Below, in pieces: positions 1-64,000 of a stretch of 64,000 nt of DNA. Position 1 is the stretch's first letter; every line of letters begins with the position of its first letter. Source of the stretch: Sutcliffiella horikoshii (GTDB taxonomy: Bacteria > Bacillota > Bacilli > Bacillales > Bacillaceae_I); contig NZ_CP082918.1 of NCBI RefSeq assembly GCF_019931755.1, positions 3,576,001 to 3,640,000 of the forward strand, read 5' to 3'. Below the pieces are notes generated by a model. It saw only the letters and a program-made list of their open reading frames with translations, was not told the DNA's origin and made no database searches. The translations under genes were made by a program, and so were the position numbers.

Positions 1-1340
1 CCTCCGGATGAAGTAGTCTGTCCACCTCCAGAAGATGTGGTCTGTCCACCGCCTGCTGAAGTTGTTTGTCCCCCTCCTGCAGAGGTGCTACGCACAACAG
101 CTCCACCACTCTCTATACCTCTTGAATATCCGCGAAAATAGTCAGTTTCAAACCACAGCGTAAGTTCGTTTATATTCACCATTCCGTCGGGCAAAAAGAA
201 TACAATTTCGGCAGGGTGCTCGTCGTCAGCATTGTCGTTATAAGAATAAGATAGGAGATTCGTTGCGCCTTGGGCATAGACTTCGTTAATTTTCTGTCTT
301 CGTTCTAAATCAGCTTGCGTCGTGCTCAAATCTTCTGTCAAACTACCAATCTCTAATTGGGTATTGCCGGGGGTGCCTTTAGTATCTGGCCGGTGTTCTT
401 TCATAATTAATAAATCCATACTAGGAAAATCATCTAGTTCTAAGCGGACCACATTTCCTTCTTTCAGCTCATCAATTTTGGCACCTGTTATTTTAGAAAC
501 ATCTGCAGCTGACACTACCAAGGAGACAATTGGCTCTTTCCACCTTTTTAGGAGTGCTTGACTGCTGGCCATTAAAGTTGCAGCATCTTCAAAACGTTTG
601 TCTACCCAAACGGTCTCTAAAATTCCATTCTCAGCGACTGATTCTGCATCCTCGATGTAAGGAACCCCGTTATTCACAGACTCTATGGTCAATTGATTTA
701 CGCCTTCTCCGTACCCTAATGGATATATGCGATTGAAGACGCTCATGGGATTCTCTTCTATTTCAAAGTTAATTAGATTATGTCGCTCTTTTATCCGACA
801 AACCGGTTCTATATTCGGCCGAACAAGATTCAGGGTCCACGGATATGTGGTTGTGTCCCATGTCCATCGGTATTGCTCATCAAATGGTTTGGTCACACTG
901 AAAATTGCAGATAGTAAATTTTCGTTTTCCCACAAGTAATGAAAATATCGAGTGATTTCAACAGATCCCAGTTGCCAATGCGGTTCTTTTTGCTGGCCCA
1001 AGAGATACTCCAGTACTTCGTTGGTTGGCAGGTTGGTTAACTGGTGATCTTTGAACAACGTACTTCCTAAGAGAGTTGCAAGAACATGCTCGCATTCAAA
1101 AGAAACGGATAAGGAACTTTTAGATGTCTTTTTAGGAATGATTCTAAAGAGACCGATGTATTCTGATTCAACTGAAATCTCAACGTATTTCAACAACTTT
1201 ACCTTTTGAATTTTCTTGTCATTTATCGGCAAAGAAAATGATGCTTGCCATATCTGATTATTGGTTCTTGTGTAAGAAATAGCATAAGCATTTTCAAGTA
1301 TGGCTGTTACATTTCTTTGTAGATCTAGTGTTTTTATCAC
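1..1340 (-). CDS. Phage tail hub / prophage endopeptidase tail protein (Tal-like), partial
   Basis: The frame opens at GTG 1340 behind GAGGGTGG and stays open to the window edge, so only the N-terminal 446 codons are visible. The first 330 or so residues resemble the prophage endopeptidase tail family (gp27-like tail hub), which sits at the tail tip under Dit and often carries a wall-degrading domain further on. Near the edge the protein turns into a glycine-rich linker made of GGGQTT heptads. It is separated from Dit by two other genes and a terminator, which is unusual. The C-terminal domain is outside the window. Confidence 0.8.
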   Translation of the reverse strand, partial: MIKTLDLQRNVTAILENAYAISYTRTNNQIWQASFSLPINDKKIQKVKLLKYVEISVESEYIGLFRIIPKKTSKSSLSVSFECEHVLATLLGSTLFKDHQLTNLPTNEVLEYLLGQQKEPHWQLGSVEITRYFHYLWENENLLSAIFSVTKPFDEQYRWTWDTTTYPWTLNLVRPNIEPVCRIKERHNLINFEIEENPMSVFNRIYPLGYGEGVNQLTIESVNNGVPYIEDAESVAENGILETVWVDKRFEDAATLMASSQALLKRWKEPIVSLVVSAADVSKITGAKIDELKEGNVVRLELDDFPSMDLLIMKEHRPDTKGTPGNTQLEIGSLTEDLSTTQADLERRQKINEVYAQGATNLLSYSYNDNADDEHPAEIVFFLPDGMVNINELTLWFETDYFRGYSRGIESGGAVVRSTSAGGGQTTSAGGGQTTSSGGGQTTSSG

Positions 1341-1470
1341 TAATTGACCACCCTCTTTTTGCTCAATTATTTAGCATCATTTTAGGGAATCTAGACCGTC
1401 TAAAAAACTTTGTGCTTATTTAGAACTTATTTAGAAGTTTCCCCATGAGACTTGTTATACTTTCAAGACG

Positions 1471-1502
1471 AAAAAAAGAGCCTGTGATTGGGCTCTTTTT
1501 TC
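1471..1502 (-). terminator. Rho-independent terminator between the polymerase gene and the tail hub gene
   Basis: AAGAGCC and GGCTCTT form a stem around a 7-8 nt loop, flanked by A-runs and T-runs, so it can work in both directions. It follows the polymerase gene on the minus strand and precedes the tail hub gene, which would need readthrough or its own promoter. Confidence 0.7.
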
Positions 1503-1539
1503 ATTTCATTTATAATTCTTCTTACCGCACTCTTTCCTC

Positions 1540-2766
1540 CTACTGAGTAGTTTTTAAATAGATGTGTTTGTGTATTAAGCCCAAAAATAAACAGAAAATA
1601 GTAAAATAATAAAACCACCCCTGCATAATCGGCTCTAGTAAAAATGTTACAATCATCGCAGTAAAACAGGATATAACTAATCCTTTTAAAAATACTGGTA
1701 AATCACTTTTAAGGAATGTCCTTAATGAAATTAATCCCAATAGAGAAAAAATAACTAACAAGACGAAAGGTATCAATCCTGCATCGTATCCCACATCGAG
1801 CCAAAGATTGTGAGCATAGTTTAATGATAACTCTGTTTTCCTTCCGCCAGATGGATAGCTGAACATACCTTTAAAAGATTCGCCCCAGGCTGTAAAACGA
1901 GGATCATCAATAGCCGAGAAGTTTCTCATTCTATTTCCGATAGTAGTGCTGAACCATTTGTCTTTAACTCCAAATATGTTTCCAATGAATAACAGAAAAC
2001 CAAGAATAGAGAAAAAGAAAATAATAACCGTGCTCATTATTTTCCTCGGTGTTAATTTTGTCGTATAAAAAAACACCGCAATACACGAAGCGCCTAGTAT
2101 GAGAAGCCCAGTTCTATTCCCAAGACTCAGGGAAACATAGATAGATATAGCCGAAACCGCTAAGATAAGGAGTTTGGTTATTTTCATTTTCTTTATATTG
2201 TTGTCCCTGAGAAACAATAAAGGTGTTAAGGCAATTCCAAGTGATACATAGGTATTCATTCCAGTTGCAGAAAGGAAATTCTCGCCCCATAAACTCATTA
2301 CAGCACGTCCGCCGTATGTGGGGGAAGCATTTTCAAGACTTCCATATATCTGCGTTGTTCTAACTATGCTCAGTATCGCAAACAACATCGTACTAATTGC
2401 CACCGTAAAAATCAGACAATAACTTTTTTTGATGGGGTTTTTGTTGTTGATAAAAGCGTACCCCGTCCAATAAAAAACAATTGGCGCAATAAGGTAGCCA
2501 CCCAATACTAAGGTAACATCAGAAAACCCATACAATTTTACAGTTATAGCGTAATAAGCACTAAATAACATGAGTAGCGAACTCATAATTATTAATCGTT
2601 TAGTCATCTCCTTGAATATTATTTTCCAAAGAATAAAAGGTAGTAACAAGAAAGCAATTACTATTCCTTTATTTAAAAAGTTGGCTGCATACAGGCCGAC
2701 AATTATAATAAACAGTATTTCTGCATTTGATAATTTTGAGTTTTGGCCCATTTGTGTAGTTGTCAT
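1540..2766 (-). CDS. O-antigen ligase / polysaccharide polymerase family membrane protein in the prophage tail module
   Basis: A polytopic membrane protein of about 408 residues with ten or more hydrophobic segments. The GNRTG stretch and a periplasm-side-like loop with the AHNLWLDVGYDAG motif are typical of the Wzy/WaaL (Wzy_C) family, which polymerises or transfers lipid-linked glycans. The start is placed at ATG 2766 because AGGGGTG lies 6 nt upstream; a TTG at 2799 has no such site. In a Gram-positive host the likely substrate would be a surface polysaccharide or teichuronic-type polymer, not O-antigen. Location inside the late tail operon suggests a lysogenic conversion or receptor-altering gene; that role is inference. 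Confidence 0.75.
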   Translation of the reverse strand: MTTTQMGQNSKLSNAEILFIIIVGLYAANFLNKGIVIAFLLLPFILWKIIFKEMTKRLIIMSSLLMLFSAYYAITVKLYGFSDVTLVLGGYLIAPIVFYWTGYAFINNKNPIKKSYCLIFTVAISTMLFAILSIVRTTQIYGSLENASPTYGGRAVMSLWGENFLSATGMNTYVSLGIALTPLLFLRDNNIKKMKITKLLILAVSAISIYVSLSLGNRTGLLILGASCIAVFFYTTKLTPRKIMSTVIIFFFSILGFLLFIGNIFGVKDKWFSTTIGNRMRNFSAIDDPRFTAWGESFKGMFSYPSGGRKTELSLNYAHNLWLDVGYDAGLIPFVLLVIFSLLGLISLRTFLKSDLPVFLKGLVISCFTAMIVTFLLEPIMQGWFYYFTIFCLFLGLIHKHIYLKTTQ

Positions 2767-2812
2767 GTTATTCACCCCTTGAAAATAATACCATGACAAC
2801 TAATTTTTTTCA

Positions 2813-4498
2813 TTACTTATTGTTAAAATAAGTAACACTACCTCGGATTGAAGTAATACCTTGCAACTTGTGTGTGTACATATTCATATCCGTCGAATTT
2901 GGGTATTTTTGATTGCGTATAAATAATCTATTAGTTGCTCCATCCACCACCCCGTATAGATTCATTACAGAAGTAGAACTCCCATAATGTTCTATCGGAA
3001 AGGTGAAATACCCTTGTATAGGCTTAGTTGTTTCTGGTAATGTCACTACTAATAAACGAGTCGTAGGTAAAGCAGAAACGTCTCCAATATCTATCCGAAA
3101 AGTGTAATGAGTAAGCATTTCATCAGTGATATAATTACCAACTACATTTGTTGTTGGAACATCTCCTTCAACGGCAGTTGATCCAGAGTTAAGATACTGT
3201 AACTTAGATGAAAAAGATTTGCTTGTTAGACGATTTTTCTTTAATGATTTGACAACTCTTTTTAATTCCCAGTCCACTCCCCCTACAGAAGCATCACCCA
3301 TCAGGTTATAGTACAAAACCAAGTTCAGGTCTGTTGCCGTTTCTTCGAAAATAACTGCTGGTTTATATAAACCCCTCCCAGCTACAGCCCTCGTTAATAG
3401 ATTTTCAGATGATAAAGAAAACCCGAAACCATCAGACGACTTAAAGAGCATGATATTATTAAATTGCAAATCATCCGCAATCATAATCAAGCCTTCTGCG
3501 GATTGGTACATTTCAAAATGCCATAACGTCTTACTTGTACCCTGCACTTCGCATGTAGTTAAATTTGTCCACGTTTTTAGATCATCACTTTGAACCCTTT
3601 TCAATTTGTAGCCATCTGTTATATCAATGAAATACATAAAGTATCTACCGTTAAGATACACGACATCCGGTGACACAATTGCATTTGAAGATTGATAGAT
3701 AATTTCTTTTTCTGACCAAGTGCGCCCATCATCTGAACTTTGTAACCAGTAACGGTCACTAATCCCTGTACCGTTTTCACGATAGATCAAATGTAATGTA
3801 TAACCATTTTTATCTAATATCCAACAAGGGTCAGAATAGTGTCTTCCTTGTGCTGGATAAGGTTGCAGTGGATTAGTAACTCCGGGAGGATTTAGCCAAT
3901 TCTTTCCGTCATTTGATACATAAATACAAGGATTTTCATACGCTTCACTATTGTCCTTGTATGGAGTGATAGCCATCCAATAGTTATAACCGTTCCACTT
4001 TCTAGGGAAGTTAATAATCTGCGGATGTACGTATTCGGTATTTCCGTATGGTGATACTGGCATATTCACATTTGTAGCAGTATCAACGGAGTCTATTGCC
4101 ACACTTACGAGGTCTATGCTATTTCTCCCAATAAACCTTGTATTAATGGGATTGGAAATAACAGACTGCGTATTTTGTGCCAAGAGCGCGGTAACGTTTT
4201 GATTCTCTGTCCGCACTCTATGGTCAGGAGAGTCGTAAACTGTACCATCTGTACCAATCTTCAATTGTTCTACAGCTGGGTCAATGGTGGACGCGCCTAT
4301 CACTTGATCTACTTGCGTTTGTACATAATCTGCAGTTTCATTCGCTTGGTTTGCTACGTTCAGCGATTGTTCTGCCGTATTTTTTGCTGATTCCGAATCA
4401 ACTTTTGCTTTTTCTGCTGCATCGATTGCATCATTTATATATTCTACTCCCTTATAGATAGGAAATCCTACCCCAATCGGAATTTTTGGAAGAGGCAT
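2813..4498 (-). CDS. Phage receptor-binding / tail fibre protein with beta-propeller domain
   Basis: 561 residues behind a strong GGTGGTG site. Residues 20-75 are an Ala/Glu-rich heptad coiled coil (AEKAKVDSESAKNTAEQ), typical of trimeric fibre stalks. Residues about 150-430 show repeated blades such as YVSNDGKNW, SSDDGRTW and QSDDLKTW, the Asp-box pattern of sialidase or GH43/GH32-like five-bladed propellers that bind or cut glycans. The last 110 residues look like a small beta-rich tip domain. It follows Dit with a 13-bp gap. Whether it has enzyme activity cannot be told; catalytic residues were not assigned. Confidence 0.7.
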   Translation of the reverse strand: MPLPKIPIGVGFPIYKGVEYINDAIDAAEKAKVDSESAKNTAEQSLNVANQANETADYVQTQVDQVIGASTIDPAVEQLKIGTDGTVYDSPDHRVRTENQNVTALLAQNTQSVISNPINTRFIGRNSIDLVSVAIDSVDTATNVNMPVSPYGNTEYVHPQIINFPRKWNGYNYWMAITPYKDNSEAYENPCIYVSNDGKNWLNPPGVTNPLQPYPAQGRHYSDPCWILDKNGYTLHLIYRENGTGISDRYWLQSSDDGRTWSEKEIIYQSSNAIVSPDVVYLNGRYFMYFIDITDGYKLKRVQSDDLKTWTNLTTCEVQGTSKTLWHFEMYQSAEGLIMIADDLQFNNIMLFKSSDGFGFSLSSENLLTRAVAGRGLYKPAVIFEETATDLNLVLYYNLMGDASVGGVDWELKRVVKSLKKNRLTSKSFSSKLQYLNSGSTAVEGDVPTTNVVGNYITDEMLTHYTFRIDIGDVSALPTTRLLVVTLPETTKPIQGYFTFPIEHYGSSTSVMNLYGVVDGATNRLFIRNQKYPNSTDMNMYTHKLQGITSIRGSVTYFNNK

Positions 4499-4511
4499 AT
4501 CACCACCGTCC

Positions 4512-5309
4512 TTACGTGTATTGGTCTCTCACTTTTATTGAAAAATTCAAATTCATATTTGAACCTGTGATGTATATTTCATTGGTTCCTGGCATCAAGG
4601 TTATAAATTCACCGAGGATAAAGGTCTCTTGTCCGTCTTTAATAAACTCATAATCTTTTCCTTTAACTTCGAATGTTGCATTAGTAAAGGTTCCTAAAGA
4701 AAAAGATTTCCCATTCCCCTCGATTACAACGTTTTCACCCGAACCAATGATTAAGAATTCAGGAATAATTGCAGTGCCATTTATTGTTGTTTTTACAGTC
4801 TGTGGAGACGTAATTGTGACATCGTTTACGTACAATGTGTCTATAGAATAGCTATCATCAAAAGTAACTAGAGTACTGTCCCAGTTGATTTCATGATTCT
4901 CAACATTTGCATATTTGACTGGATCATTGGCAACAAAGTTTATTTTAAGTATGAATTCTTCTTCAGCTCGGCTGGGTACTATGGGCCCGTTTAGCTTCAC
5001 CATGTAATGCATATCTGGCTCATAATCACGTACCATCTTTATTTCTCTTGGCTTCCCATAAGGATCCAATAAAAAAGCAACGAGCTCATTAACTCGCCGC
5101 TGCATATTCATATGAAACTGGTCTATGATTTTTAAAGAATAAGAGAAAGGACGTTCTCTTACTTCATCTCCGAAATCCCACAATCCTTTCCTACCAGGTA
5201 TTGCTACCGTTATGCTTTCGTAGTTTGGAGTTGAAGGATCTTCATTATTACCTGGCTCACAAAAAAATCCAAAGTCTTCAAATCGATAGTTGTCATCCAT
5301 TGTGATCAT
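4512..5309 (-). CDS. Distal tail protein (Dit, siphovirus tail component family)
   Basis: 265 residues with the N-terminal pattern of the Sipho_tail family (ITVAIPGRKG, then ERPFSYSLKI and the AFLLDPYGKPREI segment), which forms the hexameric ring joining tail tube to baseplate. The C-terminal half is a beta-rich galectin-like region. Its ATG overlaps the tape measure stop by 4 nt (ATGA), so the two are translationally coupled, and the order tape measure then Dit is standard for siphophages. Confidence 0.85.
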   Translation of the reverse strand: MITMDDNYRFEDFGFFCEPGNNEDPSTPNYESITVAIPGRKGLWDFGDEVRERPFSYSLKIIDQFHMNMQRRVNELVAFLLDPYGKPREIKMVRDYEPDMHYMVKLNGPIVPSRAEEEFILKINFVANDPVKYANVENHEINWDSTLVTFDDSYSIDTLYVNDVTITSPQTVKTTINGTAIIPEFLIIGSGENVVIEGNGKSFSLGTFTNATFEVKGKDYEFIKDGQETFILGEFITLMPGTNEIYITGSNMNLNFSIKVRDQYT

Positions 5310-7474
5310 ACTAAAATTACCCCCTGAGATCGGGCTTTGACTTTGTTTGTCTGTTGGATTTTCCTACTCATTCCGGGAGCTAATTTGGTATTCATCTCAT
5401 CTGTATCAAGATACACATGAACATCAACTTTTCCACCGGATCCACCCATTGTTGCTGCTATTCCTTTTCCAATATCACCTAATGTTTTTTCATTCAGTGG
5501 GATTAATGCTTCATTCTCTCCTGGCACTTCACCTGCGCCTTGTAACTTACCTCCGTATGCTCCAAAAATGGTTGGTTGCGTGAAAATTCCACCTTTAGCA
5601 TTCCATTTAATTCCTATACTCGGAACACTTGGTGGCATTAAACTGAAACCTCCACTAATTGTAAACTTAGGTAGTTTAGGTTTGGGAATTTCAATCTTTA
5701 ATTTTTCTTTTAGTCCTGTGAAAAAACCCTTTATTTTCTCTAGATTTTCAAAGAATTTATTCTTTAATTCAATTGCTTTTCCTACAGACTTAGAAACCAT
5801 ATCAGCGATTAAATCTCTCAAATAGGTAAAGGTGGCTTTCCCAACAACCTTTATTTCGTCCCAGTTTTTATAGAGGAGGACCCCAATCGCAATAAAGCCA
5901 CCAATTACTGCAGTAATGGCTAGGATTATACCTATCAAAGGTAATAGTCCTATGCCAAGTGCACCTGCTCCTAAAGCGAGAGCAGTAAATATTGTAGATA
6001 AAACAACTCCAGCTACAGTTAAGGCACCAACGGCAGAAGTTGTAACTGCAATCCCTGTTGTCAATTTAGGATGTTCATTAGCCCATTCAATTATCTTTGT
6101 TGTAAATTCTGCTACATCTGTTACCAGTGGAGTTAATGTCTTTGCTAGCTCAGCAAGGGCCATTTGTTGATCTATTAAAGCTTCTTCGTGTGCAACTAAC
6201 TCAGGATTCATTTTTTTATATTCTTCATACGCTGAAGCCAATCCCAACTCCGATAATTGTCGAAGGACATAATCCGTGTCCCGCCCGACTAATTTAGCCA
6301 TTTCTAGACCTCGATTAAACCTTTCAAGTTCCACACCACTACGTTCTAAAAGCTCTGCAAATGGTCCAACAGCTTCACCAGTGGCGAATGTTTCTTGTAA
6401 ACCATCCGCAATACCTTCTGTTTTCAATGTGTCAGAGAATCTAATTGCAGCACCGTTAATTTCATCTATAACCTTTGCAAGTTGAGCCTCGTTCAAGTCA
6501 GTAGCCATTAGGTTAGCCATTGTTTCAACCGCTGAATCTGTTTCACCTGTTACCGCTGCAATCTTCCTGAAACCTTCTTCAATTGCCCCTACATTAAATC
6601 CAGCATTCAATGCGTTTGTTTCGAGTCGTGCTAGTTCTCTATTAAAATCACGCATGCTATCAACTAATCCACCGATGACAGCAGCAGGTGCAGCACCTGC
6701 TATCGCTTGCAAGCCCTTCTCAACACCATCAAGGGACTTTTTTGACTTTTTGCCACTATCCTCTAACTTATCAAGGTTTCTCTTGAAGTCCGCTACAGTA
6801 CTCTTAGCATCATTTAGTCTTGCATTTAATTGACGTACCTCTACAGAGTTCTCTCCATAAACTTTTTTGGTTGTTTCTAATTGACTCTCGAGGTTTTTAA
6901 CTGCACGATCAGTTAATTTCATTTGAGATTCTAATTGTTTTTGAGCCAGTTCGACTTTTTGAGCAGCACTTGCATTTTCTCCAAGTTCTGTATTCTGAAG
7001 TTTAAACGCGCTAGTAAGTTCCTTTTGTTCAGCTTCTAACAACTGACTTTCGCTCTTCAGCTTATCAAGCTTGTCCTCTGCATCCCTTGCCTCCTGGGCT
7101 TGTTCTGTCAGTCCTTTATTCACTCTTTCCATGGATTGTTGGAGAGAGGTTTCTGCTCGTTCAGCGTCTAAGAGCTTGCTGTACATTTGAGTCAGTTGGC
7201 CGGTGGTTGTTTTTGTGTCTTTGCTCATCGCATCATATTGAGCTCTTAACATTCCGGTACGTTTTTGAGCGCTTTCCATCTGTATTTCAAGTTTTTTCTT
7301 TTCAGCTCGAAGCTTGTCCGTTGCTTTCGCATCGTTGCCCATAGCTGCTATATGATTTTTGTACTCTTTAGCTGCTGTGTTCATCACTGCATTTATTTCC
7401 CTTAACGTTTCTGCATATTGAACTTGTCCATCCATTTTAAAATTTAGGATAACGTTTTTTTCTTTACTTGACAC
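5306..7474 (-). CDS. Tail tape measure protein
   Basis: 722 residues, GTG start behind AGGAGGTGAGG. Residues 1-250 are a long Lys/Glu/Gln-rich coiled coil, 450-540 hold several hydrophobic segments (including LLPLIGIILAITAVIGGF) and the C-terminal part ends in a short amphipathic region with a GGKVDVHVYLD stretch common in this family. The protein sets tail length and is probably ejected into the host membrane. At 722 residues it is short, implying a tail near 100 nm by the usual length rule. It follows the tail chaperone frameshift gene, as expected. Confidence 0.85.
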   Translation of the reverse strand: MSSKEKNVILNFKMDGQVQYAETLREINAVMNTAAKEYKNHIAAMGNDAKATDKLRAEKKKLEIQMESAQKRTGMLRAQYDAMSKDTKTTTGQLTQMYSKLLDAERAETSLQQSMERVNKGLTEQAQEARDAEDKLDKLKSESQLLEAEQKELTSAFKLQNTELGENASAAQKVELAQKQLESQMKLTDRAVKNLESQLETTKKVYGENSVEVRQLNARLNDAKSTVADFKRNLDKLEDSGKKSKKSLDGVEKGLQAIAGAAPAAVIGGLVDSMRDFNRELARLETNALNAGFNVGAIEEGFRKIAAVTGETDSAVETMANLMATDLNEAQLAKVIDEINGAAIRFSDTLKTEGIADGLQETFATGEAVGPFAELLERSGVELERFNRGLEMAKLVGRDTDYVLRQLSELGLASAYEEYKKMNPELVAHEEALIDQQMALAELAKTLTPLVTDVAEFTTKIIEWANEHPKLTTGIAVTTSAVGALTVAGVVLSTIFTALALGAGALGIGLLPLIGIILAITAVIGGFIAIGVLLYKNWDEIKVVGKATFTYLRDLIADMVSKSVGKAIELKNKFFENLEKIKGFFTGLKEKLKIEIPKPKLPKFTISGGFSLMPPSVPSIGIKWNAKGGIFTQPTIFGAYGGKLQGAGEVPGENEALIPLNEKTLGDIGKGIAATMGGSGGKVDVHVYLDTDEMNTKLAPGMSRKIQQTNKVKARSQGVILV

Positions 7475-7488
7475 ACCCTCACCTCCTA

Positions 7489-8105
7489 CTACAAAAATGG
7501 TGTCTCATCAAGGGTGTAGATTTTTTTAGAAAGACTATCTTCATTCAAAGCTTTTGGGTGGTGATAACGAATATGCATAATATATTGTTTGAGTAAATGA
7601 TTTGGTGTGATGTTGAAAAAGTCCTCCATAGTTAAACCTAGCAAGGTATTTCCAACATAAAAATAAAAGTCCCAATCTAATTCCGGTGATTGGGACGGTT
7701 CTTTTGTTTGAAAGACGTTCTTTTTTTTTCTGTTTTTATTTTTTTCATATCAGAGTTTTGGAAATTTTGATTGTTAAATAAATCAAGTGCCACTTGAAAA
7801 ATACCAGGTAGATCACTTAACGGGATGGAATTTTCCAATTCGTACGGTGTGCAATCTGTTCCGCCTGCTTTCACCATAGCATAAATAAGTGCGTTCATTA
7901 ATTTCACTTCATTTTTTCCTAGTTGAAGCTGTCCTTTTCCCAACATATTATTTACATCTTTTTCAAAGACATGGTAGGGTTTTCCGTAAGCTTCTTCTAC
8001 ATAAGGGAAAGATTTGAACGTGAATATTACAGGAATATCTACGCCTTGGATTCTGATTGTATCTCGATTGATATTTATGTTTACTAAATCACTGAGTCTT
8101 GTCAT
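7489..8105 (-). CDS. Tail assembly chaperone, long form made by -1 ribosomal frameshift (gpGT-like)
   Basis: The short chaperone frame contains A AAA AAA G at 7728-7721. A -1 slip after codon 128 leads into a frame that is open for 77 more codons to TAG 7489-7491. The extension contains ELDWDFYFYVGNTLL and MEDFFNITPNHLL, a pattern typical of the T-domain of siphophage chaperones. The long product would be 205 residues and would recruit tail tube protein to the tape measure. Position between tube and tape measure genes is the classic place. The frameshift is inferred from sequence; no conventional start serves the extension. Confidence 0.85.
7677..8105 (-). CDS. Tail assembly chaperone, short form (gpG-like)
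   Basis: 142 residues in the normal frame, ending in a Lys/Arg-rich tail just past the slippery A-run. Such G proteins coat the tape measure during tail assembly and are made in excess over the frameshifted GT form. It begins 4 bp after the tail tube gene stop. Confidence 0.8.
   Translation of the reverse strand: MTRLSDLVNININRDTIRIQGVDIPVIFTFKSFPYVEEAYGKPYHVFEKDVNNMLGKGQLQLGKNEVKLMNALIYAMVKAGGTDCTPYELENSIPLSDLPGIFQVALDLFNNQNFQNSDMKKIKTEKKRTSFKQKNRPNHRN
7722..7728 (-). promoter_or_regulatory. Slippery heptamer for -1 frameshift
   Basis: On the minus strand the zero-frame codons GAA AAA AAA AGA give the heptamer A AAA AAA followed by G. Both tRNA-Lys positions can re-pair one base back. The run of nine A residues makes this a strong slip site of the dnaX type. 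Confidence 0.8.
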
Positions 8106-8109
8106 TTAA

Positions 8110-8748
8110 TTATGCCCCCGTTCCACCTGTGTCGGGTACCAGACTTGCCAGCTGAGATTCGTCACAAATTACTTGAGCCATAAAGTCTTCTGCTTTTATA
8201 CCTTCAGCTGTTGTTCTAGCAGAATTAAAGTCAACTTTAGTGTTTGCGTTAAATAGAAGTGGAGTAGCAGTCATTACAATTTGTTGAGTCGGAATCGTCG
8301 CCTCATCGTTTGTTGTTGTATATGATTCGTCATCTGTTGTGACTTGGACCCGAGGGAACCACCTAGCCATCTTACTACCATCATTCAATGGTGCGATAAA
8401 GCCAATCGCAAAATAAGGGTACTCCGTTAAGTTTGAAGAGTCGAAAACCACCCCATTCACTGGTGTCTTTCCGTGCATCTTATCTTTAACCTCAACAGGT
8501 AAGGATGTATGATCTAGAGTAAGTGTGTACTGATTATTCTTTGTCGCACTTACAAAAATTTTATTACTAGCCCATTTCCGGACAGTAGCTGGCGCCCCTG
8601 CGATTCCAATGGTTTCAATTGTTGGCAGTTCATACATTTCGATGTCATAGGTAGGTAGCTCGCCAGCTGAATCTTTTCCTCCGGTCATAAAGGCAATAAA
8701 TAAATTTTCTACCCCCACCGGATAAAGCATTTCTTTTGCTTTTGTCAT
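8110..8748 (-). CDS. Major tail tube protein (phi13/TP901-1-like family)
   Basis: 212 residues, beta-rich, with the features of the phi13-type major tail protein: an N-terminal YPVGVENLFIAFMTGG segment, central YPYFAIGFIAPLNDGS, then a C-terminal VDFN...EDF stretch. Hundreds of copies stack as hexameric rings to form the tail tube. It lies between the tail completion genes and the chaperone pair, as in other long-tailed phages. Confidence 0.8.
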   Translation of the reverse strand: MTKAKEMLYPVGVENLFIAFMTGGKDSAGELPTYDIEMYELPTIETIGIAGAPATVRKWASNKIFVSATKNNQYTLTLDHTSLPVEVKDKMHGKTPVNGVVFDSSNLTEYPYFAIGFIAPLNDGSKMARWFPRVQVTTDDESYTTTNDEATIPTQQIVMTATPLLFNANTKVDFNSARTTAEGIKAEDFMAQVICDESQLASLVPDTGGTGA

Positions 8749-8754
8749 GAATAA

Positions 8755-9135
8755 TTATCCTCCCATTTTCTTTATTATTTTATTAGCCATGATGTCTGCT
8801 ATCTTATCGCCTTCTGCATCAAATGTGTTCTGGACAAAGTGTTGTCCTTTCACCCTTCCGCGACCGTTTGCTTTTTTATGACCATGTTCAACCATGTGCC
8901 AATAGAATGCTCCGTCTTCAAATTCTACGGAAACACGATCGTTTTTAACTACAACTTTCAAGCTATCCCTTAGATGTTTTTTATTTAAATTAGATTTCTT
9001 TATGCGGGGCCTAAGTTTTTCTACAAAATATTCCGCTGCTTCTTCTAGAACGTTTTTTTCAACAGTTTTATTTACTTTTAAAAGTGTATTTATTTCCCTA
9101 ATAGCCTCTTCAAAACCATTATTGTTGGCTGACAT
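8755..9135 (-). CDS. HK97 gp10-like tail completion protein
   Basis: 126 residues. The segment EYFVEKLRPRIKKSN followed by a DRVSVEFED and WHMVEHGHKKANGRG pattern is characteristic of the HK97 gp10-like family found between head-closure and tail tube genes. Start overlaps the upstream stop by one base. Role in head-tail joining is by family and position. Confidence 0.75.
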   Translation of the reverse strand: MSANNNGFEEAIREINTLLKVNKTVEKNVLEEAAEYFVEKLRPRIKKSNLNKKHLRDSLKVVVKNDRVSVEFEDGAFYWHMVEHGHKKANGRGRVKGQHFVQNTFDAEGDKIADIMANKIIKKMGG

Positions 9136-9464
9136 TAGTTAACACACCTGACATAAGTGATAAATTGAGTGATTGTATCATCATTTTCGTCATAAGGTAA
9201 TCCCTCAAACTGACTAAAGGAAACACCATAACTATTTAACGCATTTTTCAAGGGCTCGTAATCCGTTTCTACGCCGTTTGTGATAACGGATATCTGATAC
9301 ATAGGTAACGACTTTAACACCCTAGAGGAGGCTCTTTTGTGCGTCTCATTTACGAATTCATAGACAACATATGGGTACGTAACTGAAGAAGCAGGCTCGT
9401 CACGAAAAACAGGAAGGCCAGACTCTTTTAAAATGGACCTCAGTTGTTGAAAACTAACTGACAT
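9135..9464 (-). CDS. Putative tail terminator / minor capsid-joining protein
   Basis: 109 residues, overlapping the preceding gene by 11 nt. The text FRDEPASSVTYPYVVYEF and the acidic YDENDDTITQFITYVR end resemble small siphophage tail terminator proteins, which cap the tube at the head side. The family call rests mostly on gene order and size. Confidence 0.6.
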   Translation of the reverse strand: MSVSFQQLRSILKESGLPVFRDEPASSVTYPYVVYEFVNETHKRASSRVLKSLPMYQISVITNGVETDYEPLKNALNSYGVSFSQFEGLPYDENDDTITQFITYVRCVN

Positions 9465-9792
9465 ACGATAAACTCAACTCCATTATGCGGTCATCTTCAC
9501 GCACATAGGCTCTTTCTATATTAAAAATTCGTTCTTTGATTTTCACCCGGTAAGATTCCTGGTCATTTTCAACTTCGCGATCAAGACGAGTTTCTATCTT
9601 TTTCATAATTTCACTGGTGTCCCTAGTTGTGAATTTGTCCGTTGCAGTTACACCGATATTGTTGTATTTCAAATCCCGAATTTTCATGTACCCTAATACC
9701 ACTCGGTCAGTGTCAGGATCAACCGTTTCCCCGAGTTTTAATAAATCTGCATTCCATTTAAGTTTGTTCGCCTGTCTCTTCGTCATCTTCAA
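9454..9792 (-). CDS. Phage head closure / head-tail adaptor protein
   Basis: 112 residues, overlapping the connector gene by 35 nt. Size, order (connector, closure, terminator) and a beta-rich sequence with VVLGYMKIRDLKYNNIG fit the SPP1 gp16-like head closure group. It would plug the portal-connector channel after packaging. Confidence 0.55.
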   Translation of the reverse strand: MKMTKRQANKLKWNADLLKLGETVDPDTDRVVLGYMKIRDLKYNNIGVTATDKFTTRDTSEIMKKIETRLDREVENDQESYRVKIKERIFNIERAYVREDDRIMELSLSYVS

Positions 9793-10027
9793 ACACCTCC
9801 TGGATAAAAAATGGTGTCAAAGCGTCAAGAGCTTGCTGTAGTTCTTTTTCAGAAACACGATAGTCATAGAAAATACTTGCGACCATGATTACAAGCCACT
9901 CGTCCTCTTTACCAGTTGCCTTTTTCACATACTTTCTTGCACGCGCAACATAAAAAGGGAGCATGGAATCATCCATGCCCTCTTCCCAGTGAATATGTGA
10001 TTTTAGTTTATCAGTAAGAATGTCCAT
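9758..10027 (-). CDS. Head-tail connector (gp6-like)
   Basis: 89 residues, all-alpha, with VARARKYVKKATGK and ASIFYDYR, typical of the gp6-like head-tail connector family that binds the portal ring. The acidic tail FEDDEETGEQT overlaps the start of the closure gene. It follows the capsid gene by 4 bp. Confidence 0.7.
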   Translation of the reverse strand: MDILTDKLKSHIHWEEGMDDSMLPFYVARARKYVKKATGKEDEWLVIMVASIFYDYRVSEKELQQALDALTPFFIQEVFEDDEETGEQT

Positions 10028-10031
10028 TTAA

Positions 10032-11378
10032 TTAGCCTCCAACAGGCTCAGTTGCTCCCACTTCATAACGATAAACAGATGGTTCGAACGGAGAATAAAT
10101 CAATTGACCATCCAGTAGGTTATAAATCTGGAAACCTACTTTATTTGTACCAGCATATTTCTCAACAAGCTTCTGTAACTCCATAGAACCAATTACGTCC
10201 TGAACGTGGAACGTTTTGATATCACCAAAGTAAAAAATTGCTTTGGAAGGATCAGTGCCGTTTGCAGCATCTGTAAAATCTACTTTGTGGCCGAGTAATT
10301 TATACCCAATACCGTCAGTTGCTTCTCGTAAAAGCGGACGTCCAGTAGTGTCAGTCATTCCTTCTAAGGCAGTCAAAGCTGCACGGTTGATAATCCACAT
10401 AGACTTTTTAAGGACTTCCGTAACTGGTTGACCTTTCATCTTAACTAATTCTTGATGAAGTTTTTGTGAGTAATCAGCTGCGGTAATATCCACTGGCGTT
10501 GATTCGTAATAAGCAACAGCTTTCTTTGCAAGTGCACCAGGGTTTTCATTGCCGACATCGTTACCGTTAAACATATAGTTAGTTTCTTTACGTACATATG
10601 CTTTCTTCAATTCATCAATAACAATTTGCTCTACTGGAGCACCAGACATTTTGAGCAACTTCTTCGTAACAGTTGCCAGTGCATCGAACTCAGCTGGATC
10701 AAGAAGAATCTCGTCGAATTCGATATCTGTTTCAGGGATATCAGTAGTACGTTCAGTTTTTGTTACATTAGCATCTGCCTTCTTGACGAGTACAGGGTAC
10801 TTAACGTTGCCCTTTGTCTTATGGCGTGATCCATATTTACGCAACAAGTTTTCTTCCTGAGCATAAGTAATGATTTCAGAAGCAATGACTTCAGGGATAG
10901 TTACGGAACCATTACCTACTTCCACACCAAGTGAACGCGCCTCAGTTTCAGTGATTTTACCAACTACAAAGTTAGCAAATGCAGAACGAATCTCTTTCTC
11001 TTTGGTCTTTGTTGACTTGTGTCCACGACTAGAAAGTCCTTTGCCAATTTGGCTCATGATTTTGTTGCGTTGCTCAGGTGAAATGCCTGCTCCACGCTGT
11101 TCGCCACCTTCATCTTCTTCACCATCGTCATCCTCTTCCTCATCACCTGAATCATTATCACCTTCATCGGATCCAGTTTCTTCACCATCTCCACTGTCAT
11201 CAAGGTTTGCTAGTTCATCAGCAATCTCTTGTGCTTCTTCCGTGAGATCGTCTACTTCGGTTTGTACAGCTTCTAATTCTTCCTCCCGTACTTCACCTTT
11301 TTCAAGCTTAGTGCGTAATTCAGTTAAACGAGCATTGTTGCGTTTTTGTAATGCTAGTAATAATTTGCGTGTTTTCAT
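10032..11378 (-). CDS. HK97-fold major capsid protein with N-terminal delta domain
   Basis: 448 residues. Residues 1-60 form a charged coiled coil and 60-96 are almost all Asp, Glu and Gly, together acting as the delta (scaffolding) domain that the prohead protease removes. From about residue 120 the HK97 capsid fold begins, with EVIASEIITYAQEENLLRKY, VKYPVLVKKA and a C-terminal GFQIYNLLDGQLI. The start overlaps the protease stop by 4 nt. The acidic linker is unusually long and also makes an open Ser/Pro-rich shadow frame on the plus strand, which is not a gene. Confidence 0.9.
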   Translation of the reverse strand: MKTRKLLLALQKRNNARLTELRTKLEKGEVREEELEAVQTEVDDLTEEAQEIADELANLDDSGDGEETGSDEGDNDSGDEEEDDDGEEDEGGEQRGAGISPEQRNKIMSQIGKGLSSRGHKSTKTKEKEIRSAFANFVVGKITETEARSLGVEVGNGSVTIPEVIASEIITYAQEENLLRKYGSRHKTKGNVKYPVLVKKADANVTKTERTTDIPETDIEFDEILLDPAEFDALATVTKKLLKMSGAPVEQIVIDELKKAYVRKETNYMFNGNDVGNENPGALAKKAVAYYESTPVDITAADYSQKLHQELVKMKGQPVTEVLKKSMWIINRAALTALEGMTDTTGRPLLREATDGIGYKLLGHKVDFTDAANGTDPSKAIFYFGDIKTFHVQDVIGSMELQKLVEKYAGTNKVGFQIYNLLDGQLIYSPFEPSVYRYEVGATEPVGG

Positions 11379-11965
11379 TTTGTTACCCCCAATGTCTTAT
11401 CAATTTTTTTTATTATCGCCAAGCGTTTTTCAACCTGTTTGCCAATTTCCTTACTTCGCACAAGTGACACTTCTGTATCTTCATATGCAGGCAAACTTAC
11501 TACTGAAATCTCATAAAGCTCTACTTCAACTAGTGTCCTTAAAGCAGGCTCTACTGAATAGTCCCAAGTTTCTTTTCCTTCATCCACCCAAAAACCAAAA
11601 GAGCATTGGTCAATATCTCCTCGTTCCATTGATTCCACAAGGTCACGAGCAACAGATGTATTAGGCAATTCAACTTCAAACTTTAGCCCACGACTATCCT
11701 CTTCTAAACGAAGGGTTCCGCTTTTGGTTCTACCAATTACATTACTCCAATCGTGATTAATCAACGCTCTAATATCCCCATCGGAAAGTGAACGTGAAAA
11801 AGCACCCGGTGCAATGATTTCATCGAAATAATTCCCAATGCTTGTTCTTGAATTAAAAACAGCAGCATAACCGCTAATTACATGAGACTCTTTATTTTGT
11901 CCATCTCGGGTTTGAAGGTTGGTGATATTAACTGTCCTCGTCTCCCGTTTCTTTCTCACCTTCAT
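11375..11965 (-). CDS. HK97-family prohead protease
   Basis: About 196 residues. VISGYAAVFN near the N-terminus, the ALINHDW His motif and DQCSFGF Ser motif match the U35 prohead protease family, a serine protease that matures the capsid shell. The start is uncertain: GTG 11968, ATG 11965 and GTG 11959 all follow GGGAGG closely. The gene overlaps the portal 3' end by about 40 nt. Confidence 0.85.
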   Translation of the reverse strand: MKVRKKRETRTVNITNLQTRDGQNKESHVISGYAAVFNSRTSIGNYFDEIIAPGAFSRSLSDGDIRALINHDWSNVIGRTKSGTLRLEEDSRGLKFEVELPNTSVARDLVESMERGDIDQCSFGFWVDEGKETWDYSVEPALRTLVEVELYEISVVSLPAYEDTEVSLVRSKEIGKQVEKRLAIIKKIDKTLGVTK

Positions 11966-13130
11966 CACCTCCCTTCAAACTATCATCAGTCGCTTTTTTC
12001 TCGCCAATTTTTGATAGGTCGTTAGAGATGTAAATTGCTTGTGTTTCAGGTGTATTCTGCTTAGGAAAACCAAGCATGTCAGCAACGTTATCCGGTGAGG
12101 TGATTCCAGTACGTACGATGTTGTACCCAATATTTGTTTTGGTACTATAGGTGACAAAATCAAGAATGTTTATTTTGAATTTTAATCGCTTATCGGAATT
12201 TGAACCTAAAAAAAGAAGACTCAGATGGTCTTCAAAGTTTTTCATTATTGGACGTACCGCTTTATTATGCAAGTACATCATAGCTTTTTCTAAATCACTT
12301 TTCATGAGTGCGGTATAAGTATCAACATTAATCCCCAGAAACTTACCTAGATCCTTTTTGTAAACATTCAAGTAAGCTAATATTTTATCATCTTCTATCG
12401 GGCTTTTTAACGTATCAATGTCGTACCCTTTACCTAGTGGTATGAGTTTTACTGTTCTGGACTCATCAATTGCTTCTAATTGATCTAATATTGCATTTAT
12501 AAGCTTTGACTGAGCAGCATTTTGCGGGTTGATGTGAGCATCTAGCTTAAGCAAGAAGGCAAGGAATCCACCTTTCTTATACTTATCCGTCAATACCTTC
12601 TCGGCATTCATTACACCTTCCAGTGTGTCTTTGCCTAACGTTTTTAGTCCCACTCCTCTTAGGTGATTAGTCCCTACGTTTTTTACCTGTCTGATCATTT
12701 CGGATGGAATCTCTACCCCATTTATCTTAAAGCGTTGTTTTAAATTGGTGATTTCACATTGAACATTGGCTGGCAAGTGCAATTCTTTATTGTTTAGAAG
12801 GGGAAATACCTCACCTTCCAACAAATAAGTGTTTGTCATAAGCTTAATAAATTCAGAGCCTGTCAGATAACTGTTGGGATTTTTTAGTGACTTTATGGAT
12901 GGGTGGTCGTTTATTTCATTTCCATCCTTATCCTCTAGCACAATGTCCGCCAGCATGATTTGATTACTAATATCTTGCATTAGCTCGTAAACATCACTTG
13001 ATTCTAAGATGTTTTCATCATTTATATAATGGCTACCATAATTGACGGTATGAGAGTAAATATCCTCAAACCAACCTCGTTTCTCCATCTGTCGATATAA
13101 AAAATTTGAAAACCTGTCCCTTAAACCCAA
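11928..13130 (-). CDS. Phage portal protein (HK97 family)
   Basis: 400 residues with a TTG start behind AGGTGG. Contains the family features SDVYELMQDISNQIMLADI near the N-terminus, a central KLIPLGKGYDIDTL and the LGFPKQNTPE end. Forms the dodecameric ring through which DNA is packaged. The C-terminal tail is acidic (GGDEGEKETGDEDS). It sits between large terminase and protease, the usual HK97-type order. Confidence 0.88.
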   Translation of the reverse strand: MGLRDRFSNFLYRQMEKRGWFEDIYSHTVNYGSHYINDENILESSDVYELMQDISNQIMLADIVLEDKDGNEINDHPSIKSLKNPNSYLTGSEFIKLMTNTYLLEGEVFPLLNNKELHLPANVQCEITNLKQRFKINGVEIPSEMIRQVKNVGTNHLRGVGLKTLGKDTLEGVMNAEKVLTDKYKKGGFLAFLLKLDAHINPQNAAQSKLINAILDQLEAIDESRTVKLIPLGKGYDIDTLKSPIEDDKILAYLNVYKKDLGKFLGINVDTYTALMKSDLEKAMMYLHNKAVRPIMKNFEDHLSLLFLGSNSDKRLKFKINILDFVTYSTKTNIGYNIVRTGITSPDNVADMLGFPKQNTPETQAIYISNDLSKIGEKKATDDSLKGGDEGEKETGDEDS

Positions 13131-13141
13131 TTTACCACCTC

Positions 13142-14863
13142 CTATCTATAGATAGTGCTTATTAATTCATCCATACCATTTTCATCTACATCGTCCATTG
13201 CCGTCATAGTTTCTTTATGGGCTACCAGAAAGGCAACAAATCCGTCAATCTTCTTCTTTGACTGTCGTTTACTAGGGCCTTTCATTCCATTTATGTTGGT
13301 AACAACTACAAGGTTAAGGGCGCAATAGATGAACAATGGATTGTCTGTTAATATGCGCTTTTCATAAATTAGTCTCTCTGCATCATCGATCATTGCATTC
13401 ATAACATTCGGGTACTGATTTACAACTATACATTCAATACCTAGATTCTCGCATTTCTCGATAAGCTTTTGAGACATTGCTGGATCGTAATTAAGCTGCT
13501 GCACATCATAAAGATCCATGCATTCAACTATGAAATTCATGACCTGGTCTTGGTCAATCATTTTACCATCACACAACTGGACGAATCCTCGTTCTACTAA
13601 ATCTGTATATGGAACATTATCTTCTTTTTCCCTTGATTCAATATCAGCATTAGGAATGAAATACATTTGCTTTACCTTTAATATGGACTTCCCATTTTCG
13701 TCATGGGTAGGAAAATTCAAACTGACACATGTTAAGTCCGTTGTCTTTGATAAATCTAGTCCTAGGTAACATCTTTCTCCTTGTAAATCACCTAGGTCAT
13801 CCACAAGTATATGTTGCACTTGATCCTGTTCGAAAAAGTTATCTGCGCCATTTACGAAAACATTTAAATGTTTGGATAGAAACTCTGCTTTTTTGTGAGC
13901 TGAACGGTTTGCCGATATGAATTGGGTCTCCAATGCGGACATCGTTACAGAAACTCCTATATTAGGATTTACCATTGCCCATACTTTACGGTCTGTCCAG
14001 TCATATCCTTTGTTCGGTTCATAGATCATTACGAAGTTTGAATCATCATCATCGTTCTTTAATACTTCCTTCGCTTCTCTATATACTCGCATACCGACAC
14101 TGGAGGACCCCTTACCTGCTGTACTTATGTTAAACATGATAGGTTCATCTCTGGCAATTTGAGCAGATTTAAAGTTATCGTACTGATCCATATTTTCCTG
14201 CTTATGCAATTCATCATTAAGGACAAAGTGTGGATTGGACCCCTCAATACTTTGTATATTTTTGCTCATTACGATGAATTGATTTTGATAGGCCAAGTTA
14301 TCCTGCATGTACTCATAAACAACAGATGAAACAGTCCCTTTAGGCCCTTTATATATATGGGAGTTTTCCATTAACGCGTCATGATTCAATATGGTTGCTG
14401 CGAATGGCTTTGCTGCATATTGTGCTTGTTGAAAATCACTAGCACAACAATAACAATCCGCACTTAATACTCCCTCACCATACATGGAAAAACCTAATGC
14501 TCCAACCGCTATCAATGTTTTCCCATTTTTTTTAGGGACTTGAATGTAACATTCTCTAGTGACCCTTACTGTTTTACCTTTTTCGTTTTTGCGCATCCAT
14601 CCATATATCCAAGAATACGCAAACTTTTCCCAATCTTCTAGAATAAATGGCTGGCCGGCCAAGTCACCTTTAGTATGGCGGACAAATGTTTCTACCCAAT
14701 CCATCATTTCGTTGGCACGATCTACATCAAACCAGATATCCTTTCGCTTTTTCCATTTATAATACCTAGTAACCATCAGCTTTATGGTGTCAGGGTATTT
14801 CTTGGGATTTCTCTTTACTTGTTTTGCAAATTTCTCCGCGTAATTTTTGCCACGTTCTATCAC
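13142..14863 (-). CDS. Terminase large subunit
   Basis: 573 residues, GTG start. Walker A-like VPKKNGKTLIAVGA lies near residue 110, the Walker B/coupling region HFVLNDELHKQ near 210, and the nuclease-domain Asp in CYLGLDLSKTTDLT near 370. The protein powers DNA packaging and cuts concatemers. Family resembles the Terminase_1 group. It is preceded by GGAGGTGAGGGG and follows the small subunit by 24 bp. Confidence 0.92.
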   Translation of the reverse strand: MIERGKNYAEKFAKQVKRNPKKYPDTIKLMVTRYYKWKKRKDIWFDVDRANEMMDWVETFVRHTKGDLAGQPFILEDWEKFAYSWIYGWMRKNEKGKTVRVTRECYIQVPKKNGKTLIAVGALGFSMYGEGVLSADCYCCASDFQQAQYAAKPFAATILNHDALMENSHIYKGPKGTVSSVVYEYMQDNLAYQNQFIVMSKNIQSIEGSNPHFVLNDELHKQENMDQYDNFKSAQIARDEPIMFNISTAGKGSSSVGMRVYREAKEVLKNDDDDSNFVMIYEPNKGYDWTDRKVWAMVNPNIGVSVTMSALETQFISANRSAHKKAEFLSKHLNVFVNGADNFFEQDQVQHILVDDLGDLQGERCYLGLDLSKTTDLTCVSLNFPTHDENGKSILKVKQMYFIPNADIESREKEDNVPYTDLVERGFVQLCDGKMIDQDQVMNFIVECMDLYDVQQLNYDPAMSQKLIEKCENLGIECIVVNQYPNVMNAMIDDAERLIYEKRILTDNPLFIYCALNLVVVTNINGMKGPSKRQSKKKIDGFVAFLVAHKETMTAMDDVDENGMDELISTIYR

Positions 14864-14887
14864 ATAAACCCCTCACCTCCGGGATCG

Positions 14888-15325
14888 TTACGCTTTGTTT
14901 CTCCACTTGTTTCGATGAGCTTCCAATTCATTCTCAACCTGGTTTGGTTTCTCCATTTCTTCGTTCTTCCAAACAGAAGAACCTCCAGTTACTGTTTTGC
15001 CAACCTTAGATTTGTTTGTAAGTCCTAGCAAATCGAGGGCCTTGGTCTTTTTATCTGCCCAAGTCTCCACTTGTTGCGCTAAAGGATGCTTAGAATTGTT
15101 CGTTGCCCCTGCCTTGTTGGTATATCTTTGTGTGACAGGAAACCCCTTTTCTTTCCAATGAATATACATTGTTTGGTAAACTTCAAAAATATCTAGATAT
15201 GACTCTATTAATGGATCCAAAGTGAGGGTGTAAATATCAGCGTCCCTCATGACTTTTAACACCCGTTGTTTTTCTGCTGCCGTTTTTTCCAAGACAATTC
15301 TTTGACGTTCTTTTTTGGTGGCTAT
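14888..15325 (-). CDS. Terminase small subunit (P27-like), apparent AUA start
   Basis: The frame is solid from TTG 15292 (134 residues, LDPLIESYLDIFEVYQ, HPLAQQVETWADKKT), but that TTG has no ribosome site. The same frame runs upstream to ATA 15325 (next codons ATKKERQRIV), which lies 8 nt after a GGGGGG site; the codon before is part of a TGA-closed frame, and no ATG, GTG or other TTG is available. I therefore place the start at AUA, a rare initiator, while TTG 15292 remains possible. The small subunit recognises the pac or cos site and recruits the large subunit. Confidence 0.75.
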   Translation of the reverse strand: MATKKERQRIVLEKTAAEKQRVLKVMRDADIYTLTLDPLIESYLDIFEVYQTMYIHWKEKGFPVTQRYTNKAGATNNSKHPLAQQVETWADKKTKALDLLGLTNKSKVGKTVTGGSSVWKNEEMEKPNQVENELEAHRNKWRNKA

Positions 15326-15429
15326 TTTTCACACCCCCCTTTGTTTTTGAAAGTTTGTCTAACGGTACGTTTAGAACCCTTGCTACCTATCTTCCCTATA
15401 ATGGAAAAAATGTATTTGGGTAGGGGGGG

Positions 15430-15810
15430 TTATCCAAAATAACTCGGAAATACTTTATCTTTTTTTTCTTTGTTCTCTTCTTCTGTATGACAAGTAGGAC
15501 ACAATAGTTTCAAATTATTTTCTTCTAGCTTTAATGTTGGATCATCTTTGATTGGTATCTCATGATGGACATGAGCCTTCCTGCCGAATACAAACCTTCC
15601 ACACTTCTGACAGCAGCCGCGTTCTCTCTCGTAGATAAAGGACCTCATGTTTTTCCAAGGCTTTGAATTATAGAACTTCTTATTGTCATGATGGTAGATG
15701 TCCTTCTTCTTCCGTTTCTTTAGAGATGATTTGTGAGACCGTTTATGGTCATCGCAGTAAGCGCCACGCTCTATCTTTGTCCCGCAACCATTGAAGTCAC
15801 AATACTTCAC
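15430..15810 (-). CDS. Phage HNH endonuclease
   Basis: 126 residues. Zinc ligands CQKC and CPTC flank the HNH core AHVHHEIPIKDD followed by ENNLKLLCPTCHTEEE, the standard HNH layout. HNH proteins next to terminase are known to be needed for cos cleavage in several siphophages, which suggests a cos-type packaging system here. GTG start overlaps the upstream stop (GTGA). The N-terminal CDFNGCGTKIERGAYCDDH is a second zinc-like knuckle. Confidence 0.85.
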   Translation of the reverse strand: MKYCDFNGCGTKIERGAYCDDHKRSHKSSLKKRKKKDIYHHDNKKFYNSKPWKNMRSFIYERERGCCQKCGRFVFGRKAHVHHEIPIKDDPTLKLEENNLKLLCPTCHTEEENKEKKDKVFPSYFG

Positions 15811-16124
15811 TCCACATCATCTAACTTGTTTTGCAAGTAGTGGATGATATCCTCTTTCTTTTTCATATCACTGGGAAGCTCCCATTCATTAGATGCAGCG
15901 TATTCTTTCAACTGGGCAACAGTCATTTCATCAAGTGGTGTGTTCATCGGTCTGACAATTGTTCGGTCAGGTCCACTTGCAAGATCTACTCCTAGGATCA
16001 TACTCTTAGGATTCTCTGTTACTTCAAACTTTGGTTCCTTTCCTTTAGGTACAAAACGAATTCTCTTTTCTTTAGTGTCCCAGTACTCAGTGCCAGCTGC
16101 CGTTTTACGAGTTTCTACTATCAT
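15807..16124 (-). CDS. Small phage protein with C-terminal SAP/Rho-N-like helix-extended-helix motif
   Basis: 105 residues. The last 40 (MTVAQLKEYAASNEWELP then KKKEDIIHYLQNKL) match the helix-extension-helix pattern of Rho-N/SAP-type nucleic-acid-binding domains common in phage head genes. The N-terminal 60 residues are not recognised. It overlaps the HNH gene by 4 nt. Confidence 0.6.
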   Translation of the reverse strand: MIVETRKTAAGTEYWDTKEKRIRFVPKGKEPKFEVTENPKSMILGVDLASGPDRTIVRPMNTPLDEMTVAQLKEYAASNEWELPSDMKKKEDIIHYLQNKLDDVE

Positions 16125-16146
16125 GATATCTCTCCTTTAAATTGAA

Positions 16147-16482
16147 TTATTTTCTTCTTATAGCTCCCTTAACTCTCTTGAACGTATCTCTGTTACTTCC
16201 CATGATCTCGTGCCAGTTAACCTTTTCCGTCTTCTTCTTAGGTTTACTTCTACCAAGGACGTTGAGTTTATGTTTATTCTCTGCTGACAAATGATCAGAT
16301 AGTTTCATTGTTCCCCATCCCTTTTGCCAATGTAAAAAGGCACCACTCTTTGAACGAGTGATGCCTTCTTCGAGGTATTCCATTACTAACATAATACCAC
16401 TTAAAAACCGAAATGCTCTGCCTTTAATCTGCCACAAGTCTGCCATTTTTATATTCTTCTTGTGATTTTGTGAATTACCCAT
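16147..16482 (-). CDS. Hypothetical phage protein
   Basis: 111 residues, very basic C-terminus (SKPKKKTEKVNW, KRVKGAIRRK). No family recognised. Start at ATG 16482 lacks a clear ribosome site; ATG 16446 (MADLWQIKG) has AAGAAGAA upstream and may be the true start. First gene of the late block after the recombinase terminator. Confidence 0.5.
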   Translation of the reverse strand: MGNSQNHKKNIKMADLWQIKGRAFRFLSGIMLVMEYLEEGITRSKSGAFLHWQKGWGTMKLSDHLSAENKHKLNVLGRSKPKKKTEKVNWHEIMGSNRDTFKRVKGAIRRK

Positions 16483-16645
16483 AATCTATAAACTGTGACT
16501 TTCGTCTAAAAGCTCCACCCTTTGGCACACTTATTTGGAGTCGATTTCCCTGTTTTGAATGACACATTCGCCTTTTGAAGAGAATAATTTAAGGAATTTT
16601 ATTTTTTGAACATTTTAAAGACAGAAAAACCCCATAAAAACGCAT

Positions 16646-16680
16646 GAAAAAAGACTATCCATAAAACTTGCAGATAGTCC
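16646..16680 (-). terminator. Terminator after the short tyrosine recombinase
   Basis: Read on the minus strand, GACTATC and GATAGTC pair around a 13-nt loop and are followed by a T6 run. It directly follows the recombinase stop and closes the middle transcript. Confidence 0.7.
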
Positions 16681-17222
16681 TAAAGATTAAAGTTTTTCAT
16701 AGCCTTATCGATACTGTCCTGGTTGATTCCGATGTACCGAAGTGTGATTTTCGCCTCACTATGATTAAATATCTCCTGGAGCAAGGCAGTGTCTTTTGTT
16801 TGTCTATAGAAGTGATAACCAAACGTCTTCCTTAACGTATGGGTGCCAATTTCCTCAAGACCTACATGTTGTGCCGCATCTTTTAGGATTTTATATGCTG
16901 CACTCCTTCCAAGAGGCTGATTCACTCCTTTTCTACTAGGAAACAGATACTCATAGTCCTCTTTGCCTTCACAGTACTTGCTTAGTTCTCTTTTAAGCAG
17001 AGGAGTAAAGTCCAAGCGTTTCTGCTTCCTTGTCTTCGTTTCCCTTAAGCTAAAATAAGGTCTTCTCCCGTCTCGTACTTTTAATTTCAAAATATCTGAT
17101 ATACGCAATCCAGAATTAATCCCTAAAACAAAAAGCATGTAATTTCGTTCATTTTTCTCCTTCAGGTATTTCTTAATTGCTAGTATCTGGTCTCTGTCCC
17201 GTATAGGTTGAACGAAATTCAT
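16680..17222 (-). CDS. Short tyrosine recombinase (phage, catalytic domain only)
   Basis: 180 residues. All catalytic positions are visible: Arg in GLRISD, Lys in the TKTRKQKR turn, HTLRK box, His in FNHSE and Tyr in TLRYIG. It lacks the N-terminal core-binding and arm-binding domains that the main integrase at 29.2 kb has, apart from about 20 residues. It starts in a TAATG overlap with ArpU. Similar small XerD-like proteins occur near terminase in Bacillus phages; their target is unclear. It is probably not the enzyme that integrates this prophage. Confidence 0.8.
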   Translation of the reverse strand: MNFVQPIRDRDQILAIKKYLKEKNERNYMLFVLGINSGLRISDILKLKVRDGRRPYFSLRETKTRKQKRLDFTPLLKRELSKYCEGKEDYEYLFPSRKGVNQPLGRSAAYKILKDAAQHVGLEEIGTHTLRKTFGYHFYRQTKDTALLQEIFNHSEAKITLRYIGINQDSIDKAMKNFNL

Positions 17223-17686
17223 TACTTGGCCACCTCGTTCTGGATATAGACCTCCACCTTCAATGCCAAGGCGAGATTGTAGATGGCTCTACTTTTCAGG
17301 CGGTTGTAGTGTCTTTCACTTAATCCTAAGTCATTGTAGACTTCATAGTGGTATTTCTTCTCTACATCCAAGTAGGCCTTAATAATGATGGCCCTTTCAA
17401 TGAAGCAAAGACGGTTGACTGCCTTCTGTACCTTTTGGATAAAATCTTGAATAGCCTTCTCTCTATCTACTTTTCTAATTACAAAATCCTCTGTTGGCGA
17501 AGAAATCTCGTTTGTATTTGTTGGTGGAGTTAAGGAGTACTGTGGTGTGATTTTAGGAAGCTGTTCTTCTGGCTGCGTTAACATCATCAATCGATAGTCA
17601 CCTAGGGTCTTTTCGACCTCTTCTTTCGTTTTCTCGCTATCAAGCTCCAGCATCAAAAAGGATAATTGCTTTCTCACCTTGACCAC
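17222..17686 (-). CDS. ArpU-family late transcriptional regulator
   Basis: 154 residues. C-terminal half (NRLCFIERAIIIKAYLD then LGLSERHYNRLKSRAIYNLAL) is the sigma-70 region 4-like helix-turn-helix of the ArpU family, which activates phage late genes in Firmicutes. The N-terminal part resembles EKTKEEVEKTLGDYR of the same family. SD GGGGTGG precedes the start. Its position before the packaging genes fits control of the late operon. Confidence 0.8.
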   Translation of the reverse strand: MVKVRKQLSFLMLELDSEKTKEEVEKTLGDYRLMMLTQPEEQLPKITPQYSLTPPTNTNEISSPTEDFVIRKVDREKAIQDFIQKVQKAVNRLCFIERAIIIKAYLDVEKKYHYEVYNDLGLSERHYNRLKSRAIYNLALALKVEVYIQNEVAK

Positions 17687-17693
17687 CCCATGC

Positions 17694-17740
17694 TATAATA
17701 ATTTTAGGTGTTTAGTCAGGAGTGGTCCTGGCTTTTTTTA
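17694..17740 (+). promoter_or_regulatory. Plus-strand extended -10 promoter followed at once by a terminator hairpin
   Basis: TGCTATAAT (17691-17699) is an extended -10 on the plus strand. About 15 nt downstream AGTCAGGA and TCCTGGCT form an 8-bp stem followed by T7. The transcript would be about 35 nt, antisense to the gap between arpU and the small gene upstream of it. Similar architecture appears at 23.35 kb. Confidence 0.4.
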
Positions 17741-17899
17741 TTTTGGTTCCATTTCATCTAGCATCTGAAGGATATACTTTATGTCCTTCATCCACTTTTC
17801 AGGAGAATTGATTTGCTGCCAATCCTCTTCAACATTCAACCCTAGGCTAACAACCTTGGATTTCAAATGTACAATTTGGCTTTTAAAAGCAAGATCCAT
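17738..17899 (-). CDS. Hypothetical phage protein, 53 aa
   Basis: ATG 17899 follows GAGGTGAT by a few bases and the frame (MDLAFKSQIVHLKSKVV, ending LQMLDEMEPK) closes at TAA 17738. Alpha-helical, acidic C-terminus. No family recognised. Good ribosome site and composition make it likely real. Confidence 0.6.
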   Translation of the reverse strand: MDLAFKSQIVHLKSKVVSLGLNVEEDWQQINSPEKWMKDIKYILQMLDEMEPK

Positions 17900-17943
17900 T
17901 CATTATCACCTCGAATGTAGTATGACCGGACAAGCGAGGATGA

Positions 17944-18099
17944 TTACTTTTTCTTGCTTCGACTCCCATAAGTGTGGATGTTTGAAAATGCTTCAACTTT
18001 TTTCTTTAGCTTCTTTTGATCAGATTTAGGAGGATACTTTCTTCTATATGCATCTAACTCTTCAGGAGTCATCTTCCACTCGACGACTTTGCCAATCAC
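17944..18099 (-). CDS. Hypothetical phage protein, 51 aa
   Basis: GTG 18099 behind GAGAGGTGAG opens a 51-codon frame rich in Lys (KMTPEELDAYRRKYPP, ending YGSRSKKK). Basic and probably soluble. No family recognised. Confidence 0.6.
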   Translation of the reverse strand: MIGKVVEWKMTPEELDAYRRKYPPKSDQKKLKKKVEAFSNIHTYGSRSKKK

Positions 18100-18141
18100 G
18101 TATTCTCACCTCTCTCGCTGTTTGGTGGAACTATACAGTAG

Positions 18142-18522
18142 TTAATTTTTCAAAAACCCAACTTGCTTTGCGTAGTCAATTATTTCTTGTTGCACTACTT
18201 CGCTATGCCCCCAATGACGACAATATAATCCGCCATATCCGTTATTTCCGTTAGTATAGTTACCAGTACGGACATACTCAGCAAAATCAAGCACCAACGC
18301 TCTCAATGTCCCTCCATGACTGAACCCTTTCCAGTCATAGTAACTTTTGATAACGGGGATCTCCCTTTGTGTATAGTCATCAACAAAGTAAATTCGTCCG
18401 TTTTTCATTTTCATAAAAGCCAAGTTACCCCTCGTTTCAAAGAACCTCCGACCACGTTCTGAAATGAATTGGATCAGTTTGTTGATTGCTTCAAGACGTT
18501 CCTCTTTTTGGTTTTTCAACAT
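18142..18522 (-). CDS. Hypothetical phage protein
   Basis: About 126 residues from ATG 18522, which has GAGGGAGGG 5 nt upstream; a longer frame from 18549 has no ribosome site. Contains KMKNGRIYFVDDYTQREIPV, HGGTLRALVLDFAEYVRTG and a C-terminal GHSEVVQQEIIDYAKQVG. A middle-gene protein of unknown role, seen in several Bacillus prophages by general appearance only. Confidence 0.6.
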   Translation of the reverse strand: MLKNQKEERLEAINKLIQFISERGRRFFETRGNLAFMKMKNGRIYFVDDYTQREIPVIKSYYDWKGFSHGGTLRALVLDFAEYVRTGNYTNGNNGYGGLYCRHWGHSEVVQQEIIDYAKQVGFLKN

Positions 18523-18583
18523 TTTTCCCTCCCTCACTGTTTCGGTCAATTGGAAAACAAAAAATAATAACGTCTAGTCCAAC

Positions 18584-18694
18584 CTATTCTTCAATTACCT
18601 CCATTATTTCCCCACAACACTCGCACCGTTTGTATGGAATAACCTCAGCTGCTATTTCTGATAGATCACATTCAGGGCATGTATATTCATACAT
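18584..18694 (-). CDS. Tiny zinc-ribbon protein, 36 aa
   Basis: ATG 18694 after AGAGGAA. The 36 residues contain CPEC and CECC knuckles about 18 residues apart, the spacing of a minimal zinc ribbon. Ends at TAG 18584. Likely a nucleic-acid or protein binding accessory of the middle operon. Confidence 0.6.
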   Translation of the reverse strand: MYEYTCPECDLSEIAAEVIPYKRCECCGEIMEVIEE

Positions 18695-18696
18695 TG

Positions 18697-18936
18697 CTAT
18701 TCCTCTTTTACTACCAATTCCGGTCTTACAAAGAAGAGAGATCGCACGAGCTCGACACTGCAGGCTTTACCGTTCATAGAAAACTCCATGATATCTTCAA
18801 AGAGTACTTTGTATTTCTTCATAACTGCTTGGAACTCTTCTAAGCTTTCGATGAAAGCATAAAGACCCCGTTCATCACCGGAGCGATGGATATAAGTTAA
18901 TTGAATCCAATTACCCTTTCTCCAATTTAAAACCAT
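18697..18936 (-). CDS. Hypothetical phage protein, 79 aa
   Basis: 79 residues (IQLTYIHRSGDERGLYAF, FEDIMEFSMNG). Stop lies 2 bp before the zinc-ribbon start; its ATG lies inside the end of the previous gene. No family recognised. Confidence 0.5.
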   Translation of the reverse strand: MVLNWRKGNWIQLTYIHRSGDERGLYAFIESLEEFQAVMKKYKVLFEDIMEFSMNGKACSVELVRSLFFVRPELVVKEE

Positions 18937-19130
18937 TTATTATCATCCTTATCTGCATCAATTTCCCTAAAGGCTAGTAAGACCAATTCATACTTTAATT
19001 CTTGGTAGCTCATCATTTCCAACTCTGTTCCAGATTGGCTTACTAAGACACCTTTCTGGCGCAACTGATCTAATACAAAATTCCGTTTCATCTCTTGGTG
19101 AAGGTTTACTCTGTCAACATGTAATACCAT
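18927..19130 (-). CDS. Small protein resembling the Fur-regulated basic protein (FbpA-like) family
   Basis: 67 residues behind GAGGTGAG. The central MKRNFVLDQLRQKGVL followed by an SYQELKYEL segment matches the FbpA-like pattern KRxFLxxxL...LTxxELE. A second protein of the same pattern lies at 20.27-20.45 kb in this prophage. Family members in hosts are iron-sparing response proteins, but phage versions are of unknown function. Confidence 0.5.
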   Translation of the reverse strand: MVLHVDRVNLHQEMKRNFVLDQLRQKGVLVSQSGTELEMMSYQELKYELVLLAFREIDADKDDNKWF

Positions 19131-19185
19131 TAGCTCACCTCATTTTGGATAGAGGGTGCAGCTTTCACCGCCCCCTCTCACTCTA

Positions 19186-19893
19186 TTAAGCTATTACGAT
19201 TATTTTCCCACCTTCTATTTCGCTAGAGAGTTCCAAGTTCAAATATCTCTTAATGTTTCCCATAGCCTCTAACTTCCACGCACCACCATCTGCTTCAAAC
19301 AATGCGCACCTTGGACCATTTTTCATTCTGAATACAAAATTACTTTCCGGTTGTTGAACTTCCACAAACGTCCTGTAAGGCTTTAATGCTACCGGGTTTG
19401 GAACTTCCACCTGTCCTACTGTAGCAACGCCTACCTTGGCAGTAACAGACTGACTGATACCATCGTCCCCATAGGTCTTTACATCTTCTTCTTTGATGTT
19501 CCCTACCACTTTCAGGATGATATCTTTATCCTCATTACTGACAAATCCAGATTGTAGTTTGATGATAAATGTCTCTGGATCATACCAGTTTTCAAAATGA
19601 AATTGCGGTAGCATCGCATTGGCTTTAATCAGATATTCTCGGTTTCTGTCACCGTTCAAAGTGGTGAAGACCGTCACTTCCGTTGGAGATTCCACATGGA
19701 CCATAAGCGTCTGATCACTATCAAAATGGGATTTCAGATAAGATACTAAACCGGATAGACTATGGACGGTCAATTTCGCTGCAACTGGAGCTTCTAGCTT
19801 GTATAAGATTTGTGAAGAATGGGCCTGTCCGTTCTCGTAAAATACTTCTGTATTGCCTAAACCAACAATGTACTCAATAGCTGCTTTAATCAT
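19186..19893 (-). CDS. Conserved phage protein, middle operon
   Basis: 235 residues behind GGAGGTAG. The C-terminal half (VGVATVGQVEVPNPVALKPY, RTFVEVQQPESNFVFRM, ALFEADGGAWKLEAM) is well ordered and looks like a conserved phage family that I cannot name with certainty. It overlaps the next gene by 4 nt, so the two products may act together. Possibly DUF2303-like, unconfirmed. Confidence 0.65.
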   Translation of the reverse strand: MIKAAIEYIVGLGNTEVFYENGQAHSSQILYKLEAPVAAKLTVHSLSGLVSYLKSHFDSDQTLMVHVESPTEVTVFTTLNGDRNREYLIKANAMLPQFHFENWYDPETFIIKLQSGFVSNEDKDIILKVVGNIKEEDVKTYGDDGISQSVTAKVGVATVGQVEVPNPVALKPYRTFVEVQQPESNFVFRMKNGPRCALFEADGGAWKLEAMGNIKRYLNLELSSEIEGGKIIVIA

Positions 19894-20276
19894 TGATTAC
19901 TACCTCCCTGTTTTTTAAAGCTGATTATTTTTTCCCCTGTGTCAGATGAAACATCTCCATCATCATCCACAAATGTTTGACCTTTGGCTCCAGATTTCAA
20001 TTCCTGACCAACTACTTTTCCTCTGCCGTCCCTATCTAGAACAATCCTTGTCTCAATATCTTTCGCCGGCGCTAGTTTGGTATTCGCAGTGACAGTTACA
20101 TTGGCGAGGTCTCGTTTGTCATCACCTTTCATAGTGATTTTTACAGTGATGGTTCTCGCTTTCTTTGGATCCGTATTTGGATCGGCAAGGTTCTCCAGGG
20201 CCTTCTGCAACTCGATGTTCACTCTTTCAGCTACAGCACCATCTGCAAAATCCGATAGATTGATAATTTTAGTCAT
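19890..20276 (-). CDS. Phage protein of the type often annotated 'replication terminator protein'
   Basis: 128 residues (NLSDFADGAVAERVNIELQK, TITVKITMKGDDKRDLANV, SFKKQGGSNQ). This small beta-rich family is common in Bacillus prophages and usually carries the name replication terminator protein, although I know of no proof for that role. It overlaps FbpA-like and the 235-residue gene at either end. Confidence 0.6.
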   Translation of the reverse strand: MTKIINLSDFADGAVAERVNIELQKALENLADPNTDPKKARTITVKITMKGDDKRDLANVTVTANTKLAPAKDIETRIVLDRDGRGKVVGQELKSGAKGQTFVDDDGDVSSDTGEKIISFKKQGGSNQ

Positions 20277-20451
20277 GTTTCATCCTCGCTTTCTCATTTT
20301 CGTAAACCTGCTCCAACTCGGTTAGGGTTAAGTCTTTCACCAAGCAGCCATCGGGTGTTCGGATGTAATTCAGGCCACTTAGCTTATTGATCAAAAAGCT
20401 TCTTTTCAAATTAACAGCTTGTCTTAATCGATTCTCATGATTGATGATCAT
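20269..20451 (-). CDS. FbpA-like small basic protein, 60 aa
   Basis: ATG 20451 follows GGAGGCTTC and overlaps the helicase stop by 17 nt. The sequence NRLRQAVNLKRSFLINKL followed by LTLTELEQVYENEK is a good match to the Fur-regulated basic protein A pattern. A longer frame reaching 20646 is inside the helicase and is not the gene. Confidence 0.65.
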   Translation of the reverse strand: MIINHENRLRQAVNLKRSFLINKLSGLNYIRTPDGCLVKDLTLTELEQVYENEKARMKHD

Positions 20452-21736
20452 GAAGCCTCCTATCCAGATTAAGAAAAACACCATATTCTTTGATGAAGGC
20501 TGCCTGGACAGTCCCTGTTGGACCGTTCCGGTGCTTGGCAAGGATGATTTCGGTGATGTTCTTGCTCTCTGATTCTTTATCATAATAATCGTCACGGTAT
20601 AGAAAACCGATGATATCTGCATCCTGCTCGACACTTCCCGATTCACGTATATCAGACATCATCGGGCGTTTATCATGCCTGTTTTCTACAGCCCGGCTCA
20701 ACTGGGACAGGACGATTACGGGGATATTGAATTCACGCGCCATCTGCTTTAATTCTTTTGACATATGCCCAATTGCCAGATCATGCCGTTCGAATTTCCC
20801 GACCGGTTGCATGAGCTGCAGGTAGTCGATGATCACAAGATGCTTCTTATCTGGTTGCTCCCGAATTGCTTTTCTAACCGCGGCCTTAATCTCATAAACT
20901 GTAATGCCCGGTTTATCATGAATATTCATCTGCCATTTTTCATATGTCCCTATGGCACTGGCAATTTTTTTATGATCATCCGGTGTAAAGTCATGGAACG
21001 GATTTTTCCACTTTTTCAGATTTACGTTAGAGATGCTCGATAGCATCCTTTGAACCAAGCTCTTATCCCCCATCTCGAGGGAAAAAATATTGGATACCCC
21101 ATGGTGATGACAATTCCTCATGGCAAGTTTGAGTGCGAAAGCAGTTTTACCCATACTCGGCCGTGCTCCGATGATGATTAAATCTCCACCCTGCCATCCT
21201 CCTGTCATGTCATTTAAATCTTTCAATCCGGTATCTATTCCTGACATTCCATCATGCGGCGTGCTCATATCCTTGAAGATTTCTGTCAGAATATCTGTTT
21301 TGGTACGGTTAGAGGTTGCGTTACTATCTTGTAAGTTCCCAAGATCCTGTAGAATTTTAGGCATTTCTTCTTCGCTCGAGACGCCGGATAACTTAGACCC
21401 CAGCATTCTTGCTCTCCGAATGCGATAGGCCTCTAAAATCATTAGCTCATACACTCTGAAATTTGCTGTTGTCGGGACTGAATCGGCTAGGGAGGAAAGG
21501 TAACTTACCCCTCCAATTTCCTCTGTAGACGTTCCTAATTCCGTTACCACTGTGACCATATCCACAGCTTTATTTGCCTTATCCACAGATACCATCGCAT
21601 TGAAGATTGCTTGATGGGACTTCTGATAAAAATGGTCTGCTTCTAGTTTCGTTTCTTGGATGAGGTCGCCTTGTATCAAGATGGCGCCCAATACCGCCTG
21701 TTCTGCTTCTGGCTTTTCGTAAGGTAGTAGATCCAT
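20435..21736 (-). CDS. dnaB: Replicative DNA helicase, DnaB family
   Basis: 433 residues. N-terminal DnaB domain (EAEQAVLGAILIQGD), then RecA-like core with Walker A GARPSMGKTAF, Walker B LVIIDYLQLM and the arginine-finger region ILAKHRNGPTG. This phage-encoded helicase unwinds the phage origin; it is encoded next to a loader and an initiator, making a complete replication set. Start ATG 21736 follows GGAGGAAAAA. Confidence 0.93.
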   Translation of the reverse strand: MDLLPYEKPEAEQAVLGAILIQGDLIQETKLEADHFYQKSHQAIFNAMVSVDKANKAVDMVTVVTELGTSTEEIGGVSYLSSLADSVPTTANFRVYELMILEAYRIRRARMLGSKLSGVSSEEEMPKILQDLGNLQDSNATSNRTKTDILTEIFKDMSTPHDGMSGIDTGLKDLNDMTGGWQGGDLIIIGARPSMGKTAFALKLAMRNCHHHGVSNIFSLEMGDKSLVQRMLSSISNVNLKKWKNPFHDFTPDDHKKIASAIGTYEKWQMNIHDKPGITVYEIKAAVRKAIREQPDKKHLVIIDYLQLMQPVGKFERHDLAIGHMSKELKQMAREFNIPVIVLSQLSRAVENRHDKRPMMSDIRESGSVEQDADIIGFLYRDDYYDKESESKNITEIILAKHRNGPTGTVQAAFIKEYGVFLNLDRRLHDHQS

Positions 21737-21739
21737 GCG

Positions 21740-22087
21740 TTATTTTTCCTCCTGGATCAACGGTTGGTATTTCGCCTTGATATCTGGTGAAAGATAATCC
21801 ATAAAAGTTTTCTGGTTGCCTGATGCCCTTGCATGCTGTACCTCTTGGCGCCAGTCCTTCTGCTCTTCCAAAAACTTATTCTTCTCTGGTAGTTTGGCCG
21901 CAATGTCCGCGATGGTTGGCGGAAACTTCTTGGTACCGATGTGCTTATTGAGATTATGCAGAACTCCTTTGAAATCCATGTTTTTTAATTGTTCGCTCCA
22001 GACGTTGACGCGTTTTTCGCTTAACTTAAAGTGGTCATAGGCTGCTGCGATATGCTCCAATATTTCCAAGCTTTGTTCTTCTGTCAC
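21740..22087 (-). CDS. Helicase loader / G39P-like protein
   Basis: 115 residues with EILEHIAAAYDHF, VWSEQLKNMDF and KKFPPTIADIAAKLP, the pattern of the SPP1 G39P N-terminal domain family. G39P binds the phage helicase and delivers it to the initiator at the origin. Lies 3 bp upstream of the helicase gene. Confidence 0.75.
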   Translation of the reverse strand: MTEEQSLEILEHIAAAYDHFKLSEKRVNVWSEQLKNMDFKGVLHNLNKHIGTKKFPPTIADIAAKLPEKNKFLEEQKDWRQEVQHARASGNQKTFMDYLSPDIKAKYQPLIQEEK

Positions 22088-22105
22088 GTTGTTTCCTACC
22101 CCCTT

Positions 22106-22912
22106 TTAAGTCCCGATGCCTCTCTTTCGCTTGTATTCAGCAAGAAAATCCAAATTGCTTTGTTTCTTGGAGAAAGGTGCTCCTCCTTCTCCGTCCGACC
22201 GTTGCCTCTCGTACATTTGTAAGTCAGCAATGGTCTTGACATTAGCCTTAGCCCAGTTGGATAAAGTGGTCCAAAGGTAATTCATGACCTTCTTGTCCGA
22301 TTGCCGTACTCGTTCAATTCCTTCGAGTATTAACGATTCTGCCATGCCGTCATGATCTATGTAAGTTCCTAGGCGCTCAGCATGGTTTGGTTTGATGTCG
22401 AAACCAAAGACGGTTTTCCATTCCTCCAAAATTTCACTCCAAGTGGATTTTGATTTCGGTTCGTCTTGTCTATCTATCTTTCTATCTATCTGTCTATATA
22501 ATGGGTCACTACCTTGGCTACTATCTTGGCTACTGCCTTGGTCACTATTTGACCCAAGAGGTTTTTCTTGGTCACTACCCTGGCTACTACCTTGGTCACT
22601 ATTTGACCCAAGGGGTTTTTCTTGGTCATATTTTGACCATAGAGGTAGATGGTAAACAGAAGATTGACCACCAGTTCTTGGTTCCATTTGGATGTAATTC
22701 TTACTCATTAATTCATTTCTAGCTTTCTTAAAAGCTCCTAATTTTAAGCCCGACCTTTCCATAAGAATGGACCTAGCTACAGAGAACTTCTCTAATTTCC
22801 CGACTTTCATTTTGTTGTACACAAGTGCATACCACAATGCTATTGCCGACGATGACAAGGGATTGGTTTCTAGTTGGTCATAAAATGCTGTTATCTCTTC
22901 TGGATAGCTCAT
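22106..22912 (-). CDS. Phage replication initiator with winged-helix and DnaD-like C-terminal domain
   Basis: 268 residues. Residues 1-90 form a winged helix (ARSILMERSGLKLGAFKKAR). Residues 95-135 are two 18-residue Ser/Gln/Gly repeats (SNSDQGSSQ). The last 110 residues carry WSEILEEWKTVFGF and NYLWTTLSNWAKANVKTI, the DnaB_2/DnaD tail. By analogy with lambda O and SPP1 G38P it should bind the origin, likely inside its own gene at the repeat block. Confidence 0.75.
   Translation of the reverse strand: MSYPEEITAFYDQLETNPLSSSAIALWYALVYNKMKVGKLEKFSVARSILMERSGLKLGAFKKARNELMSKNYIQMEPRTGGQSSVYHLPLWSKYDQEKPLGSNSDQGSSQGSDQEKPLGSNSDQGSSQDSSQGSDPLYRQIDRKIDRQDEPKSKSTWSEILEEWKTVFGFDIKPNHAERLGTYIDHDGMAESLILEGIERVRQSDKKVMNYLWTTLSNWAKANVKTIADLQMYERQRSDGEGGAPFSKKQSNLDFLAEYKRKRGIGT
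22503..22640 (-). repeat. Iteron-like direct and inverted repeats, candidate replication origin
   Basis: A 54-nt unit starting CCTTGGTCAC repeats at 22536 and 22590. Within and around it the 10-mer TTGG(C/T)(C/T)ACTA occurs about seven times. GGTCACTATTTGACC and TGGTCATATTTTGACCA are dyads. The block lies inside the initiator gene, where many phages keep their origin. Confidence 0.55.
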
Positions 22913-22916
22913 ACGT

Positions 22917-23102
22917 CTATTCTCGCTCCTTTCTCTTCTGGCAAATGGCTACGGTTCCCTGGATCTTCACAAGTTCCATATCGTGGTGATAACGAGCCAC
23001 ATAGCCTATCACATACCTTTTGAATAATTCGCCCCTATTACGCCTTCCTTCTGTCATCCAGACGTAGCAATCGGGTATGCCCACCCTGTACTCCATATCC
23101 AT
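22917..23102 (-). CDS. Hypothetical phage protein, 61 aa
   Basis: 61 residues behind GGTGGAGAG (YRVGIPDCYVWM, ending QKRKERE). Basic. No family recognised. First gene of the replication transcript as read from the structured leader at 23.1-23.4 kb. Confidence 0.5.
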   Translation of the reverse strand: MDMEYRVGIPDCYVWMTEGRRNRGELFKRYVIGYVARYHHDMELVKIQGTVAICQKRKERE

Positions 23103-23401
23103 CTCTCCACCTTGTGATTGAAATATTTTTGAATTAAAGGTAAAATCAACAGATACTATGATTTTTAGATGGATGACTCGCTGGGCTATAGCGGATCATC
23201 CTTTTTATTTGTCTCTTACATCGTTCTCACCCCTTTCAAATGGTTAGTGCTACTGAAGCACTGGGTTGACCACAAAGACCCATAGAAAAGGGGGGCCACA
23301 AGTCCTCATGATCAACCCAGCAATTCAGTTTGCTGGAGCACAATAGGATGTGCTATAATATTGCTACCTGTAATTTTCGACGCAGCTAAGTGTTGGTAGC
23401 A
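23103..23401. other. Non-coding, strongly structured region between early genes
   Basis: No open frame of weight. It holds several stems: AGTGCT/AGCACT at 23246-23262, GGGTTGA/TCAACCC spanning 23263-23318, CCAGCAA/TTGCTGG at 23317-23336, and a 12-bp stem with one mismatch at 23171-23201. On the minus strand GAAAGGGGTGAG lies before ATGTAA (23221-23216), a start codon followed at once by a stop. Possible roles: leader RNA, small RNA or replication site. Confidence 0.5.
23129..23211 (+). promoter_or_regulatory. Plus-strand weak promoter and strong terminator hairpin
   Basis: TTGAAT (23129) and TACTAT (23154) could be a weak promoter with a 19-nt spacer. Downstream, GGATGACTCGCT pairs with AGCGGATCATCC and a T-rich tail follows on the plus strand. 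It is antisense to the early operon. Confidence 0.35.
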
Positions 23402-23417
23402 CTAGCTGCTTTTTTCT
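23330..23417 (+). ncRNA. Candidate 50-nt plus-strand RNA: extended promoter plus terminator
   Basis: TTGCTG (23330), 18-nt spacer and extended TGCTATAAT (23351-23359) predict a start near 23366. GCAGCTA/TAGCTGC with an inner GTG/CAC pair and a T7 tail ends it near 23416. TGCTACC (23362) can instead pair with GGTAGCA (23395), which would break the terminator loop. The 3' end overlaps the stop of the minus-strand gene, so the RNA is partly antisense. Confidence 0.45.
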
Positions 23418-23734
23418 ATTTTCGGGCCATTCGTGTACTGGTAGTATTGTCTTTGCAAATCAATCTTCCTTGCTAATTCATGCAAAAACTCGCTATCTTT
23501 CAATCTACCTTGTCCAAAAAACACATTAGCTCTATTCCTCAAAGCATCTACATACGTAATCATCTCTCCGCCGTCCACTAAAGGCTGTTTCTCCTTAGCA
23601 AGCTTCCTGAATGCTACTAGGGCATAAGGGACGTATCCTCTCTTGGTTTCCAACCCACCCAGCCATTTCACATACCTCGCAAGTGCTGCTTGAAGAATGA
23701 AGCGTTCCGAACCAGTAATCTCTAGTTTATTCAT
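23402..23734 (-). CDS. Hypothetical phage protein
   Basis: 110 residues, alpha-helical (SERFILQAALARYVKWL, DSEFLHELARKIDLQRQYYQY). The stop lies in the terminator stem of the plus-strand RNA. No family recognised. Overlaps the next gene by 8 nt. Confidence 0.55.
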   Translation of the reverse strand: MNKLEITGSERFILQAALARYVKWLGGLETKRGYVPYALVAFRKLAKEKQPLVDGGEMITYVDALRNRANVFFGQGRLKDSEFLHELARKIDLQRQYYQYTNGPKIEKSS

Positions 23735-24011
23735 TAGTTTTTCTCCCTTCCCAGAAGACCATTTCCACGTTATGCCCTTCTTCTATGAGTTTTTTTATGA
23801 ACTTCTTTCTCTTGTCGATCATCACTTTCTTTTCCAGCAACTGATCTAATTCTCGTTTGCATCGATGGAACTCGTTCATCCACCAATCAGCTTGGTCTAA
23901 ATTATCTTTCTTAAAATAAATGGCGCTTTTCTTTAGGCAGGTGTGGCAACATTTGTATAGTTTAATTGCCATTTTTAAATCTCTGGGGAGTACTTGTTTA
24001 TGTAGATTCAT
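23727..24011 (-). CDS. Hypothetical phage protein
   Basis: 94 residues, basic and helical, with a CCHTC cluster near residue 22 and a WWMNEFHRCKREL helix. Overlaps the antirepressor stop by 4 nt. No family recognised. Confidence 0.55.
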   Translation of the reverse strand: MNLHKQVLPRDLKMAIKLYKCCHTCLKKSAIYFKKDNLDQADWWMNEFHRCKRELDQLLEKKVMIDKRKKFIKKLIEEGHNVEMVFWEGRKTNE

Positions 24012-24823
24012 GATGTTTTTATCTCCGCGGCAATGAGCTTATTAATGAAATACACTTGCCCCTTACCGGAGACCTTTGGGGTTTTGCTGATGCTAATATG
24101 ACCGTAGTTGTGAGTAATGGACGTTTCCTTAATTTCAAACAGGCCCATTTCCATGCTTCTCTGTGTTGGCATATTAAAGTCTGTTCCTTTTCTTCGGATA
24201 AGATAACCGTTATCTCGTAACCAGTGGAACAATCGTTTCTGTCCTGTTTCAATGCCATTCTGCTTCAACAACTTGGCTAGTTCTCCAACCAGAATAGAAG
24301 TTCTGGAGGCTCCTACTGCATCGGCGAAAATTACCTTAGGGCGCTGTTCTTGCAAATTCTTGTATTGGGTTGCAATCACCTTGTTCTTTTCTAACACCAT
24401 GTTTTCAGCAGCCAAACGTTTTTCCTGTTCCACTTTAAGATTGGTAGCTAAACGAATGAGGGTGTCAGGATTTAATAGCGCTTCTTCCACCTTTTCCGGA
24501 GTTAAGTATCCGCCATGTTTTCTAATCGACGGTAAAACTTCACTTACAATCCATTCTTCAAACTTCTCAGCACTTGGTAGTTTGGAACGCATCACCAGGC
24601 GGTACACATCGCGTTCAGATATCACCTTCGTCAGCTGATCTCCTCCATTGGTGGGTATGAACGTTTCGTTCACTCGTTTACAATGATCCCTGATGGCTTT
24701 TTGTGGATTGGTATAACCTAAGACCTCGGCAACGTCCTTTGCTACAAAAAAGATTTCTTCCCCTTGAACCACGGTTCTAACTTGGTTCATTCCAAATTGG
24801 AAAACTTGCTGTAATTGATTCAT
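24008..24823 (-). CDS. Phage antirepressor (Bro-N plus KilAC domain)
   Basis: 271 residues. N-terminal Bro-N domain (FFVAKDVAEVLGYTNPQKAI, IPSEAEKFEEW-like AEKFEEWIVSEVLPSIRKHG), linker helix, then KilAC domain (VGELAKLLKQNG, LFHWLRDNGYLIR). Such proteins bind or counter the CI-type repressor during induction. ATG overlaps the upstream stop as TAATG; SD is AGGGGAAGG. Confidence 0.9.
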   Translation of the reverse strand: MNQLQQVFQFGMNQVRTVVQGEEIFFVAKDVAEVLGYTNPQKAIRDHCKRVNETFIPTNGGDQLTKVISERDVYRLVMRSKLPSAEKFEEWIVSEVLPSIRKHGGYLTPEKVEEALLNPDTLIRLATNLKVEQEKRLAAENMVLEKNKVIATQYKNLQEQRPKVIFADAVGASRTSILVGELAKLLKQNGIETGQKRLFHWLRDNGYLIRRKGTDFNMPTQRSMEMGLFEIKETSITHNYGHISISKTPKVSGKGQVYFINKLIAAEIKTS

Positions 24824-25053
24824 TAACCTTCCCCTCCCGGCAATATTTGCCTCAACGCTTGTATGAGCTCCTCGACCTGGTTATTATCCAGCCTGCTCTC
24901 TGCAACCACTTGCTCGTTCTCCTTAATTTCCCTGATGGCCACTAACGTGCTATTTCTTGTATTCTCACGTTCTATTACAAAGATGGTCTCGTCAAAGTTT
25001 AGATTAATAGATTTCCTGATTACCGGTTTAGAAGGTAGGCCAAATACTTGTAT
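24823..25053 (-). CDS. Hypothetical phage protein, 76 aa, apparent AUA start
   Basis: The frame reads on from ATA 25053 (then QVFGLPSKPVIRKSI) through ETIFVIERENTRNS and ends ALRQILPGGEG at TAA, which overlaps the antirepressor ATG as TAATG. GGAGG lies 6 nt upstream of the ATA. No ATG or TTG exists in the first half; the first GTG is about codon 38. The tight coupling and protein-like composition argue that the gene is real and begins at AUA. Confidence 0.6.
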   Translation of the reverse strand: MQVFGLPSKPVIRKSINLNFDETIFVIERENTRNSTLVAIREIKENEQVVAESRLDNNQVEELIQALRQILPGGEG

Positions 25054-25169
25054 ATTTCACCTCCGTTCGACTTTGGTACGGCGCAAAATGACAACGTTTT
25101 TCTGTTATCCGATAACTTGACATCATTCAACAGCATTTTTCGCCAGATTGGGTAAAAAAAGTAGGGTGG

Positions 25170-25253
25170 TTAGCCCTGTTTATCTAGCTTATAGATGAGA
25201 TAGGTAAGTCCTAGAGTACCTGCAGCTGCAACAAGCAACAGTGTAGTAATCAA
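25170..25253 (-). CDS. Candidate single-pass membrane peptide, 27 aa
   Basis: TTG 25253 overlaps the previous stop (TTGA) and opens 27 codons (TTLLLVAAAGTLGLTYLIYK) that form one membrane span with a charged tail. Coupling to the upstream gene supports it, but it is very short. Confidence 0.4.
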   Translation of the reverse strand: MITTLLLVAAAGTLGLTYLIYKLDKQG

Positions 25254-25420
25254 TCCTCAAACTCATAAGAAGGATTATTCATATCAATGGTGAGGATAAT
25301 ATCCTTTAACGTTTCTTCTACTTCACCTGATGCCACATCTTTTGTTTTCATAGTCGTATGCAGGTCTACAAGCTCACTCTGGATATGTCGGATAAGGTGT
25401 ACCAAGTGTAGGTTACTCAT
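25250..25420 (-). CDS. Hypothetical phage protein, 56 aa
   Basis: ATG 25420 behind AGGAGGCCCACC. 56 residues, acidic, helical (LHLVHLIRHIQSELVDLHTT, ETLKDIILTIDM). Overlaps the previous gene as CTATGA. No family recognised. Confidence 0.6.
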   Translation of the reverse strand: MSNLHLVHLIRHIQSELVDLHTTMKTKDVASGEVEETLKDIILTIDMNNPSYEFED

Positions 25421-25593
25421 AGGTGGGCCTCCTGGTACTTCCTGATCTCTTCGTGCATCATTTTTTTGTACGCCATTAAGCGATAACTGCGGTACATAAA
25501 TGACCGAGGCTGCTTCTTAGCTGGATGAATAGCTGCTCTTTGCGCAACTTTGCGAGTGTAATACTCAATACGGTGTGTTATGTGCTTTGACAC
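25417..25593 (-). CDS. Hypothetical phage protein, 58 aa
   Basis: GTG 25593 behind AAGGAGG opens a very basic 58-residue frame (HITHRIEYYTRKVAQRAAIH, SYRLMAYKKMMHEE). Likely nucleic acid binding by charge only. Overlaps its neighbour by 4 nt on the downstream side. Confidence 0.6.
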   Translation of the reverse strand: MSKHITHRIEYYTRKVAQRAAIHPAKKQPRSFMYRSYRLMAYKKMMHEEIRKYQEAHL

Positions 25594-25937
25594 GAGGCAA
25601 CCTCCTTTTTCATCTCAAATGGCATGTCGTAGAATAACCGAACATCCTGAGTGGCTAAGCAATCTTCTTGGATGTGCCCAGTAATAAATCGATACTCCAA
25701 AACTGTTATTGCGCCGATACCAGAAAAAATAACTTTAATTCCATCGCGCACATCTTTTATTAGAAATCTGTCATCTTCTAGTGAGTAGAATTTAAGAATA
25801 TGTTTTACTTTCTCTACAAACTCACCCGACGTTTTCTCCTGCAGCTCTTCAAAATCGATTTTGTTTTGAATCATTGCTTGCCCCTCCTTGTGTTCTCCAA
25901 CCTCTAAGAGAACAAAATTCTTTACATCGAACTTCAC
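25578..25937 (-). CDS. Hypothetical phage protein
   Basis: 119 residues from GTG 25937 (AAGGAGGGG upstream, overlapping the previous stop). A second strong site (AAGGAGGGG) precedes ATG 25874 in the same frame, so a shorter product MIQNKIDFEELQEK may also be made. No family recognised. Confidence 0.6.
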   Translation of the reverse strand: MKFDVKNFVLLEVGEHKEGQAMIQNKIDFEELQEKTSGEFVEKVKHILKFYSLEDDRFLIKDVRDGIKVIFSGIGAITVLEYRFITGHIQEDCLATQDVRLFYDMPFEMKKEVASCQST

Positions 25938-26125
25938 GCGCTCCCCTCCTTCTCCACATATGGATATTTCTCATGAAAAAACTTGATTGGCACCTTTCCT
26001 CTTTCAATCCAGTAACCCCTGGATGACAATTCTTCATTTAGCGACTGGATCCGCAGTTGAGCAGTTCGGAGGGTGTTAAGTCCCAACATATCTTTAACCT
26101 CTTTCGACGTGTAGAAGTGTTTCAC
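25934..26125 (-). CDS. Small DNA-binding protein, excisionase/MerR-like helix-turn-helix
   Basis: 63 residues from GTG 26125, 7 nt after GGAGG; ATG 26143 would place the site inside the gene. HFYTSKEVKDMLGLNTLRTA looks like the winged HTH of excisionase and AlpA-type proteins. As an early gene next to cro it could direct excision or regulation; the exact role is inferred. Confidence 0.55.
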   Translation of the reverse strand: MKHFYTSKEVKDMLGLNTLRTAQLRIQSLNEELSSRGYWIERGKVPIKFFHEKYPYVEKEGSA

Positions 26126-26179
26126 CAAAGAGCCTCCTTTCATGAAATTTGTAATGTTGGTAAATGCTACTTTTGTACA

Positions 26180-26422
26180 TTAAATTATTTGGTTCTGCTT
26201 TTGTTCGACATGTACGACATCACTTGCAAAAAAAATATCACGTGGGTCTTTGTCAAAGAAATTTGCAATTCTTAACATTAATTCTGCAGTAGTATTTCCA
26301 CCGTTCTCAATCGATACAATTGTTTGTCTAGAAACATTCAAGGCTTCGGCTAACTGTTGTTGTGTAAGGTCAAACCCCTCGCTTTTTCTAAGGTATTTGA
26401 TTCTATTTTTCAAATTATTCAC
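26180..26422 (-). CDS. Cro-like helix-turn-helix repressor
   Basis: 80 residues. Classic HTH_3 fold: RIKYLRKSEGFDLTQQQLAE, then NVSRQTIVSIENG. First gene of the lytic transcript, divergent from the CI-like repressor, in the place of Cro. SD GAGAGGTGAATA. An operator-like sequence lies within its 3' end. Confidence 0.85.
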   Translation of the reverse strand: MNNLKNRIKYLRKSEGFDLTQQQLAEALNVSRQTIVSIENGGNTTAELMLRIANFFDKDPRDIFFASDVVHVEQKQNQII

Positions 26423-26432
26423 CTCTCAGTAT

Positions 26433-26485
26433 TGTCGTACATGTCTTACAATTACAAGTGTACGACATGTCTGAATTTTTGTCAA
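26433..26485 (-). promoter_or_regulatory. Lytic promoter overlapped by repressor operators
   Basis: On the minus strand TTGACA (26485-26480), 17-nt spacer and TACACT (26462-26457) form a strong promoter for cro. Operators TGTCGTACATGTC (26433) and TGTACGACATGTC (26460) overlap it; GTCGTACA and TGTACGAC are inverted repeats. A further GACATGT copy lies at 26208 in cro. Confidence 0.7.
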
Positions 26486-26525
26486 CTATGTTTTACGATT
26501 CTTTTTCGCATATTGCTTAATTAAT

Positions 26526-26553
26526 TGTAATCTTTGTTTTACAATATGTAGTA
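26526..26553 (+). promoter_or_regulatory. Probable repressor promoter
   Basis: TTGTAA near 26526 and TAGTAT about 18 nt downstream could drive the CI-like gene starting at 26580. The region holds related TTTTACAA repeats. Assignment is tentative. Confidence 0.4.
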
Positions 26554-26579
26554 TAGAGTTTACAAGGGGAATTCAAATT

Positions 26580-26957
26580 ATGAATGAACTAGGAAATTTA
26601 CTAAGAAATTTAAGGGGAAAAGAATCACTTAGATCCGTCGGTGAACGAACAGGCCTGAGTCATTCCTATATATCTGATATAGAAAATGGTTATAGAAGAG
26701 GAACAAAAAAACCTATTCATCCTTCTGCAGATACCCTACAACGTTTGGCTAAAGCTTATAAATATCCTGTTAATCGTTTACTTCAGGTAGCAGGATATAT
26801 GGAAATGGAAAACGAGGACCTTAAACCAGAATCCGAAAACGAATCCTTATTCTTTTTTGACAAGGAAGATATAACACCAGAGGAAATGGAAGAGCTGAAG
26901 AAGTATCTGGAGTTCATGAGGATGAAGGCAAAGCAGGAGAATGAGAAAAAAGATTAA
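26580..26957 (+). CDS. CI-like lysogeny repressor (ImmR type)
   Basis: 125 residues. HTH: LGNLLRNLRGKESLRSVGER, then GLSHSYISDIENGYRRG. A short acidic C-terminal part (EDITPEEMEELKKYLEF) replaces the LexA-like protease domain of lambda CI. Such repressors are cleaved by an ImmA partner, and one is encoded at 28.7 kb. Promoter is divergent from cro. Confidence 0.8.
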   Translation: MNELGNLLRNLRGKESLRSVGERTGLSHSYISDIENGYRRGTKKPIHPSADTLQRLAKAYKYPVNRLLQVAGYMEMENEDLKPESENESLFFFDKEDITPEEMEELKKYLEFMRMKAKQENEKKD

Positions 26958-27050
26958 GTAAGTAAAATATACAATATTGGCAAAGAAGAGAATCAAAACG
27001 AAGCGAGGCGCAGCCGAAGTGTGGAGTTAGGATTTTATTTTTTCCCTTTC

Positions 27051-27075
27051 ACTTCTCAATTTGAGAAGTTTTTCT
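27051..27075 (+). terminator. Terminator after the CI-like repressor
   Basis: ACTTCTCAA and TTGAGAAGT form a near perfect 9-bp stem followed by TTTTTCT. It separates the repressor from the three-gene cassette. The 120 bp upstream of it (26958-27050) show nothing recognisable. Confidence 0.7.
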
Positions 27076-27133
27076 CAAGAAACTTTATAGACTGTGGAAT
27101 TTAATAACAACAGGAACAAATTATACATAAATG

Positions 27134-27147
27134 CTATAAGACAACGG
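27134..27147 (+). promoter_or_regulatory. Extended -10 promoter for the three-gene cassette
   Basis: TGCTATAAG near 27134 is an extended -10 with no good -35. A leader of about 65 nt follows, with SD GGAGGAA before ATG 27212. ACTCC in the leader could pair with the GGAG of the SD. Confidence 0.35.
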
Positions 27148-27211
27148 AGAAAAGACACTCCTGTTTATTGGGTGCTATTTGTGAATTAAAAATGTCTCGG
27201 AGGAAATTATT

Positions 27212-27643
27212 ATGAAACCATATGTAACTACTTTTGCTTTTTCAGACGATGTCAAAGAAATGCCTAACCAGAATGGCGGAGCAACAATGCATGTAATAAA
27301 TCCGCAAAATCTATTTCGACCACATTTCGTACCAGGTACTTATTCATTCGCAGTTACATTTGGTTTTTTAGGTGTAGATCCAGAAAGGAAGCATAAACTT
27401 AGTTTTCAATTTTTATCACCTAATTCGGCCGAAAATGCCCTTATAGATATTAGAGATGCTTAACTTCCTCCGAATCTAACTTTAGATTCACGACTTCCTA
27501 AAGAAGCAAATGGATTTATATTTAATATGGATTTTAGGAACATCGCTTTCCGAGTAGAAGGTAAATATACTGCTAAGGTATCCTTAAACGGCGAGCCTCT
27601 TGGAGAATTTCCAGTACTTGTTTATCCCCAGGAAAAAATGTAA
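27212..27643 (+). pseudogene. DUF6941-like beta-sandwich protein, interrupted by an in-frame TAA
   Basis: The frame starts at ATG 27212 behind GGAGGAA and hits TAA at 27461 after 83 codons, then continues open in the same frame to TAA 27641. The second half (GFIFNMDFRNIAFRVEGKYT, LNGEPLGEFPVLVY) is protein-like and pairs with the first (PHFVPGTYSFAVTFGF) to give one 143-residue DUF6941-like fold. So either a point mutation such as CAA to TAA broke the gene, or the stop is read through. Family function is unknown. It heads a cassette with two membrane proteins between repressor and ImmA. Confidence 0.6.
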
Positions 27644-27645
27644 AT

Positions 27646-28341
27646 ATGGGCAGCCCTACGGTTATTATTGAAAATGGAATTGTGAAAATTATCTCTCCTC
27701 ATCGTTATGAAACTGAGGAAGGGGAATGTATTGAAAAAGAAAGTAATACTTACTATAAACGAGTACTCAATAAAGTAATAAGTAATCAAGTGGCAATAAT
27801 GGTGTTTACGACGTCAGCAATATTACAACATGGGATGCTAGATACAGATTCCGTTCATCATAACATGGTGAATAATAATTCCCAAGAGTCTCCTATAAGT
27901 TATAAAGAAGAGCGAATCCCTATCAAAAACATACAACAAAACAGTAAATTGATTGCTTATAATTTTGGTACTCCTTATTCTGAAAGTCATAATATCGTAA
28001 ATGAACAATTTTCAAGTGATATTTTGGCGAAAATTGCCGTAAATAGGCTTACGGACAGTGTTCTTTCCCCTCAAATTACTGATATAATAGATACTAGTCA
28101 TATTGAGGAGAAAGAGGGTGTGTTGTCCATGGTCAATACATTAGATGAGATAGATAAGAAAATCAGGAAGACTTATAATTATAGTGCTCTATTATTATCA
28201 GGCCTTGCTGCAACATCTTTTATTTCTGTTATAGGTTTAAATTTTCTCCCGTCACCCATTGATTCAACACTCTTAGTTGCAAGTACAGCTGGCGCTCTTG
28301 GTCTTTTTATTGATAAGATTAAGCGAGTAAAAGTTACTTGA
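27646..28341 (+). CDS. Unknown protein with two C-terminal membrane helices
   Basis: 231 residues. Residues 1-160 are soluble-looking and polar (IIENGIVKIISPHRYETEEG; many Asn, Ser, His). Residues about 178-222 hold two hydrophobic helices joined by NFLPSPIDST. No family recognised. It begins 2 bp after the DUF6941-like frame and overlaps the next gene (TTGA). Placement between repressor and ImmA is a usual site for superinfection-exclusion or anti-phage genes. Confidence 0.65.
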   Translation: MGSPTVIIENGIVKIISPHRYETEEGECIEKESNTYYKRVLNKVISNQVAIMVFTTSAILQHGMLDTDSVHHNMVNNNSQESPISYKEERIPIKNIQQNSKLIAYNFGTPYSESHNIVNEQFSSDILAKIAVNRLTDSVLSPQITDIIDTSHIEEKEGVLSMVNTLDEIDKKIRKTYNYSALLLSGLAATSFISVIGLNFLPSPIDSTLLVASTAGALGLFIDKIKRVKVT

Positions 28342-28634
28342 CAGTACCTAATGAATTCAACCTAACAGAAGTTCTTAGGAGTCTGCCAGCGTCCCTAATT
28401 TTCATATTGTTAGTTGATTGGTTCTTTATGAAAGATTTAGTACAGTTGTATACTTTCCAATTAGAAGCATCTGATCCTAATGGGAACTATACTTTTATAA
28501 CAATTATCGCCATCGTTTTTGTTAACCTTGTTATTATTTCTTCCTTTGCAAGAGTAAGGTATCTCCAGGAAAAACAATTGACTTTAGCGAAAAAGGTTAA
28601 GGAAAACAGTGAAAGTATTCCTAATGAATCCTAG
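28338..28634 (+). CDS. Unknown two-span membrane protein
   Basis: 98 residues from TTG 28338, coupled to the previous stop. Two predicted spans, about residues 15-35 (SLPASLIFILLVDWFF) and 50-70 (FITIIAIVFVNLVIISSF), then a charged tail. A terminator follows. No family recognised. Confidence 0.6.
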   Translation: MTVPNEFNLTEVLRSLPASLIFILLVDWFFMKDLVQLYTFQLEASDPNGNYTFITIIAIVFVNLVIISSFARVRYLQEKQLTLAKKVKENSESIPNES

Positions 28635-28661
28635 AGCCCACTTATTGGGCTCTTTCTTTTT
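28633..28661 (+). terminator. Terminator of the three-gene cassette
   Basis: AGAGCCCA and TGGGCTCT form a perfect 8-bp stem with loop CTTAT and a T-rich tail. It shows that the cassette is its own transcript. Confidence 0.85.
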
Positions 28662-28662
28662 G

Positions 28663-28691
28663 TTGTAAACACGAACACTTGTTTGTATAAT
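28663..28691 (+). promoter_or_regulatory. Promoter for the ImmA-integrase operon
   Basis: TTGTAA (28663), 17-nt spacer, TATAAT (28686). SD AAAGGAG precedes the GTG start at 28726. Confidence 0.75.
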
Positions 28692-28725
28692 TGTATTACA
28701 ATATACAAATAAAGGAGATTTACAA

Positions 28726-29205
28726 GTGAATAGCTACTCGCCGATGCCATTGGAAATAGCAATATCGAATTTATTTAAAAGGCTACAAATATTTAAGCCG
28801 GAGCAAATTTCAGAAAAGAAGATTGCACGAGACTTAAGAATATTCCTTACAACAAAGCCGATAAGATCCGTCTGCTACGAGAACGGACGGTTCCAATCCA
28901 TAAACATTGACCAACGATTACCAGTAGAAATGCAACGTGAACAATTTTATCATGAACTATGCCATCTACTACGGCATAGCGGTTGGCAGTTGGGAATCAT
29001 GCCGAGAGATTTTCATGATCTGCAGGAATGGGATGCAAGGAATTTTGTACGGTATGCTGCCATTCCTTATCACATGCTGCAGTTTATAGACATAGATGAT
29101 CCGTATGTCGTTGATAATATGGCTAGTGTGTTCAAAGTAACTCATGAACTATGCCAAGAAAGATTGGAACAACTTCAAAGGAGGGTACACTGTGCCGGTT
29201 TATAA
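28726..29205 (+). CDS. ImmA/IrrE-family metallopeptidase
   Basis: 159 residues, GTG start. HELCH in [11 protein letters not shown] is the HExxH zinc motif and [12 protein letters not shown] carries the third ligand region. In ICEBs1 and phi105-like elements ImmA cleaves the ImmR repressor to trigger induction; here the repressor at 26.58 kb is the likely target. The gene overlaps the integrase start by 14 nt. Confidence 0.88.
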
Positions 29206-30268
29206 AGATAAAGAAAGAGACACCTGGTACTACAAGACGAGATATAAAGATATGTACGGAAAAAGTAAGCAAAAATTAAAAAGAGGATTTAGAAAGAGAA
29301 GAGAGGCGGTTCTTGCCGAAGCTGATTTTTTGGCGAGCATACAAGATGCCTTTTCGGATAATGTTACGCTGGATGAAGTATTTGAGCATAACATCAGTTA
29401 CAAAAGCTATAAAGACAAAACGATTCGTAGACGCACCCACGAATACAACCGGCATATCAAGCCGAGGTTCGGCCATCTTAAATTAAAAGACATTACTACT
29501 CAACAAGTATTGGAATTCCAACGATATCTTTCAGATGAGTTAAAATCATTGGAAAGTGCAAGGACCATATTTGCCAATTTTAAAGTCCTAATTAATCATG
29601 CGAAGAAGTTCTTCAATTTGCGTCGGGATCCCACGCTCCAAGTTCCAGCAATGCCTCGTGGAAAAAAGAAAGTAGATTTTATTAAACGTGAAGAGTTTGA
29701 TGTTCGTGTTGAGGCTATTGATATGCACTACTACAAAGAAATGACAATCCTCATGTTTTATACTGGGCTTCGGATTGGAGAAGCAATGGCCATAAAGTGG
29801 GTGGACGTAAACTTAGATAATAGAGAAATTGACATTAATAAAGCCTGGAGTTTAAATGAAAAGAAAGAAGGATCTGTGAAAACAGCAGCTAGCGAAGCAG
29901 TTATCCCCATCCCTAGAGTGGTTGTGGATATGTTGACAACTATAAAAAAAGAATCCTCTGAAAAAATTTATGGATTCAATGAGAATTACTATGTGTTTGG
30001 CGGTATGAAACCATACCATTACAATCACTATCACAAAAAATATAAAGATGTTTTCCCAGATCTTCGGATCCATTCTCTCAGGCACAGTTTTGCAGCGTAT
30101 CTAATCAATAAAGGAGTGGATATCTACCTGGTGAAGGAGCTCATGCGTCATGAGAATATAAAAGAAACAGCCGACACTTACGGCCACTTATATGTGGAAC
30201 GTAAGCATTCGGCTATGAGTGTTTTTGATGAAATTTTAGAGGGAAATGGTATCATTCCAGTATCATAA
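29192..30268 (+). CDS. int: Phage integrase, tyrosine recombinase
   Basis: About 358 residues from GTG 29192, which follows AGGAGGG. N-terminal arm-binding fold ([18 protein letters not shown]), SAM-like core-binding domain, then the catalytic domain with Arg in [15 protein letters not shown] box, His in [10 protein letters not shown] and Tyr in TYGHLY. It would integrate the prophage. Its stop is 43 bp from the sufB stop, with the genes facing each other. Confidence 0.92.
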
Positions 30269-30330
30269 GATGATACCACCACTCAAAAACATTGTTATAT
30301 TAAGGTTTAAATTATCCTATAGAACCTTCC
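30269..30330. other. Probable prophage-chromosome junction (att) at the sufB 3' end
   Basis: Phage genes end at 30268 and the host sufB stop is at 30312. The left end of the prophage is outside the window, so the duplicated core cannot be identified here. GGTATCAT/ATGATACC (30248-30277) is an inverted repeat at the integrase end. Confidence 0.5.
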
Positions 30331-31709
30331 ATCTCAAACTTGATCAGACGGTTCATTTCTACTGCGTATTCCATTGGTAGTTCTTTTGTGAATGGCTCGA
30401 TGAAGCCCATTACGATCATTTCTGTTGCTTCTTCTTCAGAAAGGCCACGGCTCATTAGATAGAACAGTTGCTCTTCGGATACTTTGGATACCTTCGCTTC
30501 GTGCTCAAGAGAAACATTGTCGTTAAACACTTCGTTATAAGGGATCGTATCAGAAGTAGACTGGTTATCCATGATTAGCGTGTCACACTCGATGTTAGAG
30601 CGTGCGCCGGAAGCTTTTTTACCAAAGTGTACGATTCCACGGTATGTTACTTTACCACCTTGCTTGGAGATGGATTTAGAAACGATTGTGGAAGACGTGT
30701 TTGGTGCAAGGTGGATCATTTTCGCACCTGCATCTTGGTGTTGGCCTTTACCAGCTAATGCGATGGAAAGAGTCATACCACGAGCGCCTTCACCTTTAAG
30801 GATAACCGCTGGGTATTTCATCGTTAATTTGGAACCGATGTTACCATCAATCCATTCCATTGTTGCATTAGCTTCACACACTGCACGCTTCGTAACTAGG
30901 TTGTATACATTGTTCGCCCAGTTTTGAATCGTCGTGTAACGGCAGTAAGCATCTTTCTTGATGATGATTTCTACTACCGCACTGTGAAGGGAGTTTGTTG
31001 TGTAAACAGGTGCTGTACAGCCTTCTACATAGTGTACGTGTGCGCCTTCGTCTACGATGATAAGCGTACGCTCGAATTGACCCATGTTCTCAGAGTTGAT
31101 TCGGAAGTATGCTTGTAGTGGAGTTTCCACTTTCACACCTTTTGGTACATAGATGAAAGATCCACCAGACCATACTGCAGAGTTCAGTGCAGAGAACTTA
31201 TTGTCTGTCGGCGGGATTACCTTCGCGAAGTGCTCACGGAAGATGTCTTCATTTTCTTTTAACGCGGTGTCTGTGTCTTTAAACACTACACCAAGATCTT
31301 CTAAGTCTTCTTGCATGTTGTGGTATACAACCTCAGATTCATACTGAGCAGATACACCTGCAAGATACTTTTGTTCTGCTTCAGGGATACCTAATTTGTC
31401 AAACGTCTGCTTGATCTCTTCAGGTACTTCATCCCAAGAACGCTCAGACTTCTCAGACGGTTTTACGTAATACGTAATTTCATCAAAGTTCAAGCTGTTC
31501 AAATCGCCGCCCCATTGTGGCATTGGCATGTTATAGAAATGTTCTAATGATTTAAGACGGAAATCCAACATCCATTGAGGCTCTTCCTTCATACGAGAGA
31601 TTTCTTCAACGATCTCTTTCGTAAGACCACGGCCGGAACGGAAAATGGAAACGTCTTTGTCCTTAAAACCATACTTGTAATCGCCGATTTCAGGCATTTT
31701 TTTCGCCAT
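30312..31709 (-). CDS. sufB: Fe-S cluster scaffold protein SufB
   Basis: 465 residues from ATG 31709 (GGAGG 7 nt upstream). Large conserved beta-helix with [39 protein letters not shown] and [15 protein letters not shown]. Forms the SufBCD complex that builds Fe-S clusters using sulfur from SufS and SufU. Last gene of sufCDSUB. Its 3' end borders a prophage. Confidence 0.95.
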
Positions 31710-31784
31710 TTTATTCCCTCCATTCAAGAGGTGAGCAACAGTGAGGCAAATAATGCCGCACTATCACTCCCTATCTTGCCTTGC

Positions 31785-34721
<2,937 letters not shown>

Positions 34722-34736
34722 GATAATCCTCCTTGC

Positions 34737-35519
34737 TTACGCTTCTTGACCGACTGTTTCGTCTTCGATACCTAGTTCTTGCTTAATCCAATCGTAACCT
34801 TCTGCCTCTAAACGTTGCGCTAATTCCTTACCACCGGACTTCACGATACGTCCTTGCATCATTACGTGAACGTGGTCAGGAGTGATGTAGTTCAATAAAC
34901 GTTGGTAGTGAGTGATGATAAGGCAACCGAAGTCGTCTCCGCGCATTTCGTTGATTCCTTTAGAAACAACTTTCAATGCATCGATATCAAGACCAGAGTC
35001 AATCTCATCAAGAATAGCGATCTTAGGCTCGATCATCATCAATTGAAGAATTTCGTTACGTTTCTTTTCCCCACCAGAGAAACCTTCGTTCAGGTAACGC
35101 TGTGCCATTGCTTGATCCATTTCCAAAAAGTCCATGTTCTTATCCATTTTACGGATAAATTTCATTAGGGAAATCTCATCGCCCTCTTCACGGCGAGCGT
35201 TGATAGCAGAACGCAAGAAGTCCGCGTTTGTTACACCGCTGATCTCACTTGGGTATTGCATGGCAAGGAATAAGCCAACTTGCGCGCGCTCATCCACTTC
35301 CATTTCAAGAACATCTTCACCATCAAATGTGATGCTTCCGCTTGTTACTTCATATTTCGGGTGTCCCATGATTGCAGAAGAAAGCGTAGACTTTCCTGTT
35401 CCGTTAGGACCCATGATTGCGTGAATCTCTCCGCCTTTTACTTCAAGATTTACACCCTTTAAAATCTCTTTATCATTAATGGATACATGTAAATCTTTAA
35501 TCGTTAACGTTGAACCCAT
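34737..35519 (-). CDS. sufC: Fe-S assembly ATPase SufC
   Basis: 260 residues from ATG 35519, behind GGAGGTTAC; a 14-residue longer frame is not supported. Walker A GPNGTGKST, signature FSGGEKKR, Walker B IAILDEID. ABC-type ATPase of the SufBCD complex. First gene of the operon. Confidence 0.95.
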   Translation of the reverse strand: MGSTLTIKDLHVSINDKEILKGVNLEVKGGEIHAIMGPNGTGKSTLSSAIMGHPKYEVTSGSITFDGEDVLEMEVDERAQVGLFLAMQYPSEISGVTNADFLRSAINARREEGDEISLMKFIRKMDKNMDFLEMDQAMAQRYLNEGFSGGEKKRNEILQLMMIEPKIAILDEIDSGLDIDALKVVSKGINEMRGDDFGCLIITHYQRLLNYITPDHVHVMMQGRIVKSGGKELAQRLEAEGYDWIKQELGIEDETVGQEA

Positions 35520-35655
35520 AACTGTAACCTCCAATGTTCTTGTGTTCCTATATGAAAACACATTCTTGTTTTAATTCTCATTTTATTCTCATTACAATCT
35601 TATAACAAATAGAAAGTGATAGCAACCTTTTCCGCCTTGTGTATGATACCCTCAA

Positions 35656-35685
35656 ATTATAACGAATATATGGGGGGAAAGTCGA
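35656..35685 (-). promoter_or_regulatory. suf operon promoter
   Basis: On the minus strand TCGACT (35685), 18-nt spacer, TATAAT (35661). The leader is about 130 nt and contains two direct copies of ATGAGAAT at 35573-35593, which resemble Fur or other metal-regulator half sites. Confidence 0.5.
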
Positions 35686-35715
35686 ATTTTCGCGGATATT
35701 TTATTTAATTGGTAC

Positions 35716-35849
35716 TCCCGGTTAATTTCCGTTCCAGTTATTCGCTTTCCACGGGGCGGTGCTTGAGCCTCCTCACTTCGTTGCGGGGTCTCAAGTCTAC
35801 CGCTACCTCCCGCTGGAGTCTCATAACTTGCACTACAATTAACCGGGGG
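35716..35849. repeat. Hairpin repeat element, copy 1
   Basis: 134-bp imperfect palindrome closed by CCCGGTTAATT and AATTAACCGGG. Inner arms CCACGGGG/CCCGCTGG and TTGAG/CTCAA. Related copies at 42.7, 42.9, 47.8 and 49.2 kb. Any open frame here is a by-product of the repeat. Confidence 0.75.
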
Positions 35850-35864
35850 AACTTTATAAACAAC

Positions 35865-35920
35865 AAAAAGGGTCTGCGTTATTCTCATTTGTTGGAGAAT
35901 AACACGAACCCTTTTCTTTT
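35865..35920. terminator. Strong two-way terminator
   Basis: AAAAGGGT, GTTATTCTC and their complements pair over about 20 bp (one short mismatch) with T-rich tail on the right and A-rich on the left. It directly follows a small minus-strand frame. Confidence 0.7.
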
Positions 35921-35967
35921 TCTTCTATATTATATGGTCAACCTGTCAGCTTGCTGCTGCCCAGGTT

Positions 35968-36120
35968 TTATGGGCGGAAATTACGGTCTACTTCTTCAAC
36001 AATCTCCAAGCTTCTTTGGTAATCCTTTTCTCGTTTCTGCTCCACTTCTAAAAGTTTTGAGAGCTTATTTGAGTACTCCTCATAACCAAAACCATAAGCT
36101 TGATACATTGCCTTCTCCAT
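35968..36120 (-). CDS. Small hypothetical host protein, 50 aa
   Basis: ATG 36120 opens 50 codons (EKAMYQAYGFGYEEY, ending EEVDRNFRP), mostly a charged helix. The frame is open about 15 codons further upstream without a normal start. The strong terminator just downstream favours a real gene. No family recognised. Confidence 0.4.
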   Translation of the reverse strand: MEKAMYQAYGFGYEEYSNKLSKLLEVEQKREKDYQRSLEIVEEVDRNFRP

Positions 36121-36385
36121 TTCACCTGTGTACTTTACGTGTACCTGATGGATAATAAACCATTCCCTTCCTATTTATAAGTGTTAAATTTTCGTACCAG
36201 TTTTTTTGATACCCTTAAAGTATTTGTATTAAACACCTTATTAATCATAACAGGGGTGGTTAATTTATCCAAACGAAGTATGGAGCGATTACTGGGGATA
36301 TTAGAGGGTGTGGAGGAATGAGGGGAGGTGGTTGATAGGAGGCTTAGAATTTCTCTTGAATGCTAGGGCGTTCTGGTTGTCCCAA
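36121..36385. other. Intergenic stretch with nothing recognised
   Basis: About 265 bp between the small frame and the terminator of the yurZ-like gene. Short AT-rich frames only; no repeat, RNA or clear promoter was seen. Confidence 0.6.
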
Positions 36386-36420
36386 TAATAAAAAAGCCCA
36401 ACCCCAAAAGGTCAGACTCC
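36386..36420 (-). terminator. Terminator of the yurZ-like gene
   Basis: On the minus strand AGTCTGACC pairs with GGTTGGGCT (some G-U pairs) and is followed by TTTTTT. Confidence 0.65.
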
Positions 36421-36426
36421 AAAAAA

Positions 36427-36798
36427 TCAATGCTTCAATTCATTAAAATCACTAATACAAGACTGTACCAAAGTCACGGATTGGCTCATTGCCGCGCCGC
36501 CTCCAAATACTGCTGTCACGCCGCATGCTTCCAAGATTTCCTGCTCTGTTGCACCTTGATCTAAACAGCCTTTTGTGTGATAAACGATGCAATATTCATC
36601 TTGGGAATACACACTCACACCAAGAGCAATCAATTGCTTCTGCTTTTTATCAAGTACGCCCTCTTTAAAGCAAGCTTCCGTGAACTCATTATAGTGGTGT
36701 GCAAGCTCAGGCATCTTTTCAGTGAATACACCAAGTCCCGCTTTATAATCATGAAGTGCTGCTTCTGCATAGTTTTTCGGCTCGTAATGTTGTTCCAT
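36427..36798 (-). CDS. yurZ: Carboxymuconolactone decarboxylase-family protein (YurZ-like)
   Basis: 123 residues from ATG 36798, 9 nt after GGGAG. All-helical AhpD/CMD fold with a CIVYHTKGCLDQGATE stretch where AhpD-like proteins have their Cys pair (here C-x7-C, not CxxC). Lies between suf and met as yurZ does in B. subtilis. Substrate unknown; possible thiol or peroxide-related role is inferred from family. Confidence 0.8.
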   Translation of the reverse strand: MEQHYEPKNYAEAALHDYKAGLGVFTEKMPELAHHYNEFTEACFKEGVLDKKQKQLIALGVSVYSQDEYCIVYHTKGCLDQGATEQEILEACGVTAVFGGGAAMSQSVTLVQSCISDFNELKH

Positions 36799-36910
36799 TG
36801 AAGACAACTCCCATCCTTATTTTTCACAAAGTTAGTATTTGTTTAGGGGGGAGGTAAGTATTCATGAGCAATGACAAAATTTTAAACCATTCTGGGCAAC
36901 CACCCTATGT

Positions 36911-36950
36911 ATAGATAAAACCCGTACTTATAAATAAGCACGGGGTCCTT
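36911..36950 (-). terminator. Terminator of metNPQ
   Basis: On the minus strand CCCGTGCTTAT and ATAAGTACGGG form an 11-bp stem (one mismatch) followed by TTTT. Confidence 0.75.
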
Positions 36951-36957
36951 AAAAATC

Positions 36958-37791
36958 TTATTCTTCGTCAGATGCCTTTGCAGGAAGCACGGATCCTTTG
37001 TATTCTTCTTCGATAAATGCTTTAATCTCATCAGATTGAAGCACTTCTACCAATGCTTTGATCTGTTCATTATCTTTATCTTCCTCACGAACAACGATAA
37101 GGTTTACGTAAGGATTGTTTTCACCAGATTCTAAAGCGATTGCTTCTTTTTCTGGATCGATATCAGCGCCAAGTGCATAGTTACCGTTAATCAGTACTGC
37201 ATCTCCGTCGCCATTCAAGTATGCTTGCGGAAGGAAAGCTGCTTCGAATTGAGTATTGAACTCAAGATTCTTAGGGTTCTCATCAATATCATCAACAGAT
37301 GCAGATGTAACTTCTACACCTTCTTTTAATGTAATTAGTCCTTTTTCTTCAAGCATTGCAAGGATACGGCCATGATCGGCAACAGAGTTACTCATTAAGA
37401 TTTCCGCTCCTTCAGGAAGCTCTTCCAAGCTGTCATACTCTTTTGAGTATACACCGATTGGTTCAATGTGAACGCCGCCTGCACTTACAAATTCGTAATC
37501 ATTTTCTTCAATTTGACTTTTCAGATAAGGTTCATGTTGGAAAAAGTTCGCATCAATATCTTTATCACGTAGAGCTTGGTTGGGAATGATGTAATCTGTA
37601 TATGTTTGAATGTCTAATTCAATTCCCTGGTCTTCTAATAAAGGTTTTGCTTCTTCAAGGATTTCTGCATGCGGTACATTAGATGCACCTATTACCAGCT
37701 TACCTTCCTCTATACCTTTTTCACCGCCGCCACATGCAGCAAGTACTAACACTAACAATGATATTACAGCAAAGCTTAAAACTTTTTTCAT
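36958..37791 (-). CDS. metQ: Methionine ABC transporter substrate-binding lipoprotein MetQ
   Basis: 277 residues. Signal peptide with lipobox LAAC at residue 20, then NlpA-family fold (VIGASNVPHAEILEEAKPL, IDIQTYTDYIIPNQAL with D in place of usual). Binds methionine outside the membrane and delivers it to MetNP. Last gene of the S-box operon. Confidence 0.92.
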   Translation of the reverse strand: MKKVLSFAVISLLVLVLAACGGGEKGIEEGKLVIGASNVPHAEILEEAKPLLEDQGIELDIQTYTDYIIPNQALRDKDIDANFFQHEPYLKSQIEENDYEFVSAGGVHIEPIGVYSKEYDSLEELPEGAEILMSNSVADHGRILAMLEEKGLITLKEGVEVTSASVDDIDENPKNLEFNTQFEAAFLPQAYLNGDGDAVLINGNYALGADIDPEKEAIALESGENNPYVNLIVVREEDKDNEQIKALVEVLQSDEIKAFIEEEYKGSVLPAKASDEE

Positions 37792-37810
37792 AATTTTAGT
37801 CCCCTCTTTC

Positions 37811-38467
37811 TTATCGTTTGTCTAGTTTGTTGGTTATTAAATCTCCAATGAATTGGATGATAAATACTATGATTAAGATGATGACTGTACACACTAAGGT
37901 TACTTCCCAGTTGTTACGCTGGAAACCATCTAAGAATGCAAGGTTACCCAAACCACCTGCACCGATGATCCCTGCCATCGCTGTGTAACTTACAATTGCA
38001 ATGGCAGTAACAGTTATACCGGAAACCAATGCTGGCATCGATTCCGGAAGGAGTACTTTCCAGATGATTTCTGAAGTTTTTGCACCCATCGAACGTGCTG
38101 CTTCAATGACACCTTTGTCGATTTCACGTAATGCAATTTCAACCATACGTGCGTAAAATGGTGCTGCTCCTATGATCAAGGCTGGCAATGCCGCGTTTGC
38201 ACCGATAATGGTATCCATGATGAACCTTGTGAAAGGAATAAGTAAAAATATTAAAATGACAAATGGGATGGAACGGAAGATATTTACGAATGCTGCAACC
38301 AATCCATTAATTAACCGGCTTTCCCATATGTTCCCCTTAGCTGTTAAAAACAATAATAGTCCTAAAACAATTCCTAGTATAAACGTAGCGACAACCGATA
38401 TACTGCTCATATAAAGAGTTTCTAAGGTTGCTTCCCACATCTTGTCCCAATTAACTCTCTCAAGCAT
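37811..38467 (-). CDS. metP: Methionine ABC transporter permease MetP
   Basis: 218 residues, five membrane spans, with the EAA loop EAARSMGAKTSEIIWKVLLP that contacts the ATPase. Overlaps the metN stop by 8 nt. MetI family. Confidence 0.93.
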   Translation of the reverse strand: MLERVNWDKMWEATLETLYMSSISVVATFILGIVLGLLLFLTAKGNIWESRLINGLVAAFVNIFRSIPFVILIFLLIPFTRFIMDTIIGANAALPALIIGAAPFYARMVEIALREIDKGVIEAARSMGAKTSEIIWKVLLPESMPALVSGITVTAIAIVSYTAMAGIIGAGGLGNLAFLDGFQRNNWEVTLVCTVIILIIVFIIQFIGDLITNKLDKR

Positions 38468-39485
38468 GTGTCATCACCTCCAACTCCACTTGCTGCTCAC
38501 GGATAAAACTCAATGCCTCTTGTACTTGCGTTTCTTCTCCATCAAGGTGCACAAAAAGTGTGCCATATGCTCCATTTTGAGTTTGTGAGATTTTCCCTTG
38601 AAGGATGTTCACATCAATTGGAAATCTGCGAATCAAATTCGTTATTAAAGGCTGTTCTGCCGAAGTTCCTACAAATGTTAGTTGAATTACTTTTCCTTGT
38701 GGGTATTCAGCCAACAAGTGTTCCACTGTTTCTTGCGTATCTTCTGGTTCTGTCACCTGTTTTACGAAGCGTTTTGTAATTGGCTGTTCTGGCTTACGGA
38801 AGACATTAAGTACATCTCCCTGTTCCACAACCTTTCCATTTTCCATCACCGCAACTCGATGACAAATTTTCCGAATAACATGCATTTCATGTGTGATTAG
38901 TACGATAGTGAGAGATAAACGTTTATTTATATCGACTAAGAGGTCTAGGATGGAATCTGTAGTCTGTGGATCCAATGCCGAAGTCGCTTCATCACATAAA
39001 AGGACTTTAGGGTTATTCGCAAGCGCTCTTGCAATCCCTACACGTTGCTTTTGACCTCCGCTAAGTTGAGATGGATAGGAGTCTCCTCTTCCTTCTAAGC
39101 CTACAAGCTTGATAAGTTCTTCCACTCGCTTGTTACGCTCTGAACTGCTGACTCCGGCAATTTCAAGTGGAAACGCGATATTTTCCTTCACCGTTCTTGA
39201 CCATAACAGATTGAAGTGCTGGAAGATCATACTGATTTCCTGGCGTGCTTCTCTCAGTTCTTTGCCCTTAACTTTTGCAAGGTTTCTTCCTGCAACATCC
39301 ACCACTCCGTCCGTTGGCGTTTCCAGTCCATTTAGCATGCGGATTAAAGTGCTTTTTCCTGCTCCGCTGTACCCAATAACACCGAAAATCTCTCCTTGGT
39401 TGATGGATAGATCTATATTATCAACAGCTGTCACTACTCCGTTTTTCGTTTTAAAAACCTTTTTTACACCTTGAAGTGAAATCAT
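38460..39485 (-). CDS. metN: Methionine ABC transporter ATP-binding protein MetN
   Basis: 341 residues. Walker A GYSGAGKST, signature LSGGQKQR, Walker B VLLCDEATSALD, and a C-terminal NIL domain (residues 265-341, PLITNLIRRFPIDVNILQG) that senses methionine. Placed behind a SAM riboswitch, so expressed when SAM is low. Confidence 0.94.
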   Translation of the reverse strand: MISLQGVKKVFKTKNGVVTAVDNIDLSINQGEIFGVIGYSGAGKSTLIRMLNGLETPTDGVVDVAGRNLAKVKGKELREARQEISMIFQHFNLLWSRTVKENIAFPLEIAGVSSSERNKRVEELIKLVGLEGRGDSYPSQLSGGQKQRVGIARALANNPKVLLCDEATSALDPQTTDSILDLLVDINKRLSLTIVLITHEMHVIRKICHRVAVMENGKVVEQGDVLNVFRKPEQPITKRFVKQVTEPEDTQETVEHLLAEYPQGKVIQLTFVGTSAEQPLITNLIRRFPIDVNILQGKISQTQNGAYGTLFVHLDGEETQVQEALSFIREQQVELEVMTHA

Positions 39486-39566
39486 GTTCGCACCTACTTT
39501 CTTACATTTCCTTGTTTTAGCTTACCCAATTAAGAATAAACAAACGTTTGTTTAATCCCTGAAAAT

Positions 39567-39602
39567 AAAAAATCCCTTCTGCAACAATGAGCAGAAAGGA
39601 TT
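39567..39602 (-). terminator. Riboswitch expression-platform terminator
   Basis: On the minus strand CCTTTCTGC and GCAGAAGGG pair around TCATTGTT and are followed by ATTTTTT. This is the terminator that forms when SAM is bound. Confidence 0.85.
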
Positions 39603-39736
39603 AAATGAGAAAAGTCCTTTCTCTCATCTATCAAAGCAAATTGCTTTGTGTGAATTGGCACCAATTTCAACAATTCCTTGTTGACGGTTGCCGGGTTTCA
39701 TCGGGCACGTCCCTCCACCTCTCTCGATAAGAGATA
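39603..39736 (-). ncRNA. SAM-I riboswitch (S-box leader)
   Basis: Minus-strand leader of metN. It has the S-box core: CTTATCGAGAGAGGTGGAGG, then GACGTGCCCGATGAAACCC and GGCAACC, followed by paired arms and the terminator. High SAM folds the aptamer and stops transcription of metNPQ. All core positions I checked are intact. Confidence 0.95.
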
Positions 39737-39740
39737 AACA

Positions 39741-39769
39741 TATATAGTTAAAATTAAGTATTTGGGCAA
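39741..39769 (-). promoter_or_regulatory. metNPQ promoter
   Basis: On the minus strand TTGCCC (39769), 17-nt spacer, TATATA (39746), just upstream of the S-box. Confidence 0.65.
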
Positions 39770-39837
39770 TTCGAATTAACGAGTGTTATCGTATCACGGT
39801 GATAAATAGCCTGTCAATTAAAAACTTTCTCCTATAT

Positions 39838-40722
39838 TTAAAAAATCTTTATAGCTTTCTTTTCCACGCTAAAATCAATTGTTCCATTTGGAACGATTTC
39901 TCCGTCACATTGCATGATCATGGATGAACTCGTGCTAACTTGTATGGATGAGCCTCTAAGCATCGTGACATTTCGGTGTTTAATATGTTTTCCTTTAAAA
40001 GCAAGCGGAAACACAAATAATAACTCCCATCTTCCAATACCAGAAACCACACATATATCCAATGCCCCGTCATTTCCGCAGGCATCTGGGCAGATCATGA
40101 TTCCTCCTCCATAATAGGGGAGATTTGCTACCGCTATCAGCCACACATCCTGAAACTTATATAACCTTCCATCTACTGCAACAGAAACATCAGACGGTTG
40201 ATAGGTGAAAAGAACTCTGAAAATATTCAGCACATAAGACAAGCCACCTAAGCCTAATTTATTCAATAAACGTTTCGCCCTTGACCTATTGGTCACTTCT
40301 GCAACCTTGCCGTCAAACCCAAGCCCCGCTATCGAAATATAATGCTCTTCACCTACTTTGGGTACATCTATTAGTTGATAGGAACCCTTTAATATCCTAA
40401 ACAATGCTCCTTCTACATCAAAAGGGACTCCAAGGCTTCTTGCCAAGTCATTTCCCGAACCGGCAGGAACAATCCCGAGAGCCACTTTTTTATGAACCAA
40501 TTTACTCACCACTTCATGAATGGTACCATCTCCACCGACTACCACGACAGCATGAACCACATTCTCCTCTATATTTTCTATCAATTCACCGGCATGACCT
40601 GCATATTCAGTAAATGAGACGTGATAAGTTACACTTTTCTTTTCTAAAAACTTCTCCGCTTCTTTCCACATACGAAGTCCTTTTCCATTTCCGGCAATTT
40701 TGTTGACAATAACATGATACAC
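39838..40722 (-). CDS. Diacylglycerol kinase-family lipid kinase (YtlR/BmrU-like)
   Basis: 294 residues, GTG start behind AGGGG. VVVVGGDGTIHEVVSK is the nucleotide-binding loop and VPAGSGNDLARSLG the second family motif. Probably phosphorylates a lipid alcohol such as diacylglycerol; B. subtilis has several paralogues with different substrates. Not part of the canonical yus order, and it stands alone here. Confidence 0.85.
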   Translation of the reverse strand: MYHVIVNKIAGNGKGLRMWKEAEKFLEKKSVTYHVSFTEYAGHAGELIENIEENVVHAVVVVGGDGTIHEVVSKLVHKKVALGIVPAGSGNDLARSLGVPFDVEGALFRILKGSYQLIDVPKVGEEHYISIAGLGFDGKVAEVTNRSRAKRLLNKLGLGGLSYVLNIFRVLFTYQPSDVSVAVDGRLYKFQDVWLIAVANLPYYGGGIMICPDACGNDGALDICVVSGIGRWELLFVFPLAFKGKHIKHRNVTMLRGSSIQVSTSSSMIMQCDGEIVPNGTIDFSVEKKAIKIF

Positions 40723-40791
40723 TACCCCTACACCGCCTATAAATTCTCTTTATCTATATAGTTTAATTCGGTATAGGTGAGGACAATTCCT

Positions 40792-41127
40792 TTAAGATAC
40801 TTCTTTTCTTTCTGAGCGGTTTACAAGGGTAAATAATGAATCCATAAGCAAGAAATGCCTGAAGGACCCTTTAAATGCCAAACCTTTAACATCTCTCATC
40901 TTCGTTCCATTCAAAAGTTCCATTATATCTTCTCTTGATCCTTCTATAACAATATCAGCTACCGTTGCATCCTGTACCAGTTGCATTTGGTTTTTACTTA
41001 GTGAAAAAAACGATCTTTCCCCTTGGGTGACTAAACAGCAGCGCAGACTGTAGTAAGGCAAAATTTCCATTACATGCGACTTACTTTTGGCTTTAACAAG
41101 AAACATTTCCAAGTTCTCTACTACCAT
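40792..41127 (-). CDS. yusD: YusD-like SCP2-type protein
   Basis: 111 residues with VADIVIEGSREDIMELLNG, the pattern of SCP2-type sterol carrier domains. Matches yusD in position (after metN). Function unknown, perhaps lipid binding. The gene before it is a lipid kinase, a possible functional link that I only infer. Confidence 0.65.
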   Translation of the reverse strand: MVVENLEMFLVKAKSKSHVMEILPYYSLRCCLVTQGERSFFSLSKNQMQLVQDATVADIVIEGSREDIMELLNGTKMRDVKGLAFKGSFRHFLLMDSLFTLVNRSERKEVS

Positions 41128-41185
41128 TACATACCAGCCCCCTTTACCTATTAATTTCCCTGCATCTCAGCCTAATCCCTGCAAT

Positions 41186-41229
41186 AAAAAAAGAACAATT
41201 ACCGCGTATTTCCGATAACTGTTCTTCAT
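41186..41229 (-). terminator. Terminator of the MFS gene
   Basis: On the minus strand AGAACAGTTATCG pairs with CGGTAATTGTTCT, then T7. Confidence 0.8.
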
Positions 41230-41249
41230 TTCCCAAGAAATATGTCAGA

Positions 41250-42521
41250 CTATGATGTCTTTACCATAGCTTTTTGATAGGTTGCCGTCGTTTTTTCCCT
41301 AAACATCATATAAAAGAAAATAGAACTTGTCAGATAAAGCACAGCCGTGATGGAGAATACAATCGAATATCCCCAATATTCCCCGTACAAAAGCACAATT
41401 GTCATGGAGACCGGACCCATGCTTGCCCACCCGAGTGAGAAGACCATTTGATTAATGGAGTTAGCAAACCCCTTCAAAGAGTTATCTACCTTCTCCATCA
41501 TCATCGATGAAATAATTGGATTGGCCGCATTCATCAATGCCTGCCTAAATAAAAATCCGAGAGCAGCGAGCCAAAAAATCTGTGTGAAAGCGGTTAGTAG
41601 CATAAACGGTAAGGAAAGCAGCTGTAAAATGACTACCGCTCTCATCTCCCCTACTTTCCTGACTACCGCAGGTCCAATAATCATGGCAACTGCAGTGACT
41701 GCCTGACCTAGGGAAAGCACAATACCAATGGTAGAATTCGATGTTCCAAAACGATCTGCAAAGTACATATTCAAGTAAGGAATGACCAATCCAGACCCAA
41801 ACCCTACTAAAATAGATGCAAAAGAAAAGGCAAAGATTAGCTTCCATTGTCCCTTTGGTATGGAGGCTTGGAAATTTTTAAAAGTAAAAGCCTTGTTTTC
41901 CTTTTCCCGTTGAACTTCCGTGGTTTTCCACAAAGGAATGATACCCAACATGAAGATGAGACTTCCAAGAAGAAGTGTCAGCCTGATACTCCAAACGGGA
42001 CTAAGTCCTACAACGTGTAAAAGTAAATCAGTTAAAGTCCCTCCCAGGAGATTCCCGACAACGTTTGCTCCCATCATAACGGCAAAATGATAACTGAAGA
42101 GTTTAACTCGTTGTTCTTTAGTGGAGCTTTCCGCAAGCCATGGTACTGCTGTCACCTGAATGAAGGCCATCGCTATCCCTGCAATAAAAGCACTGACCAA
42201 AAGGAGTGATTCTAACTCGAAAATACTTCTCAAAAACATAAAAATGCCACTAAAAAATACACCATATAGCATCATTTTCTTACGGCCAATCCGATCGCTT
42301 AATATGCCCGCCGGAATTAAGATGATAGCTGCGGCCAATGAGGAAGCTGCGATGACATTACCATTTACCGTTTCCGCAAACCCAAGCTCCCTTATATAAA
42401 AATTATAGACAATCATAAAAATCCCGAGCCCTATTTGCGTAAGGATATTAACAATAAACAACTTCTGGATATTATGATCATACCGTTTAAATGACTGAAA
42501 CCAGTTTGCATTTTTCAACAT
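41250..42521 (-). CDS. MFS transporter
   Basis: 423 residues, 12 membrane segments. The loop SDRIGRKKMMLYG is the MFS signature between spans 2 and 3. Substrate cannot be told from sequence. Single gene with its own terminator. Confidence 0.88.
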   Translation of the reverse strand: MLKNANWFQSFKRYDHNIQKLFIVNILTQIGLGIFMIVYNFYIRELGFAETVNGNVIAASSLAAAIILIPAGILSDRIGRKKMMLYGVFFSGIFMFLRSIFELESLLLVSAFIAGIAMAFIQVTAVPWLAESSTKEQRVKLFSYHFAVMMGANVVGNLLGGTLTDLLLHVVGLSPVWSIRLTLLLGSLIFMLGIIPLWKTTEVQREKENKAFTFKNFQASIPKGQWKLIFAFSFASILVGFGSGLVIPYLNMYFADRFGTSNSTIGIVLSLGQAVTAVAMIIGPAVVRKVGEMRAVVILQLLSLPFMLLTAFTQIFWLAALGFLFRQALMNAANPIISSMMMEKVDNSLKGFANSINQMVFSLGWASMGPVSMTIVLLYGEYWGYSIVFSITAVLYLTSSIFFYMMFREKTTATYQKAMVKTS

Positions 42522-42691
42522 ATATGTGCCCCTTGCTTGTTTGTGTGCGAAAATATAATATATTTCGTCTCCCTAAACAAACTTACTCCTTTTTCAGAAA
42601 AATGGCAATAGGATAATATGTCGAAATAAAGAAAAACCGAGAAAAAAACTCCTGGTCCTACTTTAGCTTGAATCATTAGTTAGTGAATAAT

Positions 42692-42828
42692 AGCCGCTGT
42701 TCCTTTCCGCAAATGGCTGTGCTTTCCGCGGGACGGCGTTTGAGCCTCCTCACTTCGTTGCGGGGTCTCAACCTACCGTTACTCCCCCGCTGGAGTCTTC
42801 GCCATTTGCTCCAATCCACAGCTGAAAA
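42692..42828. repeat. Hairpin repeat element, copy 2
   Basis: 137-bp element with arms GCAAATGGC/GCCATTTGC, CCGCGGG/CCCGCTGG and TTGAG/CTCAA. Same orientation as copy 1. It and copy 3 fill most of the 560 bp between the MFS and thioredoxin genes; the rest (42522-42690) shows nothing else. Confidence 0.75.
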
Positions 42829-42909
42829 TTAAGTGAACGATAGGTTAATGCATATTCAGTTATCTCGGTTAGATGGCTTTTCATAAACACTTCGATTAAT
42901 GAAGCCACC

Positions 42910-43040
42910 TTGTTGATTGGAGTGGAAGGCGCGCAGACGCCCGTGGGAGGAAGGGACAAGTGAGACCCCGGAGGCGCAAGCCGAGGAGGCTCACGGACCG
43001 CCCGCAGGCAAGCGAAGCGCCTGGAACGGAAATCCAACGG
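42910..43040. repeat. Related hairpin repeat, copy 3 (opposite orientation)
   Basis: About 130 bp, beginning TTGTTGATTGGAGTGGAAGG and ending AACGGAAATCCAACGG, with GAGACCCCGGAGGCGC and GAGGAGGCTCACGG inside. It resembles the reverse complement of the other copies but is more diverged. Confidence 0.6.
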
Positions 43041-43049
43041 ATTATGGAC

Positions 43050-43078
43050 AAAAAAAACACCACAATGGGTGTTTTTGG
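43050..43078 (-). terminator. Terminator of the thioredoxin-like gene
   Basis: On the minus strand ACACC and GGTGT enclose a short loop with a run of T on the right side, immediately after the gene stop. Confidence 0.7.
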
Positions 43079-43083
43079 ATTTC

Positions 43084-43398
43084 TTACTTTCCATCATACT
43101 GTTTAATGAGTCCATACAAATACTCCACAGAACGAAAAGCATATATCTTTTCCTTTATCTCGCCATTTTCAAAAATCATCAAACACGGAACACTTTCGAT
43201 TTCCCACTTCATAGCAAGATCTTGAATATAATTCACATCAAGCATTCCAAAAGTAAGATGCGGAAAAAGCTCTTTCGTCACATCCATCATTCTTTTGGCA
43301 ACCTGACATGTCCCACACATAGGGGTGAAAAAATAAACCACACTGAGTTTATTTTCGTTAATTTCTTGTAAAAGCTCTTTCTTCGTCCAATCCTTCAT
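43084..43398 (-). CDS. yusE: Thioredoxin-like protein (YusE)
   Basis: 104 residues, thioredoxin fold with the active-site motif CGTC in FFTPMCGTCQVAKRMM and a cis-Pro in ESVPCLMIFENG. Likely a cytosolic thiol-disulfide protein. Followed by YusF and YusG as in B. subtilis. Confidence 0.85.
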   Translation of the reverse strand: MKDWTKKELLQEINENKLSVVYFFTPMCGTCQVAKRMMDVTKELFPHLTFGMLDVNYIQDLAMKWEIESVPCLMIFENGEIKEKIYAFRSVEYLYGLIKQYDGK

Positions 43399-43421
43399 TA
43401 TCTCATCCTCATTACACCTTA

Positions 43422-43778
43422 TTACAAGTATTCTGCATGAATATCAATGTTAGCACTTAATAACACCGTAGCTATATGTTGATGTGGCGCTGAGGCCACT
43501 TCTCGATACATTTTATCAATATATAGGTGCTCCGCCTCCGGAAATTCCCTTTTAAAAAGCTTTCGCAATTTTTCACCGGAACTATCTGCATCCACCAGGA
43601 TATAGACCTCTTTATCCATAATATCTTCCATTAATTCATCAAGCTTCGTGACACTGATTGTGCCATTCGTACATATGATATGAACTGGCTCATTAATGAC
43701 TTCCTGAACGCGTTTTTTATCTGATTTCCCCTCAACTATGATGATCTTTTCCTCATGTATAAAATCCATATCCATCAC
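43422..43778 (-). CDS. yusF: Toprim-domain protein (YusF)
   Basis: 118 residues, Toprim fold: IIIVEGKSDKKRVQEV with the conserved Glu, and YILVDADSSGEKLRKLF with DxD. Such small proteins resemble RNase M5 and primase cores; role unknown. Start is uncertain among GTG 43778 and ATG codons 3-9 nt further in. Confidence 0.8.
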   Translation of the reverse strand: MMDMDFIHEEKIIIVEGKSDKKRVQEVINEPVHIICTNGTISVTKLDELMEDIMDKEVYILVDADSSGEKLRKLFKREFPEAEHLYIDKMYREVASAPHQHIATVLLSANIDIHAEYL

Positions 43779-43880
43779 CTGTTCTAAAAAGATGTATAAA
43801 GATATATTGCTTTATACTATAACTATTCCGAATAGTGGTAATGTACACATATAATTAAAAATAAGGGCACTAATATATAA

Positions 43881-43918
43881 AAAAAGGGGCGGAACTAAAT
43901 TAAGTCCCAACCCCACCG
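43881..43918 (-). terminator. Terminator of yusG
   Basis: On the minus strand GGGGTTGGGACT pairs with AGTTCCGCCCC (one bulge) and T7 follows. Confidence 0.75.
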
Positions 43919-43922
43919 ATGG

Positions 43923-44168
43923 TTAACACCATCCATTTTCGTAGTCGCAATCTACATATTTGGCATCTTTTTCAGACGGCACTTGAACTTGTTGGAAGAT
44001 CTTGCTTCCTTCTTGTTCATAGCCATTTTTCAATGCGTATTGGTTGCCTTGTTCGGTAAATGTCACTTGACCGATGGATTCATTCTCCACATAAAGCTCA
44101 AAGCCTTGGTTTGTCAGCTTACCATTTACTCGGTCGGTGATGTCCAACCTTTTATTATCCAACGTCAT
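43923..44168 (-). CDS. yusG: YusG-like small protein
   Basis: 81 residues, beta-rich, ending in the Cys-containing YVDCDYENGWC. Matches yusG (DUF2553) in length and place next to gcvH. Function unknown. Confidence 0.75.
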   Translation of the reverse strand: MTLDNKRLDITDRVNGKLTNQGFELYVENESIGQVTFTEQGNQYALKNGYEQEGSKIFQQVQVPSEKDAKYVDCDYENGWC

Positions 44169-44227
44169 TTAAGGTCACCCTCTTTAGTAAAAGTTAACTA
44201 AAGTTAGGTTGCCCCGCGTCTTGGTTA

Positions 44228-44611
44228 TTAGTCTTCTTTTGTCATTTCCTCATATTGCTCAGCAGTCATTAAATTGTCAACTTCGCCAGCATCTGCAGGT
44301 TCCACCACAATCATCCATGCTTTTTCATATGGAGATTCGTTCACAAACTCAGGGCTGTCATTTAGATCTTCATTCACTTCTACCACTTTTCCGCTAATAG
44401 GAGCGTAAAGTTCAGAAACTGTTTTTACAGATTCTACACTTCCAAATGGCTCGTCTGCAGAGATTTCATCTCCAACTTCAGGAAGTTCAACAAACACGAT
44501 ATCGCCAAGCTCGGATTGTGCAAAGTGCGTAATCCCCACTCGTACTTTTTCTCCTTCAACTTTTACCCATTCATGCTCTTCGGAATAACGTAAATCTTTA
44601 GGTGTGCTCAT
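44228..44611 (-). CDS. gcvH: Glycine cleavage system protein H
   Basis: 127 residues. The lipoyl-carrying Lys lies in [15 protein letters not shown], within the lipoyl fold. Carries the aminomethyl group between P and T proteins; in Firmicutes it also donates lipoyl groups in lipoate synthesis. No glycine riboswitch is seen upstream. Confidence 0.93.
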
Positions 44612-44688
44612 TAATAATTCCCTCCATCAAACTAGTTTATTTTTAGCTCTTCTTATAGGTCATAACCCATTTAAAAAGAGAGCCTTTC

Positions 44689-45045
44689 CTATTTCCATGT
44701 TTCCTCAAACTGCTTTTCATTAAATCCAACTGTTACTTTGCTGCCGTCCGTAGTAATCGGGCGCTTAATTAGCATCCCGTCTGTTGCAAGAATATCAAGC
44801 AACTCCCCTTCGGATGCTGTTTTTACTTTATCCTTCAACCCAAGCTCACGATATTTCATGCCACTTGTATTAAAGAACTTCTTCAGTTCGAGACCGCTTT
44901 TTTTGTACAGCTCCTCTAACTTTTCACGTGATGGTGGATTTTCGACAATATGTACTTCTTCTACCGCTACACCATTCGCCTCAAGCCACTTTTTAGCATT
45001 GCGGCATGTGCCACATTTAGGATACCAATAAAACGTTACTGTCAT
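44689..45045 (-). CDS. yusI: ArsC/Spx-family protein (YusI)
   Basis: 118 residues from ATG 45045. ArsC-like fold with WYPKCGTCRNAKKWL at the N-terminus (C-G-T-C as in Spx) and an RPITTDGSKVTVGF end. Reductase or regulator role uncertain. The longer frame to 45069 lacks a ribosome site. Confidence 0.8.
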   Translation of the reverse strand: MTVTFYWYPKCGTCRNAKKWLEANGVAVEEVHIVENPPSREKLEELYKKSGLELKKFFNTSGMKYRELGLKDKVKTASEGELLDILATDGMLIKRPITTDGSKVTVGFNEKQFEETWK

Positions 45046-45250
45046 AACCTTTTTGCACCACCTTAGCATACATGATTTTACTCATATATTGTAGCATAAC
45101 AGAAAGCCTGCGCCTAATTTTCAACACGCTATTTTCTATAATTCGACGTCTTTTTTTATTTTCCTTTTTGACGGGATACAATTTCTGTAGACCATAGATT
45201 TTGGAGTGTATTACCGTTAAAATAAAGATATAGTTGGAACGGTGGAAAGG

Positions 45251-45952
45251 ATGAGCTCTGTGACGGAAAAATTATCAAAAGAATTAAAAGAGTTTTTGTT
45301 CTCTTCTTTTGAAAAGAAATTGGCTGTCAAAAAGGGAGCTTATTTATTTCAAGAGGGTATGGTAGCCTCTGAGATATATTTAATTTTGAATGGAAGCTTT
45401 AAAATAAGTAAGGTGACCCCTGATGGCCAGGAACTTACATTAAGGTTATGTAGCGAAGATGACTTAATTGGAGAGTTAACCTTGTTTTGCGCAGGAGCGA
45501 TCTATATGTTAAGTGCAAAATCAATGGACGAAAAAGGAGAAGTTTTGGTTATCCCCAAGGCTTTGCTGGAACGGAAACTCGCGGAAAACGGGAAGCTCGC
45601 TCTGGAATTTATGAAATGGATGAGCCTTCACTACCGTAAAACTCAGACAAAGTTCAGGGATTTAGTATTGAATGGAAGAAAAGGTGCCTTGTTCTCCACT
45701 CTGATCAGGATGTCCAATAGCTATGGGATCTTAAAAGAGGAGGGTATCTTGATTGACCTTCCCTTAACCAATCAGGAGTTGGCCAACTATTGCGGAACCT
45801 CACGGGAAGTAGTGAATAGAATGCTCTCTGACTTGAAAAAGAACGGCGTTGTGTCTGTTGATAAGGGACGGATTACCATACATGACTTGAATCATCTGAA
45901 GGTGGAGATTCATTGTGAAAATTGTCCTGATGAGTTGTGCCGGATCGACTAG
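45251..45952 (+). CDS. fnr: Crp/Fnr-family transcription regulator, Fnr-type
   Basis: 233 residues from ATG 45251. Effector domain, then HTH LTNQELANYCGTSREVVNRM. C-terminal HCENCPDELCRI has C-x2-C-x4-C, the spacing of the B. subtilis Fnr iron-sulfur ligands, so it should sense oxygen by a [4Fe-4S] cluster. It converges on fadE and shares a two-way terminator. Confidence 0.85.
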   Translation: MSSVTEKLSKELKEFLFSSFEKKLAVKKGAYLFQEGMVASEIYLILNGSFKISKVTPDGQELTLRLCSEDDLIGELTLFCAGAIYMLSAKSMDEKGEVLVIPKALLERKLAENGKLALEFMKWMSLHYRKTQTKFRDLVLNGRKGALFSTLIRMSNSYGILKEEGILIDLPLTNQELANYCGTSREVVNRMLSDLKKNGVVSVDKGRITIHDLNHLKVEIHCENCPDELCRID

Positions 45953-45962
45953 TGATATATTA

Positions 45963-46000
45963 AAAAAACCAGGCTCTCCAATGAGGAGGCCTGGTTTTTC
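45963..46000. terminator. Two-way terminator between fnr and fadE
   Basis: AAACCAGGC and GCCTGGTTT form a stem with A and T tails on either side. Confidence 0.85.
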
Positions 46001-46004
46001 ATTA

Positions 46005-47789
46005 TCATACTGTATATTTTTGAGTATCCAATACGACTGCTGCAATTTCGCGTTTCTTCGCAACAACGTTGATTGGTGTGTGGCGAGTGAATTTACGTAG
46101 TGCAGAGATCATCATACGAAGTGTATCGCCAGTTTCAGCAGCTACCAATGTCTCTCTTGCATCTGCTTCGATTTGGTTGAACGCTGCTTGACAGAATACT
46201 TGCGTGTAAAGGACCTTCAATTTGTTTTTGTCTTCGCCGGATTTTGCGATTGCTTTTTCCGTACGAAGTACTGCAGACTCCATAGCATAGACGTTACTGA
46301 TGATGTCAGCGATGTTAACAAGCAATTCTTGTTCTCTTTCCAATGCTTTTCCATACTTTTGAGCAACAAGCCCTGTCATTAAGATAGCGATTTTCTTAGC
46401 ATTTTTTACAAGATATTTCTCTTGCTCCAATACTCCATCGCCAACTTCTTCCGGCATAAGCATCATTAATTCTTCTTGTAGGCTTTGCGCTTTTTGGATA
46501 AGTGGAAGTTCGCCTTTTAATGCTTTACGCAGGTACGTTCCCGGAACCAATAAGCGGTTGATTTCGTTTGTTCCTTCGAAGATACGGTTGATACGGGAGT
46601 CGCGGTACATTCTTTCTACTTCGTACTCTGCCATAAAGCCGTATCCACCATGGATTTGAACTGCTTCATCCACTACATAGTCAAGCGTTTCAGAACCGAA
46701 TACTTTATTTAAAGAACACTCAATTGCATATTCAGCAACAGCTTTTGCCACGGCATTAGGATCTTTCTCTTCTTCTTTAGTCAAGCGACCCATGCTGTCT
46801 TCGAAAAGGCCGACAGTACGGTAAACGGAGCTTTCTGTTGCATAGGTTTTAACAGCCATGTTTGCAAGTTTCTCTTGGATTAGGGAGAACTTTGCGATTG
46901 GCGTTTTGAACTGTTGGCGTTGGTTTGCATACGTTGCTGCAAGCTCAATTCCACGCTTGGATCCACCAACTGTTCCAACAGCCAATTTGTAACGTCCGAT
47001 GTTAAGAATGTTAAATGCGATAACGTGGCCGCGACCAATTTCACCAAGAAGGTTTTCTTTAGGTACTAATGCATCTTCCAAGATCAATGTACGTGTAGAA
47101 GAACCTTTGATCCCCATTTTCTTTTCTTCCGGTCCAGTGGAAACCCCACCAAACTCACGCTCTACGATGAAGGCAGAGAAATGCTCGCCATCGACTTTTG
47201 CATAGACAACGAATACATCAGCAAAGCCTGCATTTGTGATCCATTGCTTTTCACCATTCAGTACATAGTGTGTGCCTTCGTCATTAAGCTTAGCTGTCGT
47301 TTTCGCCCCAAGTGCATCAGATCCGGAACCTGGCTCTGTTAATGCGTACGCTGCAAGCATTTCACCAGAAGACAGTTTTGGAAGGTATTTTTGCTTTTGG
47401 TCTTCATTACCGAAAAGAACGATAGGAAGGGATCCGATTCCAACGTGTGCTCCGTAGGATAAGGAGAATCCGCCCGCTCTTGAGAATTTTTCTGTGATTA
47501 GGGATGAACTGATTTTATCAAGTCCGAATCCGCCGTACTCTTCTTGAACGTCTGCTCCTAATAGGCCTAGTTCGCCTGCTTCTTTTAAAAGTTTTACGGA
47601 GATATCGAAGTTGTGGTGCTCGATTTCTTCTAGGTTTGGAACTACTTCGTTTACGACGAATTCTTCTGTTGTTTTGGCAATTAGTTTGTGTTCGTCTGAG
47701 AAGTCTTCTGGTGTGAAGACTTTTTCTGCGGCGATGTCGTCAAGTAGGAAGCTTCCGCCTTTGATTACGTTTTCTAATGTGTTTGACAT
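46005..47789 (-). CDS. fadE: Acyl-CoA dehydrogenase FadE (YusJ)
   Basis: 594 residues. Acyl-CoA dehydrogenase core ([29 protein letters not shown], then [15 protein letters not shown]) with an extra C-terminal domain as in YusJ-type enzymes. Does the first step of fatty acid beta-oxidation. Last gene of fadN-fadA-fadE, 230 bp after fadA, with a repeat element in the gap. Confidence 0.92.
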
Positions 47790-47842
47790 TTTGTTTTCCT
47801 CCCGTTTGGTTACTAAAAAATAATTTATTGTCTGGATAACTT

Positions 47843-47970
47843 CCTGTTTCCTTTCTTTCCAGGTGTTCGCTTTCCTAGGGGCGGTGCTTGAGCCTCCTCG
47901 CTTCGCTGTGGGGTCTCAAGCTACGCTATCTCCCTCAGGAGTCTCACACCTTGCACTCCAGTCAACAGGA
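47843..47970. repeat. Hairpin repeat element, copy 4 (inside the fad operon)
   Basis: 128-bp element between fadA and fadE: CCTGTTTCCTTT at one end and CCAGTCAACAGG at the other, inner arms CCTAGGG/CCCTCAGG and CTTGAG/CTCAAG. In the operon mRNA it would form a long hairpin. Confidence 0.75.
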
Positions 47971-48020
47971 TGAATCACGTAATATTAAGCACATCTATTA
48001 ACCGTTTAAAAACAATCTAT

Positions 48021-49199
48021 TTAAGCCAGTAGTTCGAATACGCCTGCGGCTCCCATTCCTCCGCCGATACACATGCTGACGATACCGAACTGTTCGTTGC
48101 GGCGTTGCATTTCGTGTAGGAGGGTCAGGGTCAGTTTGGAACCTGTGCATCCAAGTGGGTGGCCTAGTGCGATTGCTCCACCGTTTACGTTCACTTTGTC
48201 TTCATCAAGATTTAGTTCGCGCATGACTTGGATTGCTTGGGATGCAAATGCTTCGTTTAACTCTAGTAAGCCGATATCGGAAAGCTCCAAGCCTGCCAGT
48301 TTAAGTGCTTTAGGAATTGCTACTACCGGGCCGATTCCCATTACTTCCGGTGGTACGCCTCCAACTGCGAAGGATCGGAATTTAGCGATTGGTTTAAGAC
48401 CAAGTGCTTCCGCTCTTTCTCTTTCCATCACAAGAACAGATGCTGCTCCGTCACTTGTTTGAGAAGAGTTTCCTGCTGTTACGGAACCTTTTACATTAAA
48501 TGCCGGACGAAGTTTGCTCAATACTTCCATGGAAGTGCCTGCTCTTACTCCTTCATCCTGGCTGAAAGTGAATGTTGATTCTTGCAATTTGTGGTTTGAT
48601 CCGACCTTGCGCAATGTTACATCCACAGGTACGATTTCATCCACGAATTTTCCTTCTTGAATCGCTCTTGCGGCACGCTCATGACTGCGAACAGCGAACG
48701 CATCCTGGTCTTCACGGCTTACTCCGTATTTCATTGCTACTTGTTCTGCCGTGTGACCCATTCCCATGTAGTACTCTGGTGCGGAGTCAACAAGTCGTGC
48801 ATTGGGTCTTACTGTGTGGCCTACCATTGGTACCATGCTCATGGATTCTGCTCCACCGGCGATTATGGATTCAGAATGTCCAAGCATGATTCGCTCTGCT
48901 GCATATGCAATGGTTTGCAAGCCTGAAGAACAATATCTATTTATCGTGATTGCAGGTACGCTTGATGGAAGTCCAGCCAATCCTCCGATGTTTCTTGCCA
49001 TGTTCAGTCCTTGTTCCGCTTCTGGCATTGCACATCCGAAAATCAGGTCATCGATTGGACCATCATAATTTCCTGCTCGTTTTAGTGTTTCTTTTACTAC
49101 TAATGCCCCTAGATCATCTGGTCGAACTGTAGCTAGTGATCCTTTTCTTGATCTTCCGACTGGTGTTCTTGCACCAGCAACAATAACCGCTTCTTTCAA
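48021..49199 (-). CDS. fadA: Acetyl-CoA C-acyltransferase (3-ketoacyl-CoA thiolase) FadA
   Basis: 392 residues, TTG start. Active-site Cys in NRYCSSGLQTIAYAAERI, His in GALGHPLGCTG-type GGAIALGHPLGC, and second Cys in MCIGGGMGAAG. Last beta-oxidation step. Between fadN and fadE. Confidence 0.94.
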   Translation of the reverse strand: MKEAVIVAGARTPVGRSRKGSLATVRPDDLGALVVKETLKRAGNYDGPIDDLIFGCAMPEAEQGLNMARNIGGLAGLPSSVPAITINRYCSSGLQTIAYAAERIMLGHSESIIAGGAESMSMVPMVGHTVRPNARLVDSAPEYYMGMGHTAEQVAMKYGVSREDQDAFAVRSHERAARAIQEGKFVDEIVPVDVTLRKVGSNHKLQESTFTFSQDEGVRAGTSMEVLSKLRPAFNVKGSVTAGNSSQTSDGAASVLVMERERAEALGLKPIAKFRSFAVGGVPPEVMGIGPVVAIPKALKLAGLELSDIGLLELNEAFASQAIQVMRELNLDEDKVNVNGGAIALGHPLGCTGSKLTLTLLHEMQRRNEQFGIVSMCIGGGMGAAGVFELLA

Positions 49200-49245
49200 A
49201 GTGCTCCCCTCGCTTTTCTAGTAGTTTAGTAGATTTCCATTTAAC

Positions 49246-49376
49246 ACCGCTGTTGATTTCCGCAAATGGCTTCGCTTTCCTAGGGGCGCTGCTGGAGCCT
49301 CCTCGGCAAGCCTGCGGGGTCTCCACCTAGCGCTATCTCCCTCAGGAGTCTTCGCCTTTTGCTCCAATCAACAGCT
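49246..49376. repeat. Hairpin repeat element, copy 5 (inside the fad operon)
   Basis: 131-bp element between fadN and fadA. Arms GCTGTTGATT/AATCAACAGC, CCTAGGG/CCCTCAGG, TGGAG/CTCCA. Compared with copy 2, both sides of the last pair change together. Confidence 0.75.
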
Positions 49377-49405
49377 ATGAAATTTATCTAACATTATGAG
49401 TTGGT

Positions 49406-51790
49406 TTAGTTACGTAATGGTTTTCCTTTTACTAGCATGTGTTGCATGCGTTGTTGGGATTTTGCTTCGCCAACTAGGCTGAGGAATGCTTCTCTCTCAA
49501 GGTCTAGTAGGTACTGTTCATCTACTTCTGTTCCGAACGGTACATTTCCGCCTGCGATAACGTAAGCAAGCTTTTTGGCGATTTTTAAGTCGTGCTCGGA
49601 AATGAATCCGGAGTATTGCATATTGTGTGCTCCAAGCATTAAGGTTGCATAGCCTGTTTCTCCCACTACAGGTACTTTTCTGCGCACAGGTGCTGTGTAG
49701 CCTGCATCATACAAGCTTGTTACCGCCTGCTTCGCATCATGAATTAGGTGGTCACCGTTGAAGCTGATTTGATCTTTATTATTAAGCAAGTGCAGATCTC
49801 TTGCTTCCGCTGCAGAAGTAGAGACTTTTGCCGTCGCAATTTGTTCGAAAACTTTGTTCGCTACTTTTTGCAGGTCAAATTCAAGTCCTTGTGGCATGCT
49901 GTTTAAGTGCTTCATGTAAAGCTCTTTATTTCCGCCTCCACCAGGGATCAAACCTACACCGACTTCTACAAGACCCATATACGATTCACTGGATGCCTGA
50001 AGTTGGCTTGTTGGGAGACAGATTTCTGTTCCTCCTCCGAGTGTCATGCCAAATGGCGCTGCCACAACCGGTTTGGAGCTGTATTTTATATTCATCATGG
50101 CTTGTTGGAAGTGCTTTACAACCATTTCTATTTCAAAATAATTGTCATCTTGTGCTTCCATCAGAATCATCGCAAGGTTTGCGCCTACGCAGAAATTCTT
50201 GCCTTGGTTCCCGATTACAAGTCCTTTGTAGTTCTTATCCACTTCTTCAAGCGCGTAGTTCACCATCTGGATAATATCAAGGCCAATCGCATTGTTAGGA
50301 GATTGGAATTCAAGTAGTGCGACATCATCTCCAAGATCGATTAAGCTTGCACCTGAGTTTTTCTTAATAACACCTTTTGTTTCTTTTAATGTTTTTAAGT
50401 GAACAACTTTCGGATTTACTTCTAGCGCTTTGTAAGTGCCGTTTTCATAAAATAGAGTTGTTCCACCATCTTTTTTGTAGAAAGAACGGTGGCCATTTGC
50501 TAGCATTTCGTCGACCCATTTCGGAACAGTGATTCCATCTTCTTTCATTTTCAGGACTGACTGTTCTAGACCGATGGCATCCCACGTTTCAAATGGACCA
50601 TGATCCCAGCCGAAGCCCCATTTCATTGCTTGGTCAATTGCCACGATATCATCGGCGATCTCACCAAGTAACTCTGCGGAATAGCTCAACACCGGTGCAA
50701 GAATGCTCCAAATCAGATTTCCAGCGCGGTCATCAGCATATACAAGCGCTTTCATTTTGTTGCTGTAGCCTTTTGCTTGTTTGCTCATTTCCAACGCAGG
50801 AGTTTTCAACTTTTTGCGTGCGTCATATTCCAATGTTTCTGGGTTAAGTTCCAAAATCTCTTTTCCTTGTTTTAGGAAAAAGCCTTGACCCGACTTGGAG
50901 CCCAACCAGCCTTTTTCTTTCATCTTGTTCATGAAATCTGGAATGCGGAATACTTCTTGTTCCTTGCCTTCCACTTTTTCGTAAACATTGTTGGCTACAT
51001 GGATGAATGTATCCAACCCTACAACGTCAAGTGTACGGAATGTTGCACTCTTCGGTCTGCCGATTGCAGGACCAGTAACGGAATCCACTTCTCCGACACT
51101 ATATCCGCCCTCAAGCATTTCATTAACTGTTACAAGTAAGCCATACGTTCCAATGCGGTTGGCAATGAAGTTTGGCGTATCTTTTGCAAGCACGATTCCT
51201 TTTCCTAATACATCTTCACCAAATGTTTTAATGAAGCTGACAACCTCAGGACTAGTGTCTTTAGTTGGTATCACTTCGAGTAATTTCAAATAACGCGGCG
51301 GGTTAAAGAAGTGAGTTCCAAGGAAATTCTTTTTGAAATCTTCGGAGCGTCCTTCTGCCATCGCCTCAATGGAAATACCGGATGTGTTGGAACTGATGAT
51401 GCTACCAGGCTTGCGGTGTGAATCTACTTTTTCAAATAGTTGTTTTTTGATTTCCAGGTTTTCAACAATTACCTCAATGACCCAGTCACAATCGGCAATT
51501 TTCGCTATATCGTCTTCTAGGTTTCCTGCTTCAATTAGAGCAATATTAGATTTGGATGTAAGTGGAGCTGGTTTTTGCTTTAATAATTTTTGTACTGCTG
51601 TATTGGTAAATTTGTTGCGGATTACTTTATCAGAGAGTGTTAAGCCCTTTTGTTCTTCTTCACTCGTTAATTTGTTAGGAACGATATCTAACAAGATTGT
51701 AGGAATTCCAACGTTTGCTAAGTGTGCGGCAATGCCGGATCCCATAACTCCCGATCCGATTACAGCAGCCTTTTTAATACTTTGTTTCAT
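49406..51790 (-). CDS. fadN: 3-hydroxyacyl-CoA dehydrogenase / enoyl-CoA hydratase FadN
   Basis: 794 residues from ATG 51790 behind GGGGGAGG. N-terminal NAD fold VIGSGVMGSGIAAHLANVG, HFFNPPRYLKLLEVIPT, then a C-terminal crotonase domain (NQGKNFCVGANL, GMTLGGGTEICLP). Domain order is opposite to E. coli FadB. First gene of fadNAE, with a FadR box upstream. A 25-residue longer frame is not supported. Confidence 0.93.
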   Translation of the reverse strand: MKQSIKKAAVIGSGVMGSGIAAHLANVGIPTILLDIVPNKLTSEEEQKGLTLSDKVIRNKFTNTAVQKLLKQKPAPLTSKSNIALIEAGNLEDDIAKIADCDWVIEVIVENLEIKKQLFEKVDSHRKPGSIISSNTSGISIEAMAEGRSEDFKKNFLGTHFFNPPRYLKLLEVIPTKDTSPEVVSFIKTFGEDVLGKGIVLAKDTPNFIANRIGTYGLLVTVNEMLEGGYSVGEVDSVTGPAIGRPKSATFRTLDVVGLDTFIHVANNVYEKVEGKEQEVFRIPDFMNKMKEKGWLGSKSGQGFFLKQGKEILELNPETLEYDARKKLKTPALEMSKQAKGYSNKMKALVYADDRAGNLIWSILAPVLSYSAELLGEIADDIVAIDQAMKWGFGWDHGPFETWDAIGLEQSVLKMKEDGITVPKWVDEMLANGHRSFYKKDGGTTLFYENGTYKALEVNPKVVHLKTLKETKGVIKKNSGASLIDLGDDVALLEFQSPNNAIGLDIIQMVNYALEEVDKNYKGLVIGNQGKNFCVGANLAMILMEAQDDNYFEIEMVVKHFQQAMMNIKYSSKPVVAAPFGMTLGGGTEICLPTSQLQASSESYMGLVEVGVGLIPGGGGNKELYMKHLNSMPQGLEFDLQKVANKVFEQIATAKVSTSAAEARDLHLLNNKDQISFNGDHLIHDAKQAVTSLYDAGYTAPVRRKVPVVGETGYATLMLGAHNMQYSGFISEHDLKIAKKLAYVIAGGNVPFGTEVDEQYLLDLEREAFLSLVGEAKSQQRMQHMLVKGKPLRN

Positions 51791-51837
51791 TCTTCCTCCC
51801 CCTTGATAGTTGGTTTTAAAAGTTAGTAACAGATTTT

Positions 51838-51855
51838 TGAATGAATGCTCATTCA
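51838..51855 (-). promoter_or_regulatory. FadR operator upstream of fadN
   Basis: TGAATGAATGCTCATTCA is an 18-bp palindrome matching the B. subtilis FadR (YsiA) box TGAATGAMTANTCATTCA with at most one or two differences. Repression is lifted by long-chain acyl-CoA. Confidence 0.85.
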
Positions 51856-51903
51856 TTTTTACCACAAAAAAATATCTCCTTTGTAAGAGTTCCCTTGGTT
51901 CTA

Positions 51904-51932
51904 ACTATAAAGTATTTTGAAAATTTTCGCAA
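51904..51932 (-). promoter_or_regulatory. Probable fadNAE promoter
   Basis: On the minus strand TTGCGA (51932), 17-nt spacer, TATAGT (51909). The FadR box lies about 50 bp downstream. Confidence 0.5.
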
Positions 51933-52024
51933 TAAATAAATGCGAATTTACCATTTTATTTTCTAATATGTGCTGCATGTAGCTCATTGGTGTGGGAAAA
52001 ATGAAAAAGTGGAGGTGAGACATC

Positions 52025-52171
52025 ATGGCAAAGTTGAAAAAGCAACCTTCTCAAGCAGCTAAAAGTGCGGCAAGTGTAAAAGGAAACGCTGGTCCGACAA
52101 TGGAAATGGACTATCGTGGTAAAAAGACAAGTAATAACCAACAGTACGGAAAACAGAACATGGAAGACTGA
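52025..52171 (+). CDS. yuzL: YuzL-family small protein
   Basis: 48 residues behind GGAGGTGAG. AKLKKQPSQAAKSAAS, GNAGPTMEMDYRGKKTSN fits the YuzL family, small basic proteins of sporulating Bacilli placed between fad and putB genes. Function unknown. Confidence 0.75.
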   Translation: MAKLKKQPSQAAKSAASVKGNAGPTMEMDYRGKKTSNNQQYGKQNMED

Positions 52172-52184
52172 GTTTATAGAATGC

Positions 52185-52211
52185 AAAGAGCGTGCTATCG
52201 CACGCTCTCTT
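52185..52211. terminator. Two-way terminator between yuzL and putB
   Basis: AAGAGCGTG and CACGCTCTT form a perfect stem with a 6-nt loop; flanks are A/T rich. Confidence 0.85.
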
Positions 52212-52212
52212 A

Positions 52213-53130
52213 TTATTTCTTGATGATTCCTTTTAGTACGAACGCTACGTTTGCAGGGCGTTCTGCCAGTCGGCGCATGAAATATCCGTACCAGTCTGTA
52301 CCGTATGGAACGTATACACGCATTTTGTAGCCTTCTTTTACGAGTTCCAGTTGGCGCTCTGGGCGGATCCCGTAGAGCATTTGGAATTCAAATTGGTCCT
52401 TGGAGATGCCATGTTTTTTCACGATTTCTTTTGTGTATTCAATCATGGCATCATCATGAGTGGCAACAGCAGTATAGTTTCCGTTCAAAAGATGCATTTC
52501 AATGATTTTCTTGAAGTTATCATCCACATCTTTTTTATCTGGAAAAGCAACTTCCGGTGATTCTTTGTAAGCTCCTTTAACTAAACGGAGATTCGGACTG
52601 TACTGATTTAGGTCTTCCATGTCTTTGACCGTTCTGTACAAGTAAGCCTGTATGACCGTTCCGACATTGTCATACTCTTCCCTCAACTTTTTGAATACAT
52701 CTATCGTTTTCCCACAACGGGAGTAGTCTTCCATGTCAATCGTGACAAATACACCGTATTCTTTTGCTGCATCAAGGATTCTACGCATGTTTTTCATCAC
52801 AACTTCTTCAGAGATATCAAGCCCCATGGATGTCATTTTCAAAGATAATTGAGAATCAAGGTTCTCGGTGCCGATTGCACGAATAGCTTCAATTGAGTTG
52901 TCTGCCATTTCATTCGCTTCTTTTTCCGTATCAATAAATTCACCCAAATAGTCAATGGTGACACAAAGGTCTTTTTCGTTAAGTTCTTGGATGCACTTTA
53001 CCGCTTGATCGATTCTTTCCCCTGCAACAAAACGGCCAGCACCGAAACGCAATCCGTACTTTCTTGCCATTTTGGTTAATGACTTGCTTTTGGATAGATA
53101 CAAAAATGTATTGCGCATTACCTGTTCCAT
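52213..53130 (-). CDS. putB: Proline dehydrogenase (PutB/FadM)
   Basis: 305 residues from ATG 53130 behind GGGAGGAAT. TIM-barrel proline oxidase with VTIDYLGEFIDTEKEAN, YLYRTVKDMEDL, LRLVKGAYKESPEVAF and the Arg-rich RPERQLELVKEGYKMRVYVP. FAD-linked conversion of proline to pyrroline-5-carboxylate. A longer frame to 53214 has no ribosome site. Confidence 0.9.
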   Translation of the reverse strand: MEQVMRNTFLYLSKSKSLTKMARKYGLRFGAGRFVAGERIDQAVKCIQELNEKDLCVTIDYLGEFIDTEKEANEMADNSIEAIRAIGTENLDSQLSLKMTSMGLDISEEVVMKNMRRILDAAKEYGVFVTIDMEDYSRCGKTIDVFKKLREEYDNVGTVIQAYLYRTVKDMEDLNQYSPNLRLVKGAYKESPEVAFPDKKDVDDNFKKIIEMHLLNGNYTAVATHDDAMIEYTKEIVKKHGISKDQFEFQMLYGIRPERQLELVKEGYKMRVYVPYGTDWYGYFMRRLAERPANVAFVLKGIIKK

Positions 53131-53244
53131 TTGATATTCCTCCCGCTTCTTCTTGGTGTCCCTCTCCGATTGCTTTATTCTATTTTTCTGAAACTTTATA
53201 GTAAACGCTTTCATTGAGTGTAAAAATAAAATTACACCCTCATT

Positions 53245-53273
53245 TTATCATCTTTTCAAATATTTGAATACAA
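53245..53273 (-). promoter_or_regulatory. putB promoter
   Basis: On the minus strand TTGTAT (53273), 17-nt spacer, TGATAA (53250). A palindrome TTCAAATATTTGAA lies in the spacer. Confidence 0.45.
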
Positions 53274-53408
53274 ATTATTTGTCGGGAAATAGTGTTGATT
53301 ACTGTCGCATTTTTAAGCTTCTTGGGTATGGTGAATTTCCCGGTTCGTACATATTTTTTCGCTAAAAGGATACTCTACATTTGATAGATTATGATAGGAG
53401 GTCGTTGT

Positions 53409-53690
53409 ATGCAACAACAGCAACCACAGCAAAATACTACCCAGCAGCCTGGAAATTACCCACAGCCGCCAAACGTTGTTACGACAAAAGATTCTTTATA
53501 CTTTGCAGATATGCTTTCCTGGAATTTACTTGCGATGAAGAAAGCGCACTTTTTTGCAAGCCAATGTCAGGATCAGGATGTCATCAATGCGATTGAAAAA
53601 GCCGGCCAAATGCATCAAAGACATTATCAAAAGATTTTGACTCACTTACAAGGTCAAAATCAAATGCAGCAACAACAGCCACTTCAATAG
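53409..53690 (+). CDS. Spore coat CotF-like protein (YusN-like)
   Basis: 93 residues from ATG 53409 behind TAGGAGG. Gln/Pro-rich N-terminus, helical core (DSLYFADMLSWNLLAMKKAH, INAIEKAGQMHQRHY), and a Gln-rich C-terminus. Resembles small ferritin-like coat proteins, the shorter partner of the following gene. Confidence 0.7.
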   Translation: MQQQQPQQNTTQQPGNYPQPPNVVTTKDSLYFADMLSWNLLAMKKAHFFASQCQDQDVINAIEKAGQMHQRHYQKILTHLQGQNQMQQQQPLQ

Positions 53691-53707
53691 AAAGGAGGAC
53701 AACCTAT

Positions 53708-54046
53708 ATGACTCAACAAAAAATCCAGAATCCTGAATCGCAGGTAGCCAAAACACCTCAAATGAATGATCGCGATTTCATCAACGATATGCTCGCGACG
53801 GAAAAATATATGACTGACTCATACAGTACTGCACTAAATGAAGCAAGCAACCAGCAAATCTACACAGACCTGCTTGCGATTTTTAATGAAACTCAAAATT
53901 GTCAGCGTGAACTTTATAATGTCATGTTCCAAAAAGGTTGGTACGGACTGGAGCCAGCTGATCAGACGAAACTTCAACAAGAATACCAGCAGTTCCAAGG
54001 CTACACGAACCAGTTTCCTTATGGAAATAACGGGATGATGCAGTAA
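53708..54046 (+). CDS. Spore coat CotF-family protein
   Basis: 112 residues. NDRDFINDMLATEKYMTDSY is the CotF-type first helix, followed by IFNETQNCQRELYNVMFQKG, a family hallmark. Deposited in the spore coat. 17-bp gap to its partner suggests one transcript. Confidence 0.8.
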   Translation: MTQQKIQNPESQVAKTPQMNDRDFINDMLATEKYMTDSYSTALNEASNQQIYTDLLAIFNETQNCQRELYNVMFQKGWYGLEPADQTKLQQEYQQFQGYTNQFPYGNNGMMQ

Positions 54047-54052
54047 TTGTAT

Positions 54053-54100
54053 AAAGCGACGGGTGAAGCCTGAAATTCGGCTTCTTTCGTTGCTTTTTTT
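54053..54100 (+). terminator. Terminator after the coat gene pair
   Basis: AAGCGACG pairs with CGTTGCTT, inside it GAAGCC pairs with GGCTTC; T7 follows. Confidence 0.85.
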
Positions 54101-54240
54101 GTTCTTTGAAGGTCTTTTACAAAATCGTATCTTCCCCTCTACCCTTCAGCATATTTTCCGAAACCCGAAGCTTATTAATTTAGGTAAATTACTCCAGTTA
54201 ATTGTGGTAAAATTAAACAAAATATTTTAGGGGAGATTGG

Positions 54241-54882
54241 ATGAAACGTTTATTTGCTCTATTTTTGATAGGAGTTTTGGTCAGTGGTTGCTCCAATACA
54301 GAAAATCATCAAGAAAAAGTCACAGAATTAGAAAATGAAATAGCGGAAGTCTATGCACAACTAGAAGAGAAAGAAATGGAGATAGAAACACTTTCTCAAC
54401 CATCTATGGAAGAAGAAACTGGAGAGTTCATCACGATTCCAAAAGATCAAGTACCTCTTCTATGGAGAGATGTTGATGCACAGCTTTGGGATTACTTAAT
54501 AAATGATTCGCTGGCGGAAGAGAACGGCTGGGAGAAAGGCATTACCAATTGGCGGGAGTGGGATGGCGAATATGACCAAGCTCTAGGGTCTGCCAATCAA
54601 ACTTGGGAATCCCCGGGAGTGCTAATGAATGCATGGATGTTGGACGTAGGATTAAGTAATGGACTTGGTATGGATGTGTGGGAAATTAACACTAGGATTG
54701 ATTTTTCGGATGAAGCTATTGCAGAAGGGTATATCATGAGTTATGGAATGCGGGATGATTCCGTATCGGGAAGCGATATAAAGCTTTCGATGTTGAAAGA
54801 AAATGATTTCTGGTATGTGGAGAAGGCGGAAGTACGATTTAGGTGTTCGCGGGGTGTTAGTGAGGATGACCTCTGTTTGTAA
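54241..54882 (+). CDS. Lipoprotein of unknown function
   Basis: 213 residues. Signal peptide with lipobox VSGC at residue 17, a coiled-coil region (KVTELENEIAEVYAQLEEKE), then a soluble domain (ITNWREWDGEYDQALG, EINTRIDFSDEAIAEGYIM). No family recognised. Single gene with its own terminator, ending in two Cys. Confidence 0.7.
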   Translation: MKRLFALFLIGVLVSGCSNTENHQEKVTELENEIAEVYAQLEEKEMEIETLSQPSMEEETGEFITIPKDQVPLLWRDVDAQLWDYLINDSLAEENGWEKGITNWREWDGEYDQALGSANQTWESPGVLMNAWMLDVGLSNGLGMDVWEINTRIDFSDEAIAEGYIMSYGMRDDSVSGSDIKLSMLKENDFWYVEKAEVRFRCSRGVSEDDLCL

Positions 54883-54904
54883 TCAACAATTTTGATAATA
54901 AATA

Positions 54905-54940
54905 AAGCCTTGATTTGCAAATTAGCAATCCAAGGCTCTC
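54905..54940. terminator. Two-way terminator between lipoprotein and yusU
   Basis: AGCCTTG pairs with CAAGGCT; both flanks are A/T-rich. Confidence 0.6.
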
Positions 54941-54942
54941 CC

Positions 54943-55194
54943 TTATTTCCCGCTTTTGGCACGGTGGGCGTCATTCAATTCTTTGATTTCCTTAATCAGT
55001 GCCATCATATCTTGCTTTGCGTCTGGATATTGCTCATTCCAATGCTTAACAAGTGGTGGCATTGATTTTGCGATATATGTATAGAGCACCCATGCTTTCA
55101 CATTTTCCTTGTGCTCTTCTGTCACTTCCCCTAAAAGAAGTTCCGTGTACTTTTCTAATAAACCGTCCAATTGTTGGTCGAGTTTTTCGTTCAT
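54943..55194 (-). CDS. yusU: YusU-like protein (DUF2573)
   Basis: 83 residues, all helical (EKLDQQLDGLLEKYTELLLG, AWVLYTYIAKSMPPLVKHW). Matches YusU next to yusV. Function unknown. Confidence 0.7.
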   Translation of the reverse strand: MNEKLDQQLDGLLEKYTELLLGEVTEEHKENVKAWVLYTYIAKSMPPLVKHWNEQYPDAKQDMMALIKEIKELNDAHRAKSGK

Positions 55195-55240
55195 CGGCAG
55201 AACCTCCCCTCAAGCTTTTGTTCCATTATAGTGAAGTCCA

Positions 55241-55993
55241 TCACACATTACAATTCAATGGACACGTAGAGCATCGGGATCCTTCACTGTTGGTTTTATA
55301 ATAGTAGCAGCAGGTAGTTCGCATTCTGATCTCAGCTTGGTGCAGTTCTACGAAGGTTTTCGGCTTGTAGAACAATGCTGCTGGATTTCTTTTCATCCCA
55401 AATAAGGCAGGGTCGGCCTCCAATAAACTTTTAAAATCTTCTTCTTGGTATGGCGCGTCAAGCTGCTGATTAGGAAGAATGGACTCATACATCCAGTAGA
55501 TATAAAGCACAACATTTTCCCATAATGTTTGGCGGGATACCTTTGCCTCTTTGGACATACGTTGAATCAACGGGGCAAACACTCCGTTGAAAAGCTCATT
55601 AAAATGCTGAACTCTCCACTCCTCTCGGGTTCCAAATTCCGTGACCTCAACTGCTTGCACCTCTGTATAACGAAGCTTTGGTAGCCAAACATCATTTTCC
55701 ACATAAGAATCAATCCAAATGTTAGCTGGATCCACTTTTAAGGTTTTATTGAATGCCGTCATGGAAAGCAAACAGTTTACCGCAAGGAATCCTAATCTTT
55801 TCATGAGAAGCGATGCGGCAACGTCCATTTCGTCTGTGCCCAATGCAGCCTTAACTTTCGTCAAATACGCTTCCGTTCCGTCGTGGATAAGTGAATGTAA
55901 GGATATAGTATCTTCTACTTGTGCCTCTCCTGCTACAAACCGGCAACTCTCTTCTAGAAAACGAAATTCCTGCTTTGTGAGCGTGCTCATCAT
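55241..55993 (-). CDS. Ferric siderophore reductase, FhuF family
   Basis: About 250 residues from ATG 55993, overlapping the ATPase stop (ATGA). The C-terminal CCYYYKTNSEGSRCSTCP has the FhuF C-C-x10-C-x2-C motif that binds a [2Fe-2S] cluster. Reduces ferric siderophore to release iron in the cytoplasm. Fused in one operon with an importer. Confidence 0.85.
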   Translation of the reverse strand: MMSTLTKQEFRFLEESCRFVAGEAQVEDTISLHSLIHDGTEAYLTKVKAALGTDEMDVAASLLMKRLGFLAVNCLLSMTAFNKTLKVDPANIWIDSYVENDVWLPKLRYTEVQAVEVTEFGTREEWRVQHFNELFNGVFAPLIQRMSKEAKVSRQTLWENVVLYIYWMYESILPNQQLDAPYQEEDFKSLLEADPALFGMKRNPAALFYKPKTFVELHQAEIRMRTTCCYYYKTNSEGSRCSTCPLNCNV

Positions 55994-56808
55994 GCTCTTA
56001 GTCCTTCCAAATTGGGAACCAAGCATCTGCCGCGACCGTGCGGAATGCATAATGGTGTTCCAAAAAGTGGATCAGTTGTTACTTGGCAATTCATATCAAA
56101 GACATTTTTGACAAGATCGCAGTTGATTACTTCTTCTGGTTTGCCTTGCGCATAAATCTGCTTATCGCGGATTGCAACTAAGTGGTGTGCATAGCGACAG
56201 GCAAGGTTAAGGTCATGAAGCACCATGATAATCGTACGGTTTTCTTTTTCATTTAACTCAAAAAGAAGGTCGAGAATTTCAATTTGATGTGTAAGATCCA
56301 AGTAGGTTGTCGGTTCATCTAGTAAGATGACATCTGTTTCTTGTGCAAGCGTCATTGCAATCCATGCGCGCTGACGCTGTCCGCCTGATAGTGAATCGAC
56401 CGTTCTTTCTGCAAATTCTTCCATGCCTGTTGCACGAAGCGAATCCCAGACTACCTTTTCATCATGTTCCGACCATTGCTTTAACCATGATTGATAAGGG
56501 TAACGGCCTTGTTTTACCAATTGAAGCACAGATAACCCTTCTGGTGCAGTCGGTCCTTGTGGAAGGATGGCAAGTTGCTTGGCAATATCCTTGGTGGATT
56601 GGCCGGAAATTGCCTTTCCTTCAAGGAGCACATTTCCTTGTTTAGGCTTTAACAAACGAGCAAGTGAACGAAGCAAGGTGGATTTCCCACAGCCATTTCC
56701 ACCGATAAAGACCGTAATCTCCCCTTTAGGGATTTGCAGATCTAATTCCTCAATAATGATGGATTCACCATAGGATAATGTAAGTGACTGGGTTTCTAAA
56801 GCATTCAT
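55990..56808 (-). CDS. yusV: Iron-siderophore ABC transporter ATP-binding protein (YusV-like)
   Basis: 272 residues. Walker A GGNGCGKST, signature LSGGQRQR, Walker B ILLDEPTTYLDL. FepC/YusV-type ATPase that energises the permeases encoded upstream. Start follows GGAGGTGG. Confidence 0.93.
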   Translation of the reverse strand: MNALETQSLTLSYGESIIIEELDLQIPKGEITVFIGGNGCGKSTLLRSLARLLKPKQGNVLLEGKAISGQSTKDIAKQLAILPQGPTAPEGLSVLQLVKQGRYPYQSWLKQWSEHDEKVVWDSLRATGMEEFAERTVDSLSGGQRQRAWIAMTLAQETDVILLDEPTTYLDLTHQIEILDLLFELNEKENRTIIMVLHDLNLACRYAHHLVAIRDKQIYAQGKPEEVINCDLVKNVFDMNCQVTTDPLFGTPLCIPHGRGRCLVPNLEGLRA

Positions 56809-56825
56809 GTTACTTCCACCTCTCG

Positions 56826-57881
56826 TTAAGAATTTCTCGTTTTATAAAGTAGATAAATAAAATACGGTGCTCCTATTGAAGCGGTAAATACGCCGGCCGG
56901 GATTTCAAGTGGCGAAAACAAAGTTCTGCCAATTAAATCGGCCAGCATGACCAGGAATGCTCCGATAAATGCGGATGTAGGGATCAACACTCCAAATGAT
57001 GAGCCAACAAGCCTGCGGGCAATATGGGGAGCCATCAAACCAACAAATCCAATTCCTCCTGCAAATGCAACCGCGCCACCCGTCAGTGCCGTACTCAGGA
57101 AAAGCAAGCCCACTCGGTGTTTATTGACAGCACCGCCTACACCTGTTGCCACTTCATCTCCAAGTTCTTGTATATTCAATTGCCTTACTGCCATAATGCT
57201 GACAATCACAAGTAAGACAGTCCAAGGTAATAAAATTTTGACATGACTCCAGTTTGAGCCGTACACAGTTCCGGTAATCCAAATGTTCGCTTGGCTTGCA
57301 CGGTAAATCGGACCAAGTAACATGAATAATGTTGTTAAAGCTTGCATCAAGGTGGAAATCCCTATTCCAATCAGTACGAGTCTGATCGGTGATAATCCGT
57401 TTTTCCATGCAAGGGAATATACAAGGATCGCGATGGCCGTCGCTCCGACAAATGCACTTAATGGCAGCCACTGAATGCTAACCGTCAGTGAGTTATTACT
57501 GTCACTGAAAAGAGCGAGGAACAGGACAACCGCTGTCGAAGCCCCGCCAGTCAATCCTATAATATCAGGAGATGCGAGCGGGTTCCGAATTATGCCCTGT
57601 AAAATAGCCCCGGCAACTGCCAGAGAAATTCCGACAAGCAATGCGATGATGATTCTCGGCAGACGGAAGGATTGGACAACAAGCGTCTCCATGGAATCTC
57701 CTTGGCCGAAGAATACTTTTATCACATTCCATGGAGAGATTTTCATATCTCCCATACCTGTACTTAAAATAAACAAACTGATGACAGCGAGTGCTAACCC
57801 AAAAATAGTAAGTATTGCTTTTTTATCCATAAAGAAGGATAAGCGACCTTTGCCAAGTCGAAACGTTTTATAGTTCTTCAT
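56826..57881 (-). CDS. Iron-siderophore ABC permease (FecCD family)
   Basis: 351 residues, about nine membrane spans; NPLASPDIIGLTGGAST is the FecCD signature loop. Pairs with the upstream permease. Overlaps its stop as ATGA. Confidence 0.9.
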   Translation of the reverse strand: MKNYKTFRLGKGRLSFFMDKKAILTIFGLALAVISLFILSTGMGDMKISPWNVIKVFFGQGDSMETLVVQSFRLPRIIIALLVGISLAVAGAILQGIIRNPLASPDIIGLTGGASTAVVLFLALFSDSNNSLTVSIQWLPLSAFVGATAIAILVYSLAWKNGLSPIRLVLIGIGISTLMQALTTLFMLLGPIYRASQANIWITGTVYGSNWSHVKILLPWTVLLVIVSIMAVRQLNIQELGDEVATGVGGAVNKHRVGLLFLSTALTGGAVAFAGGIGFVGLMAPHIARRLVGSSFGVLIPTSAFIGAFLVMLADLIGRTLFSPLEIPAGVFTASIGAPYFIYLLYKTRNS

Positions 57882-58882
57882 TTTCCGTGGAACCCCCTTC
57901 TCGCAATATAAATAAAGAATGGAGTTCCAATTACAGCCGTCATGACTCCGACAGGGACCTCTTGCGGCATAATCACATAACGAGCTCCTATATCGGCTAT
58001 AAGCAGCAGGATGCCGCCAAGTATACCGCAGTAGGGAGCCAGCCAGCGATGGTCAGTACCCACTAGAAATCTGGCAACATGCGGGATAACTATTCCGATG
58101 AATACAATTGGTCCTGCAATTGCAACCGATCCTCCTGCAAGCAAGATGATAATGATTGCAGCCGTAATTTTTAGGAAGCCGATTTTTACACCAAGGCTTG
58201 TTGCGACGTCATCCCCCATTGCAAGCAAGTTAATCTTTTTCCCGATGAAAAAGGATGCAAACCATGCAACTGCAATATAAGGAAGTACGGCATACACCAT
58301 ATCAAGACTTCTCCCTTGAACAGAACCTGCCAACCAGAACAGGACTTGATCGAGAGCCGTCTCGTTCACAACGAGCAACCCCTGTGTGAGAGAGGAAAAC
58401 ATAGCCGCAATCGCCGCACCGGCAAGTGTCAGCTTCATCGGAGTCAGCCCCTCACGGCCAAGTGATCCGATAAAATAAACCGCAAACGCAGCAAGGGCTG
58501 CACCGGCAAAAGCCAGCCAAGTATAAGTTTGTAAAGATGTTACAGAAAAGAAGGAAACCGCGACTACCACAAAAAAGCTAGCTCCCGCGTTAATGCCGAA
58601 AATCCCTGGAGAAGCCAACGGATTTTTAGTGAGCGCCTGCATCCATAGTCCTGCAATCGCTAAGCTTCCTCCCACCACTGCTGCAATGATTGCACGTGGA
58701 AGACGAACAGATTGAACAATGATATGTTCATTAGATCCGTCAAAATTTCGGAATGCATCAATAGCAAGTGAAAAGCTGGTATCTGTATATCCATATATAA
58801 TGCTTGCCACAAAGCTCATTGATAATAGAAGAAACCCGATTATCAATCCAAATACTTTGTGAGTATTTTTACGAAGTAACAT
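57878..58882 (-). CDS. Iron-siderophore ABC permease (FecCD family)
   Basis: 334 residues from ATG 58882 (GAAGG 8 nt upstream; TTG 58897 is weaker). NPLASPGIFGINAGASF is the family loop. First gene of the operon, behind the shared Fur-controlled region. Confidence 0.9.
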   Translation of the reverse strand: MLLRKNTHKVFGLIIGFLLLSMSFVASIIYGYTDTSFSLAIDAFRNFDGSNEHIIVQSVRLPRAIIAAVVGGSLAIAGLWMQALTKNPLASPGIFGINAGASFFVVVAVSFFSVTSLQTYTWLAFAGAALAAFAVYFIGSLGREGLTPMKLTLAGAAIAAMFSSLTQGLLVVNETALDQVLFWLAGSVQGRSLDMVYAVLPYIAVAWFASFFIGKKINLLAMGDDVATSLGVKIGFLKITAAIIIILLAGGSVAIAGPIVFIGIVIPHVARFLVGTDHRWLAPYCGILGGILLLIADIGARYVIMPQEVPVGVMTAVIGTPFFIYIARRGFHGK

Positions 58883-58923
58883 AATGTGTACCTTCAATCT
58901 ATATAACTTTTTATCTAACTATA

Positions 58924-58952
58924 AGTTTAGGAGAATTAGGAGGAAGTGTCAA
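58924..58952 (-). promoter_or_regulatory. Siderophore operon promoter
   Basis: On the minus strand TTGACA (58952), 17-nt spacer, TAAACT (58929). The Fur box at 58959 lies just upstream of the -35. Confidence 0.6.
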
Positions 58953-58958
58953 TGACTT

Positions 58959-59037
58959 TGAAAATCATTCTCATGAAAGTATTGACATTCATTCTCATCC
59001 GAAGTACTATTTATCTTGTGAATGAAAATCATTATCA
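58959..59037. promoter_or_regulatory. Fur boxes in the divergent siderophore locus
   Basis: Three 15-mers match TGATAATNATTATCA: TGAAAATCATTCTCA at 58959 (13/15), TGACATTCATTCTCA at 58983 (12/15) and TGAAAATCATTATCA at 59023 (14/15). They cover the promoter of the binding protein: TTGACA at 58982, 17-nt spacer, TACTAT at 59005. Repression by iron is the clear prediction. Confidence 0.85.
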
Positions 59038-59060
59038 TTAATATACGGGGGCTACATATT

Positions 59061-60047
59061 ATGTTGAAAAACAAAAAGCTATTTTCATTATTTTTACTTA
59101 CTTTAATTACTTCGCTTGTTCTAGCTGCTTGCTCTGGCAACAATGGCAATAACGCTGGGCAAGAAGAAGATGCTTCTGGTGATACTCCAAAGGAAGACAC
59201 TTCTTATGAAGTAGAACATGCAATGGGTACAGAAACAATTGAAGGCACTCCTGAAAGAGTAGTTATCCTTACGAACGAAGGTACAGAAGCATTGCTTGCT
59301 ATGGGTGTAAAACCTGTCGGAGCTGTACAATCTTGGTTAGGCGACACTTGGTATGATCATATCAAGTCTGACATGGAAGGCGTAGAAGTTGTTGGTACAG
59401 AAAGTGCGGTAAACTTAGAAGCCATCGCGGCTTTAGAGCCTGACTTAATTATTGGGAACAAACTTCGTCAAGAAGATGTATATGAGCAATTAGATGCAAT
59501 TGCACCAACTGTTTTTGCTGAAACATTAAAAGGTGACTGGAAAGAGAACTTCCAACTTTACGCAAAAGCATTGAATAAGGAAGAAGAAGGCAAAAAAGTA
59601 ATGGACGACTTTGATGCACGTGTTGCAGAGATGAGCGAACAACTTGGTGAAAAGAAAGAGCAAGAAGTTTCTATCGTCCGCTTTACAGCTGGAGATGTTC
59701 GTATCTACCATAAAGATTCCTTCTCTGGAATTATTTTAGATCAACTTGGATTTGCACGTCCGGAATCTCAAAATGTTGATGACTTTGCTGAAATGAATGC
59801 AACAAAAGAAAGAATCCCTGCAATGGACGGAGACATTCTCTTCCACTTCTCTTTTGAAACTGGTGACGGAGAAGCAACAAAAATCAAAGATGAGTGGTTA
59901 GAGGATCCATTGTTTAATAACCTTGAAGTCGCGAAGGCTGGAAATATCCATGAAGTTAGTGATGCAGTATGGAACACTGCTGGTGGAGTACTTGCAGCAA
60001 ACATTATGTTGGATGATATTGAGGAAGTATTTTTAGGGGAAGAGTAA
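59061..60047 (+). CDS. Siderophore-binding lipoprotein (YfiY-like)
   Basis: 328 residues from ATG 59061. Signal peptide, lipobox LAAC, then a PBP class III fold (PERVVILTNEGTEALLAMG, LEPDLIIGNKLRQEDVYEQL). Captures ferric siderophore for the divergent permeases and ATPase. Divergent arrangement matches one Fur-controlled unit. Confidence 0.9.
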   Translation: MLKNKKLFSLFLLTLITSLVLAACSGNNGNNAGQEEDASGDTPKEDTSYEVEHAMGTETIEGTPERVVILTNEGTEALLAMGVKPVGAVQSWLGDTWYDHIKSDMEGVEVVGTESAVNLEAIAALEPDLIIGNKLRQEDVYEQLDAIAPTVFAETLKGDWKENFQLYAKALNKEEEGKKVMDDFDARVAEMSEQLGEKKEQEVSIVRFTAGDVRIYHKDSFSGIILDQLGFARPESQNVDDFAEMNATKERIPAMDGDILFHFSFETGDGEATKIKDEWLEDPLFNNLEVAKAGNIHEVSDAVWNTAGGVLAANIMLDDIEEVFLGEE

Positions 60048-60053
60048 TAAGAT

Positions 60054-60088
60054 GGGAGCTGGCACGCATTATGTGTCGGCTCTTTTTT
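60054..60088 (+). terminator. Terminator of the siderophore-binding protein gene
   Basis: GAGCTGGCAC pairs with GTGTCGGCTC and TTTTTT follows. Confidence 0.85.
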
Positions 60089-60116
60089 ATTGCTCGTTCA
60101 GGCACTGAGTACATGC

Positions 60117-60150
60117 AAAAAAAGAGGAGACCCGAAAGCCCCCTCCACCA
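60117..60150 (-). terminator. Terminator of the nuclease gene
   Basis: On the minus strand GAGG...CCTC arms with internal G-rich/C-rich pairs precede T7. Weaker stem than the neighbours. Confidence 0.5.
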
Positions 60151-60152
60151 TT

Positions 60153-63100
60153 TTACTTTATTTCGCTTCTCTCCACTACATTACCTTCTACATCTTTCAC
60201 CACTACTGTCAAAGTGTAGCGTTGACCATTGTGGTTGGCAGGAATCGCAACTTCTGTGCTGAACAATTCTTCACTCTCGCCTGTCACTTCATAATTTTCT
60301 TCAGAGGAATGTTTTACTCGGCCATGCTTGTCCACCAATTCAACAGAAACCGTGAACTCACGCGCGTCACGAACATGATTGGCAATTGTAGTATTAATCG
60401 TTACATTAGATTTCCTTTCAAGCTTCTTTAATTCTTTTCCTTTTGCATCAAGGAACTTGTTTTCAACCGTATACTTTACTTCAGGCTCTTCGTAGGAATC
60501 GTATTCTACAATATCATCCACAGAGCGTGGTTTAAGTTGAATTGTTTCATTGAAAATGCTTGAGATCCCCGTAATGGTTACGGTATCGCCATTTTCAAAA
60601 GCGAAGTCGCTAAACTTCAGTCCAGTTCGGTTATCTACACGAACTAGTACGGATTCCCCGTCTTTTGTTGCAATGAACTCAAATGTTCCATAATTATTTA
60701 CTTCTTCCAAATCGGAAATTTCTACTCCTTCAATGGAAACTAATTCACTCTCGTTTCCACTTCCCAGTTCTGCAGGAGTTAACACCTGAACAGCCGGCAC
60801 ATCAGCAGTACCTGTCTTTTCAAATGCACTTAATGAACTGATTTGGAATTCGCCATTATAAGCTCCAACTGCACCTGTCAGTTTTACCACATCACCAGGA
60901 ACAACATCCTCAGTGTTTTGGAATACATACGTTCCACCAGTTTCATCCTGTACATAAAATCCTTTTTGGCCCCATGCACCAGAAGTTGTAGTAACAACAC
61001 CTTCAATCGTTACCACACTGCCGTTTGCCGCTTCTCTAGCTTCGGCAATCGTCACAGTACCGATATCACCACCTGGTTCGCCCACTTCAGAGATTCGCCC
61101 TTCTGCTACATAATTGATCGGGCCGTCAAAGCTGCGAACAAAGTTAACTGTAGCTTCTAAGTCTTCCGGTCCTGTCACAGGATTTTTACCAAGCTCGCCG
61201 ATAGGACGGTACTTGCTTCCTGTGGATGTAGCCATAAAGTTGTTTGTTACAACCGTATATGTTGCTTCTTTATCAATCGGTGTTCCATCCGGGAAAGTGA
61301 TATCTACCACTTTGTAAGTGGAGCCATCCCAAGTATAATGAAAGCCGCTGATACTATAATCTGGTCCATATGGAGCTTGAAGTTGTGCATTCATAATCGT
61401 GTAAAGGTCTGCACCTGTAATTTCAAGCTTCATTAGAACATTATTGAATGGCTGGATATTAAACAATTCACCCCAAGTGATGTCCCCTTGATTTAAACTG
61501 TCACGGATTCCACCACCATTCATGAGTGCAAAGTCCGCATCCATTTCCGCTTTCATGCCATCAGCAATCAGGTTACCTAGGGCATTGTCCCCTATTTCCC
61601 CACGTACACCATAGCCGCCTTCCATGGCAATTTCCGCCACACCAATCACTTCATTCAAAATTGGTGCAATTCTATTTTCATAGTTTGCTAGAATTTCCGC
61701 TACAACAGGATCTGGGTCCATTTTACTTTGGTCAACAAATACAATTTCTGCTTCCTTGTTTACAATATCGCCTGTTTCCGGATCGATTTCAAGTTCTACT
61801 GCAGAAAATGCTTTTCCGTAATCCAAAGCTTGTACAATCAATTTATTGTCAACAATCGCATTTACAATTTCGTGATTATGAGCTGCAAAAATCACGTCTA
61901 CTTCATCATCCACATTGTTTGCAAGGTTCGCCGCATCACCAGTAGCAGAATCTCCATCTTGTGATGCAGGCATATGGGAAAGAACCACAATAGATCTAAT
62001 TCCTTGCTCTTTCAATTCTTGTGTGGCTTCATTAACTGCATCCACTTCATCCGTAAATGTGATATCCTGGATGCCATCCGGGATAACCATGTTTAATGTA
62101 GCAGTTGTGTTTACACCGATGAAACCGATTTGTTCTCCGCCAACTTCCAAAATTTCATATGGAGGCAAGAACGTTTCACCACTGTCTTTCCATACACAGT
62201 TGGCACAAACATTCGGGAAGTTCATCCCTTCATAGCCTTCTGTACCTTTTCCTTCTGGATGGTCCCCACCGTTTACCATACGTAAGAACTCTGTTGTACC
62301 TTCATCAAACTCATGGTTACCAACAGTACCGATGTCAAATCCAATTTCATTCATAATTTCTACAACAGGCTCGTCCTGAAGCAACGCTGCAACCGGAGAG
62401 CTTCCACCAATCATATCACCTGCATGCATAATCAGTGTGTTAGGGTTCTGTTCTCTCCGGTCTTTTAAATACGCAGATACATAATCCATACGGCCTGCTG
62501 CTGCAACACCATAATCTTCTGCCAAATCATACGTTTGATCTATTTTACCGTGTAAATCATTCATTCCTATAAGCTGGACAGATACAAGCTCTCCAGGATT
62601 AGGTTCTTCTTCTCCACCGTCGTCCACCGGAGTGTAACCTGCTGCAATTGCATCTGCTTCATTCCAGAAGAATACACGTTTCTCAACAGGAACATCTTCC
62701 CATTCTGTAGGTTGTACATATTCTTTTGTATCTGAGTTTCCAACTGGCTTTGTTAAAGGATTTCCTTCGTAGCGGGCACGGAAAAATGTCGGTAGCTCCA
62801 ATAATGGATCTGCTGCATTCCAAATTCCTTTGCCAGCATCTTTCGCTTCTTTCACCGCAGTTTGGAATTCGTTGTACTCATTTTCCGGTCCAACCGGATG
62901 GATAAAGTACGTTACCGCATATCCTTCTCTAACCATTTCAAGGTTCGTGTTCAGTCTATCTTCCTTGCGTAAAACTTGAGCTAGTAATCTACCATAGTTG
63001 TCAGTAGGCTCTTCGCCCACTTTCAGTATTACTTCATCCCCTGGTTGAAGGAGAGTCTGCATATAAGCAGTCGCTTCATTTCCTTTATCTTTTTGGTTCT

Positions 63101-64000
63101 GATCAAGATCATTTCTTACAGAATGATAGGTTTCCGGCGTATCAATATTCACATAACGTACGCTTTGGGAACCAAATAACGGAGAAGTAATACGGATCGT
63201 ATCGCCATCCGTTACACGCTCTACTACCGCCGGATATTCACCTGCTGCACTTGGTGGTTCAGGTTGCTCTTCAGCCAATACGATATCGGAAGCTTTTCTA
63301 GGCAAAATTTGATACGTATTGTATTGACTAAGGATAGCGGTAATCTCATACCATTTTCCTTCTTCTAATGCATCAATAGCATTAGTACCTTCCATAACAC
63401 GTAACGTTGTGGAGTTAAAATCACTGTCAGTCAATGTTACATTGTACCCGCCACCAGCCGGTGTAGATGGCTTGCTGGAAACATAACCTGTAACTGTAAC
63501 AAGCTGGCCCTCTAGAGGTTCAGCAACAGTTGCTGTTTGTAATTCTTCAATTGTAATTGGTGTTGGAGCTGGAAGTGCTTCGTTTTCAGCTAAAATTTCA
63601 ATGCCATTAGTGTTCGGCATAATTTCAAGCAAGCCGTTATATTCCGCTATCTTCCCTCTAACCTCTACCACTTGACCTTCTACTAGATTTGGAAAGCCTG
63701 ATAGACTATTAGAAAACAAATTGATTCCTGCTGTTTCATCTTGTATGTAAGTAGATAGTTTCCCACCGCCGATTGCTGCATTGTCTGCTGTGACAACACC
63801 TTGGACGATTACTTCTTGTCCTACATTTTTAGTTCGTGCTTCTTCTAGAGTGATAAGTTCTGGTTCTGCTGGAGGTTCAGGCTCTTGGCCGCCATCGATG
63901 ATGGTGTAATCAGTTGGGCTTCTTAGGCCTGGTACACTGAAGTATGCTGCTAATGAACCTGTAATTTGTATTTTTGCGTGGTGATTACCTGGATTATCAA
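60153..64000 (-). CDS. yhcR: Giant secreted multidomain nuclease / 5'-nucleotidase (YhcR-like), partial
   Basis: The frame is open from the right edge to TAA at 60153, at least 1,280 codons; its start is outside. Order from the N-terminal side: OB-fold domains (TLEEARTKNVGQEVIVQGVV), SNase domain (ERVTDGDTIRITSPLFG, YVNIDTPE, GNEATAYMQ), linker, calcineurin-like 5'-nucleotidase (LIGMNDLHGKI, HAGDMIGGSS, GTVGNHEFDEG, AAHNHE, MNGGGIRDSL), two more OB-folds, then Ig-like. The end VERSEIK has no LPxTG sorting signal, unlike B. subtilis YhcR. Probably degrades DNA and RNA outside the cell to feed phosphate and nucleosides. Confidence 0.9.
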   Translation of the reverse strand, partial: DNPGNHHAKIQITGSLAAYFSVPGLRSPTDYTIIDGGQEPEPPAEPELITLEEARTKNVGQEVIVQGVVTADNAAIGGGKLSTYIQDETAGINLFSNSLSGFPNLVEGQVVEVRGKIAEYNGLLEIMPNTNGIEILAENEALPAPTPITIEELQTATVAEPLEGQLVTVTGYVSSKPSTPAGGGYNVTLTDSDFNSTTLRVMEGTNAIDALEEGKWYEITAILSQYNTYQILPRKASDIVLAEEQPEPPSAAGEYPAVVERVTDGDTIRITSPLFGSQSVRYVNIDTPETYHSVRNDLDQNQKDKGNEATAYMQTLLQPGDEVILKVGEEPTDNYGRLLAQVLRKEDRLNTNLEMVREGYAVTYFIHPVGPENEYNEFQTAVKEAKDAGKGIWNAADPLLELPTFFRARYEGNPLTKPVGNSDTKEYVQPTEWEDVPVEKRVFFWNEADAIAAGYTPVDDGGEEEPNPGELVSVQLIGMNDLHGKIDQTYDLAEDYGVAAAGRMDYVSAYLKDRREQNPNTLIMHAGDMIGGSSPVAALLQDEPVVEIMNEIGFDIGTVGNHEFDEGTTEFLRMVNGGDHPEGKGTEGYEGMNFPNVCANCVWKDSGETFLPPYEILEVGGEQIGFIGVNTTATLNMVIPDGIQDITFTDEVDAVNEATQELKEQGIRSIVVLSHMPASQDGDSATGDAANLANNVDDEVDVIFAAHNHEIVNAIVDNKLIVQALDYGKAFSAVELEIDPETGDIVNKEAEIVFVDQSKMDPDPVVAEILANYENRIAPILNEVIGVAEIAMEGGYGVRGEIGDNALGNLIADGMKAEMDADFALMNGGGIRDSLNQGDITWGELFNIQPFNNVLMKLEITGADLYTIMNAQLQAPYGPDYSISGFHYTWDGSTYKVVDITFPDGTPIDKEATYTVVTNNFMATSTGSKYRPIGELGKNPVTGPEDLEATVNFVRSFDGPINYVAEGRISEVGEPGGDIGTVTIAEAREAANGSVVTIEGVVTTTSGAWGQKGFYVQDETGGTYVFQNTEDVVPGDVVKLTGAVGAYNGEFQISSLSAFEKTGTADVPAVQVLTPAELGSGNESELVSIEGVEISDLEEVNNYGTFEFIATKDGESVLVRVDNRTGLKFSDFAFENGDTVTITGISSIFNETIQLKPRSVDDIVEYDSYEEPEVKYTVENKFLDAKGKELKKLERKSNVTINTTIANHVRDAREFTVSVELVDKHGRVKHSSEENYEVTGESEELFSTEVAIPANHNGQRYTLTVVVKDVEGNVVERSEIK

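Follow-up and report, generated by a model that had tools for sequence, protein, structure and literature searches.

The window, a 64,000-nt stretch of the Sutcliffiella horikoshii genome, holds a prophage of ~38 kb, roughly 7.6 kb of which lies outside it, to the left. Genes for the terminase large subunit, portal, DnaB and a Bro-N/ANT antirepressor are on the minus strand, and those for a CI-like repressor, ImmA and the integrase on the plus strand, which also carries a three-gene cassette placed in the lysogeny module between the repressor and ImmA genes. The features of this region, in window coordinates, are the following:

26580–26957, plus strand: CI-like HTH repressor, upstream context (HTH_3, E 6.5e-9; phrog_8, 1.6e-11)
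27051–27069, plus strand: terminator-like hairpin 3' of the CI-like repressor gene (8 pairs, 3 G-C, T-run)
27199–27203, plus strand: SD-like GGAGG, 8 bases 5' of the gene 1 ATG (sequence reading)
27212–27463, plus strand: gene 1, first piece; 83 codons, DUF6941/phrog_5881 (phrog_5881, E 1.9e-8), premature TAA at 27461–27463
27464–27643, plus strand: gene 1, remainder; 59 further codons of that domain and the distal stop (phrog_5881, E 3e-6)
27646–28341, plus strand: gene 2, 231 aa (open reading frame, hydropathy; no sequence relative found)
28338–28634, plus strand: gene 3, 98 aa, TTG start overlapping the gene 2 stop (open reading frame; no sequence relative found)
28633–28653, plus strand: intrinsic terminator of the cassette (perfect 8-bp stem, 5 G-C, loop of 5, T-run)
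28663–28691: promoter-like site 5' of ImmA (promoter scan)
28726–29205, plus strand: ImmA-like metallopeptidase, downstream context (Peptidase_M78, E 4.3e-10)
29144–30268, plus strand: tyrosine integrase, context (open reading frame; Phage_integrase, E 1.6e-20 on 29192–30265)
30312–30335, no strand: right attachment-like repeat, within the sufB 3' end (sufB by eye; repeat comparison)

The right repeat has a partner 37.9 kb to the left (G000:C1:3568422-3568445), 92% alike over 24 bases, and the pair looks like the attachment repeat of the prophage, which would put the element at the 3' end of the house-keeping Fe-S gene sufB, as recognized by eye. The prophage has its own amidase-LysM endolysin (L084:5115-6002; Amidase_3, E 1.2e-45), encoded on the strand opposite the cassette, close to the left end and 30.7 kb away. 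A second small XRE-type regulator (26180–26422, minus strand; by eye) is divergent from the CI-like repressor and probably its Cro-like partner. The left arm, about 1.3–2.6 kb left of the window, contains a group II intron reverse transcriptase/maturase (L084:6922-8196; RVT_1, 8.7e-46; GIIM, 4.8e-16), and a UPF0489 gene between the endolysin and the left attachment-like repeat (L084:4406-5071; E 5.8e-10) is likely another accessory gene. An O-antigen-ligase-like membrane protein (1540–2799, minus strand; Wzy_C, E 2.5e-6, 27.8 bits, short of the 31.7 cut-off), adjoined by a BNR-like gene (2813–4498, minus strand; E 3.2e-5, below cut-off), is possibly the product of a surface-modifying accessory gene of the prophage. 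No RNA element in 26000–30400 matched Rfam at E up to 1.

The positions originally given for the trio, the repressor hairpin and the ImmA promoter-like site were all reproduced, as was the tight coupling of the cassette: a 2-bp gap separates the distal stop of gene 1 (27641–27643) from the ATG of gene 2 (27646), and genes 2 and 3 overlap by TTGA (28338–28341). The perfect terminator proposed for the cassette is likewise present, in a region where terminator-like sites are slightly more numerous than expected by chance (5 versus 2.9 ± 1.7). The claim that the cassette has its own extended promoter, however, found no support. Upstream of gene 1 there is only a TGCTATAAG, the sole scan entry (27186–27213) overlaps the start codon, and the number of promoter-like sites in the region equals chance (17 versus 15.9 ± 4.0). 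Hydropathy supports the predicted membrane topology, with a weak N-terminal hydrophobic segment (residues 44–60) and a C-terminal membrane hairpin (180–198 and 204–222) in the gene 2 product, and two spans (12–30 and 53–71) in that of gene 3. By arithmetic from the GC content of 34%, an open frame of 231 codons would arise by chance with a probability of about 2e-8; this long frame and the recurrence of the trio elsewhere, described below, make the cassette more than a chance arrangement.

As had been anticipated, the two membrane proteins fall into no known family, since Pfam, NCBIfam, PHROGs and PADLOC returned no holin, toxin or transporter match for them. Nothing rose above cut-off in Pfam or NCBIfam, weak unrelated matches alone came from PHROGs (E 0.19 and 0.012), and holin families were missing among the Pfam, PHROGs and NCBIfam matches. 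ThrE (0.087) and BPD_transp_1 (0.0049) were discarded as identities of these products because both profile matches are below cut-off and the counterparts in two related loci (L049 and L051) match other families equally weakly. Among 5.8 billion proteins, a search that depends on shared 5-residue words, genes 2 and 3 each found only themselves; in phages, plasmids, 199 genomes and viral contigs gene 2 found itself or nothing, as did gene 3 in phages. The AlphaFold model of gene 2 was unusable. Queried with the four window pieces, PADLOC-DB 2023 yielded no family up to E 1; for the proteins of relatives it gave only weak matches, E 0.00057 or worse.

Gene 1 had been described as one open frame for a DUF6941-like protein. 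The likeness held, as both pieces match phrog_5881 and a whole-genome profile search matches gene 1 to DUF6941/phrog_5881 at E 1.4e-16; the single frame did not, because the in-frame TAA at 27461–27463, overlooked at first, splits the gene, and three whole-genome searches also report one TAA within the match. The Pfam profile PF22091 gave no match to the first piece and 19.1 bits to the remainder, against a gathering cut-off of 27 that is exceeded by two trio relatives (L028, 31.3; L049, 30.1 bits) and not by a third (L051, 19.6). The earliest in-frame start-like codon after the TAA, ATG 27527, is codon 22 of the remainder and sits within the conserved part, so that this piece is unlikely to be made whole on its own. 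The break looks recent: it falls between strands of the modelled domain, in a loop whose length varies, and conservation past it is good, with 42 of the 59 residues of the remainder shared with L051. The window copy, its gene interrupted, lacks the intact all-beta domain, and the cassette is therefore probably impaired in this genome.

The intact DUF6941 protein of L051 is predicted to fold into an all-beta sandwich (pLDDT 90.3, pTM 0.83) whose PDB matches are generic Ig/C2-like domains, among them the Wzt carbohydrate-binding domain, the AlkC Ig-like domain, complement/TEP macroglobulin domains and UNC119/RhoGDI. We set these matches aside as indicators of function, the sandwich being generic. 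A sequence profile search of the PDB produced one weak pilin match (E 0.00061), and the viral structure matches of the L051 model include an Anoxybacillus phage A403 protein (TM 0.78 on query).

DUF6941 was then surveyed in genomes, with 4 of 199 relatives, 18 of 398 genomes of the class and 7 of 397 of the order positive (each counting the window's own genome), besides 10 of 295 genomes from one further family and 4 of 398 from the phylum; these sets overlap. Further searches led by DUF6941 added 28 proteins, 5 named genome contigs and 7 viral contigs, and gene 2 found 5 viral contigs, 2 of them new. Phages contributed 6 records from 4 phages and 2 records of Leuconostoc phage phiMH1, and plasmids 5 records, 2 of which were viewed. 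Phage searches with the first piece of gene 1 and with the L049 DUF6941 returned self or nothing, and the L051 DUF6941 found itself only in viral contigs. Neither Pfam (PF22091) nor PHROGs (phrog_5881) assigns the family a function or names membrane partners, and no description of DUF6941, PF22091 or phrog_5881 was found in the main texts of the one literature collection covered. We classified 56 distinct loci (L-numbers), using class names coined here and motifs and coiled coils judged by eye:

Class A, the trio: 9 loci (window, L028, L031, L048, L049, L050, L051, L062, L087)
Class B, partner with N-terminal hydrophobic segment and 'TQACDL'-type protein: 7 loci (L022, L024, L047, L068, L070, L092, L093)
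Class C, 'WNGxGG' partner and 'YHAEIW' protein: 5 loci (L041–L045)
Class D, coiled-coil partner: 13 loci (L023, L025, L026, L037, L054, L055, L057, L063, L064, L069, L071, L075, L089)
Class E, partner and phrog_5176-type protein: 3 loci (L027, L056, L065; first two profile-tested)
DUF6941 followed by an AAA_21 ATPase: 1 locus (L094)
Cut by the contig end: 2 loci (L046, L052)
Other kinds (secreted, solitary, other operons, chance match): 14 loci (L029, L030, L033; L032, L034, L035, L036, L038, L039, L040; L072–L074; L091)

Whether the trio is conserved as a unit in other prophages had been set beforehand as a check, and it is: DUF6941, a 200–231-aa protein with a C-terminal membrane hairpin and a 92–128-aa two-span protein occur together in the 9 class A loci, window included. 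One gene is interrupted in two of them (gene 1 in the window, gene 2 in L062); counted apart from class A among the 56 loci, L061 is a remnant with pieces of genes 2 and 3 and no DUF6941, and L066 is trio-like with a 343-aa partner. The phages that bear the trio differ in terminase family, and its site varies from beside lysis genes (L028, L031, L051, L087; in L031 and L051 on the strand opposite the hydrolase gene) to before terminase genes (L048, L049, L062) and between repressor and ImmA in the window. DUF6941 of the window is 63% identical to that of L051 over its two pieces, whereas the membrane partners are near noise (22% and 14%). These comparisons demonstrate that the trio is a mobile, recurring prophage cassette in which a single soluble domain is conserved and two membrane proteins change fast, and that the membrane partners of DUF6941 diverge fast or are replaced.

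As a control, we scored a protein of 190–245 aa with exactly two C-terminal spans followed by one of 90–135 aa with two spans in 52 sources (480,824 bases). This signature occurred 8 times in 238 adjacent same-strand gene pairs (6 distinct loci and two duplicate records), always directly 3' of a DUF6941 gene; since all sources but the window had been chosen via DUF6941 or its partners, it is rare elsewhere in those sequences, a statement that does not extend to all genomes. Three loci were assigned to class A by reading: L051 (weak last span) and L062 (interrupted gene 2), which miss the strict signature, and L087, which was found later.

The family looks modular, since DUF6941 also stands in operons with different partners. 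Such operons, mostly with partners other than the trio, were found in Aeribacillus, Lactococcus, Leuconostoc, Enterococcus, Staphylococcus and Bacillus, on phages or phage-like plasmids. Of 24 partners tested from classes A, A-like, B, C, E and L055/L063, 22 have an N-terminal hydrophobic segment (all but L045 and L027), as against none of the 11 other class D partners tested; the segment was scored as a 17-residue mean hydropathy of 1.2 or more, with L043, L062 and L065 outside the test. Singly it is weak, as 4 to 134 of 500 shuffles reach its value, the window being among the weaker (70/500). A hydrophobic helix near the C-terminus occurs in 12 of the 13 class D loci (not L063). Five loci have ~180–200-aa proteins with a 'TQACDL'-like core (variants TQGC, SQSCD, SQACD) 3' of DUF6941 (L047:5957-6562, L068:2432-3001, L070:2382-2945, L092:2604-3155, L093:2604-3194), and no NCBIfam family reaches its cut-off with those of L047, L068 and L070. 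Class E operons are closed by a small helical phrog_5176-type protein (L056:4801-5172, L027:6717-7136, L065:3750-4121) that may resemble HEPN proteins, judging by a motif. The HEPN profile PF05168 did not prove this suspicion (L027, E 0.088, below cut-off; L056, no match; both share phrog_5176); its lack of a match in the window's own genome has no bearing on these relatives. In one example, a DUF6941 gene precedes that for a 451-aa AAA_21 ATPase (L094:350-2238; PF13304, E 1.5e-25), a family common in defence systems. The secreted-looking chromosomal proteins that end in a DUF6941-like domain (L032, L034, L035, L036, L038, L039, L040) are probably a separate branch; in L035 a copper-amine-oxidase N-terminal domain (E 5.5e-11) precedes that domain.

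Collectively, these data give about even chances that the cassette is an accessory one, expressed in the lysogen, whose membrane proteins serve in superinfection exclusion or abortive infection, a role that we infer. The idea of a moron in the lysogeny module fits, the cassette sharing its strand with the repressor, ImmA and integrase genes and its relatives lying at other accessory sites. As in superinfection exclusion systems, the proteins are encoded by a prophage (integrase, attachment-like repeats) and predicted by hydropathy to be in the membrane. As an accessory unit of the ~38-kb prophage, the cassette would normally provide a soluble Ig/C2-like beta-sandwich protein from gene 1, a membrane protein from gene 2 whose N-terminal hydrophobic segment is weak, whose middle is long and variable and whose C-terminal part forms a membrane hairpin, and a small two-span membrane protein from gene 3. 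Position and strand suggest expression in the lysogen, where the three proteins may form one membrane complex, as gene coupling and co-occurrence would imply. Within it, DUF6941 would either sense or assemble, and the products of genes 2 and 3 would act on the membrane; by disturbing the membrane or the site of DNA entry, the complex would keep other phages from infecting the cell or abort their infection. This anti-phage action is suggested by the carriage and mobility of the cassette, by the divergence of the partners and by the analogy to membrane-acting prophage proteins such as PdpSau.

The membrane proteins might instead alter host surface, transport or stress properties, that is, effect a lysogenic envelope conversion unrelated to phage exclusion. 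Their predicted location would suit such a role, some DUF6941 operons of other classes (L027, L041–L044) adjoin genes that do not look phage-like by eye, and the fold is common to carbohydrate-binding domains such as that of Wzt, yet generic. We regard this as unlikely, since the partners diverge fast and their carriers are phages and phage-like plasmids, a combination more typical of conflict genes. A toxin-antitoxin or addiction module, in which DUF6941 restrains toxic membrane proteins, would account for soluble and membrane partners in one tight operon and for one shared protein with varied partner types downstream. Nonetheless, in the window it is the putative antitoxin gene that is broken and genes 2 and 3 that are open, which speaks against DUF6941 as an essential antitoxin, and the L061 remnant retains its gene 2 and 3 pieces without DUF6941; this reading is quite unlikely. 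Lysis-associated accessory proteins, such as holin modulators or anti-holins, would be holin-like in size as the two-span proteins are, and lysis genes often adjoin trios, as they do other DUF6941 operons (L055, L057, L063, L066, L092). This too is very unlikely: the prophage has its own amidase far off on the other strand, trio positions vary, including the lysogeny module and sites before terminase genes, two trios oppose the hydrolase gene in strand, and holin profiles find no match. Finally, the cassette might be a remnant in decay that at present does nothing in this genome, as the interruption of gene 1 and the damaged copies in L062 and L061 might suggest. This is very improbable, because no damage is apparent in genes 2 and 3, in the terminator or in what else there is of gene 1; decay would concern the window copy and not the system, and can hold alongside the preferred anti-phage role.

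Extending that anti-phage role to the whole family, we tentatively propose that DUF6941 of the phrog_5881 type could be the sensor shared throughout a modular, so far undescribed family of phage-conflict systems in Gram-positive prophages, with interchangeable partners; the window would show the membrane-effector version with its sensor lately broken. Its partners range from the two-gene membrane unit to coiled-coil tail-anchored, 'TQACDL', 'WNGxGG' and phrog_5176 helical proteins and, once, an AAA_21 ATPase. If this were true, a family so far devoid of known function would acquire one, as the invariant component of a system that prophages carry and whose membrane or other effectors can be exchanged, and there would be a handle on why lysogens resist other phages. 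Defence catalogues may miss such a family because its effectors diverge beyond sequence recognition.

Among known systems, RexAB of phage lambda pairs a soluble with a membrane partner beside the repressor gene and acts on superinfection through the membrane; layout and mode are similar to those seen or proposed for the trio, and the proteins, compared by description, are different ones. Sie2009 and P22 SieA are prophage-encoded, lysogen-expressed superinfection exclusion membrane proteins, alike to the trio in origin and in the membrane place and lysogenic expression predicted for it, and set apart by their descriptions as single proteins without a soluble DUF6941 subunit. According to the sections of its report covered here, PdpSau of a Staphylococcus aureus prophage is a single 278-aa abortive-infection membrane protein with an N-terminal helix and a cytoplasmic OB-like domain, which is encoded next to lysis genes and aborts other phages with loss of membrane polarity (PMC10127798). 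Those sections mention one protein and no DUF6941 partner, a comparison made by description, not sequence. The PdpSau-type site, directly 3' of the amidase in the lysis module, is not that of the window cassette but is occupied by the trio of L028, and both systems are prophage accessory genes for membrane proteins, with a lysis-gene neighbourhood that several trio relatives share.
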